Positions 1-55,615 of a stretch of 55,615 nucleotides of DNA are shown here, piece by piece. The stretch comes from an uncultured bacterium (GTDB lineage Bacteria > Bacillota > Clostridia > Oscillospirales > Oscillospiraceae). The stretch's first letter is position 1. Each line of letters begins with the position of its first letter. The translations under genes and the position numbers were made by a program. A model generated the notes under the pieces. The model did not search any database, was not told where the DNA came from, and was given only the letters and a program-made list of their open reading frames with translations. The stretch lies in the NCBI GenBank assembly GCA_947073515.1, contig CAMTMC010000011.1:1-55615 (forward strand), written 5' to 3'.

Positions 1-1583
1 AGTATAATCTTTTTTGCTCTAAGCCAGGTGAAAACCTGGCTTAGAGTTTTCTTGTGGAGGGAAGGTTTGACGCTTACAAAATTTCGGTCATTTTTCATCT
101 CGTGCGCAATTGAAGCAGCTTTAAGGCCTGTGGTTGCTAAAACATTGAGAATCCTGACATCATACTTATAGCGCTGCTCTGTTGATTCAATGTTTTTCTG
201 GTATTGAGAGTTCTCTTTCTTATAGGTTTTTAACTCCGTTACTAGCTGTGAAGTTTCTTGTGCGGAAAGGGAGGCGACAGCTTTAGGATTTTTAATGACA
301 CGATCAACTAGTGGCGTTTTCAAATTTTCTGCCGGTTTTCCATTTTTCTTATCAATCGCACGTATGATTTCTTGACGGTAGTGTTCAAACTCCTTTATTC
401 CAGTTAAGATAATTTCCACAAATAGTTCATAATAAATGTTTTCATCAAGGCCTTGCCGATTGGAGAGATCCTGTAGCTTACTATTTCTTAATTTGTCGAT
501 TTCAATTTTGCCAGAAAGCTGATTCTCCCTTACTCGCCATGCTCCGGTAGGGTGTGATGCGGCTGCTGGAGATTTCCTGCTGCGCTTTCCCAGACCAAGC
601 CAATCTTTTGTGCCTTCGTAGGCTGAAATGCTGAATGCGTTTCTATAAAGTACAATGCCGCCATCCAGGCTCGTGGGAAGAGTCCCGTATTTGTAAAGAA
701 ACTTCTCACGTTCCGAGGAAGTTGATGCCACATTAAAGAAAAATTCGCCGGTAAAATCACCTAAATCTTTTAAGTATTTCTCCAATTCGCCGCTCGATAC
801 GTCCCAATGGGATTTGTCGAACTCCCGCAAGACGTCAATAACGATGGAATGCTTGTAAATATTAAATGTTTTGCATAATGTTCTTGCTTCGTCCAAAAAT
901 TCATCGGATTCAATTGTTATATTAAGCTCATGAAGGTGACTTTTATACTTCAGCACAATAAACGCTTTGCAGTTTTGGCCTAAAAGCGGCCGAGAATAGT
1001 ATTTTTCAATAATTTTTTCTTTGCTGTCCCCTTTGATGCGTATTTGCATCAGAGTATCATTGTATGTTCTCGATAGATACACTGACAATTTTTCAATTGC
1101 TTTTTGCGTCCATTTATCTCGGAGACTTCGAATTTCAATCCTTGTTCCATGTTCAGTTATACTGTGATCCGGACTAAGTGAGGAGTGATTCCAATCTGTA
1201 ACCCAACAAACTCCCTGTACGTTGGGAAGCCCTTTCCAAGAATATACAGATACCAGTTCTCCTAAACGAGCAAGGGCAAACCGGCCAATGCCTTTCGACC
1301 CAGCCAAAACACGGGTATGATTGTCTGAGTCAATTATTTTGTAATCTTTGTCACTTATACCAATGTGCATCCAATTCTGTCGAATATTTGTTGTATCCAT
1401 ACCTGATCCGTTATCAGAAATAATAATCGCATCATTATCGAATGAAATTGTAAGCAGTGTAGCACCTGCGTCATAAGCATTCTTTACTAATTCCAAAATA
1501 GCAGATTCCTTATTAGTAAAATTTTGTTCACCAAGCAGAACTGCAATTGTACGATCTTCAATTATATACTGTAGTTCTTCCAA
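1..1583 (-). CDS. GHKL (Hsp90/MORC-like) ATPase, 3' end outside window
   Basis: The frame is open without a stop from the start to the window edge, giving at least 527 residues; the C-terminus is missing. The start is TTG with AGGAGG seven bases upstream. The N-terminus has GHKL ATPase motifs: ELVKNAYDAG (about residues 32-41, Mg/ATP-binding Asn), DNGSGM (about 55-60) and GSKGIGRFA (about 88-96). The middle has GGIVLYRNAF and DWLGLGKRSR, as in MORC/Hsp90-type S5-like domains. A charged, probably helical stretch leads to SIAHEMKN near the window edge, which resembles a histidine-kinase H-box, so a second kinase-like module may follow. It lies 20 bp after the methyltransferase and is probably co-transcribed. 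GHKL ATPases paired with DNA methyltransferases are known in some restriction-modification systems. A defence role is inferred; the GHKL assignment is firm. Confidence 0.8.
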   Translation of the reverse strand, partial: MEELQYIIEDRTIAVLLGEQNFTNKESAILELVKNAYDAGATLLTISFDNDAIIISDNGSGMDTTNIRQNWMHIGISDKDYKIIDSDNHTRVLAGSKGIGRFALARLGELVSVYSWKGLPNVQGVCWVTDWNHSSLSPDHSITEHGTRIEIRSLRDKWTQKAIEKLSVYLSRTYNDTLMQIRIKGDSKEKIIEKYYSRPLLGQNCKAFIVLKYKSHLHELNITIESDEFLDEARTLCKTFNIYKHSIVIDVLREFDKSHWDVSSGELEKYLKDLGDFTGEFFFNVASTSSEREKFLYKYGTLPTSLDGGIVLYRNAFSISAYEGTKDWLGLGKRSRKSPAAASHPTGAWRVRENQLSGKIEIDKLRNSKLQDLSNRQGLDENIYYELFVEIILTGIKEFEHYRQEIIRAIDKKNGKPAENLKTPLVDRVIKNPKAVASLSAQETSQLVTELKTYKKENSQYQKNIESTEQRYKYDVRILNVLATTGLKAASIAHEMKNDRNFVSVKPSLHKKTLSQVFTWLRAKKII

Positions 1584-1603
1584 ATCTCGTACCCTCCTGC
1601 TAA

Positions 1604-3180
1604 TTAATTATTTTCATTTTGTGCTTTAGCTATTGTTTTCATTCGTCGGGATATATATCTTGTTCGAATTGCCTGTAGCATTTTAACGCTTTCTTCAGGT
1701 AAATCAAAGAGTACAATACTGTCTACATAACTTACAATCTTCTGTATGTCTTCCTGCGCACGAATCATCTTATCTAAAACCAGAACCTTTTCGTCTGATA
1801 TATCCTTGTAGGGAATATGCAAAGCTTTAAATTCAGAAGGTGTTAACTCGCCGACTCCCCCGCCATAAAAGCGCCCATTGTATTCACAAAGTGCTAAGGT
1901 CAATGAGTTATAGAAACAGAAAGCAAACGAAGATGCCTTATAGCTACTGTAAAAGCGGATATTGTATGAGATGTCAGTAGTATGGACATCTGCTTGATTT
2001 ACAATTAACCGTGGTAATATATGAAAACGTTTAAAAAAACATACAGCTCCATTTTCTACTATTGGAACATCAAACCAACGTTTTCTAGATTTGCATTTAT
2101 AACGTGTATGTATCTCTTTTTTCTTTCCGTATTTTATATGCGCACTAAGTGCAAGAGAAAATTCCGAACGTTGAAGAGTCTTTAAATTTAGTACATATGT
2201 GGGAATTTCCTTTGCTGTAATGGAAAGAAAGTCCTTTTTAGTGAAAAGAAGTAATGGAGGAACGGCCGAACTTTTCATAAGAATTGGCAATGCGTTAGAG
2301 GAGTTTAGTCCAAATTTTTCAATATTCTTTTCAGAGCGGATGAAAAAATTATTTGCACCAGTTACAATGCCTGGTGAAATATCCCCAACAGAACCAATTT
2401 GAGGATATCTTAGTGCAATTTTCTGTAAGGCTTCAGTTTCTTCATCATTTAAAATGCAATTTGACCATTTTTTTAGTGGCTTGTTACGCATAATTATGCT
2501 GCTAAAAGTTTCGGTTGTGTTTGTATCATTTTTTAGAGTAGTATATCTAATGAACGGTTTTGCAGATTCTTCATTGGAAAAATAAACCAGGCAAACATCT
2601 TGTTCGATATCTGTAAAAACGCGATCCTCAAAGGTTGTAATTTCAATGGTGTTAAATTTTTTCTCTAAAAAAATTCGGAGTTTCTCTGCATATTGGACTT
2701 GAAGGAATTCAAAAGGTAAAACAAAAAAATTGCACCTGTGGGCGACAGCAACTTGATCGATGCTAATAGAAACGATACCCACATATTTTGAAAAAGAGAG
2801 GCATTTAAAGAAAACTGATTCACCAGATTGAAAGAACGATCACATTGTTCTTTAATCATCATCTTTTTTGTTATATATGGAGGGTTTCCGATGATTAAAT
2901 CAAATTTTGTTTCATGCTCTAATGAAAATTTAAGGAAATCACCATCCACAATTGTACATAAGTCCCCCCATTTTTTTCTTAAAACTTTTGCTTTTTCTTC
3001 CTCAAGCTCAACGGCTGTAATTGGAACATTAAACTTAAACAAAGGAGATATGAAGCGTCCGTCACCGGCAGCCGGCTCTAAAATTGTTCGGGGACAAATG
3101 CGTTTAGATACATAATCGACCATATAATTAACTAAATTGTGAGGGGTATAAAATGACCCGGTCAGTTTATCATTCGTCAC
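1604..3180 (-). pseudogene. N6-adenine DNA methyltransferase (TaqI/Eco57I-like), frameshifted
   Basis: Two overlapping frames together make one gamma-class adenine methyltransferase of about 525 residues. The 5' frame (from GTG 3180) has motif X (FYTPHNLV), motif I (EPAAGDG, SAM binding) and motif IV (NPPY, catalytic), then leaves the expected path after SPTGAIF. The other frame resumes with FVLPFEFLQVQY and runs to 1604 through the target-recognition half (DISPGIVTGANNFF). The break is at seven A on the plus strand, 2723-2729; one more A restores a continuous protein. It may be a true mutation, a phase-variable tract or a sequence error. The start overlaps the upstream HTH gene by 11 bp, with GAGGT just before it. 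Base composition is clearly more AT-rich than the chromosome to the right. Confidence 0.85.
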
Positions 3181-3388
3181 GTATATCTACCTCTATAGCT
3201 ATATTATGGTTTCTTTTGCTTTTGCGTCTATCGTTTGGCTTTTCTGCATCTTTAGGAATTGCCCATGCTTTTCCAAACTTAGTTAACCCGGGAATTCTCC
3301 CTTGTGCACAAAGTGCTTGTACATGTTGACGTGTAATACCCCATTTTTTAGCGGTTTCCGCAATGGAGATATAATCCCTTGTATTCAC
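3170..3388 (-). CDS. small helix-turn-helix protein, first gene of the methyltransferase operon
   Basis: This 72-residue protein starts at GTG behind GAGGT. Residues 6-45 (SIAETAKKWGITRQHVQALC, then GRIPGLTKFGKAWAIP) are a MerR/excisionase-type winged HTH, followed by a basic tail (RRKSKRN). Its stop overlaps the methyltransferase start. Small HTH proteins in this position are often controller proteins of restriction-modification operons or generic DNA-binding adaptors. Autoregulation is inferred from position; no operator was identified. Confidence 0.75.
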   Translation of the reverse strand: MNTRDYISIAETAKKWGITRQHVQALCAQGRIPGLTKFGKAWAIPKDAEKPNDRRKSKRNHNIAIEVDIRDE

Positions 3389-3413
3389 TCCGTACCTCGA
3401 TATTATTAAAGTT

Positions 3414-3442
3414 ATTATATACCACTATGCGAACAATTGCAA
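3414..3442 (-). promoter_or_regulatory. sigma-A-type promoter of the methyltransferase/GHKL operon
   Basis: On the minus strand TTGCAA (3442-3437) and TATAAT (3419-3414) are separated by 17 bp. The -10 box ends 25 bp before the GTG start of the HTH gene. Confidence 0.6.
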
Positions 3443-3580
3443 TCTGCACTATGATTATCCGTTGTGGTTGATAAAGGGCTTTAATTCTTTGTTTACAGCT
3501 ATGCAATATCTGAGTAGTAAATCTGTGCCCTCCCGGCGTTATATTTTTCTGTCTGTACCCTGTTTTCTGCCATCACGAGG

Positions 3581-3610
3581 GAGGGCCATCCAGTTTCTTG
3601 GACGGCCCTC
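3581..3610 (-). terminator. possible terminator after the CAP-domain gene
   Basis: An 11-bp inverted repeat (GAGGGCC and flanks, one mismatch) with an 8-base loop lies just downstream of the CAP-domain gene on the minus strand. There is no clear U-tract, so intrinsic termination is uncertain. The rest of 3443-3626 shows nothing recognisable. Confidence 0.35.
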
Positions 3611-3626
3611 TTTGAGTATTATTTGA

Positions 3627-4406
3627 TTACGCATAGAAGTTGACACTGTTGGGTATCCCGACGAACATGTAGCAGTAGGTGATGCCGTCGTACTGGGTCA
3701 CGCCCACGCCGATGCAGTCGCATCTCGGGTCGATCATGGTCTGGAAGTGGCCGGGCGAGTTGCTCCAATTGTCGACAGCGCGCTGAGCGGCGTTGTCTGT
3801 ACCAGTGAACACGGTGAGGTTGTCGCCGAAGCCGTAGGGGTAGCCAGCATCGACTGCGGCCCGGCTCTCCTCCGGAGCGTGATGCCAGGTGTAGCGCCGG
3901 TTGGAGCAGATCTGGGCGGCATTCATCAGGGCCTCGTTGATTGGCAGCTCTGACACTCCGTTAGCCTTTCGGGTCTGGTTGATGAGCCGGATCGTCTCCT
4001 GCCGTATCTCCAGGTTGTCCGTCAGGCCGATGCTGTCTCCGCTGTCGGGGATTTCTGGCGTAGCAGGGGCAGCAGAGCTGACTGTCAGCGTTACACTCCC
4101 ACGTTCCCCGGCGCTATTGGAGGCGGTGATTTCCGCAGTCCCCTCTGACTTGGCGATAGCCACCCAGAAGGTCAGCACCTGCTCGACCGCTATTGTGTCC
4201 GGGTCGCTGGAGGTGACGGTGTAGTCCGCACCGCTGGGGCCAATGATGAGGCCGCTGCGCTCTCCCACCTCCAAAGTACTGCCCTTGTAGCTGCTCACCC
4301 GGACGGGGTCGTCAGGCGACTCCGCTGCCATTGTGGGGATTGTGAGAACGATAGCGAGGGTGGCCGCAGTCAGTGCGGCGGCAATGCGCTTTTTCATGCT
4401 GGTCAT
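3627..4406 (-). CDS. secreted CAP/SCP-domain protein with Ig-like N-terminal region
   Basis: The start is the ATG behind GGAGGAAAGAGT, giving 259 residues (MTSMKKR...). Residues 1-25 are a signal peptide: basic start, hydrophobic core and a cleavage-like TMAAES. Residues about 27-115 look like a bacterial Ig-like domain (GSTLEVGERSGLIIG; VAIAKSEGTAEITASN; GSVTLTVSS). Residues about 130-259 form a CAP domain of the YkwD/SCP type: INQTRKANGVSELPIN, ALMNAAQI, the His-bearing YTWHH, and NSPGHFQTMIDPRCDCIGVGV. Such proteins are exported and of mostly unknown function. A truncated paralogue lies at 17822-18004. The gene sits between the methyltransferase operon and the integrase module and may be accessory cargo. 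Confidence 0.85.
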   Translation of the reverse strand: MTSMKKRIAAALTAATLAIVLTIPTMAAESPDDPVRVSSYKGSTLEVGERSGLIIGPSGADYTVTSSDPDTIAVEQVLTFWVAIAKSEGTAEITASNSAGERGSVTLTVSSAAPATPEIPDSGDSIGLTDNLEIRQETIRLINQTRKANGVSELPINEALMNAAQICSNRRYTWHHAPEESRAAVDAGYPYGFGDNLTVFTGTDNAAQRAVDNWSNSPGHFQTMIDPRCDCIGVGVTQYDGITYCYMFVGIPNSVNFYA

Positions 4407-4723
4407 ACTCTTTCCTCCTGTATTTCGTATTTTGTGGTGCTTTTGCAAGCAATACAATACTGGAATGGAGTCCGTAAGTCGAGTGATTTTCGAGAATAAA
4501 ATGTAGAAATACAGAGGTGAAAAGCAAGCAAATTACACAGTCGACAGGACTTTAGGAAATCTGCTTATCATTGTAGGTATCAGCGCAAGCAGTACTCCAT
4601 AGGACTTATCATATTTATACCTGTGAAAGGCTCTCATAACCACCTGAAGTCTGTCATTTCCGCAACTTTTTTGTCTATCCATTATGAGTATTCACTCTCT
4701 GACCACATATTTGCCCACAGACA
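4407..4723. other. non-coding gap between CAP gene and recombinase terminator
   Basis: No convincing gene was found. The stretch upstream of the CAP gene, including a run resembling the leader of the paralogue at 18005-18060, presumably holds its promoter, but no box is good enough to call. It lies beside the recombinase 3' end and could contain an attachment site; none could be identified from sequence alone. Confidence 0.4.
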
Positions 4724-4760
4724 GAGAAAACCGGCCCACCAGGAATATCCTGGTGGGCCG
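4724..4760 (-). terminator. intrinsic terminator of the recombinase operon
   Basis: A perfect 13-bp inverted repeat (CGGCCCACCAGGA, loop of 3) at 4732-4760 is followed on the minus strand by GTTTTCTC, directly downstream of the first recombinase stop. Confidence 0.8.
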
Positions 4761-4766
4761 CAGATC

Positions 4767-6200
4767 TCAACTTGCCTTGTCCTCTGCACTCAGCCGCTCC
4801 CTTTTGGCGGCTACTTCCGCTCGCATCTCAGCTATCATTATCGCCAGCAACCTTTCGCACTCCTCCTCCGTGTCGGCATGGACACTTCGTGTTTTCAGTT
4901 TCCCATCCGGCCATGTAATCGCACACCGCCCAGTCCATCGACCGCTTTTGCTCTGACTGAGTGACCCTGTTCCCCATCGGCGTCTCCGTTTCCTGGTGGG
5001 CTGAAAATCAGTCATCGTGGGCATGGATTTTGCTACCGGTGCAGATTCTGTCGCTTCTGCTTTTCCGATACCCTGGTCAATTTTGACGGCGGCTTGCCTC
5101 TGCATATCGCTTGTGACATGGGCGTAGATGTTCAGGGTTGTGGCGCTGGAGGTATGCCCGATGATGGTGGACAGGGTCTTTACATCCATACCATGCTCCA
5201 GAGCGTTGGTGGCGAAAACATGACGCAGGTCGTGGAATCGCACTTTTTTACATCCAGCGTGCTTCAGGATCTTGGCCAGCCGGTGGCTGACAACGGAAGG
5301 GGCAACTGGAGCGTCCTCTTTTTTAGGTGAAGGAAACATCCACTGTGAGAAAACCGTTTGCTTATACTCGTTCAGTGCTGTGACAACAGGTGGAGGCAAA
5401 ATCACCGTTCGAATGGATGCCTTGGTCTTGGGCGGTTGTATCAGCAGTTCGCCTTTGATCTGGCAGACTTGCCGCTCGATCCGCAGTTCCCCAGTTTTAA
5501 GATTCAGGTCCTCCCACTGGAGTGCCATCAGTTCCCCTACCCGGAGCCCGGTGGTCAGTTCCAGCAGGAACACCTCATAGTATCCCTCGGCCCTTGCTTG
5601 GATGAGAAGCTTTTGCAGTTCCTCCCGACTGAGTATCGCCAACTCTTTCGGCTTGGCCGGTGGGAGTTTACATTCCTTTGCCGGGTTTTGTAGGATCAAT
5701 TTTTCAGAGACAGCTTTTTCCAAGGCCCTGCGGCAAATACCATAGCAGTGCCGTATTGTATTGCTTGAGAGCCCCTCACCTCTGGACTCCCGATGCTCAC
5801 TCCGCCCATCCTTTCTCATCCAGTTTATGAACTGCTGGAGGTCATTTGCAGTCAGCTTGTTCAGCGGAACGCAGCCCAGCTTTGGTCGGATGTACAGCCG
5901 AATAAAATCCTCATAGCCTCGCTGGGTGTTTGGACGGACGATGGGCTTGCAGTGATTTTCGTACCAGAACTCCATCCACTCACCGAAGGGCATATCTGCT
6001 CTGACCTTGACGGCGGTCGCAGGAGTTGCGGAGCTTTTCAGTACATTCAACTTCTCAACGCACTCCGCCTTGGTCTTGGCCAGCACATTCTTCGTTTTGG
6101 GCAGACCCTTGTCATCGTAACCGACGACCACTCGCCCCTCCCAGCGCCCGTCCTTTCTCAGTCGGACTGTGCCCTCGCCGCTTTTGCGCTTTCTTCCCAC
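4767..6200 (-). CDS. tyrosine recombinase/integrase with duplicated arm-binding domain
   Basis: This 477-residue protein carries an AP2-like N-terminal arm-binding domain (about 5-55, DGRWEGRVVVGY), a SAM-like core-binding domain (about 70-170) and a catalytic domain (about 185-385). Catalytic signatures are TGLRVGEL (first Arg), FHDLRHVFATN (His-x-x-Arg), IGHTS and NIYAHV (nucleophilic Tyr). Most integrases end shortly after the Tyr. This one continues about 90 residues with a basic linker (RKRRRRW) and a second copy of the arm-binding fold (about 403-463, SGRWTGRCAI and TEEECERLL). Its start lies inside the 3' end of the next recombinase, so the pair is probably co-translated. Role: integration and excision of the surrounding element (inferred). 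Confidence 0.92.
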   Translation of the reverse strand: MGRKRKSGEGTVRLRKDGRWEGRVVVGYDDKGLPKTKNVLAKTKAECVEKLNVLKSSATPATAVKVRADMPFGEWMEFWYENHCKPIVRPNTQRGYEDFIRLYIRPKLGCVPLNKLTANDLQQFINWMRKDGRSEHRESRGEGLSSNTIRHCYGICRRALEKAVSEKLILQNPAKECKLPPAKPKELAILSREELQKLLIQARAEGYYEVFLLELTTGLRVGELMALQWEDLNLKTGELRIERQVCQIKGELLIQPPKTKASIRTVILPPPVVTALNEYKQTVFSQWMFPSPKKEDAPVAPSVVSHRLAKILKHAGCKKVRFHDLRHVFATNALEHGMDVKTLSTIIGHTSSATTLNIYAHVTSDMQRQAAVKIDQGIGKAEATESAPVAKSMPTMTDFQPTRKRRRRWGTGSLSQSKSGRWTGRCAITWPDGKLKTRSVHADTEEECERLLAIMIAEMRAEVAAKRERLSAEDKAS

Positions 6201-7351
6201 GGTCTCAACTCCTCTCCGAAAATGTCTGTCAGGAAATCTCCTACTACTTCCGAGGCACGCTTCTGCATATCGCCGGTGGTGTGGGTATAGGTGTCCAGCG
6301 TGAACGCCGCTCTGGTGTGACCGAGGATGCCTGACAAGGTTTTTACATCCACGCCTGATGCCAGAGCATGGGTCGCGAAGGTGTGTCTCAGATCGTGAAA
6401 CCTGATACTGGGGAGACCAGCCCGTTTCAGCAGAGACTTCAGATGGCTGTAGGCAGTATCAGGGTTGGCGGGCTGTTCTGGTCTCAGCGGGTTGGGGAAT
6501 ATCCACTCGGTGAGCGCAGACTTTTTCCGCTCGTGGAGAACCTGTACCGTACTGGCGGGCAGTACGATTTTGCGAGTACCTGCATAAGTCTTGGTATCAC
6601 CGGCGATGAGTCCACCACCTTCTTTGCGATAGACGGTGCGGCAGACTTTCAGTGTGCCGGCGACCTCATCGAAGTCCTCCCACTTGAGTCCGCAGATCTC
6701 ACCCCGCCGCAGACCTGTGGTCAGCTCCGTGTAGAAGAAGTCGTACCAGATTTCATCCTCCGCGATGACTTTCATGAACACATCCAGCTGCTCCTCCGTC
6801 AAAATCTGTTTCGAGCCATAGGTGAACTTTGGAACTGTGACCTGCTCAGTAGGGTTGCTGGCGATCAGGTGAGTCTGTTGCGCCGCTTGCAGGGCCTCAT
6901 GGAGCATGCCGTGGATACCATAAATGGTTCCCCCTGACAGGCCAGCGCCTGTGTGGAGATTTCCGCTCTGCGCCAGCTTGTCATACAACCTTTGGATGTC
7001 CTTTGGTGTGACCTGGGATATGATCTTATTTCCGAGCTTCGGTCTGATATGATTTTCCACTGTGCCCCGGTATCTGATAAGGGTGGCGGGGCGGATTGTC
7101 CCGGCGATATCATTCAGCCACTGATCCAGCCACTCGCCCAGCGTCATGGAACTGTCTTCGGTCAGGTCTACGCCCTGGTAGGCGTCGATGTTCTGACGGA
7201 GCTTTGCGGACAACTCTTTTTGAGTGGGAGCGTAGACGTAGCGGAAGATAGAGTCACCATTTTCTTTGTGGCCTACCACGATGCGGCCCTCCCACCGACC
7301 GTCGTCACGCTTTCGCACCATGCCGTCGCCAGATGGTCTGCGCTTCGCCAT
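6158..7351 (-). CDS. tyrosine recombinase/integrase
   Basis: This 397-residue integrase has an AP2-like arm-binding domain (about 8-50, DGRWEGRIVVGH), a core-binding domain (about 68-165) and a catalytic domain with TGLRRGEI, FHDLRHTFATH, LGHTR and TYTHTT (Tyr nucleophile). It has the usual length, unlike the partner gene that overlaps its last 43 bp. The two proteins are clearly homologous but diverged, so this is an old duplication or a paired recombinase system rather than a recent copy. It follows the DUF6809-like gene by 3 bp. Confidence 0.93.
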   Translation of the reverse strand: MAKRRPSGDGMVRKRDDGRWEGRIVVGHKENGDSIFRYVYAPTQKELSAKLRQNIDAYQGVDLTEDSSMTLGEWLDQWLNDIAGTIRPATLIRYRGTVENHIRPKLGNKIISQVTPKDIQRLYDKLAQSGNLHTGAGLSGGTIYGIHGMLHEALQAAQQTHLIASNPTEQVTVPKFTYGSKQILTEEQLDVFMKVIAEDEIWYDFFYTELTTGLRRGEICGLKWEDFDEVAGTLKVCRTVYRKEGGGLIAGDTKTYAGTRKIVLPASTVQVLHERKKSALTEWIFPNPLRPEQPANPDTAYSHLKSLLKRAGLPSIRFHDLRHTFATHALASGVDVKTLSGILGHTRAAFTLDTYTHTTGDMQKRASEVVGDFLTDIFGEELRPWEESAKAARAQSD

Positions 7352-7354
7352 TTG

Positions 7355-7651
7355 TTACTCACCTCCAGTCCGAATATCACCGTCGTTTTCGTCCATGCAC
7401 TCGGCCATCAGCCTGACACCCAATCGGAAACCCAGAATGAAATTCTCGGTTGCTGTGATACTGTTGATCTCATGCTGTGACCGAATGAGCTTCGTGAGAA
7501 TTTCTTGCTCAGTCTCCTTCAGCTGTTCCATGAGTTGGCTTTCATAGCGGGTGACACGATCCACCGCCCGCTTCAGCTCTGAGCCAGGTGTCATCTGCTG
7601 TTCGTTGGGTATGATGTTGCCGTAGTAGAGGTCTTCCAGAATCGTTCTCAT
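7355..7651 (-). CDS. DUF6809-like protein
   Basis: The start is the ATG behind AAAGGAGGCGGTAGAT, giving 98 residues. The N-terminus MRTILEDLYYGNI and the helical middle (LKETEQEILTKLIRSQHEI) with FILGFRLGVRLMAE near the end match small helical proteins often found beside integrases in Clostridia, which I associate with DUF6809. No catalytic motif is visible. A coiled-coil adaptor or copy-control role is possible but unproven. It is transcribed with the recombinases. Confidence 0.7.
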   Translation of the reverse strand: MRTILEDLYYGNIIPNEQQMTPGSELKRAVDRVTRYESQLMEQLKETEQEILTKLIRSQHEINSITATENFILGFRLGVRLMAECMDENDGDIRTGGE

Positions 7652-7770
7652 ATCTACCGCCTCCTTTGCAACACAAACACATACCACACTTTGCGGAATA
7701 TAGCTACTACTTTTTTCGAGGGCTTTTATTCTTTGTTTTGCGGCGCAGAATTTGAACAGGGTGCGGGAGA

Positions 7771-8034
7771 TCACAGATCGCCTCTTTGGTAACGGACGGC
7801 GTCGTCCAGCGAGATGCTGCCGCTGGTCTTTTTCACGTCCTGGATGCACCGGCCCCGCAGCGCCTTGAGCTGTTCATCAGGAATCTCCATCCCTGCTGCC
7901 AGCACATTCATCACCATGTCCTGCTCCACCGCCAGCTTGAAGAGCAGACGGCAGCTGTCCAGAGGACACATCTCTTTGACGAGTTGCTGTGTCTCAGGGG
8001 AGGTTCGCACGCAAACTGGTTTTTCTCCTGGCAT
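7771..8034 (-). CDS. hypothetical mobile-element protein
   Basis: The chosen start is the ATG preceded by AGGAAG, giving 87 residues (MPGEKPVCVRT...). The sequence is mostly helical with PLDSCRLLFKLAVEQDMVMNV and ALRGRCIQDVKKTSGSISLDDA. I do not recognise the family. It lies between the recombinase module and the repeat-bearing non-coding stretch, so an accessory role in element maintenance is plausible. The longer upstream reading has no supporting features. Confidence 0.55.
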   Translation of the reverse strand: MPGEKPVCVRTSPETQQLVKEMCPLDSCRLLFKLAVEQDMVMNVLAAGMEIPDEQLKALRGRCIQDVKKTSGSISLDDAVRYQRGDL

Positions 8035-8572
8035 GATGATCTTCCTGAAATTTGTAAATATCCCCGCCTTGACCCGCCAGTATTGCGGCGGCTGTAAGGG
8101 CAGAGGAAAAACTAACCCCCGGCTTGACTCCAGGGGGTGAAAAATGACCCCCGCACCGACTCCCGTAAAATCTCTGAAAACCACCTATAACGGTCACCTT
8201 GTAAAAAGGCGAAACACTGAGGTTTTCTCTCTGGATTTGCTGATACCGACCACCTGCCACAGCAAAAAGTTGAAATTCCGACCACCTATGGAAAAGCCCC
8301 GACCCGCTCTGCGGGGCGGTGTGGCTGGCCGGGGGACGCGTAAGCGACCCCTGGCCTTTATCCTGCACATTTTTCGACCCCCCGGTTCACCTGCCACTTT
8401 CGGTTGCGCTGAATTCGTTGGATGGTACACACCGGCCACACGCTTTTGACACGGCTGCGTCTGCGGTGAGCAGTGGCTTGTTACCTTCCGGACACCAGCA
8501 AGGCCACACAGCGGCGCACAGGCTGTGACGAGAGCCTTTCCTTGTTTACAGCGACGCAGTTTTTGCGTACTC
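8035..8572. repeat. non-coding stretch with iteron-like repeats
   Basis: About 540 bp without a convincing gene. On the plus strand CCGACCACCT occurs at 8246-8255 and 8278-8287 (32 bp apart), and a shorter copy (AAAACCACCT) at 8177-8186. Three G-tracts on the minus strand have related flanks: GGGGGTCGAAAAATG, GGGGGTCATTTTTC and GGGGGTTAGTTTTTCC. The stretch sits just downstream of an HTH gene resembling a replication initiator. It may be a cis-acting origin, transfer or recombination accessory region. This is inference. Confidence 0.4.
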
Positions 8573-8935
8573 CTATCTTGCTCTTTCCATTTCCAGTCGG
8601 CGCAGCTCGTTCTGCTGATGAGCATCCAACACCTCATGGAATGGGTGGATGGTGTAGAGCAGACTGCCGTTGTGCTTGAGACCAGTCTTGGTGAAGACGG
8701 TGGTGTCATCTGTGCCGATGAGTCCTTTGTCAGCCAGGGAGCAGACGTGTTTGCGCACTGTGTTGACACTCATCTATGTCGCTGCACCGATAGTTTTGTA
8801 GCCGGGCCAGCACTGGTGAGTACGTCGGTCTGCGCAGCGGAGCAGATAGGCGTACACCGCGAACTCGCCAGGAGATAATCCCAGAGAAAAAATTTCATTG
8901 GGTGTGGGGAAATAGTTCTTCTGAGTTTTGTTCAC
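8573..8935 (-). pseudogene. HTH replication-initiator-like protein interrupted by an amber codon
   Basis: The GTG start lies behind GGGAGGTACGCA and overlaps the preceding stop (GTGA). Reading gives NYFPTPNEIFSLGLSPGEFA and PGYKTIGAAT, then TAG at 8774-8776, then in the same frame MSVNTVRKHVCSLADKGLIG and on to 8573. The two halves form one winged-HTH domain of about 120 residues, typical of element-encoded initiator or regulator proteins, with the stop between the two helices of the DNA-reading motif. Either the gene is dead, or the downstream ATG, which follows the TAG directly, restarts translation. Which applies cannot be read from sequence. Confidence 0.7.
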
Positions 8936-9144
8936 TGCGTACCTCCCTGGGTGTGCTCCTCCACCCACTGAATGAACTTCTCCTTGGGGACAACCATCCG
9001 GCTGCCGACTTTCAGCACTGGGAAGTCACCTTCGTGCATCAACTCGTAGCTGCTGGACGGCGCGATTCCCAGCACTTTTGCCACTGTCTCGGCGTTGAGA
9101 AACAGCGGCAGTTCTTCATAGGTCTTGTAGATTGACTCTTTCAT
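8932..9144 (-). CDS. excisionase-like helix-turn-helix protein
   Basis: The start is the ATG behind GGAGGAAACAAG, giving 70 residues. LFLNAETVAKVLGIAPSSSY, then ELMHEGDFPVLKVGSRMVVP, is the classic HTH_17/excisionase winged-helix pattern, ending in EKFIQWVEEH. These proteins are usually recombination directionality factors or small repressors, which fits an element carrying tyrosine recombinases. It is the first gene of the minus-strand module and diverges from the DUF6076-like gene across 140 bp. Confidence 0.8.
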   Translation of the reverse strand: MKESIYKTYEELPLFLNAETVAKVLGIAPSSSYELMHEGDFPVLKVGSRMVVPKEKFIQWVEEHTQGGTQ

Positions 9145-9167
9145 CTTGTTTCCTCCTCCATATCTGA

Positions 9168-9196
9168 TTGACTTCCGGTGATCACCCTGATATGCT
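9168..9196 (+). promoter_or_regulatory. promoter of the DUF6076-like gene
   Basis: TTGACT (9168-9173) and TATGCT (9191-9196) are separated by 17 bp in the divergent intergenic space, about 90 bp before the gene start. Confidence 0.5.
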
Positions 9197-9284
9197 GAGG
9201 GTAGCACAAAACAAATAGCCATACAATAGATTTGGCGCAGGATAGGGAAATGCCACAACTCCATCGGATACAGGAGGGGAAAAT

Positions 9285-10334
9285 ATGGCGGGGGATATGT
9301 TTGACCGATTCTCGGCTTTCTTTACCGGAGATACTGTGTTTCTGGATGGAACAGCATTTCCACTGGGTCAGCTCACGACGGATGTTCTAAACTTGGACGG
9401 CGAGGTGCTGAGAGAGATTGACCGGCGAGTGAATAACTTTATATCTGACGTATGGACGCTGCTCCAAGAAGAAAAAACAGACAACGCTGCCCGGTCCACA
9501 CAGGAACGGCTCAACGCTGTCTGGAATTTGGTTTTTGATTTGCCAGTCTACCGGAGCTTGCACCTGGACACAGAAACTGCCCGGAACTTGTTTCCTGACC
9601 TGTTGTCTGACCGAGCGAAGTGGTTGGAGGTTCTGGACGTTGACTCCGAGGGCCACCGGATGTTTGAGGAGTTTCTCTCTGGACTGGAATACTTTGCAGA
9701 GAGTTTGCGAAACTTCCGAGGGCAGTTGGATGGGATGCTGGAGCTCTATTTTGAACCGCTGTCCCGCCGCAGTGCTGACTCATATGCGAAAGGCTACACC
9801 GTCTATTTCACTGAAACAGCAGCTGCAGGAGAATTGTTTTTCCCGGAACAAGAATTTGAGCAGAGATTTTCCGTCCAACTCTGCTTTGTTCCCATGGCGC
9901 ATCCGACGGAGGCTAGGAAAGTTTTCCTGGCAGAAAAGTTGGAGTTTGGTTATCTCTCCCATTTTCTTTATACCGAGTTTTACCGTGGGCTGATGGCAGG
10001 CAACGCACCACGCCGTTGCCACAACTGCGGGCGCTACTTTCTTCTGACCAATGGATACCACACTTGCTACTGCAACAATATCGCCCCAGGTGAGACGAAG
10101 CGCACCTGTCGGAAGGTTGGGGCTCACAGGAAAGCGAACCACCCGCAGGGTCTGAGTCCTGCGGGCGTGGAGTACCGGAAAGTCTACAACCGTTTGAAGG
10201 CGAGAAAGCAGAGGGGGAAAATCAGCAAAGAAGAGTGGAACACTTTCGTATCTCAGGCGCAGAAAGTGCTGGACATGGCAGAGCGGGGAGAATTGTCCGA
10301 TCAAGAAATGCGGAAGCGGTTTTGCGCGTTTTAA
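9285..10334 (+). CDS. DUF6076-like protein with C-terminal zinc motif
   Basis: This 349-residue protein starts at an ATG behind CAGGAGGGGAAAAT. The first 225 residues are helical with no motif I can name. Residues about 242-282 hold a cysteine/histidine cluster: CHNCGRYF, then YHTCYCNNI, then RTCRKVGAHRK. This looks like a zinc ribbon as in plasmid and element proteins labelled DUF6076. The C-terminus is basic and helical (YNRLKARKQRGKISKEEW). It is the only plus-strand gene of the integrative module, and its stop is 20 bp from the convergent sucrose hydrolase stop, so the element edge probably lies nearby. Function unknown; nucleic-acid binding is likely. Confidence 0.7.
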   Translation: MAGDMFDRFSAFFTGDTVFLDGTAFPLGQLTTDVLNLDGEVLREIDRRVNNFISDVWTLLQEEKTDNAARSTQERLNAVWNLVFDLPVYRSLHLDTETARNLFPDLLSDRAKWLEVLDVDSEGHRMFEEFLSGLEYFAESLRNFRGQLDGMLELYFEPLSRRSADSYAKGYTVYFTETAAAGELFFPEQEFEQRFSVQLCFVPMAHPTEARKVFLAEKLEFGYLSHFLYTEFYRGLMAGNAPRRCHNCGRYFLLTNGYHTCYCNNIAPGETKRTCRKVGAHRKANHPQGLSPAGVEYRKVYNRLKARKQRGKISKEEWNTFVSQAQKVLDMAERGELSDQEMRKRFCAF

Positions 10335-10354
10335 CAAGATAGAATAGCGTCGAT

Positions 10355-11839
10355 TTAGAAAAAGGCCAAGTCATATTTCTCCACATTGATCAGTGCGGAG
10401 CCGCCTGCCTCAAAGGTGATGGCATCGGCGGACTGGCGGGTGTAGATGACCGCGCTGGCCGCCTGTTCGCCGTCGTTAACAAAGACTTCCACGCTGAAGC
10501 GATCCAGAATGATCCTCAACTTGAGCTCCCCGTCCCGGGGCCACACCAGGAAGGAGCGGGTGTGGACAATGTCGTGGGGCAGTCCGCTGCGGATTCGGTC
10601 CAGCTTCAGGGTGCCCTGGTCGGGGCGGTAACGGATGATGGTCTCATGCTGTCCGTCCTTGGCCACCCGGATACGGAACCAGCGGTAGAGGTCGGGGCCA
10701 GTGGGTCGGATCGTGACTGTCATATCCAGCACCCGCCCTTGGACCCCTGGCAGATTGATCTCCCCGCTGACAGGGATATTTCGATGGACGACTCGCTGTC
10801 TCCGATATGCTTCCAACTCCCGGACCGGATTTTGAATCAGCCGCCCATCTTTGACTGACAGTTCTCTGGGCAGGGTCATCTGCCCAAACCACCGGCAGTT
10901 GTAAGGCTTGGCGTTCACCGTATCCCAGTTCTGCATCCAGGCAACCATAATCCGCCGGCCATCGGGGGTTTCCACTGTCTGTGGAGCGTAGAAGTCCAGG
11001 CCGTAGTCAATCGCCTGTACATTCTGTCGGGCAAAGCCGCCATCCGGGCTATACTCCCCGATCAAGCACACGGTTCCGTTACCCGCATGGAATTCCAGCC
11101 CTATGGGAGACATTTCCTGGGGACTGGTGATGAGCACCTGCTTGCCGTCCAACGGGAAAAAGTCAGGACACTCCCACATCTTTCCGTACTGGTTGTGGCT
11201 TGCGTCCAGCGTGTGGACAAACTCCCACTTGGAATTCTCGATCCATCGGTAAAGCAAAATAGCGCCGCTGCCGTCGGCGGTGCGGTTGCCTACTACGGCG
11301 TAGAAAGCGCCGTCCGGGTCTCGCCACACCTTTGGATCCCGGAAGTCGATGGTGCTGCCTCCCTGGGGCAGGTTTTTGCCGTCCAGGACAGGGTTATCCC
11401 TCAGCTTCTCATAGTTCAGCCCGTCTCCAATCGCCAGACACTGGGTCTGAATGTCCTGAAGGTAGCCGTCAGCGTTGTGGCCCCGCCGAACGCCGGTGTA
11501 CATCAGCAGCTGCCGTCCATCGGGCAGTTCCACCGCTCCGCCGGAGAAGCATCCGGCGCTGTCATAGTCCTGATCCGGGGCCAAGGCAATGGGCAGCCGC
11601 TCCCAGCGGAGAAAGTCACGGGTTTTCAGATGCCCCCAGTGCATGGGGCCCCACTCGTTGGAATAGGGGTGATACTGGTAGAACAGATGGCATTCGCCCT
11701 GATAGAAGGAGAAGCCGTTGGGGTCGTTCATCCAGCCGATGGTAGGGGTAGCGTGAAAGGTGGGGCGTTCACTGTCCGGGATATGGGGGCCGTATTGGGT
11801 CTCAAACTCCCGGGCTTTCTGTAATATTTCGCTGATCAT
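10355..11839 (-). CDS. scrB: sucrose-6-phosphate hydrolase, GH32
   Basis: This 494-residue enzyme hydrolyses intracellular sucrose-6-phosphate to glucose-6-phosphate and fructose. GH32 signatures are WMNDPNG (Asp39, nucleophile), FRDPK (about 168, transition-state stabiliser) and WECPD (about 222, acid/base Glu). The C-terminal beta-sandwich spans about 350-494 and ends in DRFSVEVFVNDGEQAAS. Length is usual for the family. It is the last gene of the sucrose cluster, 80 bp after ptsI, with a strong hairpin between. Other GH32 specificities such as inulin or levan are less likely because the neighbour is a PTS permease. Confidence 0.95.
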   Translation of the reverse strand: MISEILQKAREFETQYGPHIPDSERPTFHATPTIGWMNDPNGFSFYQGECHLFYQYHPYSNEWGPMHWGHLKTRDFLRWERLPIALAPDQDYDSAGCFSGGAVELPDGRQLLMYTGVRRGHNADGYLQDIQTQCLAIGDGLNYEKLRDNPVLDGKNLPQGGSTIDFRDPKVWRDPDGAFYAVVGNRTADGSGAILLYRWIENSKWEFVHTLDASHNQYGKMWECPDFFPLDGKQVLITSPQEMSPIGLEFHAGNGTVCLIGEYSPDGGFARQNVQAIDYGLDFYAPQTVETPDGRRIMVAWMQNWDTVNAKPYNCRWFGQMTLPRELSVKDGRLIQNPVRELEAYRRQRVVHRNIPVSGEINLPGVQGRVLDMTVTIRPTGPDLYRWFRIRVAKDGQHETIIRYRPDQGTLKLDRIRSGLPHDIVHTRSFLVWPRDGELKLRIILDRFSVEVFVNDGEQAASAVIYTRQSADAITFEAGGSALINVEKYDLAFF

Positions 11840-11866
11840 AAGGTTCCTCCGGCTTCATATTTGATC

Positions 11867-11895
11867 CAGGGCAGGGGCGCAGTGCCCCTGCCCTG
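11867..11895. other. strong inter-cistronic hairpin ptsI-scrB
   Basis: A perfect 12-bp inverted repeat (CAGGGCAGGGGC) with a 5-base loop lies between ptsI and scrB. It is followed by TTTT only on the plus strand, away from these genes. On the minus-strand transcript it has no U-tract, so mRNA stabilisation or partial attenuation before scrB is more likely than full termination. Confidence 0.6.
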
Positions 11896-11919
11896 TTTTG
11901 CTTCTGGCTGATTTTGGGG

Positions 11920-13575
11920 TCAGCACTCCAGTTTTTCCAGAGTACAGGTCTTGGCGATAGACTTGCGAATCTCCGCTCGCAGGGGCAGCACGGAGGTGGG
12001 GGAGACGGACAGCTCGTCGATGCCGATGGCCAGGAAGGTCTCCAAAAGGGACAGGTCCGCCCCCAGCTCGCCGCAGATGCCGATCCAGATGCCCGCCTTG
12101 TGGGCGGCATCGGTGGCCATTTTCAGCGCCCGGAGGACGGCGGGGTGGTGGGGGTCGAAGAACTTGCCCAAATCGTTGGCCTGGCGGTCACAGGCCAGGG
12201 TGTACTGGGTCAGGTCGTTGGTGCCCACAGAGAAGAAGTCCACCTCTTTTGCCAGCTCCTCCGCCACCAGGACGGAGGCGGGGGTCTCGATCATAATACC
12301 AATCTCGGTGTCCTTCCGGTAGGGGACGCCCTCTTTGTCCAGTTCAGCCATCACCTTCTGGCAGGCCCGCTTGCACTCCTTCACCTCCCAGACAGAGGTA
12401 ATCATGGGGAACATAATGGCCACCTTGCCGTAGGCGGAGGCCCGGTACAGGGCCCGCAGCTGAGTGCGGAAGACCTCGGGCCGATTCAGGCAGATGCGGA
12501 TGGCCCGGACGCCCAGGGCGGGGTTCTCCTCCTTGTGCATCTCAAAATAGTCCACCTGCTTGTCGGCCCCGATGTCCAGGGTGCGTATGACCACCCGCTT
12601 GCCGCCCATAGCGGCGGCGACATCCTTGTAGGCCTGGAACTGCTCCTCCTCGGTGGGGTAGTCGCTGGCCGCCAGATACAAAAACTCAGAGCGGAACAGG
12701 CCGATGCCCTGGCCGTCGTTGGATTGGACGGCGGTCACATCCTCAGGGGAGCCAATGTTGCAGTAGACCATCATCTCCCGGCCGTCCAGGGTTACGTCCT
12801 TCTGGCCCTTCATGGTCTCCATCAGCTCTTTCATTTCCTGCTGCTTGGCCTGCTTGGATTGGAACGCGGCCAGCGTGATTTCGTCCGGCTCAATGGCGAC
12901 CTGTCCGGTCTCGCCGTCGATGTAGACCTGCCGTCCACTGAACTCCGCTTTCAGGGCCTCGCCCAGGCCGCAGATGGCGGGGATGCCCATGGTCCGGGCC
13001 AGAATGGCGGTGTGGCTGTTGCCCGAGCCGCCCTGAGTGATGAAGCCCAGGATTTTGGATTTGTCCAGCTGGAGGGTCTCGGAGGGGGCCAGGTCGTCGG
13101 CGGCCAGGATGACGGGCACGTCGGAGTCGATGCCCCCCTCGGTCACACCCATCAGGTTGTTGAGGATGCGCCGGGTTACGTCCTTGATGTCGGCGGCCCG
13201 GGCCTGCATATAGGCGTCGTCCATCGCGGCCAGCATAGCGGAGAATTCCTCACCGGCGAGCTCAACCGCTTTCTCGGCGGTACAGTGCTTCTCCTCCAGA
13301 GCGTTCATCATGCACTCCACATAGTCGTCGTCCTCCACGAACATGGCATGGGTCTCAAAGAGAATAGCGGTCTCGTCTCCCGCCTCCTCTCGGGCCTTGT
13401 CCGCCAGGGCGTTGAGCTGCTGGGCGGATTTCTCCTGGGCGGCGGCAATGCGGGCCTTCTCGGCCTCAATGTCGGCGGCGGGCGCGTCGGTGATGGTGGT
13501 GCTGGAGCGCTGGAAAAAGTAGATGGGGCCGTTGGCTACACCCTTGGAGACACCCTTTCCTTGTATGACAATCAT
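11920..13575 (-). CDS. ptsI: PTS enzyme I (PEP-protein phosphotransferase)
   Basis: This 551-residue cytoplasmic enzyme takes phosphate from PEP and passes it to HPr. The N-terminal HPr-binding/phospho-His domain contains QGGSGNSHTAI with His188 as the phosphorylated residue. The C-terminal PEP-binding barrel has IGIMIETPASV, FSVGTNDLTQYTLA and GICGELGAD with the active-site Cys. Its ATG overlaps the ptsH stop by one base (TAATG), so translation is coupled; the GAGGAG site lies inside the ptsH coding end. Because it is embedded in a sucrose cluster it may be induced with sucrose; whether another ptsHI exists elsewhere is unknown. Confidence 0.97.
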   Translation of the reverse strand: MIVIQGKGVSKGVANGPIYFFQRSSTTITDAPAADIEAEKARIAAAQEKSAQQLNALADKAREEAGDETAILFETHAMFVEDDDYVECMMNALEEKHCTAEKAVELAGEEFSAMLAAMDDAYMQARAADIKDVTRRILNNLMGVTEGGIDSDVPVILAADDLAPSETLQLDKSKILGFITQGGSGNSHTAILARTMGIPAICGLGEALKAEFSGRQVYIDGETGQVAIEPDEITLAAFQSKQAKQQEMKELMETMKGQKDVTLDGREMMVYCNIGSPEDVTAVQSNDGQGIGLFRSEFLYLAASDYPTEEEQFQAYKDVAAAMGGKRVVIRTLDIGADKQVDYFEMHKEENPALGVRAIRICLNRPEVFRTQLRALYRASAYGKVAIMFPMITSVWEVKECKRACQKVMAELDKEGVPYRKDTEIGIMIETPASVLVAEELAKEVDFFSVGTNDLTQYTLACDRQANDLGKFFDPHHPAVLRALKMATDAAHKAGIWIGICGELGADLSLLETFLAIGIDELSVSPTSVLPLRAEIRKSIAKTCTLEKLEC

Positions 13576-13835
13576 TACAAATTCTCCTCAAAGAATTTCT
13601 TCATGGCGGTGATGGCCTCCTCCTCAGCGGGGCCCTCGGCGGCCACTGTGACATGGTCGCCCTGCTTGACGCCCAGGCCCATCAGCTTCATCAGCTGGGA
13701 GGCTTTCACGGTGTTTCCGTCCTTGGCGATGGTAACGGTGGTGTCGCTGTAAGCCTTGGCGGTTTTGGCCAGCAGACCGGCGGGGCGGGCGTGGATGCCC
13801 AGGGGATCGGTGATGGTGTACTCGAAGTTTTTCAT
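13575..13835 (-). CDS. ptsH: PTS phosphocarrier protein HPr
   Basis: This 86-residue protein shuttles phosphate from EI to the EIIA domain. GIHARPA places the phosphorylated His at position 15. The usual Gram-positive regulatory site (Ser46 within LKSIMGVMSLG) reads KASQLMKLMGLG: a Ser stands at absolute position 46, but relative to B. subtilis HPr there is one extra residue before it and the aligned residue is Gln47. HPrK-dependent regulation may therefore still work or be altered. The gene lies between the MBL-fold gene and ptsI. Confidence 0.96.
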   Translation of the reverse strand: MKNFEYTITDPLGIHARPAGLLAKTAKAYSDTTVTIAKDGNTVKASQLMKLMGLGVKQGDHVTVAAEGPAEEEAITAMKKFFEENL

Positions 13836-13853
13836 GGGGATACTTCCTTTCTG

Positions 13854-14687
13854 TTAAAATTCAATTTCCATGCCGTCATAGGCCGCTAAAATGTTCCGTT
13901 CAGCGCCCCATGCGGTTAATTGGTCGTGGGTCATTTCGCCGTTATGGCTGAAGTGGTTGATTACCTTGACAGTGTGTTCGTCTGCGCAGCCAAGATCTGT
14001 CAGCCTTTGAAACATAGCTTCATCGTCAGGCAGGCCCATGTGATAGCCCGGAATAGTCTTTTTGCCCATCGTGGCGTCCAGACTGATCAGGTCGTAGCGT
14101 TCCGCTGTGATAAGGCCCCAAGCTTCAGGACTCAGGTTGATGCCGGTATCATGGCCGTAAAAAACCGTTTTACCATCCTTTTTGCAGATGTAAACCAGAC
14201 ACTCCTCACGCTTGTCGTGGTCGGCAGGGACGGCGGTAATCTCCCAGCCATTTGCCTGGATGCGGTCGCTGCCGTGAATAATATGAAAGTTCACCACGCC
14301 GTCAATGGGATGGGGCTTGAAGCGGTCGATGAGGATGTGGGCGTCAAAAGCGTCCTTGACCGCCTGGCTGCCGTAGACCTCCAGAGTACCTGTTGCCCCA
14401 TGACCGAAGTGCTCATGCCGGTGGATTAAATCGGTGGGAAACCAGTGGTCCATGTGGCTGTGGGTCACCAGCAGGGTGTGGACCTTTGCCAGCTCCAGCC
14501 CGTATTTCAGGGCGTGGCAGTAGGTGTCCGGGGGAAAATCAATCAGCAGTTCGCCGTCCAGGATTGCCTGGGTGCGGGTGCGCAGGTTTTTACCGCCCTG
14601 TGTCCGGGCGTGGGTGCAGATGGGACAGGAACAGAATAGGGCGGGCCAGCCCTCGGCCGCGGCAGTGCCCAAGTAGCGTATTTTCAC
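13854..14687 (-). CDS. MBL-fold hydrolase, PhnP-like
   Basis: The chosen start is GTG behind AGAAGGAGGAGTTACT, giving 277 residues (VKIRYLGTAAAEG). The metallo-beta-lactamase signature is THSHMDH, with later ligands in the VPADHD and YGHDTG regions and a final His near VINHFSHNG. CSCPIC near residue 20 matches the extra zinc-binding Cys set of PhnP-type phosphodiesterases. The family cleaves cyclic phosphodiesters or related esters. It sits between scrA and ptsH with short gaps, so it is probably co-transcribed with the sucrose genes. A role with a phosphorylated sugar or cyclic sugar phosphate is conjecture. Confidence 0.8.
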   Translation of the reverse strand: MKIRYLGTAAAEGWPALFCSCPICTHARTQGGKNLRTRTQAILDGELLIDFPPDTYCHALKYGLELAKVHTLLVTHSHMDHWFPTDLIHRHEHFGHGATGTLEVYGSQAVKDAFDAHILIDRFKPHPIDGVVNFHIIHGSDRIQANGWEITAVPADHDKREECLVYICKKDGKTVFYGHDTGINLSPEAWGLITAERYDLISLDATMGKKTIPGYHMGLPDDEAMFQRLTDLGCADEHTVKVINHFSHNGEMTHDQLTAWGAERNILAAYDGMEIEF

Positions 14688-14716
14688 AGTAACTCCTCCT
14701 TCTGGAGTGCATGATA

Positions 14717-16600
14717 TCAAACCTGAATGACCTTGTCCAGAGACTGACAGGTCCCGGTTTGAATGGAGAGATTTTCATACTCGTCGGAGTTGGTCACCAG
14801 AACGACCACCACATCGGGGTGTCCGGCTGCGGCGATCTTCTCCCGGTCAAAGGCAATCAACTTGTCGCCGGCCTTTACCTGCTGACCTTCCTGAACGAAG
14901 CATTCAAAGCCATCTCCGTTCATGGCGACGGTATCTACACCCACATGGATGAGCAGCTCCATGCCGTCGGGGGAGGAGATACCCACCGCGTGTCTGGTGT
15001 CGGTGACAGAGGAGATTTCCCCATCGAAGGGGGCGACCACAACCCCGTTTTCGGGCTGGATTCCCACGCCCTGCCCCAGAACACCCGCGGCAAAGGTCTC
15101 GTCAGGAATTTCCTCAGAGGGAATCACTGTACTGGAGACAGGGGCGTACACCGCACCGGGCTGGCAGTCAATGGCGGGAATGGCGGGCTGGGGCTGGGGA
15201 GCTTTTTTCTCCGCGGGGACGGGGTCCTTGTAGCCAAACACCCAGGTCAGGGCAAAGGAGACACCGATAGCAATGGCCGCCATGATGATGTAGTTGATGG
15301 GGTCATTGAGACAGAGCAGCAGGCCGAACAGGCCGGTGACACCGGTGCCGCTGGCCCCCAGGCCCGCCAGGGAAGCGTACATGGCGCCCGCCGCGCCGCC
15401 TATGGCGCCACAGATGAAGGGCTTAAAGTGGCGCAGGTTGACACCGAAGATGGCGGGCTCGGTGATGCCCATGAAGCAGGAGAAGGCAGAGGGAAGGGCA
15501 ACGGATTTGGTCTTGCCGTTCTTGGTCTTGAGGGCTACCGCCAGGGTGGCCGCGCCCTGAGCCATATTGGCGGCGGAGGCCAGGGGGAGCCAGTAGGTCA
15601 CGCCGTACATGGACAGCTGGCCCATGTCGATGACGGTGTACATGTGGTGGATGCCGGCCACCACGGTTGTGGAGTACAGACCGCCCATGATGAGACTGCC
15701 CAGGCCCAGGGGAAGAGTGAGCAGGGTCTGAATACCGCCGATGACGCTGTTCTCAATGGTGACGAAGAAGGGACCGATGATGGAGTAGGTCAGATAGCCA
15801 GTGACGAACACGCTGACCAAGGGGGTGACAAACAGATCAAACATGGCGGGGACAATTTTGTGCAGCCGCTTTTCGATGAAGCACATCACCCACACGGCGA
15901 TGATGACCGGAATCACGTGGCCCTGATAACCCACCAGATCCACCTCATACAGGCCAAACCACACGCTCTGGGTGTGGAGGACACCCTCCGTGGCCACTGT
16001 CCAGGCGTTCTGAAGATCGGGGTGGATCATCAGCATTCCGATGACCGCACCCAGATAGGGGTTTCCTCCAAAGGCTTTTGCGGCGGAGTAGGCAATTAAA
16101 ATTGGCAAGAATACGTATGCTGTATTGGCAAAAAGATTGGCAAAGACGTAGATGGAGCCAGAGGTGTCAATATTCAGGAAGCCGTTGTTCACCATGAAGT
16201 TCAGCGCTTCCATAATGCCCATGAGAAAGCCGCTGGCTACAATGGCGGGGATGATGGGAACAAAGATATCTCCCAGGCACTTGATGGCCCGCTTGAAAAT
16301 ATTCTGCTTAGCGGCGGCGGCAGCCTTGACCTCCTCCTTGGTGGCGGCGGTGAGACCGGAGATGGCGATAAACTCGTCATAGACCTTGTTTACCGTGCCG
16401 GTGCCCAGAATGATCTGGAGCTGGCCAGAGGCGCTGAATACCCCCTTGACCCCGTCGATGTCCTCCACGGCCTTGGCGTCGCATTTGGCGTTGTCCGCCA
16501 GCACAAGCCGCAGCCGGGTGGCGCAGTGGGCAGCAGAGACCAGGTTCTCTTTTTTGCCTACCCTTTCATAGATTTCCAGGGCTGTTTTTTTGTAGTCCAT
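14717..16600 (-). CDS. scrA: PTS sucrose-type EIIBCA permease
   Basis: The start is the ATG preceded by GAAGGGA, giving 627 residues (MDYKKTALEIYERVG). Domain order is EIIB (about 1-85, phosphorylated Cys26 in AAHCATRLRL), EIIC (about 110-460, around ten hydrophobic membrane segments, GIMEALNFMV and GITEPAIFGVN), and C-terminal EIIA of the Crr type (about 490-627, phosphorylated His552 in LLIHVGVDTV). This glucose/sucrose-family layout takes up and phosphorylates the sugar. Sucrose is the likely substrate because a GH32 hydrolase is in the same cluster; trehalose or beta-glucosides are alternatives. A palindromic operator lies 61 bp upstream. Confidence 0.93.
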   Translation of the reverse strand: MDYKKTALEIYERVGKKENLVSAAHCATRLRLVLADNAKCDAKAVEDIDGVKGVFSASGQLQIILGTGTVNKVYDEFIAISGLTAATKEEVKAAAAAKQNIFKRAIKCLGDIFVPIIPAIVASGFLMGIMEALNFMVNNGFLNIDTSGSIYVFANLFANTAYVFLPILIAYSAAKAFGGNPYLGAVIGMLMIHPDLQNAWTVATEGVLHTQSVWFGLYEVDLVGYQGHVIPVIIAVWVMCFIEKRLHKIVPAMFDLFVTPLVSVFVTGYLTYSIIGPFFVTIENSVIGGIQTLLTLPLGLGSLIMGGLYSTTVVAGIHHMYTVIDMGQLSMYGVTYWLPLASAANMAQGAATLAVALKTKNGKTKSVALPSAFSCFMGITEPAIFGVNLRHFKPFICGAIGGAAGAMYASLAGLGASGTGVTGLFGLLLCLNDPINYIIMAAIAIGVSFALTWVFGYKDPVPAEKKAPQPQPAIPAIDCQPGAVYAPVSSTVIPSEEIPDETFAAGVLGQGVGIQPENGVVVAPFDGEISSVTDTRHAVGISSPDGMELLIHVGVDTVAMNGDGFECFVQEGQQVKAGDKLIAFDREKIAAAGHPDVVVVLVTNSDEYENLSIQTGTCQSLDKVIQV

Positions 16601-16660
16601 AGCGCATGTTCCCTTCTTATTTATTTCAGCTCCAGTCGGAGCAGATAGACAAACTATAAA

Positions 16661-16674
16661 AGAATACGTATTCT
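16661..16674. promoter_or_regulatory. LacI-family operator upstream of scrA
   Basis: AGAATACGTATTCT is a perfect 14-bp palindrome lying directly before a TATAGT -10-like box on the minus strand, where a bound repressor would block transcription. A 12/14 match occurs upstream of the repressor gene. Binding by the neighbouring LacI-type protein is inferred. Confidence 0.75.
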
Positions 16675-16713
16675 CGGTTGTTCCAAAAAAAGGACAACTA
16701 GATGCCATCCTTT

Positions 16714-17682
16714 TTATGTGCTCTCCCGCGGTACCAGTTCCGCTGAGAGGGGGTAATCCAGAACCTCCCGCTGTCCAGGGTGCTCGATCCGGTCCAGCAG
16801 CCGCGTTACAGCTTCCTGGGCCATCTGTGCAATGGGCTGGGATACACTGCTTAGCCGGGGATTGAGATAGCGGCCGGTGGAGGTGTCATCAAAGCCGATG
16901 ACCCCGACTTCCTCCGGGATGGAAACATCCAGCTTGCGCAGGGCGTCCAGCACCCGCAGGGCGTAAATGTCGTTGCCGGCAAAGACAGCCCCACGCTCCG
17001 AAGCTTGGCAGAGCCAATGCTCCAGGGCTTGCTTTAACTGGACATCGTCCTGATAGACAAGATTTGCCGTCTGCCCGCCATAGCCCATTTGAACAAGCAG
17101 CTGACGGAATCCCACATATTTCCCATCGTAGTCTTTTCCGATAAACAGGAACCGGCGGAAATCCCGTTCCAGTAAGTGTTCCGCTACCATGGCTCCGGCC
17201 TGGGCGTGATCCACATAGACTGAATCCAAGCCCTCGGCCCGGCGGGTGACGGTGACAATAGGGACATCCAGCTTCTTGACGTATTCCTTCCACTCGGCGC
17301 TGGTTTCCCGAATGGGAACTGCCAAAACACCATCCACCCGATAGCGGCGGACAACACCCAGGTACTCCTGTTCATTCTGAGGGTTGTAGTCGCTGTTGAA
17401 CAGGATGATGCTGTACCCGCGTTTCCGGGCCGCTGTCTCGATCTGTTTGGCCAAGTCAGCAAAAAAGCCGTTGGAGATGTCAGTAACCAGCACGCCCAAA
17501 AGCTGAGTTTTGCTGCCTTGCAGTCCTTTTGCTAAGGCGTTGAACTGATAGTCGTGTTCTTTGGCACAGGCCAACACCCGTTCCCGAATCTCCGGATCTA
17601 CCGTTTGGCTGCCATTGAGCACTCGGGATACTGTGGGCTGGGATACGTGGGTCAGCCTTGCGATTTCAGTCATTGTAATCAT
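16714..17682 (-). CDS. scrR: LacI/GalR-family repressor of the sucrose cluster
   Basis: The chosen ATG gives 322 residues. The N-terminal HTH plus hinge is textbook: MTEIARLTHVSQPTVSRVLN, then ERVLACAKEHDYQFNALAKG. It is followed by a periplasmic-binding-protein-like sensor domain (LLGVLVTDISNGFFADL, GVIGFDDTSTGRYLNPRLSS). A GTG four codons upstream is an alternative start; neither has a strong ribosome-binding site. Divided from scrA by about 110 bp carrying the operator, it most likely represses the cluster until a sucrose-derived phosphosugar appears. The symbol is inferred from context. An operator copy just before its start suggests autorepression. Confidence 0.88.
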   Translation of the reverse strand: MITMTEIARLTHVSQPTVSRVLNGSQTVDPEIRERVLACAKEHDYQFNALAKGLQGSKTQLLGVLVTDISNGFFADLAKQIETAARKRGYSIILFNSDYNPQNEQEYLGVVRRYRVDGVLAVPIRETSAEWKEYVKKLDVPIVTVTRRAEGLDSVYVDHAQAGAMVAEHLLERDFRRFLFIGKDYDGKYVGFRQLLVQMGYGGQTANLVYQDDVQLKQALEHWLCQASERGAVFAGNDIYALRVLDALRKLDVSIPEEVGVIGFDDTSTGRYLNPRLSSVSQPIAQMAQEAVTRLLDRIEHPGQREVLDYPLSAELVPREST

Positions 17683-17695
17683 ATCTTTTACCACA

Positions 17696-17709
17696 TGAAT
17701 CCGTATTCT
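17696..17709. promoter_or_regulatory. second LacI-type operator, before the repressor gene
   Basis: TGAATCCGTATTCT matches the palindrome at 16661-16674 at 12 of 14 positions and lies 14 bp upstream of the repressor ATG. Confidence 0.6.
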
Positions 17710-17821
17710 CAAGATGAATATAAGATAACATGTCCTCAATCGGGGTTCAATTCGCAGAGCGCATAAAATTTTGAACACTTTTTTGGTGATTTCGCCGGAT
17801 CAGGTATAAAGAACAAAATTT

Positions 17822-18004
17822 CTATTTATCTGTACCACTGGGTCCGATGATGAGTCCGCTTCGCTCTCCCACCTCCAGGGTGCTGCCCTTGTAGCTGCTC
17901 ACCCGGATGGACGGAGTCTCTGCTGCTATAGCAGGGACGGTGAGGACAGTTGCAAGGATGGTTGCCATTAGTACGGCGAAAATACGCTTTTTCATATTAA
18001 TCAT
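17822..18004 (-). pseudogene. truncated paralogue of the CAP-domain secreted protein
   Basis: This 60-residue remnant starts with a signal peptide (MKKRIFAVLMATILATVLTV) and then repeats the N-terminus of the protein at 3627-4406: VSSYKGSTLEVGERSGLIIG, then PSG. It stops there, so the rest of the Ig-like region and the whole CAP domain are missing. The upstream DNA also resembles the leader of the intact copy (compare 18005-18060 with 4407-4460). It is a diverged duplicate that has lost its 3' part. Confidence 0.75.
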
Positions 18005-18062
18005 ATTTTTTTCTCCCGTTTTCTACATTTTGTTGGGCTTTTGCCAAGCAACACAATATCGA

Positions 18063-18413
18063 ATGAGGAGACAAAAGGCGGGGGGCGTAGTGCTGACTAT
18101 TGACGAGGCCACTCAGCACAATCATTTGGCGCTGTTCTTCGTTTTTTCGGAATACCGCAGCCAGGGTATCGGCCTGGCCGCGTGGCAGGCTGTGGAGACG
18201 CTGTACCCGGAAACAAAGGTTTGGGAAACAGGCACCCCTTACTTTGAACAGCGGAACATCCACTTCTATGTGAACAAGTGCGGATTTCACATCGTGGAGT
18301 TCTACAACCGTCACCATCCGGACCCTCACATGCCTTTGGTGGAGTTCTTAGCGGAGGCCGATGCTCCCGGCGGGGAGGGGGTTTTCCGCTTTGAAAAGGT
18401 GATGAAGCAATAA
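18063..18413 (+). pseudogene. GNAT acetyltransferase remnant, N-terminus lost
   Basis: The reading from ATG 18063 gives 116 residues. FVFSEYRSQGIGLAAWQAVE carries the GNAT acetyl-CoA motif (R/Q-x-x-G-x-G/A), and NIHFYVNKCGFHIVEFYN is the usual motif-B end. The first half of a normal GNAT fold, about 50 residues, is absent. The upstream DNA belongs to the truncated CAP paralogue on the other strand, so a deletion or rearrangement joined the two. A short functional protein cannot be excluded. Confidence 0.6.
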
Positions 18414-18497
18414 AAAGAGAGCGGGCATCCGAGGGCCACCCAGCATAAGGGCAACAACAAAAAAACCGTTTTGAGCATGACCAAAGGGCAGCGATTA

Positions 18498-18800
18498 TTA
18501 CGATTGCTGGGGGTTATCCGGGGTCACCATGGGGGTGGTTTCGTGGCTCCAACCGCCGTGGCTCAGATAGAGAATGTTGTACTGCTTGCTCCCATCGTAT
18601 CCATAAGGCAGGTAGACCCAAGCGGTCTTGGTAAGTTTTGGGACTTTTCCGCATAGGAAAAGGATTCCCAGTTCTGATACTCCAGCTTTTCCAACGTCCC
18701 CGGATGCCGTGCGGGCTGCTGGTATCCTTCGGGGACATACTCCGGTTCCTCCGGAATGATGCCGCTCAGTGCGGTGTGCTTCGTCTGGCCGAACAGCTAA
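18498..18800 (-). pseudogene. N-terminal fragment of a carbohydrate-esterase-like gene
   Basis: On the minus strand one frame reads EEPEYVPEGYQQPARHPGTL and LEYQNWESFSY. A second frame continues with LTKTAWVYLPYGYDGSKQYN, then ILYLSHGGW, and ends at a stop after about 16 more residues. This matches the start of feruloyl/acetyl-esterase-type alpha/beta hydrolases (VYLPYGYD...YLxHG). At least one frameshift and a missing catalytic part make it a pseudogene. Confidence 0.6.
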
Positions 18801-18801
18801 C

Positions 18802-18990
18802 CTATAATTTTTCATCGCTTGCGAACAGTCCGCCGTCGGAATAGCCGTTGGCATACACCTTGGCCGGGTCTATGTTATAGTGTTTCAGAAAGTATTCCAC
18901 CAAGGCAATCGTCTGGTTGGCGGAGGTTTCGCCCCAATCACTGAGCTGCGGCGCTACAACGATCATCTCCCCGTTGTACTTCTGGGCTTC
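18802..18990 (-). pseudogene. fragment of an alpha/beta-hydrolase gene with nucleophile elbow
   Basis: The minus-strand reading gives EAQKYNGEMIVVAPQLSDWG, then NQTIALVEYFLKHYNIDPAK and VYANGYSDGG. The last motif resembles the G-x-S-x-G nucleophile elbow of esterases. No start was found and a stop follows shortly, so only a middle piece survives. It may derive from a second esterase gene next to the fragment at 18498-18800. The remaining sequence to 19039 shows nothing recognisable. Confidence 0.55.
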
Positions 18991-19039
18991 AAAATTGTTT
19001 TATCGAATGCGCCATGCCATAAAGGCCGAAAATTTATTG

Positions 19040-19068
19040 TTGACAATTCGCTGTCCAGGGACTACAAT
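19040..19068 (+). promoter_or_regulatory. sigma-A promoter of purF
   Basis: TTGACA (19040-19045) and TACAAT (19063-19068) have a 17-bp spacer. Transcription should start near 19075, directly before the hairpin leader. Confidence 0.8.
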
Positions 19069-19076
19069 GCAAATCT

Positions 19077-19127
19077 AAGGCAAAGACGTCTTTGAGAATT
19101 TCTCATAGGTGTCTTTGCCCTTTTTTC
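19077..19127 (+). promoter_or_regulatory. purF leader: ANTAR-type hairpin overlapping a terminator
   Basis: The leader RNA can form AAGGC-[AAAGAC]-GUCUU (19077-19092), a 5-bp stem with a six-base loop having A at position 1 and G at position 4, the loop rule of ANTAR RNA targets. The alternative pairing GGCAAAGAC (19079-19087) with GUCUUUGCC (19111-19119) is followed by CUUUUUU and makes an intrinsic terminator. The two structures are mutually exclusive. The same hairpin occurs before glnN (22685-22739). Control by the ANTAR protein at 20718-21308 is inferred. Confidence 0.7.
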
Positions 19128-19253
19128 TCAAACCATTTGCATCTAAACTCTTTTTTCGTAAATTGGGAGGTTCCAGGGCTCGTTTGAAACGTGCCGATAC
19201 GCCTTTACAAACGGCGCATAGTAAAGCAATAATAATCAAATGGAGGTATGGAA

Positions 19254-20690
19254 ATGAGCATCCATGAGGAATGCGGTGTCTTTGGAGTGATTGCTCCCCG
19301 GCCTGCGGACGTGGGCCGGCTGGCTTATTATGGCCTGTATGCCCTCCAGCACCGAGGACAGGAGAGCTGCGGCATTGTGGTCAACGACGACGGGATATTC
19401 GCCTCCCGCAAGGACCTGGGGCTGGTGGGGGAGGTCTTTTCCGGCGAGACGCTGGACCGGCTGCCCCAAGGGACTATGGCGGTGGGCCATACCCGCTACG
19501 GCACCACCGGGGCCGCCAGCCGGAGCAACTGCCAGCCCATCGAGGTCAATCACCAGAAAGGACATATGGCCCTGGCGCACAACGGAAATCTGAGCAATGC
19601 AGCCCAGCTTCGAGACAAGCTGGAGCTGTCTGGAGCTATCTTCCATGGTACCAGCGATACCGAAATCATTGCCTACCTCGTCACCAGGGAGCGGCTGTCC
19701 ACCCCCTCCATCGAGGATGCCCTCAGTGCGGCCATGAACAGGCTGGAGGGGGCCTACTCCCTGGTGCTCATGTCTTCCCAGAAGCTGATCTGCGCCCGGG
19801 ACCCCAACGGCTTTCGCCCCCTGTGCTATGGAAAAATGGAGGACGGGAGTTATGTGGCTGCCTCCGAGAGCTGTGCTTTGGCCGCTGTAGGGGCGGAGTT
19901 TGTCCGTGACCTGGAGCCGGGAGAGATTTTGGTGTTTTCCAAGGATGGCATCGTATCCCGCCGGGAGCACTGCGGAAAAGCGGAGCCATCCCCCTGCATC
20001 TTTGAGTACATCTACTTTGCCCGGCCCGACTCGGTCATTGACGGGGTGTCCGTCCACGCCGCCCGTCTGCGGGCCGGGGAGATACTGGCCCAGACCCACC
20101 CGGTCCAGGCGGACGTGGTGGTGGGGGTGCCCGACTCCGGGCTGGATGCCGCGTTGGGCTACAGCCATGTGTCTGGCATTCCCTACGGTATCGGCCTCAT
20201 CAAGAACAAGTATATCGGCCGTACCTTTATCGCTCCTGGCCAGGATCACCGCTTGGATCAAGTGAGAATTAAACTCAGCGCTATCCAGGACAGCGTGGCC
20301 GGAAAGCGGGTGGTGCTGGTGGATGACTCCATTGTCCGGGGAACCACCAGCGGCCGAATTGTCAGCCTGCTGCGGGAAGCGGGGGCCCGGGAGGTCCATC
20401 TCCGGGTGTCCGCGCCCCCCTTTCTGAACCCCTGTTATTATGGTACTGACATTGATTCTCGGGAAAACCTCATCGCCTGCCATCACAATGTGGAGGAGAT
20501 TGCCCGGATCATTGGAGTGGATTCTTTGGGTTATCTGCCTGTGGAACAGCTGAGGGCGCTCATTGGGCAGGCGCATTACTGCGGCGCCTGTTTTACTGGG
20601 CTATACCCCACGCCGGTTCCTGTAAACACACGAAAAGACCGCTTTGAACAGAAGCTGTCAGAGAAAAACGCCATAACCTCTCATCAGTAG
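19254..20690 (+). CDS. purF: amidophosphoribosyltransferase
   Basis: The enzyme makes phosphoribosylamine from PRPP and glutamine, the first step of purine synthesis. The chosen ATG (19254) lies six bases after GGAGGT and gives 478 residues; the ATG two codons upstream directly abuts the site. HEECGVFGVI places the N-terminal nucleophile Cys at residue 7 after a short propeptide. VVLVDDSIVRGTTSGRIV is the PRPP loop. Cysteines in CIFEYIYF, ACHHN and YCGACFTG match the Fe-S ligands of the B. subtilis-type enzyme. The leader suggests antitermination control. It stands apart from purC, about 7.5 kb downstream. Confidence 0.96.
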   Translation: MSIHEECGVFGVIAPRPADVGRLAYYGLYALQHRGQESCGIVVNDDGIFASRKDLGLVGEVFSGETLDRLPQGTMAVGHTRYGTTGAASRSNCQPIEVNHQKGHMALAHNGNLSNAAQLRDKLELSGAIFHGTSDTEIIAYLVTRERLSTPSIEDALSAAMNRLEGAYSLVLMSSQKLICARDPNGFRPLCYGKMEDGSYVAASESCALAAVGAEFVRDLEPGEILVFSKDGIVSRREHCGKAEPSPCIFEYIYFARPDSVIDGVSVHAARLRAGEILAQTHPVQADVVVGVPDSGLDAALGYSHVSGIPYGIGLIKNKYIGRTFIAPGQDHRLDQVRIKLSAIQDSVAGKRVVLVDDSIVRGTTSGRIVSLLREAGAREVHLRVSAPPFLNPCYYGTDIDSRENLIACHHNVEEIARIIGVDSLGYLPVEQLRALIGQAHYCGACFTGLYPTPVPVNTRKDRFEQKLSEKNAITSHQ

Positions 20691-20717
20691 CTGCCGGCGG
20701 CTTCTTCCTTGACGTTG

Positions 20718-21308
20718 CTAGGTGTACAGCCGGATAATCTCCTCCGCCACCGTCCGCTTGGCGCAGCATCGGTCCATGGCCTGATGGGTGATGTAGTGGT
20801 GGGCGTCGGGCTCCGACATCTTCAGCTCACTGATGAGTAGCCACTTGGCCCGGTTCACCAGACGAATCTCCTCCATCTTCTCCTCAACGGGCTGGACCTT
20901 CTTCTCATAGCTCCGCAGCCGCTCCCGGGCGGCGGTCATCCAGCTCAGCCCCCGGAGAATGGCGTCCCGGGGGACGGGCCTGGGCAGGACAAATACCCCG
21001 TGCCGCTCCACCCGGCTCCGTATGGGGTCATACAGCGCCGCCGCCGCGAAGAGCAGCACCACCGTCCCCCCTGCGCGGCAGCAGTCGATGGCGAAGCGGA
21101 TGCCGGCGTCGTCGGGGAGGGGGGAGTTGACAAACACAAAGTCGAAGTCCTGGCCGTTTCGGGTGCGCTCCGCCGCCCCTATATGGGAGACCGTGACAAT
21201 AGGGGAGTAGGAGGTCTCAGGCAGAAGGGAGCGCAGGGCGTTTTGAAATTTTTCCGAGGCCGACACAATGAGCACGCTGTAGACCCGCTCCTGTAACTCC
21301 ATACACAT
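20718..21308 (-). CDS. ANTAR-domain RNA-binding response regulator (NitR-like)
   Basis: This protein has 196 residues from the ATG next to GGAGGAGGGG; an ATG two codons on is equally possible. Residues about 8-125 form a receiver-like fold (VYSVLIVSASEKFQ), but the usual acidic pocket and phospho-Asp are poorly kept (FVFVNSPLPDD), so phosphorylation is doubtful. A helix (RSYEKKVQPVEEKMEEIRLV) leads into a C-terminal ANTAR domain (about 145-196): NRAKWLLISELKMSEPDAHH, then ITHQAMDRCCAKRTVAEEII. ANTAR proteins bind paired hairpins in leader RNA and prevent termination. It follows glnA by 24 bp, as in clostridial glnA-nitR operons. Confidence 0.88.
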   Translation of the reverse strand: MCMELQERVYSVLIVSASEKFQNALRSLLPETSYSPIVTVSHIGAAERTRNGQDFDFVFVNSPLPDDAGIRFAIDCCRAGGTVVLLFAAAALYDPIRSRVERHGVFVLPRPVPRDAILRGLSWMTAARERLRSYEKKVQPVEEKMEEIRLVNRAKWLLISELKMSEPDAHHYITHQAMDRCCAKRTVAEEIIRLYT

Positions 21309-21332
21309 CCCCTCCTCCCTCTGAAATCGGCG

Positions 21333-22544
21333 TCATCCCTTAAAATATTCCTCTGCCACCGCCGCCGGGACGGCAGACTGGATAAATTCGCTGGACCGCG
21401 CCGCAACCACCGCCTCCGCCCGGTCCTGGGGCAAAGGCTGGAATCCGGACAGGCTCTCACCATCCGCCTGGTAGAAATTCAGATTGGAGGCAGAGGGCGG
21501 CTCCAATCCCTCCTCAATGCCCCGCAGCCCCGCCTGAATCATCAGGGCGAAGGCCAAATAGGGGTTGGCGGCGGGGTCGGGGGAGCGCAGCTCCGCCCGG
21601 CGGTACTCCCCCACGGCGGCGGGGATGCGTACCAGCTGAGACCGGTTTTCATGGGACCAGGAGATGTATCTGGGGGCCTTGTGGCCGCCGAAGCGGGCAT
21701 AAGATTCCGACGCCGGGTTGAGGAACACCGTCATTTCCCTCACCTTGTCCAGCACCCCGGCCACCATCTGTGGCAGGCGGTCCCGGCCGTCCTCAGCCTT
21801 TACCGACATGTTGATGTGAAAGCCGCTCCCCGGTGCGTCCGCCAGAGGCTTGGGGGAGAAGTCGGCGCACAGGCCGTTGCGCTCTGCGATGAACTTCACA
21901 ATGGCCTGGAAGGTCATCACGTTGTCCGCGGCGGTGAGGGGGTCGGAGTATTTAAAGTCGATCTCATTCTGGCCCGGCCCCTCCTCGTGGTGGGAGCACT
22001 CGGGGGGAATCCCCATGCGGGCCAGGGTCAGGCAGATCTCCCGGCGGATGTTCTCCCCCTTGTCGTCGGGGGCGATGTCCATGTACCCGGCTCTGTCATA
22101 GGGGATTTTGGTGGGCTCGCCGTTTTCGTCCCGTTTAAACAGGTAAAACTCCTGTTCCGCGCCAAAGAGAAAGCGGAAGCCCCGCTGTTCCGCCCGCGCT
22201 ATGGCGTCGCGGAGCAGGGCCCGGGTGTCGCAGGGGAAGGGCCGGCCGTCGGGGTAGTGGATGGAGCAGAACATGCGCACCACCTGCCCGTGCTCCGGCC
22301 GCCAGGGCAGCAGCATCAGGGTGTCCGGGTCGGGCCGGAGCAGCAGGTCAGACCGGGCCTCGTCCCCGAAGCCGGCGATGGCCGAGGCGTCGAAGGCGAT
22401 GCCGTACTCGAAGGCCCGGGACAGCTCCGAGGGCACGATGGAAATGTTCTTCTGCCGCCCGAACACATCGCAGAAGGTCAGGTGGATAAAGGCCACTTCC
22501 TCCTCCTGGACGTACTGAAGCACTTCTTCCCTGGTGTATTTCAT
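21333..22544 (-). CDS. glnA: glutamine synthetase, type I (short form)
   Basis: It condenses ammonia and glutamate to glutamine. The 403 residues are shorter than the roughly 440 of Bacillus GlnA. Motifs seen are HLTFCDVFGRQKNISI in the beta-grasp domain, FLFGAEQEFYLF and EGPGQNEIDFKY (metal-binding Glu residues), GSGFHINMSV (ammonia/metal His), and RIPA with RRAELRSPDPAANPYLAFAL in the active site. The start has GAGGAG 11 bases upstream. A TATAAT lies on this strand before it, with no clear terminator leader. It forms an operon with the ANTAR gene and diverges from glnN. Confidence 0.93.
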   Translation of the reverse strand: MKYTREEVLQYVQEEEVAFIHLTFCDVFGRQKNISIVPSELSRAFEYGIAFDASAIAGFGDEARSDLLLRPDPDTLMLLPWRPEHGQVVRMFCSIHYPDGRPFPCDTRALLRDAIARAEQRGFRFLFGAEQEFYLFKRDENGEPTKIPYDRAGYMDIAPDDKGENIRREICLTLARMGIPPECSHHEEGPGQNEIDFKYSDPLTAADNVMTFQAIVKFIAERNGLCADFSPKPLADAPGSGFHINMSVKAEDGRDRLPQMVAGVLDKVREMTVFLNPASESYARFGGHKAPRYISWSHENRSQLVRIPAAVGEYRRAELRSPDPAANPYLAFALMIQAGLRGIEEGLEPPSASNLNFYQADGESLSGFQPLPQDRAEAVVAARSSEFIQSAVPAAVAEEYFKG

Positions 22545-22647
22545 AACCGCTTCCGCTCCTCTTTATTGAAATTCCCAGGTATTATACCACAGCCCGGGGC
22601 GGTTTTCCACCACAGTGAACAGAATCCTGAAAAAGCGAAAAAACAGG

Positions 22648-22676
22648 TTGACAGCGCCCCGCTCAGGGCGTATAAT
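22648..22676 (+). promoter_or_regulatory. consensus sigma-A promoter of glnN
   Basis: TTGACA (22648-22653), a 17-bp spacer and TATAAT (22671-22676) form a perfect consensus. The predicted start near 22683 puts the regulatory hairpin at the very 5' end of the RNA. Confidence 0.85.
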
Positions 22677-22684
22677 GCGTCCAT

Positions 22685-22739
22685 AAAGGCAAAGACGTCT
22701 TTTAGGTTGATTCCTGAAAGGCGTCTTTGTCTCTTTTTA
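22685..22739 (+). promoter_or_regulatory. glnN leader: ANTAR-type hairpin overlapping a 17-bp terminator stem
   Basis: AAAGGC-[AAAGAC]-GUCUUU (22685-22702) is a 6-bp stem with an A1/G4 hexaloop. The competing stem pairs 22690-22706 with 22713-22729 over 17 positions (two G-U pairs) around the loop UUGAUU, then UCUCUUUUU: a strong intrinsic terminator 40 bp before the glnN start. The hairpin core is identical to that of the purF leader. A second canonical hexaloop hairpin, expected in the standard dual-hairpin ANTAR target, is not obvious; the terminator loop is six bases but lacks A1/G4. Confidence 0.78.
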
Positions 22740-22769
22740 TGCGTTTTATCGCGGAAAGGGTGAAGAAAA

Positions 22770-24866
22770 ATGGCGGCAGTTCCGGAGTATTTTGGCAGCA
22801 TGGTGTTCGACGACAGGGTGATGAAGGCCAACCTGTCCGCCGAGGTATATCAGTCGTTAAAGAGGACCATTGACCAGGGAGAAAAGCTGAACATCGGGGT
22901 GGCCAACGCCGTGGCGGCGGCCATAAAGGACTGGGCCGTGGCCCATGGGGCGACCCATTTTACCCACTGGTTCCAGCCCCTCACCGGCGTGACCGCCGAG
23001 AAGCACGACAGCTTTATATCCCCCTCCCCCGACGGCGGGGTTATCATGGAGTTCTCCGGAAAGGAGCTGATTCAGGGGGAGCCGGACGCCTCCTCCTTCC
23101 CCTCCGGAGGGCTGCGGGCCACCTTCGAGGCCCGGGGCTACACCGCCTGGGACCCCACCTCCTACGCCTTTCTCAAGGACAGAACCCTGTGCATCCCCAC
23201 CGCCTTCTGCGGCTACAACGGGGAGGCCCTGGACAAAAAGACACCCCTCCTGCGCTCCATGGAGACCCTGAACCGGCAGGCCCTGCGGGTGCTGCGGCTG
23301 TTCGGCAATACAGAGGTGAAGCGGGTAAGCCCCTCCGTGGGCCCGGAACAGGAGTACTTCCTGGTGGACGCGGACATGTGGGCCAAGCGCCGGGACCTGC
23401 GGTTTACCGGCCGGACCCTGTTCGGCGCCCGGCCCCCCAAGGGGCAGGAGATGGACGACCACTATTTTGGCACCATCAAGCCCCGGGTGGCCGCCTATAT
23501 GGCCGATTTGAACAGCGAGCTGTGGGAGCTGGGTATTCTGGCCAAGACCCAGCACAACGAGGTGGCCCCCGCCCAGCATGAGCTGGCCCCCATCTACACC
23601 ACCGTCAACATCGCCACCGACCACAACCAGCTGACCATGGAGCGGATGCAGAAGGTGGCCGCCCGGCACAATCTGGTCTGCCTGCTCCACGAAAAGCCCT
23701 TCGCGGGGGTGAACGGCTCGGGCAAGCACAACAACTGGTCACTGTCCACCGACACCGGGGTAAACCTGCTGTCTCCCGGGGATACCCCCTATGAAAACGC
23801 CCAGTTCCTGCTGTTCCTGTGCGCTGTTCTCAAGGCGGTGGACGACTACCAGGACCTGCTGCGCATCTCGGTGGCCACCGCCGGTAACGACCACCGCCTG
23901 GGGGCCAACGAGGCGCCCCCCGCCGTGGTGTCTGTGTTCCTGGGGGACGAGCTGGCCGCCATTCTGGGCTGCATCGAGTACGACGCCCCCTACACCAGCA
24001 TCGACACCGGCAAGGTTCGGCTGGGGGTGGACGTGCTGCCCAAGTTCCGCCGGGACACCACCGACCGCAACCGCACCTCCCCCTTCGCCTTTACCGGCAA
24101 CAAATTTGAGTTCCGCATGGTGGGCTCGGCCGACTCCATCGCCTGCGCCAATATCATGCTCAACACCGCCGTGGCGGAGAGTTTGCGGGTCTACGCCGAC
24201 CGGCTGGAGGGGGCGGAGGACTTCCAGGCCGCCCTCCAGGCCATGATTCGCAAGACCATTCAGGACCACAAGCGGATTATCTTCAACGGCAACGGCTATG
24301 ACGACGCCTGGATTCGGGAGGCCACCGAGGAGCGGGGGCTGCTGAACTATCCCGCCACGCCCGACTGCGTGCCCCACCTGCTGGACGGGAAAAATGTGGA
24401 ACTGCTCACCTCCCATGGGGTGCTGACTAAGGCGGAGCTGGCATCCCGGTATGAGGTGACGCTGGAGAACTACTGCAAGACGATTATCATCGAGGCCAAC
24501 ACCATGATAGATATGGCCCGCACCGAGATCATTCCCGCCGTTCAGGCCTTTGTCCTGGACGCCGCCAGGACTGCCGCCGCCAAGCGGGAGCTGGTTCCGG
24601 GCTGTCCCTGCGGCTGCGAGACGGAGCTGGTGAAAAAGCTGTCCGCCCTCACCGACCAGATATACCGGGAGGCCGGCGCGCTGGAGAAGGCGGTGCTGGC
24701 TCTGGCCTCCGCCGGAGATATCGGGGCGGAGGCGGAGATGATTCGGGATACGGTGCTGCCCCAAATGGGCCGGCTGCGCCTGCCCTGCGACCGGGCCGAG
24801 ACCCTCACCCCGAAGAAATACTGGCCCTTCCCCACCTACGGCGACCTGCTGTTTGGGGTGAGGTGA
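22770..24866 (+). CDS. glnN: glutamine synthetase, type III
   Basis: This 698-residue GSIII is much longer than GSI. Signatures are [50 protein letters not shown] (metal site), [33 protein letters not shown] and [20 protein letters not shown]. The C-terminal part (about 560-698) is the GSIII-specific helical extension. GAAAGGGTGAAGAAAA precedes the ATG. The gene runs divergently from glnA and has its own terminator-type leader, so the cell can set the two synthetases separately. Confidence 0.96.
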
Positions 24867-24879
24867 ATATAGGCCCCAC

Positions 24880-24911
24880 GGCCCCGGCGGCGCCATCCCG
24901 CCGCCGGGGCC
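24880..24911. other. perfect GC hairpin between glnN and asnB
   Basis: GGCCCCGGCGGCG pairs with CGCCGCCGGGGCC (13 bp, 6-base loop). There is no U-tract, so it is more likely a processing/stability element or weak terminator. About 25 bp separate it from the asnB start. Confidence 0.5.
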
Positions 24912-24936
24912 GCAGGTGGGCAGAAAGAGGAAAGAT

Positions 24937-26517
24937 ATGTGTTCTATCATTGGATATTGCGGCCCCGTGGCCGATTTGGAGACGTTTCAGCGGGGCTTTG
25001 ACCGCACCAGAAGCCGGGGGCCCGACGACAGCCGGGTGGTCCCGGCGGGGGAGGGCCTGCTGGGCTTTCACCGCCTGGCCATCATGGGCCTGACCCCCGA
25101 GGGGATGCAGCCCTTCGAGCTGGAGGGCTGCTATGCTGTCTGTAACGGCGAAATATACGGCTTTGAGAAGCTGAAACGGGAGCTGGAGGAAAAGGGGTAC
25201 GCCTTCCACAGCGGCTCCGACTGCGAGATTCTGCTCCCCCTCTACCGGGAGTACGGGGTGGACATGTTCGCCATGCTGGACGCGGAGTTTGCCTGCATCC
25301 TCTACGACGGGCAGACGGGGGAGTTTATCGCCGCCCGGGATCCCATCGGCATCCGGCCCCTGTACTACGGCTATGACAGCGCCGGGACCATCCTCTTTGC
25401 CAGCGAGCCCAAAAACCTGCTGGGCTTGACGGACCGAATGATGCCATTTCCTCCGGGGCACTACTATAAAGATGGCCGATTTGTCTGCTACCGCGATATT
25501 GCCAGGGTGGACCGGTTCTGTTATGACGGGCTGGAGGAGCTTTGCAGAAGCATCCGGGAGAAGCTGATCGCCGGGGTGGAAAAGCGGCTGGTTTCCGACG
25601 CTAAGGTGGGCTTTCTCCTGTCCGGCGGGCTGGACTCCTCCCTGGTGTGCGCCATCGCCGCCCGCCGGAGCAAAACGCCCATCAAAACCTTTGCCATCGG
25701 TATGGATACCGACGCCATCGACCTGAAATACGCCAGACAGGTGGCGGACTACATCGGTAGCGACCACACCGAGGTCATCATCACCAGAGAGGACGTGCTG
25801 TCCAGCCTGGAGCGGGTGGTGGAGCTGCTGGGCACCTATGACATCACCACCATCCGGGCCAGTATGGGCATGTATCTGCTGTGCAGGGCCATCCATGAAC
25901 AGACAGATATCCGGGTGCTTCTCACAGGGGAAATCTCCGACGAGCTCTTTGGCTACAAATACACCGACTTCGCCCCCTCGCCCCGGGCGTTCCAGGAGGA
26001 GGCGGAGAAGCGGCTGCGGGAGCTGCACATGTACGACGTCCTCCGGGCCGACCGGTGCATCTCAGTGAATTCCCTGGAGGCCCGGGTGCCCTTTGGCGAC
26101 CTGGATTTTGTGGAGTATGTCATGGCTATTGATCCCAAACGGAAGGTAAACACCTACGGCAAGGGCAAATATCTGCTGCGGAAGGCCTTTGAGGGGGATT
26201 GGCTCCCCGAGAGCATTCTGTGGCGGGAGAAGGCGGCCTTCTCTGACGCGGTGGGCCACTCCCTGGTGGATGACCTGAAGGAGTACGCCGAGAGCCGGTA
26301 CACCGACGGGGAGTTTGAACGGTTGCGGCGGAACTATGACCACGCCCGGCCTTTCACCAAGGAGTCTCTGCTCTACCGGGAGATTTTCGAGAAGTTCTAT
26401 CCAGGCCAGAGCAGCATGGTGGCGGATTTCTGGATGCCCAACCGGTCCTGGGCGGGCTGCGACGTGGATGACCCCTCCGCCCGGGTGCTGGCAAACTATG
26501 GGGAGAGCGGGGTGTAG
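24937..26517 (+). CDS. asnB: glutamine-hydrolysing asparagine synthetase
   Basis: The chosen ATG follows GAAAGAGGAAAGAT and makes Cys the second residue (MCSIIGYCG), the required nucleophile after Met removal; 526 residues. The N-terminal glutaminase (about 1-190) has [16 protein letters not shown] and [11 protein letters not shown]. The synthetase domain has [11 protein letters not shown] (PPi loop), [27 protein letters not shown] and [16 protein letters not shown]. It converts aspartate, glutamine and ATP to asparagine. It lies between glnN and guaA, all on the plus strand and all handling the glutamine amide. Confidence 0.95.
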
Positions 26518-26619
26518 GGGGCGGCCTCCGTGCCGCCCCGCCCTTCCCGCGGCTGTTTACCCGGGGCGGCCCAGAGGCCGCCCCCTGCATGATAGGTGAC
26601 CCGCCGAGGTCGGCGGGTC
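26517..26619. repeat. two nested-type GC inverted repeats between asnB and guaA
   Basis: 26517-26528 pairs perfectly with 26574-26585 (GGGGGCGGCCTC, 12 bp), overlapping the last base of the asnB stop. A second palindrome at 26598-26619 has a 10-bp stem (GACCCGCCGA). Neither has a U-tract. They resemble chromosomal REP-like or mRNA-processing elements. Confidence 0.5.
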
Positions 26620-26648
26620 CCACAATATCAATCAGACGGAGAGACATT

Positions 26649-28184
26649 ATGGAAAAAATCCTTATCATCGACTTTGGCGGCCAGTACAACCAGCTCATTG
26701 CCCGGCGGGTGCGGGAGTGCAGGGTATACTGCGAGGTAAAGCCCTGGACCGCGCCTCTGGAGGAATTGAAAGCCTTCGGCCCCACAGGCATTATCTTCAC
26801 CGGCGGGCCCCAGTCGGTCTATCGGGAGGGCTCCCCCGCCGTGGACAAGTCGATTTTCACCTGGGGGGTGCCCATTCTGGGCATCTGCTACGGCTGTCAG
26901 CTCATGGCCCATCTGCTGGGGGGAGAGGTCGTCCCGGCCCAGGACGACTCCGCCCGAGAGTATGGCAAGACCCTTACCCACTACGCTGTCGCCTGTAAGC
27001 TGTTCCAGGGCCTGCCCCGGGAAGGGGTGTCCTGGATGAGCCACGGGGACTACATGTCCAAGGTTCCGGTGGGCTTCTCTCTCGCCGCCCGCAGCGGCGC
27101 CTGCCCCAACGCGGCCATCGCCGACGAGGCCCGGGGGTTTTACGGCGTCCAGTTCCACCCCGAGGTCAGCCACACGGAGCACGGCCTGGATATGCTCCGG
27201 AATTTCCTCTACGGCGTCTGCGGCGCTGCGGGGGACTGGACCATGGGGGACTATAAAAACACCATTCTCCAGACCGTCCAGGAAAAGGTGGGGGGTGGCC
27301 GGGTGCTGCTGGCCCTGTCCGGCGGGGTGGACTCCTCCGTGGCGGCTGCCCTGCTGGCCGTGGCGGTGGGCAGGCAGCTTACCTGCGTCTTTGTGGACCA
27401 CGGCCTGATGCGCCTCAACGAGGGGGACGAGGTAGAGGCCGCCTTCGCCCCCTGGGATATCAACTTTGTCCGGGTGGACGCCGGGGACCGCTTCCTGACA
27501 AAGCTGGCCGGGGTCACCGACCCGGAGGAGAAGCGGAAGATCATCGGGGAGGAGTTTATCCGGGTCTTTGAGGAGGAGGCCAAGAAGATCGGCGCGGTGG
27601 ATTTTCTGGCCCAGGGCACCATCTACCCCGACGTGATTGAGTCGGGAACAGGCGAGGCCGCCGTTATCAAGAGCCACCACAACGTGGGCGGCCTGCCCGA
27701 CTGTGTGGACTTTCAGGAGATTCTAGAACCCCTGCGCCTGCTCTTTAAGGACGAGGTCCGCCAGCTGGGCCGGGAGCTGGGCCTGCCCGAGTATCTGGTG
27801 AGCCGCCAGCCCTACCCAGGGCCGGGCTTGGCCATCCGCATCCTTGGGGAGGTCACCAGGGAAAAGGCGGATCAGCTCCGTCAAGCTGATTTTATCTTCC
27901 GGGAGGAGCTGGCCAGGGCGGGGGAGGACCGGCGGCTCAGCCAGTATTTTGCCGTCCTTACCGACAGCAGGTCGGTGGGGGTGATGGGGGACGGCCGCAC
28001 CTATAACTACACCCTGGCCCTCCGGGCGGTGACCACCTCCGACTTCATGACCGCCGGCTGGGCTCGCATCCCCTATGACCTGCTGGACAGAATCAGCACC
28101 CGCATTGTCAATGAGGTGGCGGGCATCAACCGCATTGTGTACGATATCACCAGTAAGCCCCCAGCCACGGTGGAATGGGAGTGA
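26649..28184 (+). CDS. guaA: GMP synthase (glutamine-hydrolysing)
   Basis: It converts XMP, glutamine and ATP to GMP. The chosen ATG (GGAGAGACATT upstream) gives 511 residues. The class I glutaminase domain has [15 protein letters not shown] with Cys80, and FHPEVSHTE with the His-Glu pair. The ATP-pyrophosphatase domain has [14 protein letters not shown]. The C-terminal dimerisation domain ends in [20 protein letters not shown], the usual family ending. purC follows 17 bp downstream, so co-transcription is likely. Confidence 0.97.
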
Positions 28185-28201
28185 AAAAGGAGGAGCACAG
28201 G

Positions 28202-28915
28202 ATGGAAAAACAGGAGCTACTCTATGAGGGTAAGGCAAAAAAGGTATATACGACTCAGGACCCAAAACTTCTGATTGTTGCTTATAAGGATGACGCCACC
28301 GCCTTCAATGGCCAGAAAAAGGGCACTATCCACGGTAAGGGAGCCATCAACAACCGGATGACTAACCTGCTCATGGACCGGCTGGAGCGGGAGGGCATTC
28401 CCACCCATCTGGTGGAGGAACTGAGCGGCCGGGAGACGCTGGTAAAAAAAGTGTCCATCATCCCTGTGGAGGTCATCGTGCGCAACATCGCCGCCGGTTC
28501 CTTCTCCAAGCGGTACGGCGTGGAGGAGGGGGTGGTCTTTGACGCCCCGACCCTAGAGTTTTCCTACAAAAACGACGATTTAGGCGACCCTCTTCTCAAC
28601 GACGACCACGCCCTCGCCCTGGGGCTGGCCAGCCGGGAGGAACTGGCTCTCATCCGGAAATACTCTCTGAACGTTAACCGCCTGCTCAGGGAAATCTGGG
28701 GGGCCTGCGGCATTACCTTGGTGGACTTTAAGGTGGAGTTTGGCCGCCTGGAGGACGGAACCATCGTGCTGGCCGACGAGATCAGCCCCGATACCTGCCG
28801 GCTGTGGAATTCCAAAACCCTGGAGAGGATGGACAAGGACCGGTTCCGCCGGGACCTGGGCGGCGTGGAGGAGGCCTATGTCCAGGTGATGAATCGGCTG
28901 ACCGGGGGCCTGTGA
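28202..28915 (+). CDS. purC: SAICAR synthetase
   Basis: It joins CAIR and aspartate in purine synthesis, step eight. The ATG behind AAAAAGGAGGAGCACAGG gives 237 residues, normal for the family. Signatures are LLYEGKAKKVY, DDATAFNGQKKG, EVIVRNIAAGSFSKRYGVEE, LVDFKVEFGR, LADEISPDTCRLWN and DKDRFRRDLGG. Its location between guaA and pyrG, away from the other de novo purine genes, is unusual for a pur gene. Confidence 0.96.
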   Translation: MEKQELLYEGKAKKVYTTQDPKLLIVAYKDDATAFNGQKKGTIHGKGAINNRMTNLLMDRLEREGIPTHLVEELSGRETLVKKVSIIPVEVIVRNIAAGSFSKRYGVEEGVVFDAPTLEFSYKNDDLGDPLLNDDHALALGLASREELALIRKYSLNVNRLLREIWGACGITLVDFKVEFGRLEDGTIVLADEISPDTCRLWNSKTLERMDKDRFRRDLGGVEEAYVQVMNRLTGGL

Positions 28916-30529
<1,614 letters not shown>

Positions 30530-30690
30530 TATACTAATTTTTGAGAATGTTTATCCAAATATCGCTCCTGTCCTGGCATTTCCTGAGCTGTCGTTTTTAT
30601 AATATTCTGCCCTTATGGTTAGATAGCGTCTGCCCAAGAGACGGGTATTATGATAGAATGGAACTATCTTAAAAGACAGGGGACAGCAAG

Positions 30691-30936
30691 ATGGAAGCAT
30701 CCTATCACAGACACGACATAAACGATAAAGTATGGGAGTTGCTTGGACCACATCTGCCGAGACAACGAGGCCAGTGGGGTGGGATTGCTCAGGATAACCG
30801 CTGTTTTATTAACGCAGTGTTTTAGGTATTGCGAACCGGAGCACCCTGGCGTGACCTGTCTCCCAATTACGGGAAGGGGGCAGCGTTCATCAGAGGTTGC
30901 TGCCGTCTCTGGGCTGCCAATATTCCTCCAGTGTAA
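30691..30936 (+). pseudogene. IS5-family transposase remnant
   Basis: Reading from ATG 30691 gives HDINDKVWELLGPHLPRQRG, then QWGGIAQDNRCFINAVF, a TAG at 30823-30825 where Trp is expected, then VLRTGAPWRDLSPNYG. This is the N-terminal DUF4096 region of IS5-type transposases. The reading ends at the TAA where a MITE begins, so the DDE catalytic part is gone. Upstream, 30530-30690 is AT-rich with no gene seen and may be the rest of the IS left flank. Confidence 0.75.
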
Positions 30937-31096
30937 GAGCCTGTTTAAAATCTCGACGTGTATGGATTGGCGAGTGGATTTTTTGCCCTGCAAGGCAAAA
31001 ATCCGCAGGCATCCTGACGGATGGCAAGGATTTTTAACGCAGTCAGGGCGGAAAATACGCCGTCAAGACATGCGCGGGGAGATTTTAAACAGGCTC
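30937..31096. mobile_element. 160-bp MITE with perfect 17-bp terminal inverted repeats
   Basis: GAGCCTGTTTAAAATCT begins at 30937 and its exact complement ends at 31096. The flanking trinucleotide TAA stands on both sides (30934-30936 and 31097-31099), a TNA-type target duplication as used by some IS5 relatives. No protein is encoded. The right part (GATTTTTAACGCAGTCAGGG) resembles the right part of the element at 37895-38043. It cuts the IS5 remnant and lies 20 bp before the first zinc-ribbon gene. Confidence 0.85.
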
Positions 31097-31116
31097 TAAG
31101 AGGAAGGAGCGTGGCT

Positions 31117-31620
31117 ATGGCGGAACAGTGCGCCCTGTGCGGCATGCCCTGGAACCGGCATACAGACAGCACCTGGCAGATCTGCGGCCTGGAGATCCCA
31201 ATCTGCCTCATCTGCGGGGCGGAGCACGCCTTCTCCCTCCAGAAGGAGGACGCCGGCATCCTGCGCATGCTGGCACGGAGCCCCTATCTGGAGGAAAAAG
31301 GGCCCATCCTGCGGAAGCTGGAGGCCCGGCGGCCGGCGGCCGCCTCTGGCCGGGCCTGCTCTGACTGCGGGGCGCCTATGGAGCGGAAGCTGAAGGACTT
31401 TTTCCTGGGGGAGGGCCGTGGCGGCCTTGCGGCCCTGGTGGCCGGCTCCTATATGGTGGACCTGTACGCCTGTCCCCAGTGCGGCAAGGTAGGGCTGTAC
31501 ACCGCCGGCTTCCGCCCCAAACCGGAGCCCGCCCCGGAGGAGGAGCCCCAGCCGCCCTCCGCCCCGGAGCAGGGGCGCTGGTCCCGGAGCAGACAGAAAA
31601 AGCCCCCCTGGGAGAAATGA
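31117..31620 (+). CDS. zinc-ribbon protein with PPWEK tail, copy A
   Basis: This 167-residue protein starts at the ATG behind AGGAAGGAG. The N-terminal zinc knuckle is CALCG...CLICG (residues about 5-37), and a helical middle follows. A second ribbon is CSDCGAPMERKL...LYACPQCGKVGLYTAGF (about 88-132). A proline/glutamate-rich linker ends in QKKPPWEK. No enzyme motif is seen. It is paralogous to the next two genes and the most diverged of the three. The upstream MITE lies within its promoter region. Function unknown; I infer a metal-binding adaptor. Confidence 0.8.
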   Translation: MAEQCALCGMPWNRHTDSTWQICGLEIPICLICGAEHAFSLQKEDAGILRMLARSPYLEEKGPILRKLEARRPAAASGRACSDCGAPMERKLKDFFLGEGRGGLAALVAGSYMVDLYACPQCGKVGLYTAGFRPKPEPAPEEEPQPPSAPEQGRWSRSRQKKPPWEK

Positions 31621-32272
31621 CGGCGAGTGAAACGGAGGATTCCGGAGAACGGGACGGAGAGAAAGGAGCATCGCCATGGCTAAAATCTGCGTATTCTGCG
31701 GCAAGACGATTGGCCTGTGGAAAGACCGGGAGCTGCTGTGCGGCAATGAGCTTCAGATATCCTGTGAGGCCTGCTGGGAGCGCTATCAGCAGGCGCCGCC
31801 CATCCAGCGGGCCCGGCTGGCCCTGGACAGCGGCCGGGCGGTCAACCCGGACGGCGTCAGACAGTTTTTGGAGGCGGCGGAGAGAAAAGCGGAGAAGGAG
31901 CGCCAGCGCCGGGAGCGGCAGCGGGAAAGCCTGCTGTGCTGCGGCCAGCCGATGGCCCGGGAAAGGGAGGATTACACCTTTGTGGATCAAACGCCCCTCC
32001 GGCTGTTGCCGCCCCGCACCCCGTCGCTGTATCTGTTCCGCTGTGAGCTGTGCGGCCAGGTGAAGTTTTTCGACGCCCGCTTCTTCGCCGAGGAACAGCC
32101 GGAGATCGAAATCCCTGAGCCGCCGGGCGCCCCGGAGCGGGAGCGTGCCGTTTGCCAGCCCGGCCAGAAGCCCCCCTGGGAGAAATGACGGCAAGTGAAA
32201 CGGAGGATTCCGGAGAACGGACGGAGAGAAAGGAGCATCGCCATGGCTGAGATCTGCGTATTCTGCGGCAAG
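31600..32272 (+). repeat. pair of about 105-bp direct repeats flanking copy B
   Basis: 31600-31705 and 32168-32272 are almost identical: the last seven codons of one gene (AAGCCCCCCTGGGAGAAATG...), the whole spacer with its ribosome-binding site, and the first ten codons of the next gene. The spacers differ by one substitution and one base of length. Much higher identity here than in the gene bodies points to recent exchange or constraint. Confidence 0.85.
31676..32188 (+). CDS. zinc-ribbon protein with PPWEK tail, copy B
   Basis: This 170-residue protein starts at the ATG behind AGAAAGGAGCATCGCC. CVFCG and CEAC form the N-terminal knuckle; RARLALDSGRAVNPDGV is shared with copy C. A charged helix (AERKAEKERQRRERQRE) leads to CCGQPM and LFRCELCGQVKFFDARF, the second ribbon. 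It ends GQKPPWEK. The gene is separated from copy A by 55 bp that are nearly identical to the 54 bp between B and C, so the set arose by tandem duplication. Confidence 0.8.
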   Translation: MAKICVFCGKTIGLWKDRELLCGNELQISCEACWERYQQAPPIQRARLALDSGRAVNPDGVRQFLEAAERKAEKERQRRERQRESLLCCGQPMAREREDYTFVDQTPLRLLPPRTPSLYLFRCELCGQVKFFDARFFAEEQPEIEIPEPPGAPERERAVCQPGQKPPWEK

Positions 32273-32764
32273 GAGCTGAGGGCCTTTTCCAAGGACTCCC
32301 TCACCTTTGACACCGCCCGCCAGCCGGTGTGCGGGGCCTGCCGGGCCAGGCTGGAGGACAAGTCCATGCTGGACTGCGCCTACCTGGCCCTGGACAGCGG
32401 CCGGGCGGCGGAGCCCGACGTGATCCGGGCCTACATCCACCGGGAGGAGGAGAAGCTCCAGGCCCGGCGGGAGGAGGACCCCTTCCTGGTGCGGACCTGC
32501 TCCGGCTGCGGGGCGGAGGTCCGGCGGACTGAGAAGGACCTGGCGCTGCTTGCCCCCAACGCCGTCCTCACCCAATGGAACAGCTATCATTTTGTGGATA
32601 TGTACGCCTGCCCCAAGTGCGGCAAGGTGGACTTCTACGCCTCCCGGTTCCGTAAGGAGCGGGAGCGGGCGGAATCCCCCGCCCCGGAGGAGGCCGTCGA
32701 GGAGACCAAACCCGCCGCCCTCCCCCAAAAACGCCGGGAGCGCAAGCCCCCCTGGGAGAAATAG
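32243..32764 (+). CDS. zinc-ribbon protein with PPWEK tail, copy C
   Basis: This 173-residue protein starts at the ATG behind AGAAAGGAGCATCGCC. Its layout matches copy B: CVFCG...CGAC near the N-terminus, YLALDSGRAAEPDVI, then TCSGCGAEVRRT and MYACPKCGKVDFYASRF, a Pro/Glu-rich linker and RKPPWEK. It ends 15 bp before the pyrK ATG, so the three genes may be transcribed with pyrK-pyrD. A functional link to pyrimidine synthesis is not shown by the sequence. Confidence 0.8.
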   Translation: MAEICVFCGKELRAFSKDSLTFDTARQPVCGACRARLEDKSMLDCAYLALDSGRAAEPDVIRAYIHREEEKLQARREEDPFLVRTCSGCGAEVRRTEKDLALLAPNAVLTQWNSYHFVDMYACPKCGKVDFYASRFRKERERAESPAPEEAVEETKPAALPQKRRERKPPWEK

Positions 32765-32779
32765 AAAGCGGTGAGCCGA

Positions 32780-33553
32780 ATGAAAATAGAGCGTAAATGC
32801 GAAATTTTAGAGAAGAAACAGCTGGGGGACGCCATCTATATGGTGCTGGGCGTGGGGGACATTGTGAGCACATCGGATACGCGCCCCGGCCAGTTTGTCC
32901 ATATTAAATGCGGCCACTCCCGGCTGCTCCGCCGCCCCATCTCCATCTGTGAGTGGACGGGGAGCCGGGATGGCGACACCCTCGCCATCGTCTTTGAGGT
33001 CCGGGGGGAGGGCACCGCCTGGCTGGCCCGGCGGGAGGCGGGAGACTTCCTGGATGTGCTGGGCCCCCTGGGCAACGGCTTTACCATCCAGGACGGCCCC
33101 TATCTGCTGGTGGGGGGCGGCATTGGCGTGCCCCCCATGCTGGGCTGCGCCGGGGCTGCCGGCGGCTCCTCCACCGCCATCCTGGGATTCCGCTCCAAGG
33201 ACAAAGCCATTCTCTTGGACCGGTTCGCCAGTGACTGCGCCAACTGCCTGGTGGCCACCGACGACGGCTCCCTGGGCTATCACGGCTTTGTGGACGCCTT
33301 AGTCCGCCAGGAGCTGGGGAAGGAGCGCCACTACCAGGGGGTGCTGGCCTGCGGCCCCAAGCCCATGCTGAAAAGCGTGGCCAAGGTGGCGGAGGAGTTC
33401 GGCGTGCCCTGCCAAGTGTCCATGGAGGAGCGGATGGGCTGCGGCGTGGGGGCCTGCCTGGTGTGCGCCTGCGACATGGCGGACGGCTCCCGGAAGCACG
33501 TGTGCAAGGACGGCCCGGTATTCGATTCCAAGGAGGTGGACTGGGATGCCTGA
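32780..33553 (+). CDS. pyrK: dihydroorotate dehydrogenase electron-transfer subunit
   Basis: This FAD/2Fe-2S subunit passes electrons from PyrD to NAD+. The chosen ATG gives 257 residues; a GTG three codons upstream (32771) is an alternative. Ferredoxin-reductase motifs are PGQFVHIKCG, RRPISIC (FAD) and LVGGGIGVPPML (nucleotide). The C-terminal 2Fe-2S cysteines are MGCGVGACLVCACDM plus KHVCKDGPVF. The last eight bases overlap pyrD, so translation is coupled. Confidence 0.95.
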   Translation: MKIERKCEILEKKQLGDAIYMVLGVGDIVSTSDTRPGQFVHIKCGHSRLLRRPISICEWTGSRDGDTLAIVFEVRGEGTAWLARREAGDFLDVLGPLGNGFTIQDGPYLLVGGGIGVPPMLGCAGAAGGSSTAILGFRSKDKAILLDRFASDCANCLVATDDGSLGYHGFVDALVRQELGKERHYQGVLACGPKPMLKSVAKVAEEFGVPCQVSMEERMGCGVGACLVCACDMADGSRKHVCKDGPVFDSKEVDWDA

Positions 33554-34466
33554 TGTGAATTTGTCCGTCAATCTGGCGGGGGTGACCCTGAAAAACCCGG
33601 TGGTGGTGGCCTCGGGCACCTTCGGCTTCGGCCGGGAGTACAGCCAGTTCTATGACCTGGGGGAGCTGGGGGGCATCTGCGCCAAGGGCCTGACCCTCCA
33701 CCCCCGGGAGGGCAACCCCGCCCCCCGGATCGCCGAGACCCCCATGGGGATTTTGAACTCCGTGGGCCTGCAAAACCCCGGCGTGGACGCTTTTATTGGG
33801 GAGGAGCTGCCCTTCCTGCGGCGGTTTGACACCAAGGTAATCGCCAACATCTCCGGCAATACCCCGGAGGAGTACGGGATCATGTGCGAAAAGCTGTCCG
33901 CCGCCGGGGTGGACATGATCGAGGTGAACATTTCCTGCCCCAACGTGAAGGCGGGGGGATTGGCCTACGGCACCCGGCCCAAGCTGGCCGCCGAGGTCAC
34001 TGAGGTGGCCAAGCGCCACGCCGGCTCCACCCCCGTGATGGTGAAGCTGTCCCCCAACGTCACCGACATCACCGAGATCGCCCGGGCGGCGGCGGACGCC
34101 GGGGCGGACGCGTTGTCCCTCATCAACACCATCCGGGGGATGCGGATTGACGTGAACACCCGCCGGCCCGTTTTGAAGATGAACACCGGCGGCCTGTCCG
34201 GCCCCGCCGTCCTGCCGGTGGCCGTGCGGATGGTGTGGGAAGTGGCCCAGGCGGTGGACATCCCCATCCTGGGCATGGGGGGCGTGGCCAAGGGGGAGGA
34301 CGCCGCCCAGCTGATGCTGGCCGGGGCCTCCGCCGTGGCGGTGGGCACCGCCCTGTTCGCCGACCCCTTCACCCCCCTGAAGGTCCGGGACAGCCTGGCG
34401 GAAATTGCTGGAAAACAGGGCCTGTCCGCTGTGTCGGGGCTCACCGGCGGGGTAAAGCCCTGGTAG
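33546..34466 (+). CDS. pyrD: dihydroorotate dehydrogenase, class 1B catalytic subunit
   Basis: This 306-residue FMN enzyme oxidises dihydroorotate to orotate. Seen are NPVVVASGTFGFG, MGILNSVGLQNPG, VNISCPNVK (catalytic Cys of class 1), MVKLSPNVTDI, INTIRGMRID and GMGGVAKGEDAAQLMLAGA (FMN phosphate site). Class 1B, the NAD+-linked form, is indicated by the adjoining pyrK. Confidence 0.96.
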   Translation: MPDVNLSVNLAGVTLKNPVVVASGTFGFGREYSQFYDLGELGGICAKGLTLHPREGNPAPRIAETPMGILNSVGLQNPGVDAFIGEELPFLRRFDTKVIANISGNTPEEYGIMCEKLSAAGVDMIEVNISCPNVKAGGLAYGTRPKLAAEVTEVAKRHAGSTPVMVKLSPNVTDITEIARAAADAGADALSLINTIRGMRIDVNTRRPVLKMNTGGLSGPAVLPVAVRMVWEVAQAVDIPILGMGGVAKGEDAAQLMLAGASAVAVGTALFADPFTPLKVRDSLAEIAGKQGLSAVSGLTGGVKPW

Positions 34467-34490
34467 CGTCCCCGGGGGTTTCCTATCCCT

Positions 34491-34513
34491 GGCTTTGCCC
34501 AAGGGGCAAAGCC
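34491..34513 (+). other. hairpin after pyrD
   Basis: GGCTTTGCCC-AAG-GGGCAAAGCC is a perfect 10-bp stem 25 bp after the pyrD stop. It lacks a U-tract. The rest of the 148-bp gap shows no promoter I would call. Confidence 0.5.
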
Positions 34514-34614
34514 CGCTCAGTTCACTGTCCGCCCGTTCCGGAACAGGCCCGCTGGGCTCTGGTTCGGGTTTGCCGCCCGCAGGCGAAAAATCCCCAAAGA
34601 AAGTGGGAAAAACT

Positions 34615-35766
34615 ATGACAACCATCTATCTCATCCGCCACGCCGAGGCGGAGGGCAACCTGTACCGCCGCATCCATGGCTGGTACAATTCCCTGATTAC
34701 TGAAAACGGCTTCGCCCAGATCGCCGCCCTGGAGGAGCGCTTCCGGGACATCCCCGTGGACGCCGTCTACTCCAGCGACCTGTACCGGACAAAGACCACC
34801 GCCCGGGCGGTCTATGTGCCCAAGGGCCTGGAGCTCCACACCCATCCCGGCCTGCGGGAGATGAACCTGGGGGACTGGGAGGACATGACGTTTGGATTTG
34901 TCCGCCACTACTGGCCGGAGGAGCTGGCCCGCTTCAACGCCACCGACCCCGACTGGACCGCCCCCAACGGGGAGGGCTTTTACCAGCTGGGGGACCGGAT
35001 GGAGCGGGCTGTCCGGGAGATCGCCCTGGCCCACCCGGGCCAGACCGTCGCCCTGTTCAGCCACGGCACCGCCATCCGTCAGTTCCTGGCCCGGGCGGGG
35101 AGGATCCCCCCGGAGGAGTGGGGCGGCCAGCCCCACAGCGAGAACACCGCCGTGACCTGCCTCGCCTTCAATGGGGAGGACTTCTCCCTGGTGTACCAGA
35201 GCGATTCCTCCCACGTGCCCGAGGAGCTGGCCACCCTGGGCAAGCAGCAGTGGTGGCGGAAGAGCGGCAAGGCCGAGGACGTCAACCTGTGGTACAGCCC
35301 CCTGGACCCGGCCCGGGACTGGGACCTCTATCTGGAGGCCCGGCGGGAGGCGTGGGTCACCACCCACGGCCCGGACGTCCCCTTTGACGGGGACGGTTTT
35401 TTGGGGCACGCCAAAAAAAATCTCTCCCGTACCCCCTGGGGGGTGACCCTGGCCTTCGCCGGGGAGGCGCTGGCCGGCGTGCTGGAGCTGGACCCCTCCC
35501 GCTATGCCGGGGACAACGCCGGGTACATCCCCTTCTGCTACATTGTCCCGGAGCGGCGGGGACAGAATCTGGGGATCCAGCTCATCGGCCAGGCGGTGTC
35601 GGTCTACCGGCCCATGGGCCGGGACAGGCTGCGCCTGCGGTGCGCCCCCTACAATGACCGGGCACAGCGCTTCTACAAAAAATACGGCTTCACCAAGATT
35701 GGGGACGAGGAGAACAGCCGGGTCCCCCTGGAGATTTTGGAGAAGTACATCGGATACGAGTGTTGA
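34615..35766 (+). CDS. histidine-phosphatase / GNAT acetyltransferase fusion
   Basis: The chosen ATG follows AAGAAAGTGGGAAAAACT and gives 383 residues. Residues about 1-205 are a phosphoglycerate-mutase-type phosphatase: YLIRHAEAEGN (catalytic His), YSSDLYRTKTTA, LREMNLGDWEDM and LFSHGTAIR (second His). Residues about 225-383 are a GNAT domain: VPERRGQNLGIQLIGQAV (acetyl-CoA loop) and YNDRAQRFYKKYGFTKIG. The substrates of both halves are unknown. Upstream in-frame ATGs lie in the hairpin-rich gap and have no ribosome-binding site. Confidence 0.85.
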   Translation: MTTIYLIRHAEAEGNLYRRIHGWYNSLITENGFAQIAALEERFRDIPVDAVYSSDLYRTKTTARAVYVPKGLELHTHPGLREMNLGDWEDMTFGFVRHYWPEELARFNATDPDWTAPNGEGFYQLGDRMERAVREIALAHPGQTVALFSHGTAIRQFLARAGRIPPEEWGGQPHSENTAVTCLAFNGEDFSLVYQSDSSHVPEELATLGKQQWWRKSGKAEDVNLWYSPLDPARDWDLYLEARREAWVTTHGPDVPFDGDGFLGHAKKNLSRTPWGVTLAFAGEALAGVLELDPSRYAGDNAGYIPFCYIVPERRGQNLGIQLIGQAVSVYRPMGRDRLRLRCAPYNDRAQRFYKKYGFTKIGDEENSRVPLEILEKYIGYEC

Positions 35767-35862
35767 TTGGGCGAATGGCACAATATGTCCGAAATCGGAC
35801 GTAGTTTTGGGACCGAAAGGGCCCCGAAAACCCCCGTCTTGGGGCCGGAAAGAGGCCGAAAA

Positions 35863-37863
35863 ATGAGTTTTGACCGCAACCTTTTTTTACCAATTAGCAG
35901 GGATGACATGGCCCGCCGAGGCTGGGAGTCCTACGACTTCCTCCTCATCACCGGCGACGCCTATGTGGACCACCCCTCCTTCGGGACGGCCATCATTGGC
36001 CGGGTTTTGGAGGCGGCGGGGTACCGGGTGGCCGTCCTGGCCCAGCCGGACTGGCACGATAAGGAACCCTTCGCCGCCCTGGGCCGGCCCCGGCTGGGGG
36101 TGCTCATCGGGGCGGGGAACATCGACTCCATGGTGGCCCACTACACCGCCGCCAGGAAACGCCGGCACGACGACGCCTACTCCCCCGGGCGGAAGGCCGG
36201 CCTTCGGCCCGACCGCGCCACCGTGGTCTACTCCAACCGGGTACGGGAGGCCTTTGGGGACATCCCCATTGTCATCGGCGGAATGGAGGCCTCCCTGCGC
36301 CGCTTTGCCCACTACGACTACTGGGAGGACAAGGTCCGCCGCTCCATCCTGTTCGATGCCCAGGCCGACCTGCTGGTCTACGGCATGGGGGAAACCGCCA
36401 CCCTGGAAATCGCCGCCCGGCTGGCCTCGGGCACAGCCGTGAGGGAGATCACCGATGTCCGGGGCACCTGCCTGGCGGTGAGAGACCCCGGCATATGCGC
36501 CTACCCGCTGGTGGAGGTGCCCTCCTTCGAGGCGGTGTCTACCTCCAAATCGGACTACGCCCGGGCCAATATGGTGGAGTACCAGGAGCACGACGCCGTG
36601 TCGGGCCGGGCCATCCTCCAGCGGCACGGCCGGGATATCCTGCTGGTCAATCCCCCCGCCTTCCCCCTGGGCACGGCGGAGCTGGACCGGATCGCCGAGC
36701 TGCCCTATGTCCGGGAGCCCCACCCCGTATATGACCAGATGGGGGGCGTGCCCGCCATTGAGGAGGTGCGCTTCTCCGTCACCCACAACCGGGGGTGCTT
36801 CGGGGCCTGCAACTTCTGCTCCCTGGCCTTCCACCAGGGCCGGACCATCTCCGCCCGCAGCCACGACAGCGTGATCCGGGAGGTCACCGCCCTCACCCGG
36901 CACCCGGGCTTTAAGGGTTATATCCACGATGTGGGCGGGCCGTCGGCGGCTTTCCGGAGGCCCTCCTGCCAGAAGCAGCTGAAAGCCGGGATGTGCCGGA
37001 ACCGGGCCTGCCTGGCCCCGGAGCCCTGCCCCAACCTGGACGCCGACCACACCGACTACATGATGCTCCTGCGGAAGCTGCGGGAGATCCCCAAGGTGAA
37101 AAAGGTCTTTATCCGCTCGGGCATCCGGTTTGACTTTCTGATGAAAGACCCAAGCGGCGAGTTTTTTACCGACCTGGTCCAGCACCACGTCTCCGGCCAG
37201 CTGAAGGTGGCCCCGGAGCACTGCGTGGCCCACACCTTGGACCACATGGGCAAGCCCCATATTGAGGTGTACGAGAGATTCCGGGAGAAATATTTTAAGC
37301 TCAACCGCCGGTACGGCAAGGAGCAGTACCTGGTGCCCTATTTAATCTCCTCCCACCCGGGCTGTACCCTGGAGGACGCCGTGGAGCTGGCCGTCTGGCT
37401 GAACAAACAGGGCCATATGCCGGAGCAGGTGCAGGACTTCTACCCCACCCCCGGCACCCTGGCAACCTGCATGTGGTACACGGGCATCGACCCCCGGACC
37501 ATGGAGCGGGTCTTTGTGCCCAAAACGCCCCATGACAAGGCCCTCCAGCGGGCGCTGATGCAGTGGCGGAAGCCCCAGAACCGGAAGCTGGTGCTGGAGG
37601 CCCTCCACAAGACCGGCCGGGAGGATCTGATCGGCTACGGCAAAAACTGCCTGGTGAAGCCCGGCCGGGGCCAGCCGGCTTCCAAAGACGGCCAGCCTGC
37701 CCAGGGGAAAAAGGACAGCCCCTCCGCCGGGAAGAGGAGGCGGCCCGGCGGGCCGGGAAAACCTGGCGGTTCCCGCCGGGTGGAGCGCAACGACCGCCAG
37801 ACCACAAAAAACGGCGGGCCTGTCCGGAAAGCGGGCTGGGCCAGGCCCAAAAAGAAAAAATAA
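35863..37863 (+). CDS. YgiQ-family radical SAM protein
   Basis: The chosen ATG (MSFDRNLFLP) has AAAGAGG nine bases upstream and gives 666 residues; in-frame starts further upstream (35785, 35767) are less likely. The N-terminal YgiQ region has SYDFLLITGDAYVDHPSFG and IVIGGMEASLRRFAHYDYWE. The radical SAM cluster motif is THNRGCFGACNFCSLAFHQG (CxxxCxxC). The end is a basic, low-complexity tail (PGRGQPASKDGQPAQGKKDS...RPKKKK). The function of YgiQ proteins is not established. The gene starts about 95 bp after the fusion gene. Confidence 0.9.
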   Translation: MSFDRNLFLPISRDDMARRGWESYDFLLITGDAYVDHPSFGTAIIGRVLEAAGYRVAVLAQPDWHDKEPFAALGRPRLGVLIGAGNIDSMVAHYTAARKRRHDDAYSPGRKAGLRPDRATVVYSNRVREAFGDIPIVIGGMEASLRRFAHYDYWEDKVRRSILFDAQADLLVYGMGETATLEIAARLASGTAVREITDVRGTCLAVRDPGICAYPLVEVPSFEAVSTSKSDYARANMVEYQEHDAVSGRAILQRHGRDILLVNPPAFPLGTAELDRIAELPYVREPHPVYDQMGGVPAIEEVRFSVTHNRGCFGACNFCSLAFHQGRTISARSHDSVIREVTALTRHPGFKGYIHDVGGPSAAFRRPSCQKQLKAGMCRNRACLAPEPCPNLDADHTDYMMLLRKLREIPKVKKVFIRSGIRFDFLMKDPSGEFFTDLVQHHVSGQLKVAPEHCVAHTLDHMGKPHIEVYERFREKYFKLNRRYGKEQYLVPYLISSHPGCTLEDAVELAVWLNKQGHMPEQVQDFYPTPGTLATCMWYTGIDPRTMERVFVPKTPHDKALQRALMQWRKPQNRKLVLEALHKTGREDLIGYGKNCLVKPGRGQPASKDGQPAQGKKDSPSAGKRRRPGGPGKPGGSRRVERNDRQTTKNGGPVRKAGWARPKKKK

Positions 37864-37864
37864 G

Positions 37865-37893
37865 GGGATGGGCCAAGGCCCATCCCGATTTTT
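37865..37893 (+). terminator. intrinsic terminator after the YgiQ gene
   Basis: GGGATGGGCC-AA-GGCCCATCCC (10-bp perfect stem) is followed by GATTTTT two bases after the stop codon. The MITE target site lies at its 3' edge. Confidence 0.88.
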
Positions 37894-37894
37894 A

Positions 37895-38043
37895 AGGAAA
37901 TGCTGATTCAATCAGCGCAGGTAGATTTGTGCCGGAAATTTCACCTGAGAAGGGAGAAAACCCCAGGAATCCTGGTGGATTTCAAGATGTTCTGACGCAA
38001 TCCAGGGGGAATTTATGGCGTGAAGATTGAATCAGTGGTTCCT
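37895..38043. mobile_element. 149-bp MITE-like element with imperfect terminal repeats
   Basis: The ends AGGAAATGCTGATTCAATC and, reversed, AGGAACCACTGATTCAATC match at 16 of 19 positions and are flanked by TA on both sides (37893-37894, 38044-38045). No protein is encoded. Its right half (GACGCAATCCAGGGGGAATT, then ATGGCGTGAAGATT) resembles the right half of the element at 30937-31096, suggesting an older relative of the same family. Confidence 0.7.
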
Positions 38044-38471
38044 TACGGATTGATTGCTCCGCCGGTGATGTCCCGGGCGGCGTCGGTCACGCCCCGGCCC
38101 ACGTCCCGGGCGGCGTTGGTCACGCCCCGGCCCACGTCCTGGGCGGCCCGGCCCAGGTCACGGCCCGCGTTGGCGAGGGCGTTCTGTCCGTCCCGGGTCA
38201 GATCCCGGGCGTCCTGGGTCAAGTCACGGCCCGTGGGGTTGTAGCTGCCGTATATCTGGCCGTTGGGGCCGGCGGTGTAGTGGCCGTCGTAAAAATAGTT
38301 CCGGCCCTGGTTCATCTGGGTGTTGTACCGCCGGGCCACCTGGCCGGCGGAGACGCTGCCGGCACCGTTGGAGCCGGATTTGGTGCTGCCCGCGTCCCGG
38401 TCGGTGTTGCAGGCCGTCAGTGAGGCCGTCAGCGTCAAGGCGAGGGCGAAGGCGATGGCTGCTCGTTTCAT
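38043..38471 (-). CDS. lipoprotein with 11-residue amphipathic repeats
   Basis: This 142-residue protein has a signal peptide and lipobox (ALTLTASLTAC, lipidated Cys21). The mature part is polar and then builds 11-residue repeats: DVGRGVTNAAR, DVGRGVTDAAR and degenerate copies before them (about residues 80-135), encoded by 33-bp DNA repeats. Such 11-mers form amphipathic helices as in LEA-type proteins. The stop codon is completed by the last base of the adjoining MITE and its TA target, so the original C-terminus may have been longer. Function unknown; surface-anchored. Confidence 0.75.
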   Translation of the reverse strand: MKRAAIAFALALTLTASLTACNTDRDAGSTKSGSNGAGSVSAGQVARRYNTQMNQGRNYFYDGHYTAGPNGQIYGSYNPTGRDLTQDARDLTRDGQNALANAGRDLGRAAQDVGRGVTNAARDVGRGVTDAARDITGGAINP

Positions 38472-38655
38472 CCGTGTATCCTCCCGCTTTCATGTTTGTG
38501 GTTGAAGCGACGGAAGTCCCATCCGCCAGATAGTATGTCCGGTTTTTTTTCCGCCTCGCCCGGGAATGAGCGGCAGATTTGGCTTTTTTCTCCGGACTTT
38601 CTGAAAAAAGTTCTGGAACGGCCCGGACTTTTTGGAAAAAACTTCGTCTGCCCCC

Positions 38656-38684
38656 TTGCAATCCGCCGGGCTGTATGGTATAGT
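38656..38684 (+). promoter_or_regulatory. promoter of the rimP-nusA-infB operon
   Basis: TTGCAA (38656-38661), a 17-bp spacer and TATAGT (38679-38684). It is about 310 bp upstream of rimP, implying a long leader. Confidence 0.7.
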
Positions 38685-38710
38685 GTAAACAGAATCATGG
38701 TAGTGTAGGC

Positions 38711-38739
38711 AAGAGTGGGGTTGAAACTCCGCTCTTTTT
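38711..38739 (+). terminator. leader terminator/attenuator upstream of rimP
   Basis: AAGAGTGGGGT pairs with ACTCCGCTCTT (11 bp with two G-U pairs, short loop TGAA-like) and is followed by TTTTT. It lies only about 20 bp after the predicted transcription start, so transcripts would stop early unless termination is suppressed. Confidence 0.65.
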
Positions 38740-38743
38740 AATT

Positions 38744-38948
38744 GCGAAGCGCCGAATCCCCGAGCAGGGGAGCTTGGACCGGAGCGAGGAGGAGAAACCA
38801 AGGCGCTGGGGCGCCTGTTTCGAGTCCGAGACGGAGGGAAAGCGACCCGGCCGTGAGGGGACCGAGGCGTGACAACACCGAAGCGCCGAGCCGTTGTGAA
38901 CAGGCGAGGCGTGACAACGCCGAAGCGCCGAATCCCCGAGCAGGGGAG
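38744..38948 (+). repeat. direct-repeat cluster in the rimP leader
   Basis: A 28-bp sequence beginning CGAAGCGCCGAATCCCC occurs perfectly at 38745-38772 and 38921-38948. A second unit of 27 bp beginning CGAGGCGTGACAAC occurs at 38863-38889 and 38905-38931 with one mismatch, overlapping the first. No convincing gene is seen in 38472-38991. The stretch may be a structured leader RNA or an intergenic repeat element. Confidence 0.7.
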
Positions 38949-38991
38949 AGAACGGCGCAACGGGCCCCATTTGGAATCACAAAAGGACGTG

Positions 38992-39453
38992 ATGATTATG
39001 GCAAAGGTGACCGACGCTGTGGCCGCCCTGGCCCAGCCGGTTGTGGCGGCGGCGGGCTGCTCCCTGTGGGATGTGGAGTACGTCAAGGAGGCGGGCTCCT
39101 GGTTCCTCCGGGTCTATATCGACAAGGAGGGCGGCGTGTCCATTGACGACTGCGAGGCGGTCTCCCGCCCCCTGTCCGACGCCCTGGACGAGGCCGACCC
39201 CATTGAAGGCAGCTATGTGTTTGAGGTGTCCTCCGCCGGGGCGGACCGGGCGCTGAAAAAGCCCGAGCACTTCGCCCGGTTCCAGGGGGCTGAGGTGGAG
39301 GTCAAGCTCTACCGGGCCCGGGACGGCCGGAAGGAGTTTGTGGGCCCGCTCCAGTCCTGGCAGGACGGGGATGTGGTCCTAGAGGTAGGCGGCGGGCCCA
39401 TGACATTTACCAGGCAGGAGATCGCGCAGGTACGGCTGTACCCCCGCTTTTAA
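38992..39453 (+). CDS. rimP: ribosome maturation factor RimP
   Basis: This 153-residue protein acts in 30S maturation. Two ATGs (38992 and 38998) follow AAAAGGA; either may be used. Seen are LAQPVVAAAGCSLWDVEYVK, FLRVYIDKEGGVSIDDCEAV, SYVFEVSSAGADRALKKPEH and a C-terminal SH3-like part (FVGPLQSWQDGDVVLEV...TRQEIAQVRLYP). It is the first gene of the nusA-infB operon and lies 20 bp upstream of nusA. Confidence 0.93.
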   Translation: MIMAKVTDAVAALAQPVVAAAGCSLWDVEYVKEAGSWFLRVYIDKEGGVSIDDCEAVSRPLSDALDEADPIEGSYVFEVSSAGADRALKKPEHFARFQGAEVEVKLYRARDGRKEFVGPLQSWQDGDVVLEVGGGPMTFTRQEIAQVRLYPRF

Positions 39454-39473
39454 CCGTTTAGGAGGAGAATTCC

Positions 39474-40679
39474 GTGGCTAAGAGAGTGACAAAGAAGAAG
39501 GTCAACAGCACCGAGATGGACGGCAAGGAGTTTTTTGAGGCCATCCACCAGATCGAGCAGGAGAAGGGCATCAAGCCGGGCTATATGATGGAGAAGGTCA
39601 CCCAGGCCCTGCTGTCCGCCTACCGCCGGGATCACGAGGGGGTGGGAGAGAACCTGGTGGTGGAGGCCGACGAGGCCGCCTGCACCGTCCGCCTGTTCCT
39701 GAAGAAGGAGATCGTGGAGGAGGTTGACAACCCCGCCATGGAGATCAGCCTGGAGGAGGCCCGGGCCTCCCTGCCCCAGGCCGAGCTGGGGGACACCGTC
39801 CGCATGGAGGTGAAGGCCCGGAACTTTGGCCGCATCGCCGCCCAGACCGCCCGCCAGGTCATCATCCAGGGCATCCGGGAGGCGGAGCAGGGCATGATCT
39901 ACGACGAGTTCTGCGCCAAGGAGCACGAGCTGCTCACCGGGGTGATCACCCGGATCGACCCCCGCAGCGGCTCGGTATCCCTGCGGCTGCACTCCGGCGC
40001 TGAGTTCACCGACGCCTATCTGGGCGCCGGCGAGCAGGTGAAGGGCGAGCGGTATATGGAGGGCCAGCGCCTGAAGATCTATGTGGTAGAGGTCCGCCGG
40101 GCCACCAAGGGCCCCCAGGTCCTCATCTCCCGCACCCACCCCGGCCTGGTGAAGCGGCTGTTTGAGCTGGAGGTCCCCGAGATCTATGACGGCACCGTGG
40201 AGATCAAGTCGGTGGCCCGGGAGGCGGGCAGCCGTACCAAGATGGCCGTCTGGTCCTCCGACCCCAACGTGGATCCCCTGGGCGCCTGTATCGGCCCCCG
40301 GCACCAGCGCATTGACAATGTGCTCTCCGAGCTGAAAAACGAGAAGGTGGACATCATCCCCTACAGCGAGGACCCGGCGGAGTATATCGCCGCCGCCCTC
40401 TCCCCCGCGGACGTGATCTCCGTGGAGGAGCTGCCCGACGGCAAGAGCTGCCGGGTGGTGGTGCCTGACGACCAGCTCTCCCTGGCCATCGGCAAGGAGG
40501 GGCAGAACGCCCGCCTGGCCGCCAAGCTCACCGGCTATAAGATCGACATCAAGCCCGAGTCCGCCCCCCTGGAGCCCATTGAGGAGCTGGCCGCCCAGGC
40601 GGAGGCCGAGGCCGCCGCGGACGCCCTGGAGGAGGCCATGGCCCAGGCGGAGGAGAACGGGGAGATTGCGGGGGAGTAA
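39474..40679 (+). CDS. nusA: transcription termination/antitermination protein NusA
   Basis: The GTG start has TTAGGAGGAGAATTCC before it; 401 residues. Domains in order: N-terminal RNA-polymerase-binding (about 1-135), S1 (about 140-205, [20 protein letters not shown]), KH1 and KH2 ([40 protein letters not shown]). It ends in an acidic Ala/Glu tail rather than the repeats of enterobacterial NusA, as is usual for Firmicutes. It binds nascent RNA and modulates pausing and termination, which may matter for the leader terminator of its own operon. Confidence 0.96.
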
Positions 40680-40969
40680 GGCCCCCATAGCTCCGGCCCC
40701 TCCGAGGCGCGCGAAATTCCAACGCACGAATTTGCGGATTTACACCGCGGAGCGGCAGCGGGCGGAGTTGTGGATACTTCAGAGGCGAACCGCGCCGAAC
40801 AACCGGCGCAAAACCCACGGAGGGTATCAAAGGAGATTTTCAAGAACCTTGGTTCTTGAACGTCTTTTTGGTTCCTTTTTCGACGGCGAAAAAGAAACTC
40901 GCCGCCGGAGCGGCGAAATGTCCCGTCGCCTGCGGGCGGCGACCCCCCATCAATGAAGGAGAGAGAGCC
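40680..40969 (+). other. nusA-ylxR gap with an internal hairpin terminator
   Basis: This 290-bp gap is long for this operon. TTCAAGAACC-TT-GGTTCTTGAA (40839-40860, perfect 10-bp stem) is followed by CGTCTTTTTGG, a likely partial terminator. Two further GC-rich inverted segments (CGCCGCCGGAGCGGCG; GTCGCCTGCGGGCGGC) lie at about 40900-40941. No gene is seen. Confidence 0.6.
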
Positions 40970-41248
40970 TTGCCCAAGAAAATACCCCTGCGCCAGTGTC
41001 TTGGCTGTCGGGAAATGAAACCAAAAAAAGAGCTGATCCGGCTGGTAAAACCGCCAGAGGGGCCGGTATCCCTGGACTTCAAGGGCAAGCTGCCCGGCCG
41101 GGGGGCCTATGTGTGCCCCAACCCGGAGTGCCTGAAGCGGATCCGGAAGAGCCGGGCCCTGGAGCGGGCTTTTTCCTCCCTGATTCTGGACGAGGTGTGG
41201 GAGAGCCTGGAGGCCCAGATGAAGGAGGTGCCCCCCCATGCCCAATGA
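40970..41248 (+). CDS. ylxR: YlxR family RNA-binding protein
   Basis: The start is TTG behind GAAGGAGAGAGAGCC, giving 92 residues (LPKKIPLRQCLGC). The family signature is RQCLGCREMKPKKELIRLV and GRGAYVCPNPECLKRIRKSR. It is found between nusA and infB across Firmicutes and binds RNA and RNase P in characterised cases. It overlaps the following L7Ae-like gene by 11 bp. The longer upstream ATG reading has no ribosome-binding site. Confidence 0.9.
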   Translation: MPKKIPLRQCLGCREMKPKKELIRLVKPPEGPVSLDFKGKLPGRGAYVCPNPECLKRIRKSRALERAFSSLILDEVWESLEAQMKEVPPHAQ

Positions 41249-41864
41249 CCCGATTCTGCATCTGCTGGGGCTGGCCAAAAAGGCCGGCCGGCTGGAGATC
41301 GGCGAGGAGCCCGTGGGGGCCGCCTGCCGGGCCCGCCAGGCCCGGCTGCTCCTCCTGGCCGGCGACGCCGCCCCCAATACCCGCCGCCGGTGCGCCCACT
41401 TCGGGGAGGCGGGGGGCGCGCTCTGGCTGGAGCTGCCCTTCACCAAGGGGGAGCTGGGGTTCATCCTGGGCCGGTCCTCCTGCGCCATGCTGGCGCTGAC
41501 CGACGCCGGCTTCTCCGCCGCCATCTGCGGCAAGCTGGCCGCCCGGGACCCGGAGAAGTACGGCCCCGCCGCCCAGCAGCTGCGGGCCAAGGCGGATAAA
41601 GCGCTCCAGCGCCAGAGGGAGCAGCGCCAGCATGAAAAGAACTTGAGAGAGGGCAAAAGAAAACCCTGGGTCCCGCCCCCTGGGAAGCAGGAGGGGCGGC
41701 CCCCTGAAAGAAAGTCCGCCGGTAAACCGGGGACAAACGTTAAGCCCGGGGAGGCCCCCAAAACAGCCTCCCGTTCCAAGTACGCCGGGGAGAGGCCCGG
41801 GGGTTCCCCAACGCCCAGTTCAAGGCGGGGGCGGCTCACAGGAAAATTCCGGCGCGACCCTTAA
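41238..41864 (+). CDS. ylxQ: L7Ae-family K-turn-binding protein (YlxQ) with long basic tail
   Basis: The 208 residues contain an L7Ae/L30e fold in about 1-105: LHLLGLAKKAGRLEIGEEPV, ARLLLLAGDAAPNTRRR, FILGRSSCAMLALTDAGF. The remaining 100 residues are a basic, Pro/Lys/Arg-rich tail (REQRQHEKNLREGKRKPW and beyond) that the short Bacillus YlxQ lacks. The tail may be extra RNA-binding sequence. It lies 21 bp before infB. Confidence 0.85.
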   Translation: MPNDPILHLLGLAKKAGRLEIGEEPVGAACRARQARLLLLAGDAAPNTRRRCAHFGEAGGALWLELPFTKGELGFILGRSSCAMLALTDAGFSAAICGKLAARDPEKYGPAAQQLRAKADKALQRQREQRQHEKNLREGKRKPWVPPPGKQEGRPPERKSAGKPGTNVKPGEAPKTASRSKYAGERPGGSPTPSSRRGRLTGKFRRDP

Positions 41865-41885
41865 GAAACGAGGTGGCTTCTATCT

Positions 41886-44264
41886 ATGATGATTAAATAC
41901 CCCATCCATAAGGTGGCCAAGGACTTCAAGAAGAACGGCAAGGAACTCCCCTCCAAGGAGATCATGGAGATCCTCACCCAGTATGGACATCCCCCCAAGA
42001 ACCACATGCAGCCTTTGACCGACGAGGAGCTGTCCATCGTCTTTGAGTACCTGACCCAGCACAACCAGATCGACTCCATTGAGTCGGTCTACGCCGACGT
42101 GTACCACGAGCCCCAGCCCCCCAAGAAGGAGGAGCCCAAGGCGGCGGAGAAGCCCGCCTCCAAAGGGGGGGAGGGAAAGCCCGCCGCCAAGGGGGAGGCC
42201 AAGCCCGCCGTCCCCCAGCAGGCCCAGCAGGGGAAACCCCAGCAGCAGCCCATCCAGCGCCCCGCCACCCGGGTCCCGGAGAAGAAGGTGGTGGACACCC
42301 GGGGCGGCCCGGCGGTGAACCTGGACAAGTACGACGAGCGGCTGGAGAGCTTTACCTCTGAAAAGCAGCAGGACCGGGGCGGGAAGCAGAAGTTCCAAGG
42401 CCGCAACGCCCAGCGCCAGCGGGGCGGCAAGGGGGCCGGCTCCTTCGGCAACAAGCGCCGCCAGGAGGAACAGGACCGGATGCGCCGCCTCCAGCTGGAG
42501 ATCGCCAAGAAAGCCCCGGTCAAGGTGCTCATCCCCGATGAGATCGCCGTGGGCGAGCTGGCCTCCCGGATGAAGAAGACCGGGGCCGAGGTGGTCAAGT
42601 GCCTCATTAAAAACGGGGTCATGGCCTCCCTGTCCGACGTCATCGACTTCGACACCGCCGCCATCATCGCCGAGGAGATGGGCTGCAAGGTGGAGAAGGA
42701 GGTCATCGTCACCATTGAGGAGCGCCTCATCGACACCGCCGAGGACAGGGCCGAGGATCTGGTGGACCGGGCCCCCGTGGTGGTGGTCATGGGCCACGTG
42801 GACCACGGCAAGACCTCCCTGCTGGACTATATCCGCAGCGCCAACGTGGTTTCCGGAGAGGCCGGCGGCATTACCCAGCATATCGGCGCCTACCAGGTGG
42901 ACGTGAAGGGCAGCCCCGTCACCTTCCTGGACACCCCCGGCCATGAGGCGTTTACCGCCATGCGGGCCCGGGGCGCTATGATCACCGACGTGGCCATCCT
43001 GGTGGTGGCCGCCGACGACGGCATCATGCCCCAGACCGTGGAGTCCATCAACCACGCCAAGGCTGCCGAGATCCCCATTATCGTGGCCATCAACAAGATG
43101 GATAAGCCCACCGCCAACCCCGACCGGATTATGCAGCAGCTCACCGAGTATGAGCTGGTGCCCGAGGAGTGGGGCGGCGAGACCATCGTGTGCCCCATCT
43201 CCGCTAAGACCGGCCAGGGCATCGACAACCTGCTGGACATGGTGGTGCTCACCGCCGAGATGCGGGAGCTGAAGGCCAATCCCAACCGCTCCGCCCACGG
43301 CGCTGTCATCGAGGCCCGGCTGGACAAGGGCCGGGGCCCCATCGCCACCCTGCTGGTCCAGAACGGCACCCTGAAGCAGGGCGATGTCATCATCGCCGGC
43401 ACCGCCGTGGGCCGTGTCCGGGCCATGAGTGACCACAAGGGCCGCAAGGTCACCGAGGCCGGCCCCTCCGTCCCCGTGGAGATCATCGGTATGGGCGAGG
43501 TGCCCGGCGCTGGCGACGACTTCCACGCCGTGGCCGATGAGCGCATGGCCCGGGAGCTGGTGGAGCAGCGCAAGCACGAGCAGAAGAACAGTGTGGGCGC
43601 CACTGTGGGCAAGGTGTCCCTGGAGGATCTGTTCAGCCAGATCCAGGCCGGCGAGATGAAGAACCTGAATGTCATCGTCAAGGCCGACGTCCAGGGCTCC
43701 GCCGAGGCGGTGAAGGCCAGCCTGGAGAAGCTGTCCAACGAGGAGGTCCGGGTCCGGGTGATCCACTGCGCCGTGGGCGCCATCAGCGAGAGCGACGTGA
43801 TGCTGGCCGCCACCTCCGGCGCCATCATCGTGGGCTTCAACGTCCGTCCCGACGCCAACGCCAAGGAGTCCGCCCCCCGCAGCGGCGTGGATATGCGGAT
43901 GTACCGGGTGATCTACGACGCCATCAACGAGATCGAGGCCGCCATGAAGGGTATGCTGGCCCCCAAGTTCAAAGAGGTGGAGCTGGGCCGGGCGGAGGTC
44001 CGCAATGTGTTCAAGATCACCGGCGTGGGTATGGTGGCCGGCTGCTATGTGCTGGACGGCAAGATGCAGCGCAACGCCCAGATGCGCCTGCTCCGGGACA
44101 ATATCGTCATTTACGACGGGGCCATCGCCTCCCTCCAGCGCTTTAAGGACAGCGTGAAGGAGGTCGCCTCCGGCTACGAGTGTGGTATCACCTTTGAGAA
44201 GTTCCAGGACATCAAGGAGGGCGATATCATCGAGGCCTTCCTGATGGAGCAGATTGAAGTGTAA
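41886..44264 (+). CDS. infB: translation initiation factor IF-2
   Basis: This 792-residue GTPase brings fMet-tRNA to the 30S subunit. The N-terminus is a short IF2N-type helix region and then a Lys/Pro/Ala/Gln-rich disordered stretch (about 75-200). A second IF2N follows at about 215. The GTPase has GHVDHGKTS (G1), DTPGHE (G3) and NKMD (G4). Domains II-IV follow. Two adjacent ATGs offer starts; GAGGTGG lies rather far upstream. Codon use and high GC match the core genome. Confidence 0.97.
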
Positions 44265-44282
44265 GGTTTGTGAAATACTAAA

Positions 44283-44320
44283 ACGGGGCGGCCGTTTGGC
44301 CGCCCCGTAAAATTTTCTCT
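44283..44320 (+). terminator. terminator after infB
   Basis: ACGGGGCGGCC-GTTT-GGCCGCCCCGT (11-bp perfect stem) is followed by AAAATTTTCTCTTTT. It suggests that infB ends a transcript and that the genes behind it have their own promoter. Confidence 0.82.
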
Positions 44321-44342
44321 TTTCTTTGGCAAAATTTCATTG

Positions 44343-44386
44343 TATAATAAAATATGGCACAGGGCGGGCGCTTTGCGCCCGCCCTG
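44343..44386 (+). promoter_or_regulatory. -10 box and 12-bp hairpin upstream of the DUF1266-like gene
   Basis: TATAAT (44343-44348) has only a weak -35 (TTTTCT). Immediately downstream, CAGGGCGGGCGC-TTT-GCGCCCGCCCTG (44360-44386) would sit at the very 5' end of the RNA, before the ribosome-binding site. It has no U-tract; a 5'-end stabiliser is the simplest reading. Confidence 0.5.
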
Positions 44387-44416
44387 GTTGATTTCACACA
44401 GGGGGAAAATAGAGCT

Positions 44417-45397
44417 ATGCACATTTTGTCTATCCTTTTCCCGCCTGGAAATACCAGCCGCCGCCAGTGGGTACTCACTTTTTTGGCGGTCTTCGCCATC
44501 ATCATTCCAAGCGCCTATTTGGGCCGGGATGTCATTACCCCCGCAATCGCCCAGGCCCAGGCGGAGGAGAGAGGGCTGGATACCTCCTCTGGGCCAACGG
44601 GGAATTGGGAATACTGGTCCCTGTATCGAAGGACCCAGGCGCTTTGCACGGGTTGGTGCGCCGCCGGCGGGGTGGTCTTGGGAATCGGCCTTTGTATGTC
44701 CTTGGAACATCTGCTGGAGAAGCGGGACCGCCGGATGGCTCTGCCCCGGAACGACCTGGAACGGTGGATTCTAGGCACCTATGCCAATTTCGCCCTTTAC
44801 TATGGCAACGTTCCAGAGAGAATGGAAGAGAAGGGGCCGATGAAGTTCCTGTCACGCCGGGCGAACCGGGACGCTGTCTGGACATACAACCCCAATACAC
44901 CGCTGTATCTGGGCGGCAGGCCCCGGGATGAGGAGAACCAGAAGATGGCGGCTCAGGACTTGAAAGACTCCTGGAATATAAACGGCCTCCAGGGGCTGCT
45001 GGACGTGGTGGAGTACATGAGCGCCGGAGAGGGGCTGGCACAGTGCGGGGATCAGGCCGGGCGGGCCTGGCAGCTGTGCCGGTCTGCCCAGCTGCTGGGG
45101 CTGGCCTATCTGGCGGGCTGGCTGAGCCGGGAGGAGATGGTCAGCCGCTCCTGCCTTGTGGGAAAAACAATCCAGGGGACGTTCCGGGACTGGGAGGAAA
45201 TGAATGACAGCTATATGGCTGGCTATGAGCGCTGGGCGAGGCGGAATCGATTGTCTCAGGGCATGATTCAGGCCCGCCAGCGTATTCAGCGGGACCTTCA
45301 GAGCAGAAAAGACAGCCCTTACCGCCTGCCTTGGCTCTTGAATCTGGAGCCGTCCTACTGGGTCCGAAGAGGGAAAATGGAGAGAGATTTGGGGTGA
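44417..45397 (+). CDS. membrane-anchored DUF1266-like protein
   Basis: The chosen ATG is preceded by a weak AGGGGG and gives 326 residues. Two hydrophobic segments (about 18-38, WVLTFLAVFAIIIPSAYL; about 75-98, GWCAAGGVVLGIGLCMSLEH) anchor it. The cytoplasmic part has SWNINGLQGLLDVVEYM, WQLCRSAQLLGLAYLAGWLS and WEEMNDSYMAGYERW, the pattern of DUF1266 proteins found near secretion or polymorphic-toxin loci. No catalytic residues are known. It interrupts the usual infB-rbfA junction and is followed by another unknown gene. Confidence 0.7.
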   Translation: MHILSILFPPGNTSRRQWVLTFLAVFAIIIPSAYLGRDVITPAIAQAQAEERGLDTSSGPTGNWEYWSLYRRTQALCTGWCAAGGVVLGIGLCMSLEHLLEKRDRRMALPRNDLERWILGTYANFALYYGNVPERMEEKGPMKFLSRRANRDAVWTYNPNTPLYLGGRPRDEENQKMAAQDLKDSWNINGLQGLLDVVEYMSAGEGLAQCGDQAGRAWQLCRSAQLLGLAYLAGWLSREEMVSRSCLVGKTIQGTFRDWEEMNDSYMAGYERWARRNRLSQGMIQARQRIQRDLQSRKDSPYRLPWLLNLEPSYWVRRGKMERDLG

Positions 45398-45409
45398 GGA
45401 GGGCTTTGC

Positions 45410-45745
45410 GTGAGCCGTGTCTATGTTTTGGCCTCCGACAAGCCGCTGACAGGGATGGTCGAGCTGAACTACTACCGCCGGGCGGTGGAGGAGCTGGGCT
45501 ATCCCATGCGGCCCTGCCGGTATGAGTTTACGCTGGAAAATAAGGAAACGGATTTTAGGAATCTGCGGAGTTATTTAGAGAGAAACTTTTCAGCGGGAGA
45601 GACCCTGGAGCTGTGGAGCGTCTGGGTAGGGGACGTGAATCAAACATGCCCGCCCCGGTTCCGGGGCCGGCTGGCGGACTTTGACCGGGAGGCGCTGGAA
45701 CAGTTTTTGACCTCGGAGGAGCTGTGTTTTACCATTACAGTGTAA
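45410..45745 (+). CDS. hypothetical protein
   Basis: The start is GTG behind TGAGGAGGGCTTTGC, giving 111 residues (SRVYVLASDKPLTGMVEL). The middle has YEFTLENKETDFRNLRSYLE and the end LEQFLTSEELCFTITV. I do not recognise the family; similar small proteins often follow DUF1266-like genes, and the 12-bp gap suggests co-translation with it. rbfA begins 11 bp downstream. Confidence 0.65.
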   Translation: MSRVYVLASDKPLTGMVELNYYRRAVEELGYPMRPCRYEFTLENKETDFRNLRSYLERNFSAGETLELWSVWVGDVNQTCPPRFRGRLADFDREALEQFLTSEELCFTITV

Positions 45746-45756
45746 AGGAGAAAGCT

Positions 45757-46143
45757 ATGGCAAGCAATCGAATGGGACGGATCAACGAGGAGGTCCAGCG
45801 GGAGCTGGCCGCCCTGATCCCCACAGTAAAAGATCCCCGGGTGACGGGGATGATCTCGGTGACGGCGGTGGACGTGACCCCGGATTTGAAATTCGCGAAG
45901 GTGTATATCTCCGCGCTGGACAAAGGGGACAGCGAGCAGGTGCTGAAGGGACTGAAGTCCGCCGGGGGGTACCTCCGCCGGGAGCTGGGCCGCTCCCTGA
46001 AGCTACGGGCTACCCCAGAGCTCACCTTTGTCCGGGACGACTCCATCGACAAGGGGGCCCATATCCTGGGTATGCTCCGGGACCCCAGCGTGGTCAAGCC
46101 GGAGAACCCGGCCAACTCCCATATCATCCTGGACGAGGAGTGA
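45757..46143 (+). CDS. rbfA: 30S ribosome-binding factor A
   Basis: This 128-residue protein acts in late 16S rRNA maturation. The chosen ATG lies behind AAAGGAGAAAGCT. The KH-like fold has RMGRINEEVQRELAALIPTV, DPRVTGMISVTAVDVTPDLK, FAKVYISALDK and the C-terminal LRATPELTFVRDDSIDKGAH. It stands in the normal infB-rbfA-nrnA-truB order except for the two genes inserted before it. Confidence 0.95.
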   Translation: MASNRMGRINEEVQRELAALIPTVKDPRVTGMISVTAVDVTPDLKFAKVYISALDKGDSEQVLKGLKSAGGYLRRELGRSLKLRATPELTFVRDDSIDKGAHILGMLRDPSVVKPENPANSHIILDEE

Positions 46144-46149
46144 CAAGCT

Positions 46150-47097
46150 ATGACAGCAGCCCAGGCGGCCGCCTTTTTGACGGCCCATGACAACTATCTG
46201 ATCCTGACCCATGTGCGCCCCGATGGGGACACCATCGGCTGCGCCGCCGGCCTGTGCCGGGCTTTGCGGCAAATTGGAAAGACGGCCTATGTATTGGAAA
46301 ACCCCCAGGCCACCAGCCTGTTTACCCCCTATTTCTCCGGCCTCACCGCCCCGGAGGGCTACACGCCGGAGACGGTGGTGAGCACGGACATCGCCGCCCG
46401 GGGGCTGTTCCCGGAGAATGCCCAGGCCTATCTGGAGCGGGTGGACTTGGCCATCGACCACCACCCCTCCCAGGAGTTTTTCGCCCGGGAGACCTGCCTG
46501 GACAGCAAAAAAGCCGCCTGCGGGGAGCTGGTGTATGAGATTGTACAACAGCTGTGTCCGCTGACCCCGGAGATCGGGGAGGCCCTCTATGTGGCGGTCT
46601 CCACCGACTGCGGCTGCTTTGTGTACAGCAACACCAGCCCCGGCACCCACCGGGTGGCGGCGGCCCTCATGGAGTCCGGCTTTGACCCCTACCCGGTGAA
46701 CCGGAAGTTTTTCCGGACAAAATCCTTCAAGCGCCTGAAGCTGGAGGGGATGCTGGCCGCCGGGATGGAGCTGCTGGACGGAGGGGAGACCGCCATCGTC
46801 TCCCTCACTCTGGAGATGCTGGCCCAGGTGGGGGCGGAGGAGCGGGACATCGACGACATCTCCGCCTTTGTGGGACAGGTGGAGGGGGTCAGGAACGGGA
46901 TCACCCTCCGGGAACTGCGGCCCGGCGTGGTGAAGCTGTCCCTGCGCTCTGATCCCGGCGATTTGAACGCCAGCGCCGTGTGCGGCCTGCTGGGGGGCGG
47001 AGGCCACGCCGCCGCCGCTGGCGCCACCGTGGAGGGCGACATGGCGGCGGCCCGGCTGGCTGTCCTGGACGCCATCCGGCGGGTTCGAGAAAGCTAG
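46150..47097 (+). CDS. nrnA: DHH-family nanoRNase/pAp phosphatase
   Basis: This 315-residue enzyme degrades short RNA oligonucleotides and pAp. Catalytic motifs are THVRPDGDTIG (first Asp pair), LAIDHHPSQ (DHH) and the DHHA1 domain with LGGGGHAAAAGATVEG (GGGH substrate site) near the C-terminus. It starts 7 bp after rbfA and ends 13 bp before truB. Confidence 0.94.
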   Translation: MTAAQAAAFLTAHDNYLILTHVRPDGDTIGCAAGLCRALRQIGKTAYVLENPQATSLFTPYFSGLTAPEGYTPETVVSTDIAARGLFPENAQAYLERVDLAIDHHPSQEFFARETCLDSKKAACGELVYEIVQQLCPLTPEIGEALYVAVSTDCGCFVYSNTSPGTHRVAAALMESGFDPYPVNRKFFRTKSFKRLKLEGMLAAGMELLDGGETAIVSLTLEMLAQVGAEERDIDDISAFVGQVEGVRNGITLRELRPGVVKLSLRSDPGDLNASAVCGLLGGGGHAAAAGATVEGDMAAARLAVLDAIRRVRES

Positions 47098-47109
47098 GAG
47101 GCCTGATGG

Positions 47110-47976
47110 ATGCCCAACGGAATAATCGTCATTGACAAGCCCCAGGGATGGACCTCCATGGATGTGTGCGCCAAGCTGCGGGGCGTTTTCCATGAGAAAC
47201 GGGTGGGCCACGCCGGAACCCTGGACCCCATGGCCACCGGGGTGCTGCCCGTGTTTTTGGGCCGGGCCACCCGGGCGGTGGAGTTCGCCGATAAATCCGA
47301 TAAGGAGTATATCGCTGAATTAAAACTGGGAGTTATCACCAACACCCAGGACACCAGCGGCGAGACACTGGAGGAGCGCCCCGTCCAGGCCGGACGGGAA
47401 CAGCTGGAGGAAGTCCTGGAGCAGTTCCGGGGGGAGATCCTCCAGATCCCCCCCATGTACTCCGCCATCAAGATCAACGGGAAAAAGCTCTACGAGCTGG
47501 CCCGGAAGGGCCGTGAAGTGGAACGGCCTGCCAGGGCGGTCAACATTAAATCCCTGGAAATACTGGGACAGCAAGGGAAAGATCTTTACACAATTAAGGC
47601 CCGCTGCACCAAGGGGACCTACATCCGCACCCTGTGCCACGACATCGGCCAGGCCATGGGCTGCGGGGGGTGTATGGCCTCCCTGCGGCGGACTATGGCG
47701 GCGGGCTTCACCCTGGAGGACGCCGTGACATTGGAGGAAATTCAGGCCGCCGCTGACCCCGCCGCCCTCCTACTGCCGGTGGACGACTATTTCAAAGCCC
47801 TCCCGGCCTGTACCATCCGGGGCAAGGCCCTGTTCCGGGCGAAGAACGGCAACCCCTTCCTCTGGGAGCTGCCCGACGGCGATTACCGGGTCTACGGCCC
47901 GGAGGGGGAGTTCCTCCTGCTGGGCCGGTGCGAGGGGGGCGTAGTGGCCACCATCAAGAGCTTTTTTGAGGTGTGA
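47110..47976 (+). CDS. truB: tRNA pseudouridine(55) synthase
   Basis: This 288-residue enzyme makes pseudouridine 55 in tRNA. GIIVIDKPQGWTSMDVCAKL and VGHAGTLDPMATGVLPV (catalytic Asp) lead, then YSAIKINGKKLYELARKG and the thumb; TKGTYIRTLCHDIGQAMG is the family motif. The C-terminal PUA-like part is short. Seven bases separate it from ribF. Confidence 0.96.
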   Translation: MPNGIIVIDKPQGWTSMDVCAKLRGVFHEKRVGHAGTLDPMATGVLPVFLGRATRAVEFADKSDKEYIAELKLGVITNTQDTSGETLEERPVQAGREQLEEVLEQFRGEILQIPPMYSAIKINGKKLYELARKGREVERPARAVNIKSLEILGQQGKDLYTIKARCTKGTYIRTLCHDIGQAMGCGGCMASLRRTMAAGFTLEDAVTLEEIQAAADPAALLLPVDDYFKALPACTIRGKALFRAKNGNPFLWELPDGDYRVYGPEGEFLLLGRCEGGVVATIKSFFEV

Positions 47977-47982
47977 TGTTCC

Positions 47983-48888
47983 ATGGAAAAACAACGCAGA
48001 GTCATCGCCCTGGGTTTTTTTGACGGGGTACATCTGGGCCACGGCGCCCTGCTCCGGGCGGTGGGGACAGCCGCCGGCCGGCTGGACGCCGTCCCCTGCG
48101 CCTTTACCTTCGACCGCCAGCCCGCCGCCGCCATCACCGGTTCCCAGGTGCCCCTGCTGTCCAGCGTGGAGGACCGTATCTGGCTCATGCGGAAGTGGTA
48201 CGGGATCCAGGAGGTCATTGTGGCCTCCTTCGATGCCATGCAGCGCATGGGCTGGGAGGATTTTATCTCCCAGTACCTGGTGGGGGAGCTGGGGGCGGTC
48301 CACGTGGTGGCCGGCCATGACTTCCACTTCGGCTACATGGGCAAAGGGAATCCCCAGCGCCTCCAGGACAAGTGCCGGGAGCTGGGGGTGGGCTGTGACA
48401 TCGTGGGCCGGGTGGAGCGGGACGGGATTACCATCTCCTCCACCTACGTCCGCAACCTGGTGGCCCAGGGGGAGATGGAGCGGGCCAACCAGTTTTTGGG
48501 CCACCCCCATATCCTCACCCAGCAGGTGACCCACGGCAAGAAGATCGGCAGCTCCGCCCTGGGCTTTCCCACAGTAAACCTCCAGGTGCCGCCGGGGGTC
48601 ATCGTCCCGGCGTTCGGGGTGTACGCCTCCCGGGTGTGGTTCGACGGCCAGTGCCGCCCCGCCGTCACCAACGTGGGGGTCCGGCCCACCGTGGCGGACA
48701 ACGACGGCCGGGTGACGGTGGAGGGGTTCCTGCTGGACTTTGACGGCGACCTGTACGGCCGGCAGGTGCGTATGGAGTTCTACCGCTTCCTGCGGGGGGA
48801 GCGGAAGTTCCCCTCCCTGGAGGAGCTGGCGGCGGAGATCGGCCGCAACGCCCAGCAGACCCGGGATTACTTCAAGCGAATTTCCTAA
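47983..48888 (+). CDS. ribF: bifunctional riboflavin kinase/FAD synthetase
   Basis: This 301-residue enzyme makes FMN and FAD from riboflavin. The N-terminal nucleotidyltransferase has ALGFFDGVHLGHGALL and GHDFHFGYMGKGNP. The C-terminal flavokinase has GKKIGSSALGFPTVNLQVPP, YASRVWFDG, NVGVRPTV and RMEFYRFLRGERKFPSLEEL. It is the last gene of the translation operon; ribF behind truB is common in Firmicutes. Confidence 0.96.
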   Translation: MEKQRRVIALGFFDGVHLGHGALLRAVGTAAGRLDAVPCAFTFDRQPAAAITGSQVPLLSSVEDRIWLMRKWYGIQEVIVASFDAMQRMGWEDFISQYLVGELGAVHVVAGHDFHFGYMGKGNPQRLQDKCRELGVGCDIVGRVERDGITISSTYVRNLVAQGEMERANQFLGHPHILTQQVTHGKKIGSSALGFPTVNLQVPPGVIVPAFGVYASRVWFDGQCRPAVTNVGVRPTVADNDGRVTVEGFLLDFDGDLYGRQVRMEFYRFLRGERKFPSLEELAAEIGRNAQQTRDYFKRIS

Positions 48889-48951
48889 AATTTGCCAGGA
48901 GGCATAGGTTTGGGCTGATGTGGGCAATCCCTGAAGCAGGATTAAGCAATC

Positions 48952-50364
48952 ATGCCCGGCTCCCGGGAGGGAGAGAAAGGACTGCGGGGTTTTATGGGAT
49001 TTTTTTATCTTCTGCACCATGACCAGCACGCCAGATATGACAGGATGTTCCGTTTCCTGTGGATCTATGTCCTGCTCCTGGGGGTGGCGGGATTCCTGCT
49101 GGACACGCCGGAGAACATCGTCAGGGGCCTGGTGGAGATTGTGACCACTGAGGACGCCCTCATTACCGACTACGTGCTGGTGGCCGGGCCGGGGGCGGCC
49201 CTGGTCAACTCCGCCCTGGTCACCGCCATCAGCATCTGCGTGCTCTACCTGTCCAAGGACGTGCTCAACGGCATGACGCTGGTGGTGATCGGCCTGATGT
49301 CAGGCTTCTCCCTCTTTGGGAAGAATTTTGTCAACATCTGGCCCATCCTCCTGGGCGGCTGGCTCTACCCTAAGCTGCGGAAGGAGCCCATCGGCAGCTA
49401 CGCCAACGTGGCCCTGATGGCCACCGCCCTGTCCCCGGTGGTGAGCTATATCTCCCTGGACAACGGCTGGGGCAACCCCCTGCTGGGGATGGCGGTGGGG
49501 CTGGTGATCGGCTTCATCATGCCCCCGCTGGCGGGGTATACATACCGGATCCAGAACGGTATGAACCTATATAACGTGGGCTTCGCCTGCGGCCTGGTGG
49601 CCCTGATCTGCGTCCCCCTCATTTCCTCCCTGGGGGCGGCGCCCACCCTGCGCTACTGCTGGGCCACCGGCTATAACCAGACCTTCGGCGTGGTGCTGGG
49701 GGTACAGTGTACAGGGCTGATCCTCAGCGGCCTGTTTTTCAGTAAAAAACCCACCTGGGCCGCCTGGGCGGGCTACCGCCGGCTGCTCCTTACCAGCGGC
49801 CGGGCCCCCAGCGACTACCTGCGTATGTTCGGCCCCGCCCCGGTGCTCATCAATACCGGGGTCAACGGCCTGATCGCCATGGCCCTGATCCTGGCGGTGG
49901 GGGGCGACCTGAACGGCCCCACCGTGGGGGCCATCATGACTATCATGGGCTTCTCCGCCTTTGGCAAGCACGCCTTCAACATCATACCGGTGATGGCCGG
50001 GGTGGTACTGGGAGGCCAGCTGATGAGCTGGGGGCTGGATGACAACAGTGTCCAGCTGGCCTGCCTGTTCTGCACCACCCTGGCCCCCATCTCCGGCTAC
50101 TTCGGCTGGCCCTACGGGGTGCTGGCGGGTTTTCTCCACTCGTCAGTGGTGCTGTTCACCAGCTCGCCGGTGGCGGGGATGAACCTGTACAACAACGGCT
50201 TCTCCGGCGGACTGGTGGCCATTGTCCTGTACCCCACCATCATCGCCATTGCCCAGCACCGCAAGCCGGTGCTTCAGGACGAGGACTACTTCGACCAGCT
50301 GGAGCACGACGAGCCGGTGATGCCCCCCGAGCCCCACGAGATCAGCGAGGAGCGGGAGGAGTAA
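48952..50364 (+). CDS. DUF1576-family membrane protein
   Basis: The 470-residue reading has about 11 hydrophobic segments and an acidic C-terminal tail (DQLEHDEPVMPPEPHEISEE). It contains an internal repeat: GFSLFGKNFVNIWPILLGG and NGMNLYNVGFACGLVA in the first half match GFSAFGKHAFNIIPVMAGV and AGMNLYNNGFSGGLVA in the second, so it is probably a two-fold inverted-topology transporter-like fold. The family is of unknown function. The ATG at 48952 has AGGA ten bases upstream; a later ATG (48994) is possible. The gene stands alone on the plus strand, facing spmB. Confidence 0.8.
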   Translation: MPGSREGEKGLRGFMGFFYLLHHDQHARYDRMFRFLWIYVLLLGVAGFLLDTPENIVRGLVEIVTTEDALITDYVLVAGPGAALVNSALVTAISICVLYLSKDVLNGMTLVVIGLMSGFSLFGKNFVNIWPILLGGWLYPKLRKEPIGSYANVALMATALSPVVSYISLDNGWGNPLLGMAVGLVIGFIMPPLAGYTYRIQNGMNLYNVGFACGLVALICVPLISSLGAAPTLRYCWATGYNQTFGVVLGVQCTGLILSGLFFSKKPTWAAWAGYRRLLLTSGRAPSDYLRMFGPAPVLINTGVNGLIAMALILAVGGDLNGPTVGAIMTIMGFSAFGKHAFNIIPVMAGVVLGGQLMSWGLDDNSVQLACLFCTTLAPISGYFGWPYGVLAGFLHSSVVLFTSSPVAGMNLYNNGFSGGLVAIVLYPTIIAIAQHRKPVLQDEDYFDQLEHDEPVMPPEPHEISEEREE

Positions 50365-50395
50365 AGGAAGTGTCCAAACCACGGAGATTTGATTG

Positions 50396-50426
50396 GGGTT
50401 TCCCCCGCCTCTGGCGGGGGAAACCC
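50396..50426. other. 14-bp perfect hairpin after the DUF1576 gene
   Basis: GGGTTTCCCCCGCC-TCT-GGCGGGGGAAACCC lies 32 bp after the stop. There is no U-tract on either strand; weak terminator or stability element. Confidence 0.5.
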
Positions 50427-50482
50427 GTCAATGAATCTTCTTGGCGGGCACTCCTGGTTAGAGTTTGCGGGGGAGGTTTCAG

Positions 50483-50520
50483 AGAAAAAGCGGCTGTTTT
50501 CCCACTGGAAAACAGCCGCT
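50483..50520 (-). terminator. terminator of the spmA-spmB operon
   Basis: AGCGGCTGTTTTCC pairs with GGAAAACAGCCGCT around CACT (50489-50520); on the minus strand it is followed by TTTTCTC. It may also block plus-strand read-through from the DUF1576 gene. Confidence 0.75.
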
Positions 50521-50538
50521 GTGCCATGGCCCGGAGGG

Positions 50539-51057
50539 TCAGAACAGCAGGGATACCGCCCAGGCGGCGGCCAGGAACCCGGTGAGGTCGGCGCACAGGG
50601 CGGCGGGGACGGCGTACCGGGTCCGGGTGATACCCACGGCGCCGAAGTAGACGGCGATGGTGTAGAAGGTGGTCTCGGTGGAGCCCAGCATCACCGCCGC
50701 CGTCCGCCCCAGCTGGGAGTCCGGCCCGTAGGTGGAGATGAGCTCCGCCCCCACCCCCAGGGCGGCGGAGCCGCTGATGGGCCGCACCAGCATCAGAGGC
50801 AGCAGCTCAGAGGGCAGGCCCAATTTGTCCAGCACAGGGGAGAGGGCCACGGCCAGCAGCTCCAGCGCCCCGGAGGCCCGGAGCATATACACCGCCGTCA
50901 TCAGCCCAACCAGGGCGGGCACAATGCGGACCAGGGTCTCCAGGCCGCTCCCCGCCCCCTGGACCAGGGCGGAGTAAACATCCACCCGCCGGCCGGCGGC
51001 GTACAGGGCGATCCCGCCGATGGTCAGGGGGACGATCATGGTAAACAGCAGATCCAT
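50539..51057 (-). CDS. spmB: spore maturation protein B
   Basis: This 172-residue membrane protein has several hydrophobic segments and the family pattern SGLETLVRIVPALVGLMTAV, PSELLPLMLVRPISGSAALG and MLGSTETTFYTIAVYFGAVG. SpmA and SpmB act in spore core dehydration in Bacillus and Clostridium. It begins directly after the spmA stop, so translation is coupled. It is good evidence that the organism is an endospore former. Confidence 0.93.
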   Translation of the reverse strand: MDLLFTMIVPLTIGGIALYAAGRRVDVYSALVQGAGSGLETLVRIVPALVGLMTAVYMLRASGALELLAVALSPVLDKLGLPSELLPLMLVRPISGSAALGVGAELISTYGPDSQLGRTAAVMLGSTETTFYTIAVYFGAVGITRTRYAVPAALCADLTGFLAAAWAVSLLF

Positions 51058-51058
51058 C

Positions 51059-51637
51059 TCAGTCCCTCCACACCTTGGAAAGCAGCCGGCACATCACAAC
51101 GCCCGCGCCCACGGAGAGGGCGGAGGCCAGCCAGGTGGCCGGCAGGATGTCAAAGGGGGCGGCACTCCCCGCCGCCGCCCGCACCGAGGCCACTGTGGTG
51201 GGGATCAGCTGGATGGAGGCGGTGTTGCACACCACCAGCATGCACAGGCTGTCAGAGGCCACGCCGGGGCTCCTCCGGGCCATCCGGCGGGCGGCCTCCA
51301 GCCCCAGGGGGGTGGCGGCGTTCCCCAGCCCCAGCAGGTTGGCGGAAACGTTGGCGGAGACGCTGTCCATAATCCCCTGGTCCCCGGCCACCTGGGGGAA
51401 CAGCAGCCTCAGCGCCGGCCGCAGCAGGCGGGAGAGCTTGTCAGCCAGCCCGGAGCGGCGCATGACCTCCATCACCCCCGTCCACAGGCACAGCATCCCA
51501 GCAATGGACAGGGACAGCTCCACCGCCGCCGACGCCCCCTCCACCGCCGCAGCGGCCACTTCCGGCCCCCGGCCAGTGGCCAGGCCGCACAAAATGGACA
51601 CCACAATCATCCCTGTCCAGATTACCGTCATGGTCAA
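51059..51637 (-). CDS. spmA: spore maturation protein A
   Basis: This 192-residue membrane protein has MEVMRRSGLADKLSRLLRPA, VSANVSANLLGLGNAATPLG and NTASIQLIPTTVASVRAAAG, the nucleoside-recognition-like (Gate) repeats of SpmA. The TTG at 51637 sits 5 bases after AGAGGTGAT and is preferred; the ATG two codons later is 11 bases away. The promoter was not identified; a sporulation sigma-factor promoter would be expected. Confidence 0.92.
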   Translation of the reverse strand: MTMTVIWTGMIVVSILCGLATGRGPEVAAAAVEGASAAVELSLSIAGMLCLWTGVMEVMRRSGLADKLSRLLRPALRLLFPQVAGDQGIMDSVSANVSANLLGLGNAATPLGLEAARRMARRSPGVASDSLCMLVVCNTASIQLIPTTVASVRAAAGSAAPFDILPATWLASALSVGAGVVMCRLLSKVWRD

Positions 51638-51784
51638 GATCCATCACCTCTTTTGTCCATGGATACGGCCCCAGCTGGAAAAACATGTATGCTGTGACGG
51701 TAAAATTTACAGAAAAATCCAGCCCAAAACCGCTTTCGGTCGAAATTTCTACATTTTTTCCCCTAAATTGTCCCAAATTGATAG

Positions 51785-51813
51785 TTGACACGATATTTTT
51801 TTGTCGGTAAAAT
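51785..51813 (+). promoter_or_regulatory. sigma-A promoter of the AbrB-type gene
   Basis: TTGACA (51785-51790), 17-bp spacer, TAAAAT (51808-51813). About 85 bp separate it from the ATG. Confidence 0.75.
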
Positions 51814-51898
51814 AGGGGTGTGAAAAATATTGCTCAAGCCCCCCGCCAAGAAGGGCTTTGATCGTGGTTTTGACACAGATAAAAAGGAGGCACATCAC

Positions 51899-52150
51899 AT
51901 GAAATCTACTGGTATCGTCCGCAAGGTAGACGAGCTGGGCCGTATCGTACTGCCCATTGAATTGCGCCGCACACTGGACATTGAGGAGAAAGACGCCCTG
52001 GAGATCTATATGGACGGCCCGTCCATTGTGCTGAAGAAGTTCCAGCCAGCCTGCATCTTCTGCGACAATGAGAAGGATATCGTGGAGTTCCGGGGGAAGA
52101 ACGTCTGCCCCAGGTGCCTCCAGGAGATGAACGGACTGTTCCGAAAATAA
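51899..52150 (+). CDS. AbrB/SpoVT-type transition-state regulator with CxxC pairs
   Basis: The start is the ATG behind AAAAAGGAGGCACATCAC, giving 83 residues. KSTGIVRKVDELGRIVLPIE, then LRRTLDIEEKDALEIYMDG, is the swapped-hairpin AbrB DNA-binding domain. The C-terminus CIFCDNEKDIVEFRGKNVCP, then RC, adds two Cys pairs, as in many clostridial AbrB homologues, and probably binds zinc. Such proteins repress post-exponential genes; targets here are unknown. It stands close to spmA/spmB but on the other strand. Confidence 0.88.
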   Translation: MKSTGIVRKVDELGRIVLPIELRRTLDIEEKDALEIYMDGPSIVLKKFQPACIFCDNEKDIVEFRGKNVCPRCLQEMNGLFRK

Positions 52151-52179
52151 GGCCCGGCCCCGCCAGGAAGGGGCGCAAA

Positions 52180-52222
52180 AAAGCCCGGGAGAGCGCTGCC
52201 AGCACTCTCCCGGGCTTTTTAT
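52180..52222. terminator. shared terminator between the AbrB-type gene and the secreted-protein gene
   Basis: AAAGCCCGGGAGAG pairs with CTCTCCCGGGCTTT around an 11-base loop, with A-runs upstream and TTTTT downstream. It can end transcription from both sides of this convergent gene pair. Confidence 0.85.
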
Positions 52223-52233
52223 GGTTCTTGCGC

Positions 52234-52872
52234 TCAGGCCTCGGTGAGGGTCAGCCCGGCCAGAACCCAGCCGAACATGGTGTCCTGGGACCGGAGCTCG
52301 GCCTGGAAGGTCATCAGATCGGAGCCGTCCACCAGATAGACCAGGGCGCCTTCCGCCTGGAGCCTGCCGGGGGCGGCGGTAGTATCCCGCACCTGGAGCT
52401 GGGCCAGGTCGTTGCTGCCGCATACCACCTGGTAGCAGCCGTTGGCCCGGTCGTAGGTGAGGCGGTCGGACAGGCCGACGGGCGGGGGGCCCATTTTGGA
52501 CAAATCCAGCCCCAGCGCCGCGGCGTAGTCCTGGGCTACCTCGGCGGGGAAGGCGAGCCAGTCCCCGTCGGGCTGGGAGCGGCTGTCCAGCTGGCCGTAG
52601 AGGGAGAGCATATTGTAAACCGCCTCCCAGGCCAGGGCGGTGTCGCTGGGATCGAAGGTGTCCGCTCCGTGGTTGGACATGGCCAGCACAACCCCGTGGA
52701 GGGCGGGGGACATGACCTCGGCGGCCTCCGCCTGGGCGGGGATGGAGCCGGGGACGTAGTCCTGTGCCTGGCCGGCGGGGGAGGCCTCCTCCACGTCATC
52801 GGCCAAGGCGGTGCTGCTGAAGGGTAAGATCAACAGGGCACAGGCCAGGGCGGTCAATAAGAATTTTTTCAT
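52234..52872 (-). CDS. secreted protein of unknown function
   Basis: The chosen ATG lies behind GGAAAGGAGGTCCCTCAA and gives 212 residues. MKKFLLTALACALLILPFSS, then TALADD, is a signal peptide with a cleavage site near residue 24. The mature part has ALAWEAVYNMLSLYGQLDSR, FPAEVAQDYAAALGLDLSKM and a hydrophilic end with FQAELRSQDTMFGWVLAGLT. I know no family. Two palindromes lie just upstream of its start and may be operators. Confidence 0.65.
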   Translation of the reverse strand: MKKFLLTALACALLILPFSSTALADDVEEASPAGQAQDYVPGSIPAQAEAAEVMSPALHGVVLAMSNHGADTFDPSDTALAWEAVYNMLSLYGQLDSRSQPDGDWLAFPAEVAQDYAAALGLDLSKMGPPPVGLSDRLTYDRANGCYQVVCGSNDLAQLQVRDTTAAPGRLQAEGALVYLVDGSDLMTFQAELRSQDTMFGWVLAGLTLTEA

Positions 52873-52895
52873 TTGAGGGACCTCCTTTCCAGTTT

Positions 52896-52923
52896 GTACA
52901 CTCAGTGTACCACAAGCGCTTGT
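52896..52923. promoter_or_regulatory. tandem palindromes upstream of the secreted-protein gene
   Basis: GTACACT-C-AGTGTAC (52896-52910) and ACAAGCGCTTGT (52912-52923) are two perfect palindromes placed side by side 24-51 bp before the minus-strand start. They look like binding sites for one or two dimeric regulators. Confidence 0.5.
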
Positions 52924-52929
52924 TACCAT

Positions 52930-53192
52930 CCTATCGAAGCTGTTACGAGATGATAAAAAAATGGTTACAGTTTGGTTTCAGTTTCCGGTTCGGGGGGGCT
53001 GCCGAGGCCTGGGAGGGGCTGTCCACAGGGACAACCTATGCCGGACAGCCGGCGGATATGCCTGCCCCGGCCAGGCCCATTGGGAGCTGGGCGTGTCCCC
53101 AAGGGGGTGTTTTTATGGGGGGCTCCCCGGAGGAGGCGGGGGAAGCCCGGGAGAGGCCTTCTCAATGGACACGCCCGGTGACTGCCTGGTGG
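52930..53192. other. non-coding gap before the helicase gene
   Basis: No gene is supported here; the frames that are open have no ribosome-binding site or recognisable motif. The DNA is GC-rich with short inverted segments. Confidence 0.5.
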
Positions 53193-53221
53193 TTGACCAT
53201 CGGGGCGGTTTTCGGTACAAT
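53193..53221 (+). promoter_or_regulatory. promoter of the helicase gene
   Basis: TTGACC (53193-53198), 17-bp spacer, TACAAT (53216-53221), about 85 bp before the helicase ATG. Confidence 0.65.
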
Positions 53222-53307
53222 AGAACCAAGAACCTGTTATTCTTTTAGACGGGGAACGCCCAAGATTTGTTCCCGGTCCCGTGAAATAAATTGAGGAGTC
53301 TTGACCT

Positions 53308-55615
53308 ATGCTGAACCATGACCAGGAAATTCGATTTGCCAAGGCCCGCCGGAGGGCCATAGAGCGGGAGTTTTCCAACCTCAACCCGGAGCAGCGCAAG
53401 GCGGCGCTGGCCACCGAGGGCCCCCTCCTGCTGCTGGCCGGGGCGGGGAGCGGCAAGACCACCGTGCTCATCCACCGGGTCGCCAACCTGATGAAGTACG
53501 GCCGGGGGTCGGACAGCGCCGAGGCGCCGGGGTTTGCCACCGAGGACGACCTGGCCTTTCTGGAGGAGTACGCCCGGACCGGCCAGGGGGACAAGGGCCG
53601 CCAGGAACAGCTGTGCCGCCTGGAGCCCGCCGCCCCCTGGACCATCCTGGCCATCACCTTCACCAACAAGGCGGCCGGGGAGCTGAAGGAGCGGCTGACC
53701 CGGATGCTGGGCCCCTCGGCCAACGACATCTGGGCCAGCACCTTCCACTCCGCCTGCGCGCGGATCCTCCGGCGGGACATCGACAAGCTGGGTTTTTCCA
53801 CTTCCTTCACCATCTACGACACAGACGACTCCCTGCGGGTCATCAAGGACTGCCTGAAGGACCTGAACGTGGACGACAAGCAGTTCCCGCCCCGGTCGGT
53901 GATGGGGTACATCTCCCGGGCCAAGGACGCCATGAAGCTGGCCCCGGAGTATCTGGCCGAGTGCGAGAAGTCCGGGGACTTCCGCCTGGGCAAAATCGCC
54001 AAAATCTACATGGAGTACCAGCGCCGGCTGTGGGAGGCCAACGCCCTGGACTTTGATGACATCATCCTCCACACCGTCCGGCTGCTGAAGGGGTTTGATG
54101 ACGTACGGGAATATTATCAGCGGAAATTCCGCTACGTTTTGATTGACGAGTACCAGGACACCAACAACCTCCAATATCTCCTGGCCTCCACCCTGGCGGG
54201 GGGATATGAGAACTTCTGCGTGGTGGGCGACGACGACCAGTCCATCTACCGGTTCCGGGGGGCCACCATTGAGAATATCCTCTCCTTTGAGAAGCAGTAC
54301 AAGGGGGCCCGGGTCATCCGCCTGGAGGAGAACTACCGCTCCACCGGCCATATCCTGGACGCCGCCAACGCCGTGATCCGCAACAACCAGGGCCGGAAGG
54401 GCAAGGAGCTGTGGACGAAGGCGGGGGCGGGGGAGATGCTCCAGCTCTACACCGCCATGAACGAGAACGACGAGGCCCGGTATGTGGCCGACCAGATCCT
54501 GGAGGGCTTCGGCCGGGGCCGGAAGTGGAAGGACCACGCCATCCTCTACCGGATGAACGCCCAGTCCAACCAGATGGAGCAGGCCTGCAAGCGCAACGGC
54601 ATCCCCTACCGCATCATCGGGGGCACCCGGTTCTTTGACCGGGCGGAGGTTAAGGATATGATCGCCTACCTGGCCGTCCTCAACAACCCGGAGGACGACC
54701 TGCGGCTGTCCCGGATCATCAACAACCCGCCACGGGGCATCGGGGCCAAGACGGTGGAGACCGCACAGGAGATCGCCCGCCGGGACGGGGCCTCCCTGTA
54801 CGCCGTGGTGGACAACGCCAGCATGTACCCGGAGCTGGAGCGCCCCGCCAAAAAGCTGGGGGAGTTTACCGCCCTGATCCAGGGGCTGCATATGCTGCTG
54901 GTGGAAAACCAGCTGACCCTGTCCGCCTTCTACGAGGAGCTGCTGGCCCGCACCGGCTACGCCGTGATGCTGGAGAGCAAGAACACCGTGGAGGACCGCG
55001 CCCGGCTGGAGAACGTGCGGGAGCTGCTCACCTCCATCAACAGCTATCTGGAGAACCGGGCGGATCAGGAGGAGTCCCTGTCTGACGCCCTCCACGGCTT
55101 CCTGGACGAGATCGCCCTGTACACCGACCTGGACAGCCACGACCCCGACCAGGACTGCGTGGTGATGATGACGATGCACGCCGCCAAGGGCCTGGAGTTC
55201 CCGGTGGTCTTTGTGGTGGGCGCGGAGGAGGGCATCTTCCCCGGCATCCGGGCCATCGGCGAGACCGAGGAGATGGAGGAGGAGCGCCGCCTGTGCTACG
55301 TGGCCATGACCCGGGCCAGGGAGAAGCTCTACCTCACCTGCGCCGGCCAGCGGATGCTCTTTGGCCGCACCAGCAGCAATCTGCCCTCCCGCTTTGTGGA
55401 GGAGATCCCCGCCCAGCATTTAGAGCGGTCGGGCCGCTCCTTCCTGTCCGAGGCGGAGGAGGGGGACGGCTGGGGCGGAATGCCCAGCCGCTCCTCGGGG
55501 TACGCCGGCTATGGCGGGGTTTACGGCGGCCCCTACCAGCGCACCGCCTACGGGGCGGGCCGGGCAGCCCGGCAGGAGCGGAGCCCCGGAGGGACCGCCC
55601 GGCCGGCGGGCGGGA
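53308..55615 (+). CDS. pcrA: UvrD/PcrA-type ATP-dependent DNA helicase, 3' end outside window
   Basis: The ATG behind GAGGAG opens a frame of at least 769 residues. SF1A motifs are NLNPEQRKAAL (Q), LLLAGAGSGKTTVL (I), ILAITFTNKAAGELKERL (Ia), DFDDII, LIDEYQDTN (II), VVGDDDQSIYRFRGA (III), LEENYRS (IV), MTMHAAKGLEFPVVFVVG (V) and CYVAMTRAREKLYL (VI). About 48 extra residues (SDSAEAPGFATEDDLAFLEE and on) lie between motifs I and Ia. The tail is Gly/Tyr/Arg-rich as in PcrA tails that bind RNA polymerase. Roles: DNA repair and removal of protein blocks. The antisense frame of similar length is not a gene. Confidence 0.95.
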   Translation, partial: MLNHDQEIRFAKARRRAIEREFSNLNPEQRKAALATEGPLLLLAGAGSGKTTVLIHRVANLMKYGRGSDSAEAPGFATEDDLAFLEEYARTGQGDKGRQEQLCRLEPAAPWTILAITFTNKAAGELKERLTRMLGPSANDIWASTFHSACARILRRDIDKLGFSTSFTIYDTDDSLRVIKDCLKDLNVDDKQFPPRSVMGYISRAKDAMKLAPEYLAECEKSGDFRLGKIAKIYMEYQRRLWEANALDFDDIILHTVRLLKGFDDVREYYQRKFRYVLIDEYQDTNNLQYLLASTLAGGYENFCVVGDDDQSIYRFRGATIENILSFEKQYKGARVIRLEENYRSTGHILDAANAVIRNNQGRKGKELWTKAGAGEMLQLYTAMNENDEARYVADQILEGFGRGRKWKDHAILYRMNAQSNQMEQACKRNGIPYRIIGGTRFFDRAEVKDMIAYLAVLNNPEDDLRLSRIINNPPRGIGAKTVETAQEIARRDGASLYAVVDNASMYPELERPAKKLGEFTALIQGLHMLLVENQLTLSAFYEELLARTGYAVMLESKNTVEDRARLENVRELLTSINSYLENRADQEESLSDALHGFLDEIALYTDLDSHDPDQDCVVMMTMHAAKGLEFPVVFVVGAEEGIFPGIRAIGETEEMEEERRLCYVAMTRAREKLYLTCAGQRMLFGRTSSNLPSRFVEEIPAQHLERSGRSFLSEAEEGDGWGGMPSRSSGYAGYGGVYGGPYQRTAYGAGRAARQERSPGGTARPAGG

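Follow-up and report, generated by a model that had tools for sequence, protein, structure and literature searches.

Single-hexaloop leaders on purF and glnN beside an ANTAR regulator gene in an uncultured member of the Oscillospiraceae

Described ANTAR systems and the locus under study

NitR, an ANTAR protein of C. saccharobutylicum, acts by antitermination in response to nitrogen, and the GS/GOGAT genes are induced on nitrogen limitation according to a review (PMC6316151). The locus described here likewise ties an ANTAR regulator to glutamine synthetase genes, but the targets also include purF, asnB, guaA, purC, pyrG, gdhA and type III glutamine synthetase (GS), and the leaders carry a single hexaloop at +1. 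The eut leaders of Enterococcus faecalis resemble those studied here in having an A1/G4 hexaloop with conserved closing pairs that overlaps the left arm of a terminator (PMC3369931, PMC8934654). The EutV leaders have two such elements, P1 and P2, and EutV is activated by phosphorylation, whereas here there is one hexaloop per leader and the regulator has a pseudo-receiver. Both hexaloops are reported to be obligatory for antitermination by EutV in vivo, and in the EutV structure the dimer holds one hexaloop (PMC8934654). AmiR of Pseudomonas aeruginosa is also described as an ANTAR protein with a pseudo-receiver, and it is controlled by a partner; that partner is AmiC, whereas the neighbor here is a GlnA-like protein.

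Two further systems bear on the locus. The Desulfotomaculum acetoxidans regulon reported by Ramesh 2012 has, like the present one, many ANTAR elements on nitrogen genes, and that study lists glutamine and glutamate synthases among its ANTAR-element matches across bacteria; that regulon was defined by a dual-hairpin motif, whereas the elements here have a single hexaloop. The word purF is absent from the main text of Ramesh 2012, and asnB, guaA and pyrG are not named in its section 10. Among titles and the opening lines of abstracts, none was found that links ANTAR with purF, and a study of gene dependence in Acinetobacter contains both words. In the GS-GlnR/TnrA systems of Bacillus and relatives, as may be the case here, GS serves as a glutamine sensor for a regulator encoded next to it (PMC9249791). 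GlnR is a repressor and its GS is a functional enzyme in which Glu304 and Arg62 are present, whereas both residues are lost from the GlnA-like protein described below.

Anatomy of the purF and glnN leaders

The window is the whole analyzed stretch of 55,615 nucleotides (contig CAMTMC010000011.1 of assembly GCA_947073515.1). The purF and glnN leaders within it, both on the forward strand, are nearly identical in layout, with a strong promoter followed by a hexaloop hairpin at about +1 and a strong terminator. In a consensus scan, the purF promoter TTGACA-17-TACAAT (19040..19068; -35 at 19040-19045, -10 at 19063-19068) matched at 11 of 12 positions and the glnN operon promoter TTGACA-17-TATAAT (22648..22676; -35 at 22648-22653, -10 at 22671-22676) at 12 of 12, in keeping with the initial annotation, which placed the start of both leaders a few bases past a good promoter. 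The predicted antiterminator hairpin of purF, AAGGC-AAAGAC-GUCUU (19077..19092; loop 19082-19087), has 5 bp and folds in isolation with -2.6 kcal/mol. The left arm of an intrinsic terminator with a U-run (19079..19126; stem-loop 19079-19119, U-run 19121-19126) coincides in part with this hairpin, and the terminator fold of -23.6 kcal/mol (z -6.8) is far beyond chance. The predicted glnN hairpin, AAAGGC-AAAGAC-GUCUUU (22685..22702; loop 22691-22696), has 6 bp and overlaps the left arm of a second intrinsic terminator with its U-run (22687..22738; terminator 22687-22732, U-run about 22733-22738; -31.1 kcal/mol, z -9.5, again far beyond chance). Folding of the nascent RNA leaves the hexaloop hairpin a time window: it is the minimum free energy fold of the glnN transcript at 20-35 nt and of the purF transcript at 17, 20, 32 and 35 nt, and at 23-29 nt a rival small hairpin equals it in stability on purF.

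In both leaders the loop AAAGAC, which has A1 and G4 and is supported by three or more stem pairs, agrees with the motif described for ANTAR target RNAs, as does the overlap with the terminator left arm. The part of the initial annotation that placed this loop across the left arm stands; its stem of GGC/GUC only does not, as A-U pairs lengthen it. Each leader has one canonical hexaloop rather than the P1 and P2 of the dual-hexaloop motif (Ramesh 2012). When the genome was searched for GGCAAAGRCGTCTTT with at most one mismatch, the two leaders were the sole matches, and the reversed-pattern control gave 1 match. Sequence, promoter scan and folds together confirm that purF and glnN share the same hairpin/terminator leader beside an ANTAR gene.

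The purF leader precedes the amidophosphoribosyltransferase gene (19248..20690, forward strand; TIGR01134, 520.8 bits, cut-off 350). Past the glnN leader lie five forward-strand genes that probably form one operon, of which the first is glnN, type III glutamine synthetase (22770..24866; PF12437, PF18318, PF00120). It is followed by asnB, asparagine synthase (open reading frame 24916..26517, possible start about 24938; PF00733, PF13537), guaA, GMP synthase (open reading frame 26589..28184, possible start about 26650; PF00958, PF00117), purC, SAICAR synthetase (28175..28915; PF01259), and pyrG, CTP synthase (28928..30529; PF06418, PF00117). The presence of asnB, guaA, purC and pyrG in the glnN operon, like the abnormal state of the neighboring GlnA, had not been remarked on in the initial annotation.

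The regulon detected in this genome consists of the two leaders, since four weak matches of model R2 elsewhere (E 0.057 to 0.86) were rejected as lacking the promoter-plus-hexaloop plan. On contig C39 the genome has a second type III GS gene, whose short leader showed no such hexaloop. Rfam gave no match in the window at gathering score. Matches at lax thresholds were all far below cut-off (e.g., microRNA precursors and the trpB motif, the latter with 22 of 59 bits) and were taken as chance; a glutamine riboswitch, which had no Rfam match, was dropped as a candidate.

The hexaloop in relatives and its link with ANTAR genes

When loci were collected with ANTAR or purF as the sole criterion, 21 of the 26 promoter-proximal terminators proved to have a C-G-closed A1/G4 hexaloop, compared with a mean of 0.39 and a maximum of 3 in 1000 shuffles. 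An earlier count of 27/32 had included six rows from L144, L145 and L153, stretches extended to motif matches, and becomes 21/26 without them. Further named loci, counted at the 24 of 42 sites that were near-unique and unlike earlier ones, had the hexaloop in 24 of 24 (shuffle mean 0.44, maximum 4 in 300). A count of 43/48 is inflated because loci L004-L062 were gathered with the motif or model R1; the antisense control found such a loop in 9 of 48 terminators. The stem started 4-15 nt past the -10 element, with a median of 8 (43 leaders).

The initial annotation had made its reading depend on covariation of the hexaloop stem in homologous purF and glnN leaders, and the stem covaries. In alignment A2, which holds 26 hand-picked leaders, 96.9% of stem cells were paired, a percentage that leans upward because the choice was made among leaders most of which show the hexaloop. 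There were 19 compensatory cells compared with 4.7 in shuffles, and the covariation score was 0.545, compared with 0.265 +/- 0.029 after shuffling and no more than 0.199 after sliding. The closing pair was C-G in 26/26 and the next pair A-U or G.U in 25/26, which resembles the conserved closing pairs of the eut leaders. A stem-blind test repeated the result: C-ANNGNN-G was present in 48 of 50 leaders taken without a stem requirement, and pairs 2, 3, 4 and 5 formed in 47, 46, 47 and 32 of these 48, compared with means of 43.9, 36.1, 32.4 and 18.8 after the sides were dealt anew. Alignment A1 drew on 29 loci, of which L004, L008, L009, L011 and L014 were left out because no terminator follows, and L026 because it nearly duplicates L018. 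The G015 glnN leader was entered as aagac-GAUGGU-gucuu in A2 and as ccauc-AAAGAC-gaugg in the count of C-G-closed loops, and antisense matches of the models on near-palindromes were ignored. Exceptions to A1/G4 were the glnN leaders of G012, with G1, and of G010 and G027, with C at position 4 (by eye), and some leaders have an A.C mismatch inside the first three stem pairs. In a more distant group of the genus, kept outside the counts, the glnN promoters scanned low (8-9/12) and most leaders show the hexaloop by eye.

None of the 26 leaders, and none of the 24, had a second C-G-closed A1/G4 hexaloop, so the observation of one canonical hexaloop instead of two, made initially for this locus, holds in relatives as well. 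A further A1/G4 six-base loop was present in 6 of 48 leaders and C-G closed in none, and the counted leaders have near-consensus promoters whose starts leave P1 too little room. These counts make it unlikely that the leaders are classical dual-hexaloop ANTAR attenuators whose P1 was missed through a start further upstream or a non-canonical form, even though EutV requires two hexaloops, the G045 glnA leader has a possible weak second loop (cuu-AAGGGA-aag) and some glnN leaders (G039, G050, G054) carry a tandem pair of whole attenuators. Plain terminators that end upstream transcripts and whose likeness reflects recent duplication are slightly less likely still, and this reading was rejected. 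The purF and glnN copies are similar in sequence and both are good intrinsic terminators, but a near-perfect promoter lies directly upstream, so that the hairpin begins at about +1; the left arm is self-complementary and covarying, which a terminator does not need; and one plan recurs in unlike sequences on genes of one metabolic area in several families. A repressor bound to the DNA palindrome AAAGACGTCTTT adjoining the -10 element is hardly credible, for although this palindrome is perfect in the purF and glnN leaders, AAAGGCGTCTTT, frequent in relatives too, lacks the symmetry, and gagac-ATTGGC-gtctc and cagc-AAGGGC-gctg retain the RNA hairpin and lose the operator.

Single-hexaloop leaders precede glnN, glnA, asnB, guaA, purC, purF, pyrG, gdhA and a class II amidotransferase, and with the exception of purC, the identified targets belong almost throughout to glutamine/glutamate metabolism. 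Of the 144 genomes with the element, 131 have an ANTAR gene, compared with 102 of the 250 without it (Fisher p about 1e-24, a value that overstates independence because the genomes are related). The 13 remaining element genomes had no ANTAR match, and nine of these are more than 90% complete; the 102 ANTAR genomes had no match to model R2. In line with the extension to purF that the initial annotation had suggested, the element recurs on purF in congeners and in other families, and it tracks ANTAR genes. Counting against the reading, among 30 purF loci examined within the genus the hexaloop leader is present at 10 and a mismatched form at two. By record title, many of the Clostridia concerned come from gut and rumen samples.

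The regulator, its GlnA-like neighbor and the proposed control

As first annotated, the ANTAR regulator is encoded between the two leaders together with glnA. The regulator gene (20718..21308, reverse strand; 196 aa) is the sole ANTAR match found in the genome, and the glnN leader lies about 1.4 kb away. The protein (PF03861, 53.9 bits, cut-off 27.3) has a receiver-like domain, a coiled coil and a C-terminal ANTAR domain, with a long helix at 114-162, and Foldseek matched it to Rv1626, EutV and AmiR as the nearest solved folds. The alignment places Asn at the phospho-Asp position, so it is not a phosphorylatable receiver of the EutV type; the AmiR type needs none. Among 23 aligned proteins, this one included, the position is Asn in 18, Asp in two and Gly or Ala in three. 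As in AmiR, His stands in the alignment where EutV has Tyr164, a position assigned from spacing.

The GlnA-like gene (21333..22544, reverse strand) and the regulator gene form an operon with a likely promoter at 22581..22609 on the same strand (consensus scan, 10/12), and reading the short leader past this promoter revealed no attenuator. The 403-aa GlnA-like protein departs from a type I glutamine synthetase: the catalytic flap Glu, numbered Glu304 in the B. subtilis enzyme and Glu307 in that of M. mazei, is Lys, the protein stops before the C-terminal tail, and it scores 328 bits against the NCBIfam GlnA cut-off of 429 (TIGR00653). The feedback Arg is lost too, and the metal-site residues are kept. 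The flap Glu was found in 0 of 78 ANTAR-neighbor GlnA proteins of a second set, a count that speaks for that clade because the ANTAR proteins fetched for it are related to the one in the window. At more distant ANTAR loci the GlnA has 438-443 aa and retains the flap Glu (16/35 rows).

Given the leader anatomy, the covarying stem, the absence of a second canonical hexaloop, the linkage and co-occurrence with ANTAR genes and the set of targets, we consider it likely that a single-hexaloop variant of ANTAR antitermination controls glutamine metabolism, including the purF and glnN leaders. RNA polymerase would initiate at the hexaloop hairpin or a few bases upstream. If the hexaloop were unbound, the terminator right arm, emerging from about nt 38 onward, would unzip the hairpin and transcription would stop. 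Active ANTAR protein would grip the lone hexaloop before the right arm emerges and keep the terminator left arm, and polymerase would read through into purF or glnN-asnB-guaA-purC-pyrG. By analogy with the described systems, the RNA would be bound, and termination prevented, by the window's ANTAR protein, and induction would be expected under nitrogen or glutamine shortage, as for NitR. Because both hexaloops are reported to be obligatory for EutV antitermination in vivo, a single one at +1 might not last long enough to be bound. The signal may reach the ANTAR protein through the GlnA-like partner and not through phosphorylation, and the altered residues and short length of this partner suggest that it may be the sensor. 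More tentatively, and with appreciably less than even confidence, we propose a new glutamine-sensing circuit in which a GS turned sensor contacts a pseudo-receiver ANTAR protein and lone 5' hexaloops set glnN together with purF, asnB, guaA, pyrG and glutamate synthase.

The regulon would combine the making of glutamine with enzymes that mostly spend its amide. The sequence of the abnormal GS points to it as a possible sensor. Leaders of biosynthetic genes with just one hexaloop, at +1, are a natural test of the purpose of P1, and ANTAR control would extend beyond nitrogen assimilation to the first step of purine synthesis and to asparagine, GMP and CTP synthesis in Clostridia.

Leaders of purF and glnN

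Each of purF and glnN was preceded by a short leader, and promoters, hairpins and terminator folds confirmed the proposal of the initial annotation that two leaders of common plan flank the ANTAR gene. A consensus scan found strong sigma-70-type promoters matching 11 of 12 consensus positions for the purF leader and 12 of 12 for the glnN leader, and in both the hairpin started 8 nt past the -10 element, at or beside the predicted +1. The bases that form the hexaloop hairpins, AAGGC-AAAGAC-GUCUU at purF (19077-19092) and AAAGGC-AAAGAC-GUCUUU at glnN (22685-22702), double as the left arm of each leader's intrinsic terminator. The terminators folded at -23.6 kcal/mol (z-score -6.8) for purF and -31.1 kcal/mol (z-score -9.5) for glnN, and none of the shuffled sequences was as stable as either. 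With at most one mismatch allowed, GGCAAAGRCGTCTTT occurred at only two sites in the 2.38 Mb genome, the purF and glnN leaders.

When the leader RNAs were folded at growing length in 3-nt steps, the hexaloop hairpin was the best fold at 20 to 35 nt for glnN and at 17, 20, 32 and 35 nt for purF; at 23-29 nt of the purF leader, a CAAAG/CUUUG hairpin was about equal to the hexaloop hairpin. The terminator replaced the hexaloop hairpin from 38 nt in both leaders, and keeping the hexaloop came at the expense of the terminator (-8.7 vs. -23.6 kcal/mol for purF and -10.8 vs. -31.1 kcal/mol for glnN). Given this takeover point and this cost, a protein bound to the hexaloop would have a time window of about 15-20 nt of transcription.

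Between the leaders, on the opposite strand, lie a GlnA-like gene and the ANTAR gene, the sole PF03861 match in the genome. Downstream of the glnN leader, glnN, asnB, guaA, purC and pyrG follow on one strand with tight spacing, a set comprising a glutamine maker, three glutamine amidotransferases and one purine enzyme. Read by eye, the region past pyrG (30660-30920) resembles a transposase gene remnant. The genome contains two type III GS genes; the second (contig C39, 22386-22892; locus L201) has a short leader in which the hexaloop was not found.

Conservation of a single hexaloop

Both sides of the hexaloop stem sit in one terminator arm, so the stem can be tested independently of the terminator. 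Covariation of this stem, a check set beforehand, was found in two leader sets. Among 26 leaders picked from a group that mostly showed the hexaloop, 96.9% of stem cells were paired, the closing C-G was invariant, both-sided changes occurred in 19 cells (4.7 in shuffles) and the covariation score was 0.545 (shuffles 0.265 ± 0.029; slid controls ≤0.199). The number of pairs with a double change was matched in 254 of 500 shuffles of this set, and that of further pair types in 56 of 500. Because these leaders had been picked, the test was rerun with no stem requirement. C-ANNGNN-G was present in the left arm of 48 of 50 motif-independent leaders, and stem pairs 2, 3, 4 and 5 formed in 47, 46, 47 and 32 of the 48; redealt 3' sides gave means of 43.9, 36.1, 32.4 and 18.8 and largest values of 48, 41, 39 and 29. 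Stem variants included aaggc/gucuu, gagac/gucuc, ugaac/guuca, augagc/guucau, ggac/gucc and cagc/gcug.

Loci retrieved through their ANTAR or purF gene were scanned, blind to the motif, for strong terminators starting at a promoter. The C-G-closed A1/G4 hexaloop was present in 27 of 32 terminators, and in 21 of 26 after removal of six rows from three loci that had been extended to reach motif hits (shuffles: mean 0.39, largest 3 in 1000 runs). The five misses were one site within an ANTAR coding region, one G1 loop (glnN of genome G012) and three with an A.C mismatch at the second or third stem pair. Such a mismatch at pair 2 or 3, a possible stem variant, was seen at loci L123, L139, L116 and L117. 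A second set of 80 ANTAR loci, mostly from Clostridia, yielded 42 sites; all 24 that were near-unique and unlike the earlier sites carried the hexaloop (shuffles: mean 0.44, largest 4 in 300 runs).

The suggestion of a lone canonical hexaloop per leader was borne out: a second C-G-closed A1/G4 hexaloop was detected in none of the 26 motif-blind and none of the 24 second-set leaders. Another A1/G4 six-base loop occurred in six of 48 leaders of the larger set, C-G-closed in none of the six. Outside the genus, two complete hexaloop attenuators stood in tandem before glnN in three genomes (G039, L144; G050, L157-L158; G054, L153), an arrangement that differs from P1-P2 with its short linker. Loop, closing pair and terminator overlap are like those of the EutV target. 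The dual hairpin that defines that motif is absent here; under the constraint of Walshe et al., these leaders would operate with one hexaloop.

Leader model R2 matched 144 of 394 genomes of the order (E ≤1e-4), and ANTAR matched 233 (231 above the curated cut-off). ANTAR was present in 131 of the 144 genomes with the element vs. 102 of the 250 without. Nine of the 13 exceptions were >90% complete; ANTAR genes missed or lost, or chance R2 matches, are possible explanations. Within the genus, model R1 matched 35 of 64 genomes and ANTAR was found in 42 of 60 relatives, a gap that diverged leaders explain in part.

Target genes and purF

With the target taken as the best open frame past the leader, motif-blind leaders preceded glnN, asnB, purF, glnA, pyrG and one class II amidotransferase. 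The last, with a PF00310 match and every NCBIfam match below cut-off, probably represents the amidotransferase portion of a glutamate synthase. At L139, the gene for a glutamate synthase large subunit had a leader of the mismatched form, and further targets were glutamate dehydrogenase and, with one leader each, guaA and purC.

Forty-five purF copies were found in 44 of the 64 genomes of the genus, our genome included. Thirty loci were read: ten had the hexaloop leader, two its A.C-mismatch version, nine lacked a promoter-proximal terminator, four lay within an operon behind asnB or purC, four had another terminator and one was ambiguous. The hexaloop leader also preceded purF in two other families (L175, L197) and at three of the 24 second-set leaders. 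On these counts, predicted control of purF by the hexaloop leader is recurrent without being universal. In nine congeners without the attenuator (L098-L103, L105-L107), a small ORF of about 17 aa, of MKKLADFLSEYYGTFSR or MKKLWKMLDEYYRTFAR type as read by eye, sits some 100-150 nt before purF, and two possible hairpins come after it.

The ANTAR regulator and its GlnA-like neighbor

The receiver-like domain of the regulator has Asn in place of the phosphorylation Asp (FVNSPLPD), as do 18 of 23 aligned proteins, this one included (Asp in two, Gly or Ala in three). The predicted structure (pLDDT 88.5, pTM 0.67) was nearest in fold to Rv1626, EutV (free and RNA-bound) and AmiR. The invariant Met178 and His170 would correspond by spacing, in our own mapping, to EutV Met172 and Tyr164; AmiR likewise appears to have His at the Tyr164 place.

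The GlnA-like protein (21333-22544) is no ordinary GS. Its flap reads GGHKAP for PGYEAP, the C-terminal tail is absent and it scores 328 bits against an NCBIfam cut-off of 429; metal-site residues are retained despite the loss of flap, feedback Arg and tail. A GlnA-like neighbor of 390-429 aa occurred at 78 of the 80 second-set loci (L203-L282). The flap residue was Lys in 74, Arg in two, Met in one, a gap in one and Glu in none; the feedback Arg was missing in all 78, the D50-loop Asp was kept in 77 and the ELR Glu and Arg in all 78. In feedback-inhibited GS, glutamine is held by Glu304 and Arg62 (PMC9249791). Because counterparts of both are absent, the GlnA-like protein is unlikely to make or sense glutamine as an ordinary GS does, and its catalysis may be dispensable, given the pair of type III GS genes also encoded in the genome. 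The simplest guess is that it would partner the ANTAR regulator as AmiC does AmiR. More distant ANTAR loci had ordinary GlnA of 438-443 aa, with the Glu kept in 16 of 35 rows.

NitR is functionally the nearest system. In Clostridium thermocellum, the ANTAR gene Clo1313_2030 is clustered with glutamate synthase subunits and Clo1313_2031, annotated as GS (PMC4676874), and looks like a further case. Sequence and comparative evidence support the ANTAR-leader interpretation; antitermination is the inferred mechanism, and a GlnA-like partner of the regulator is a further and more novel possibility.
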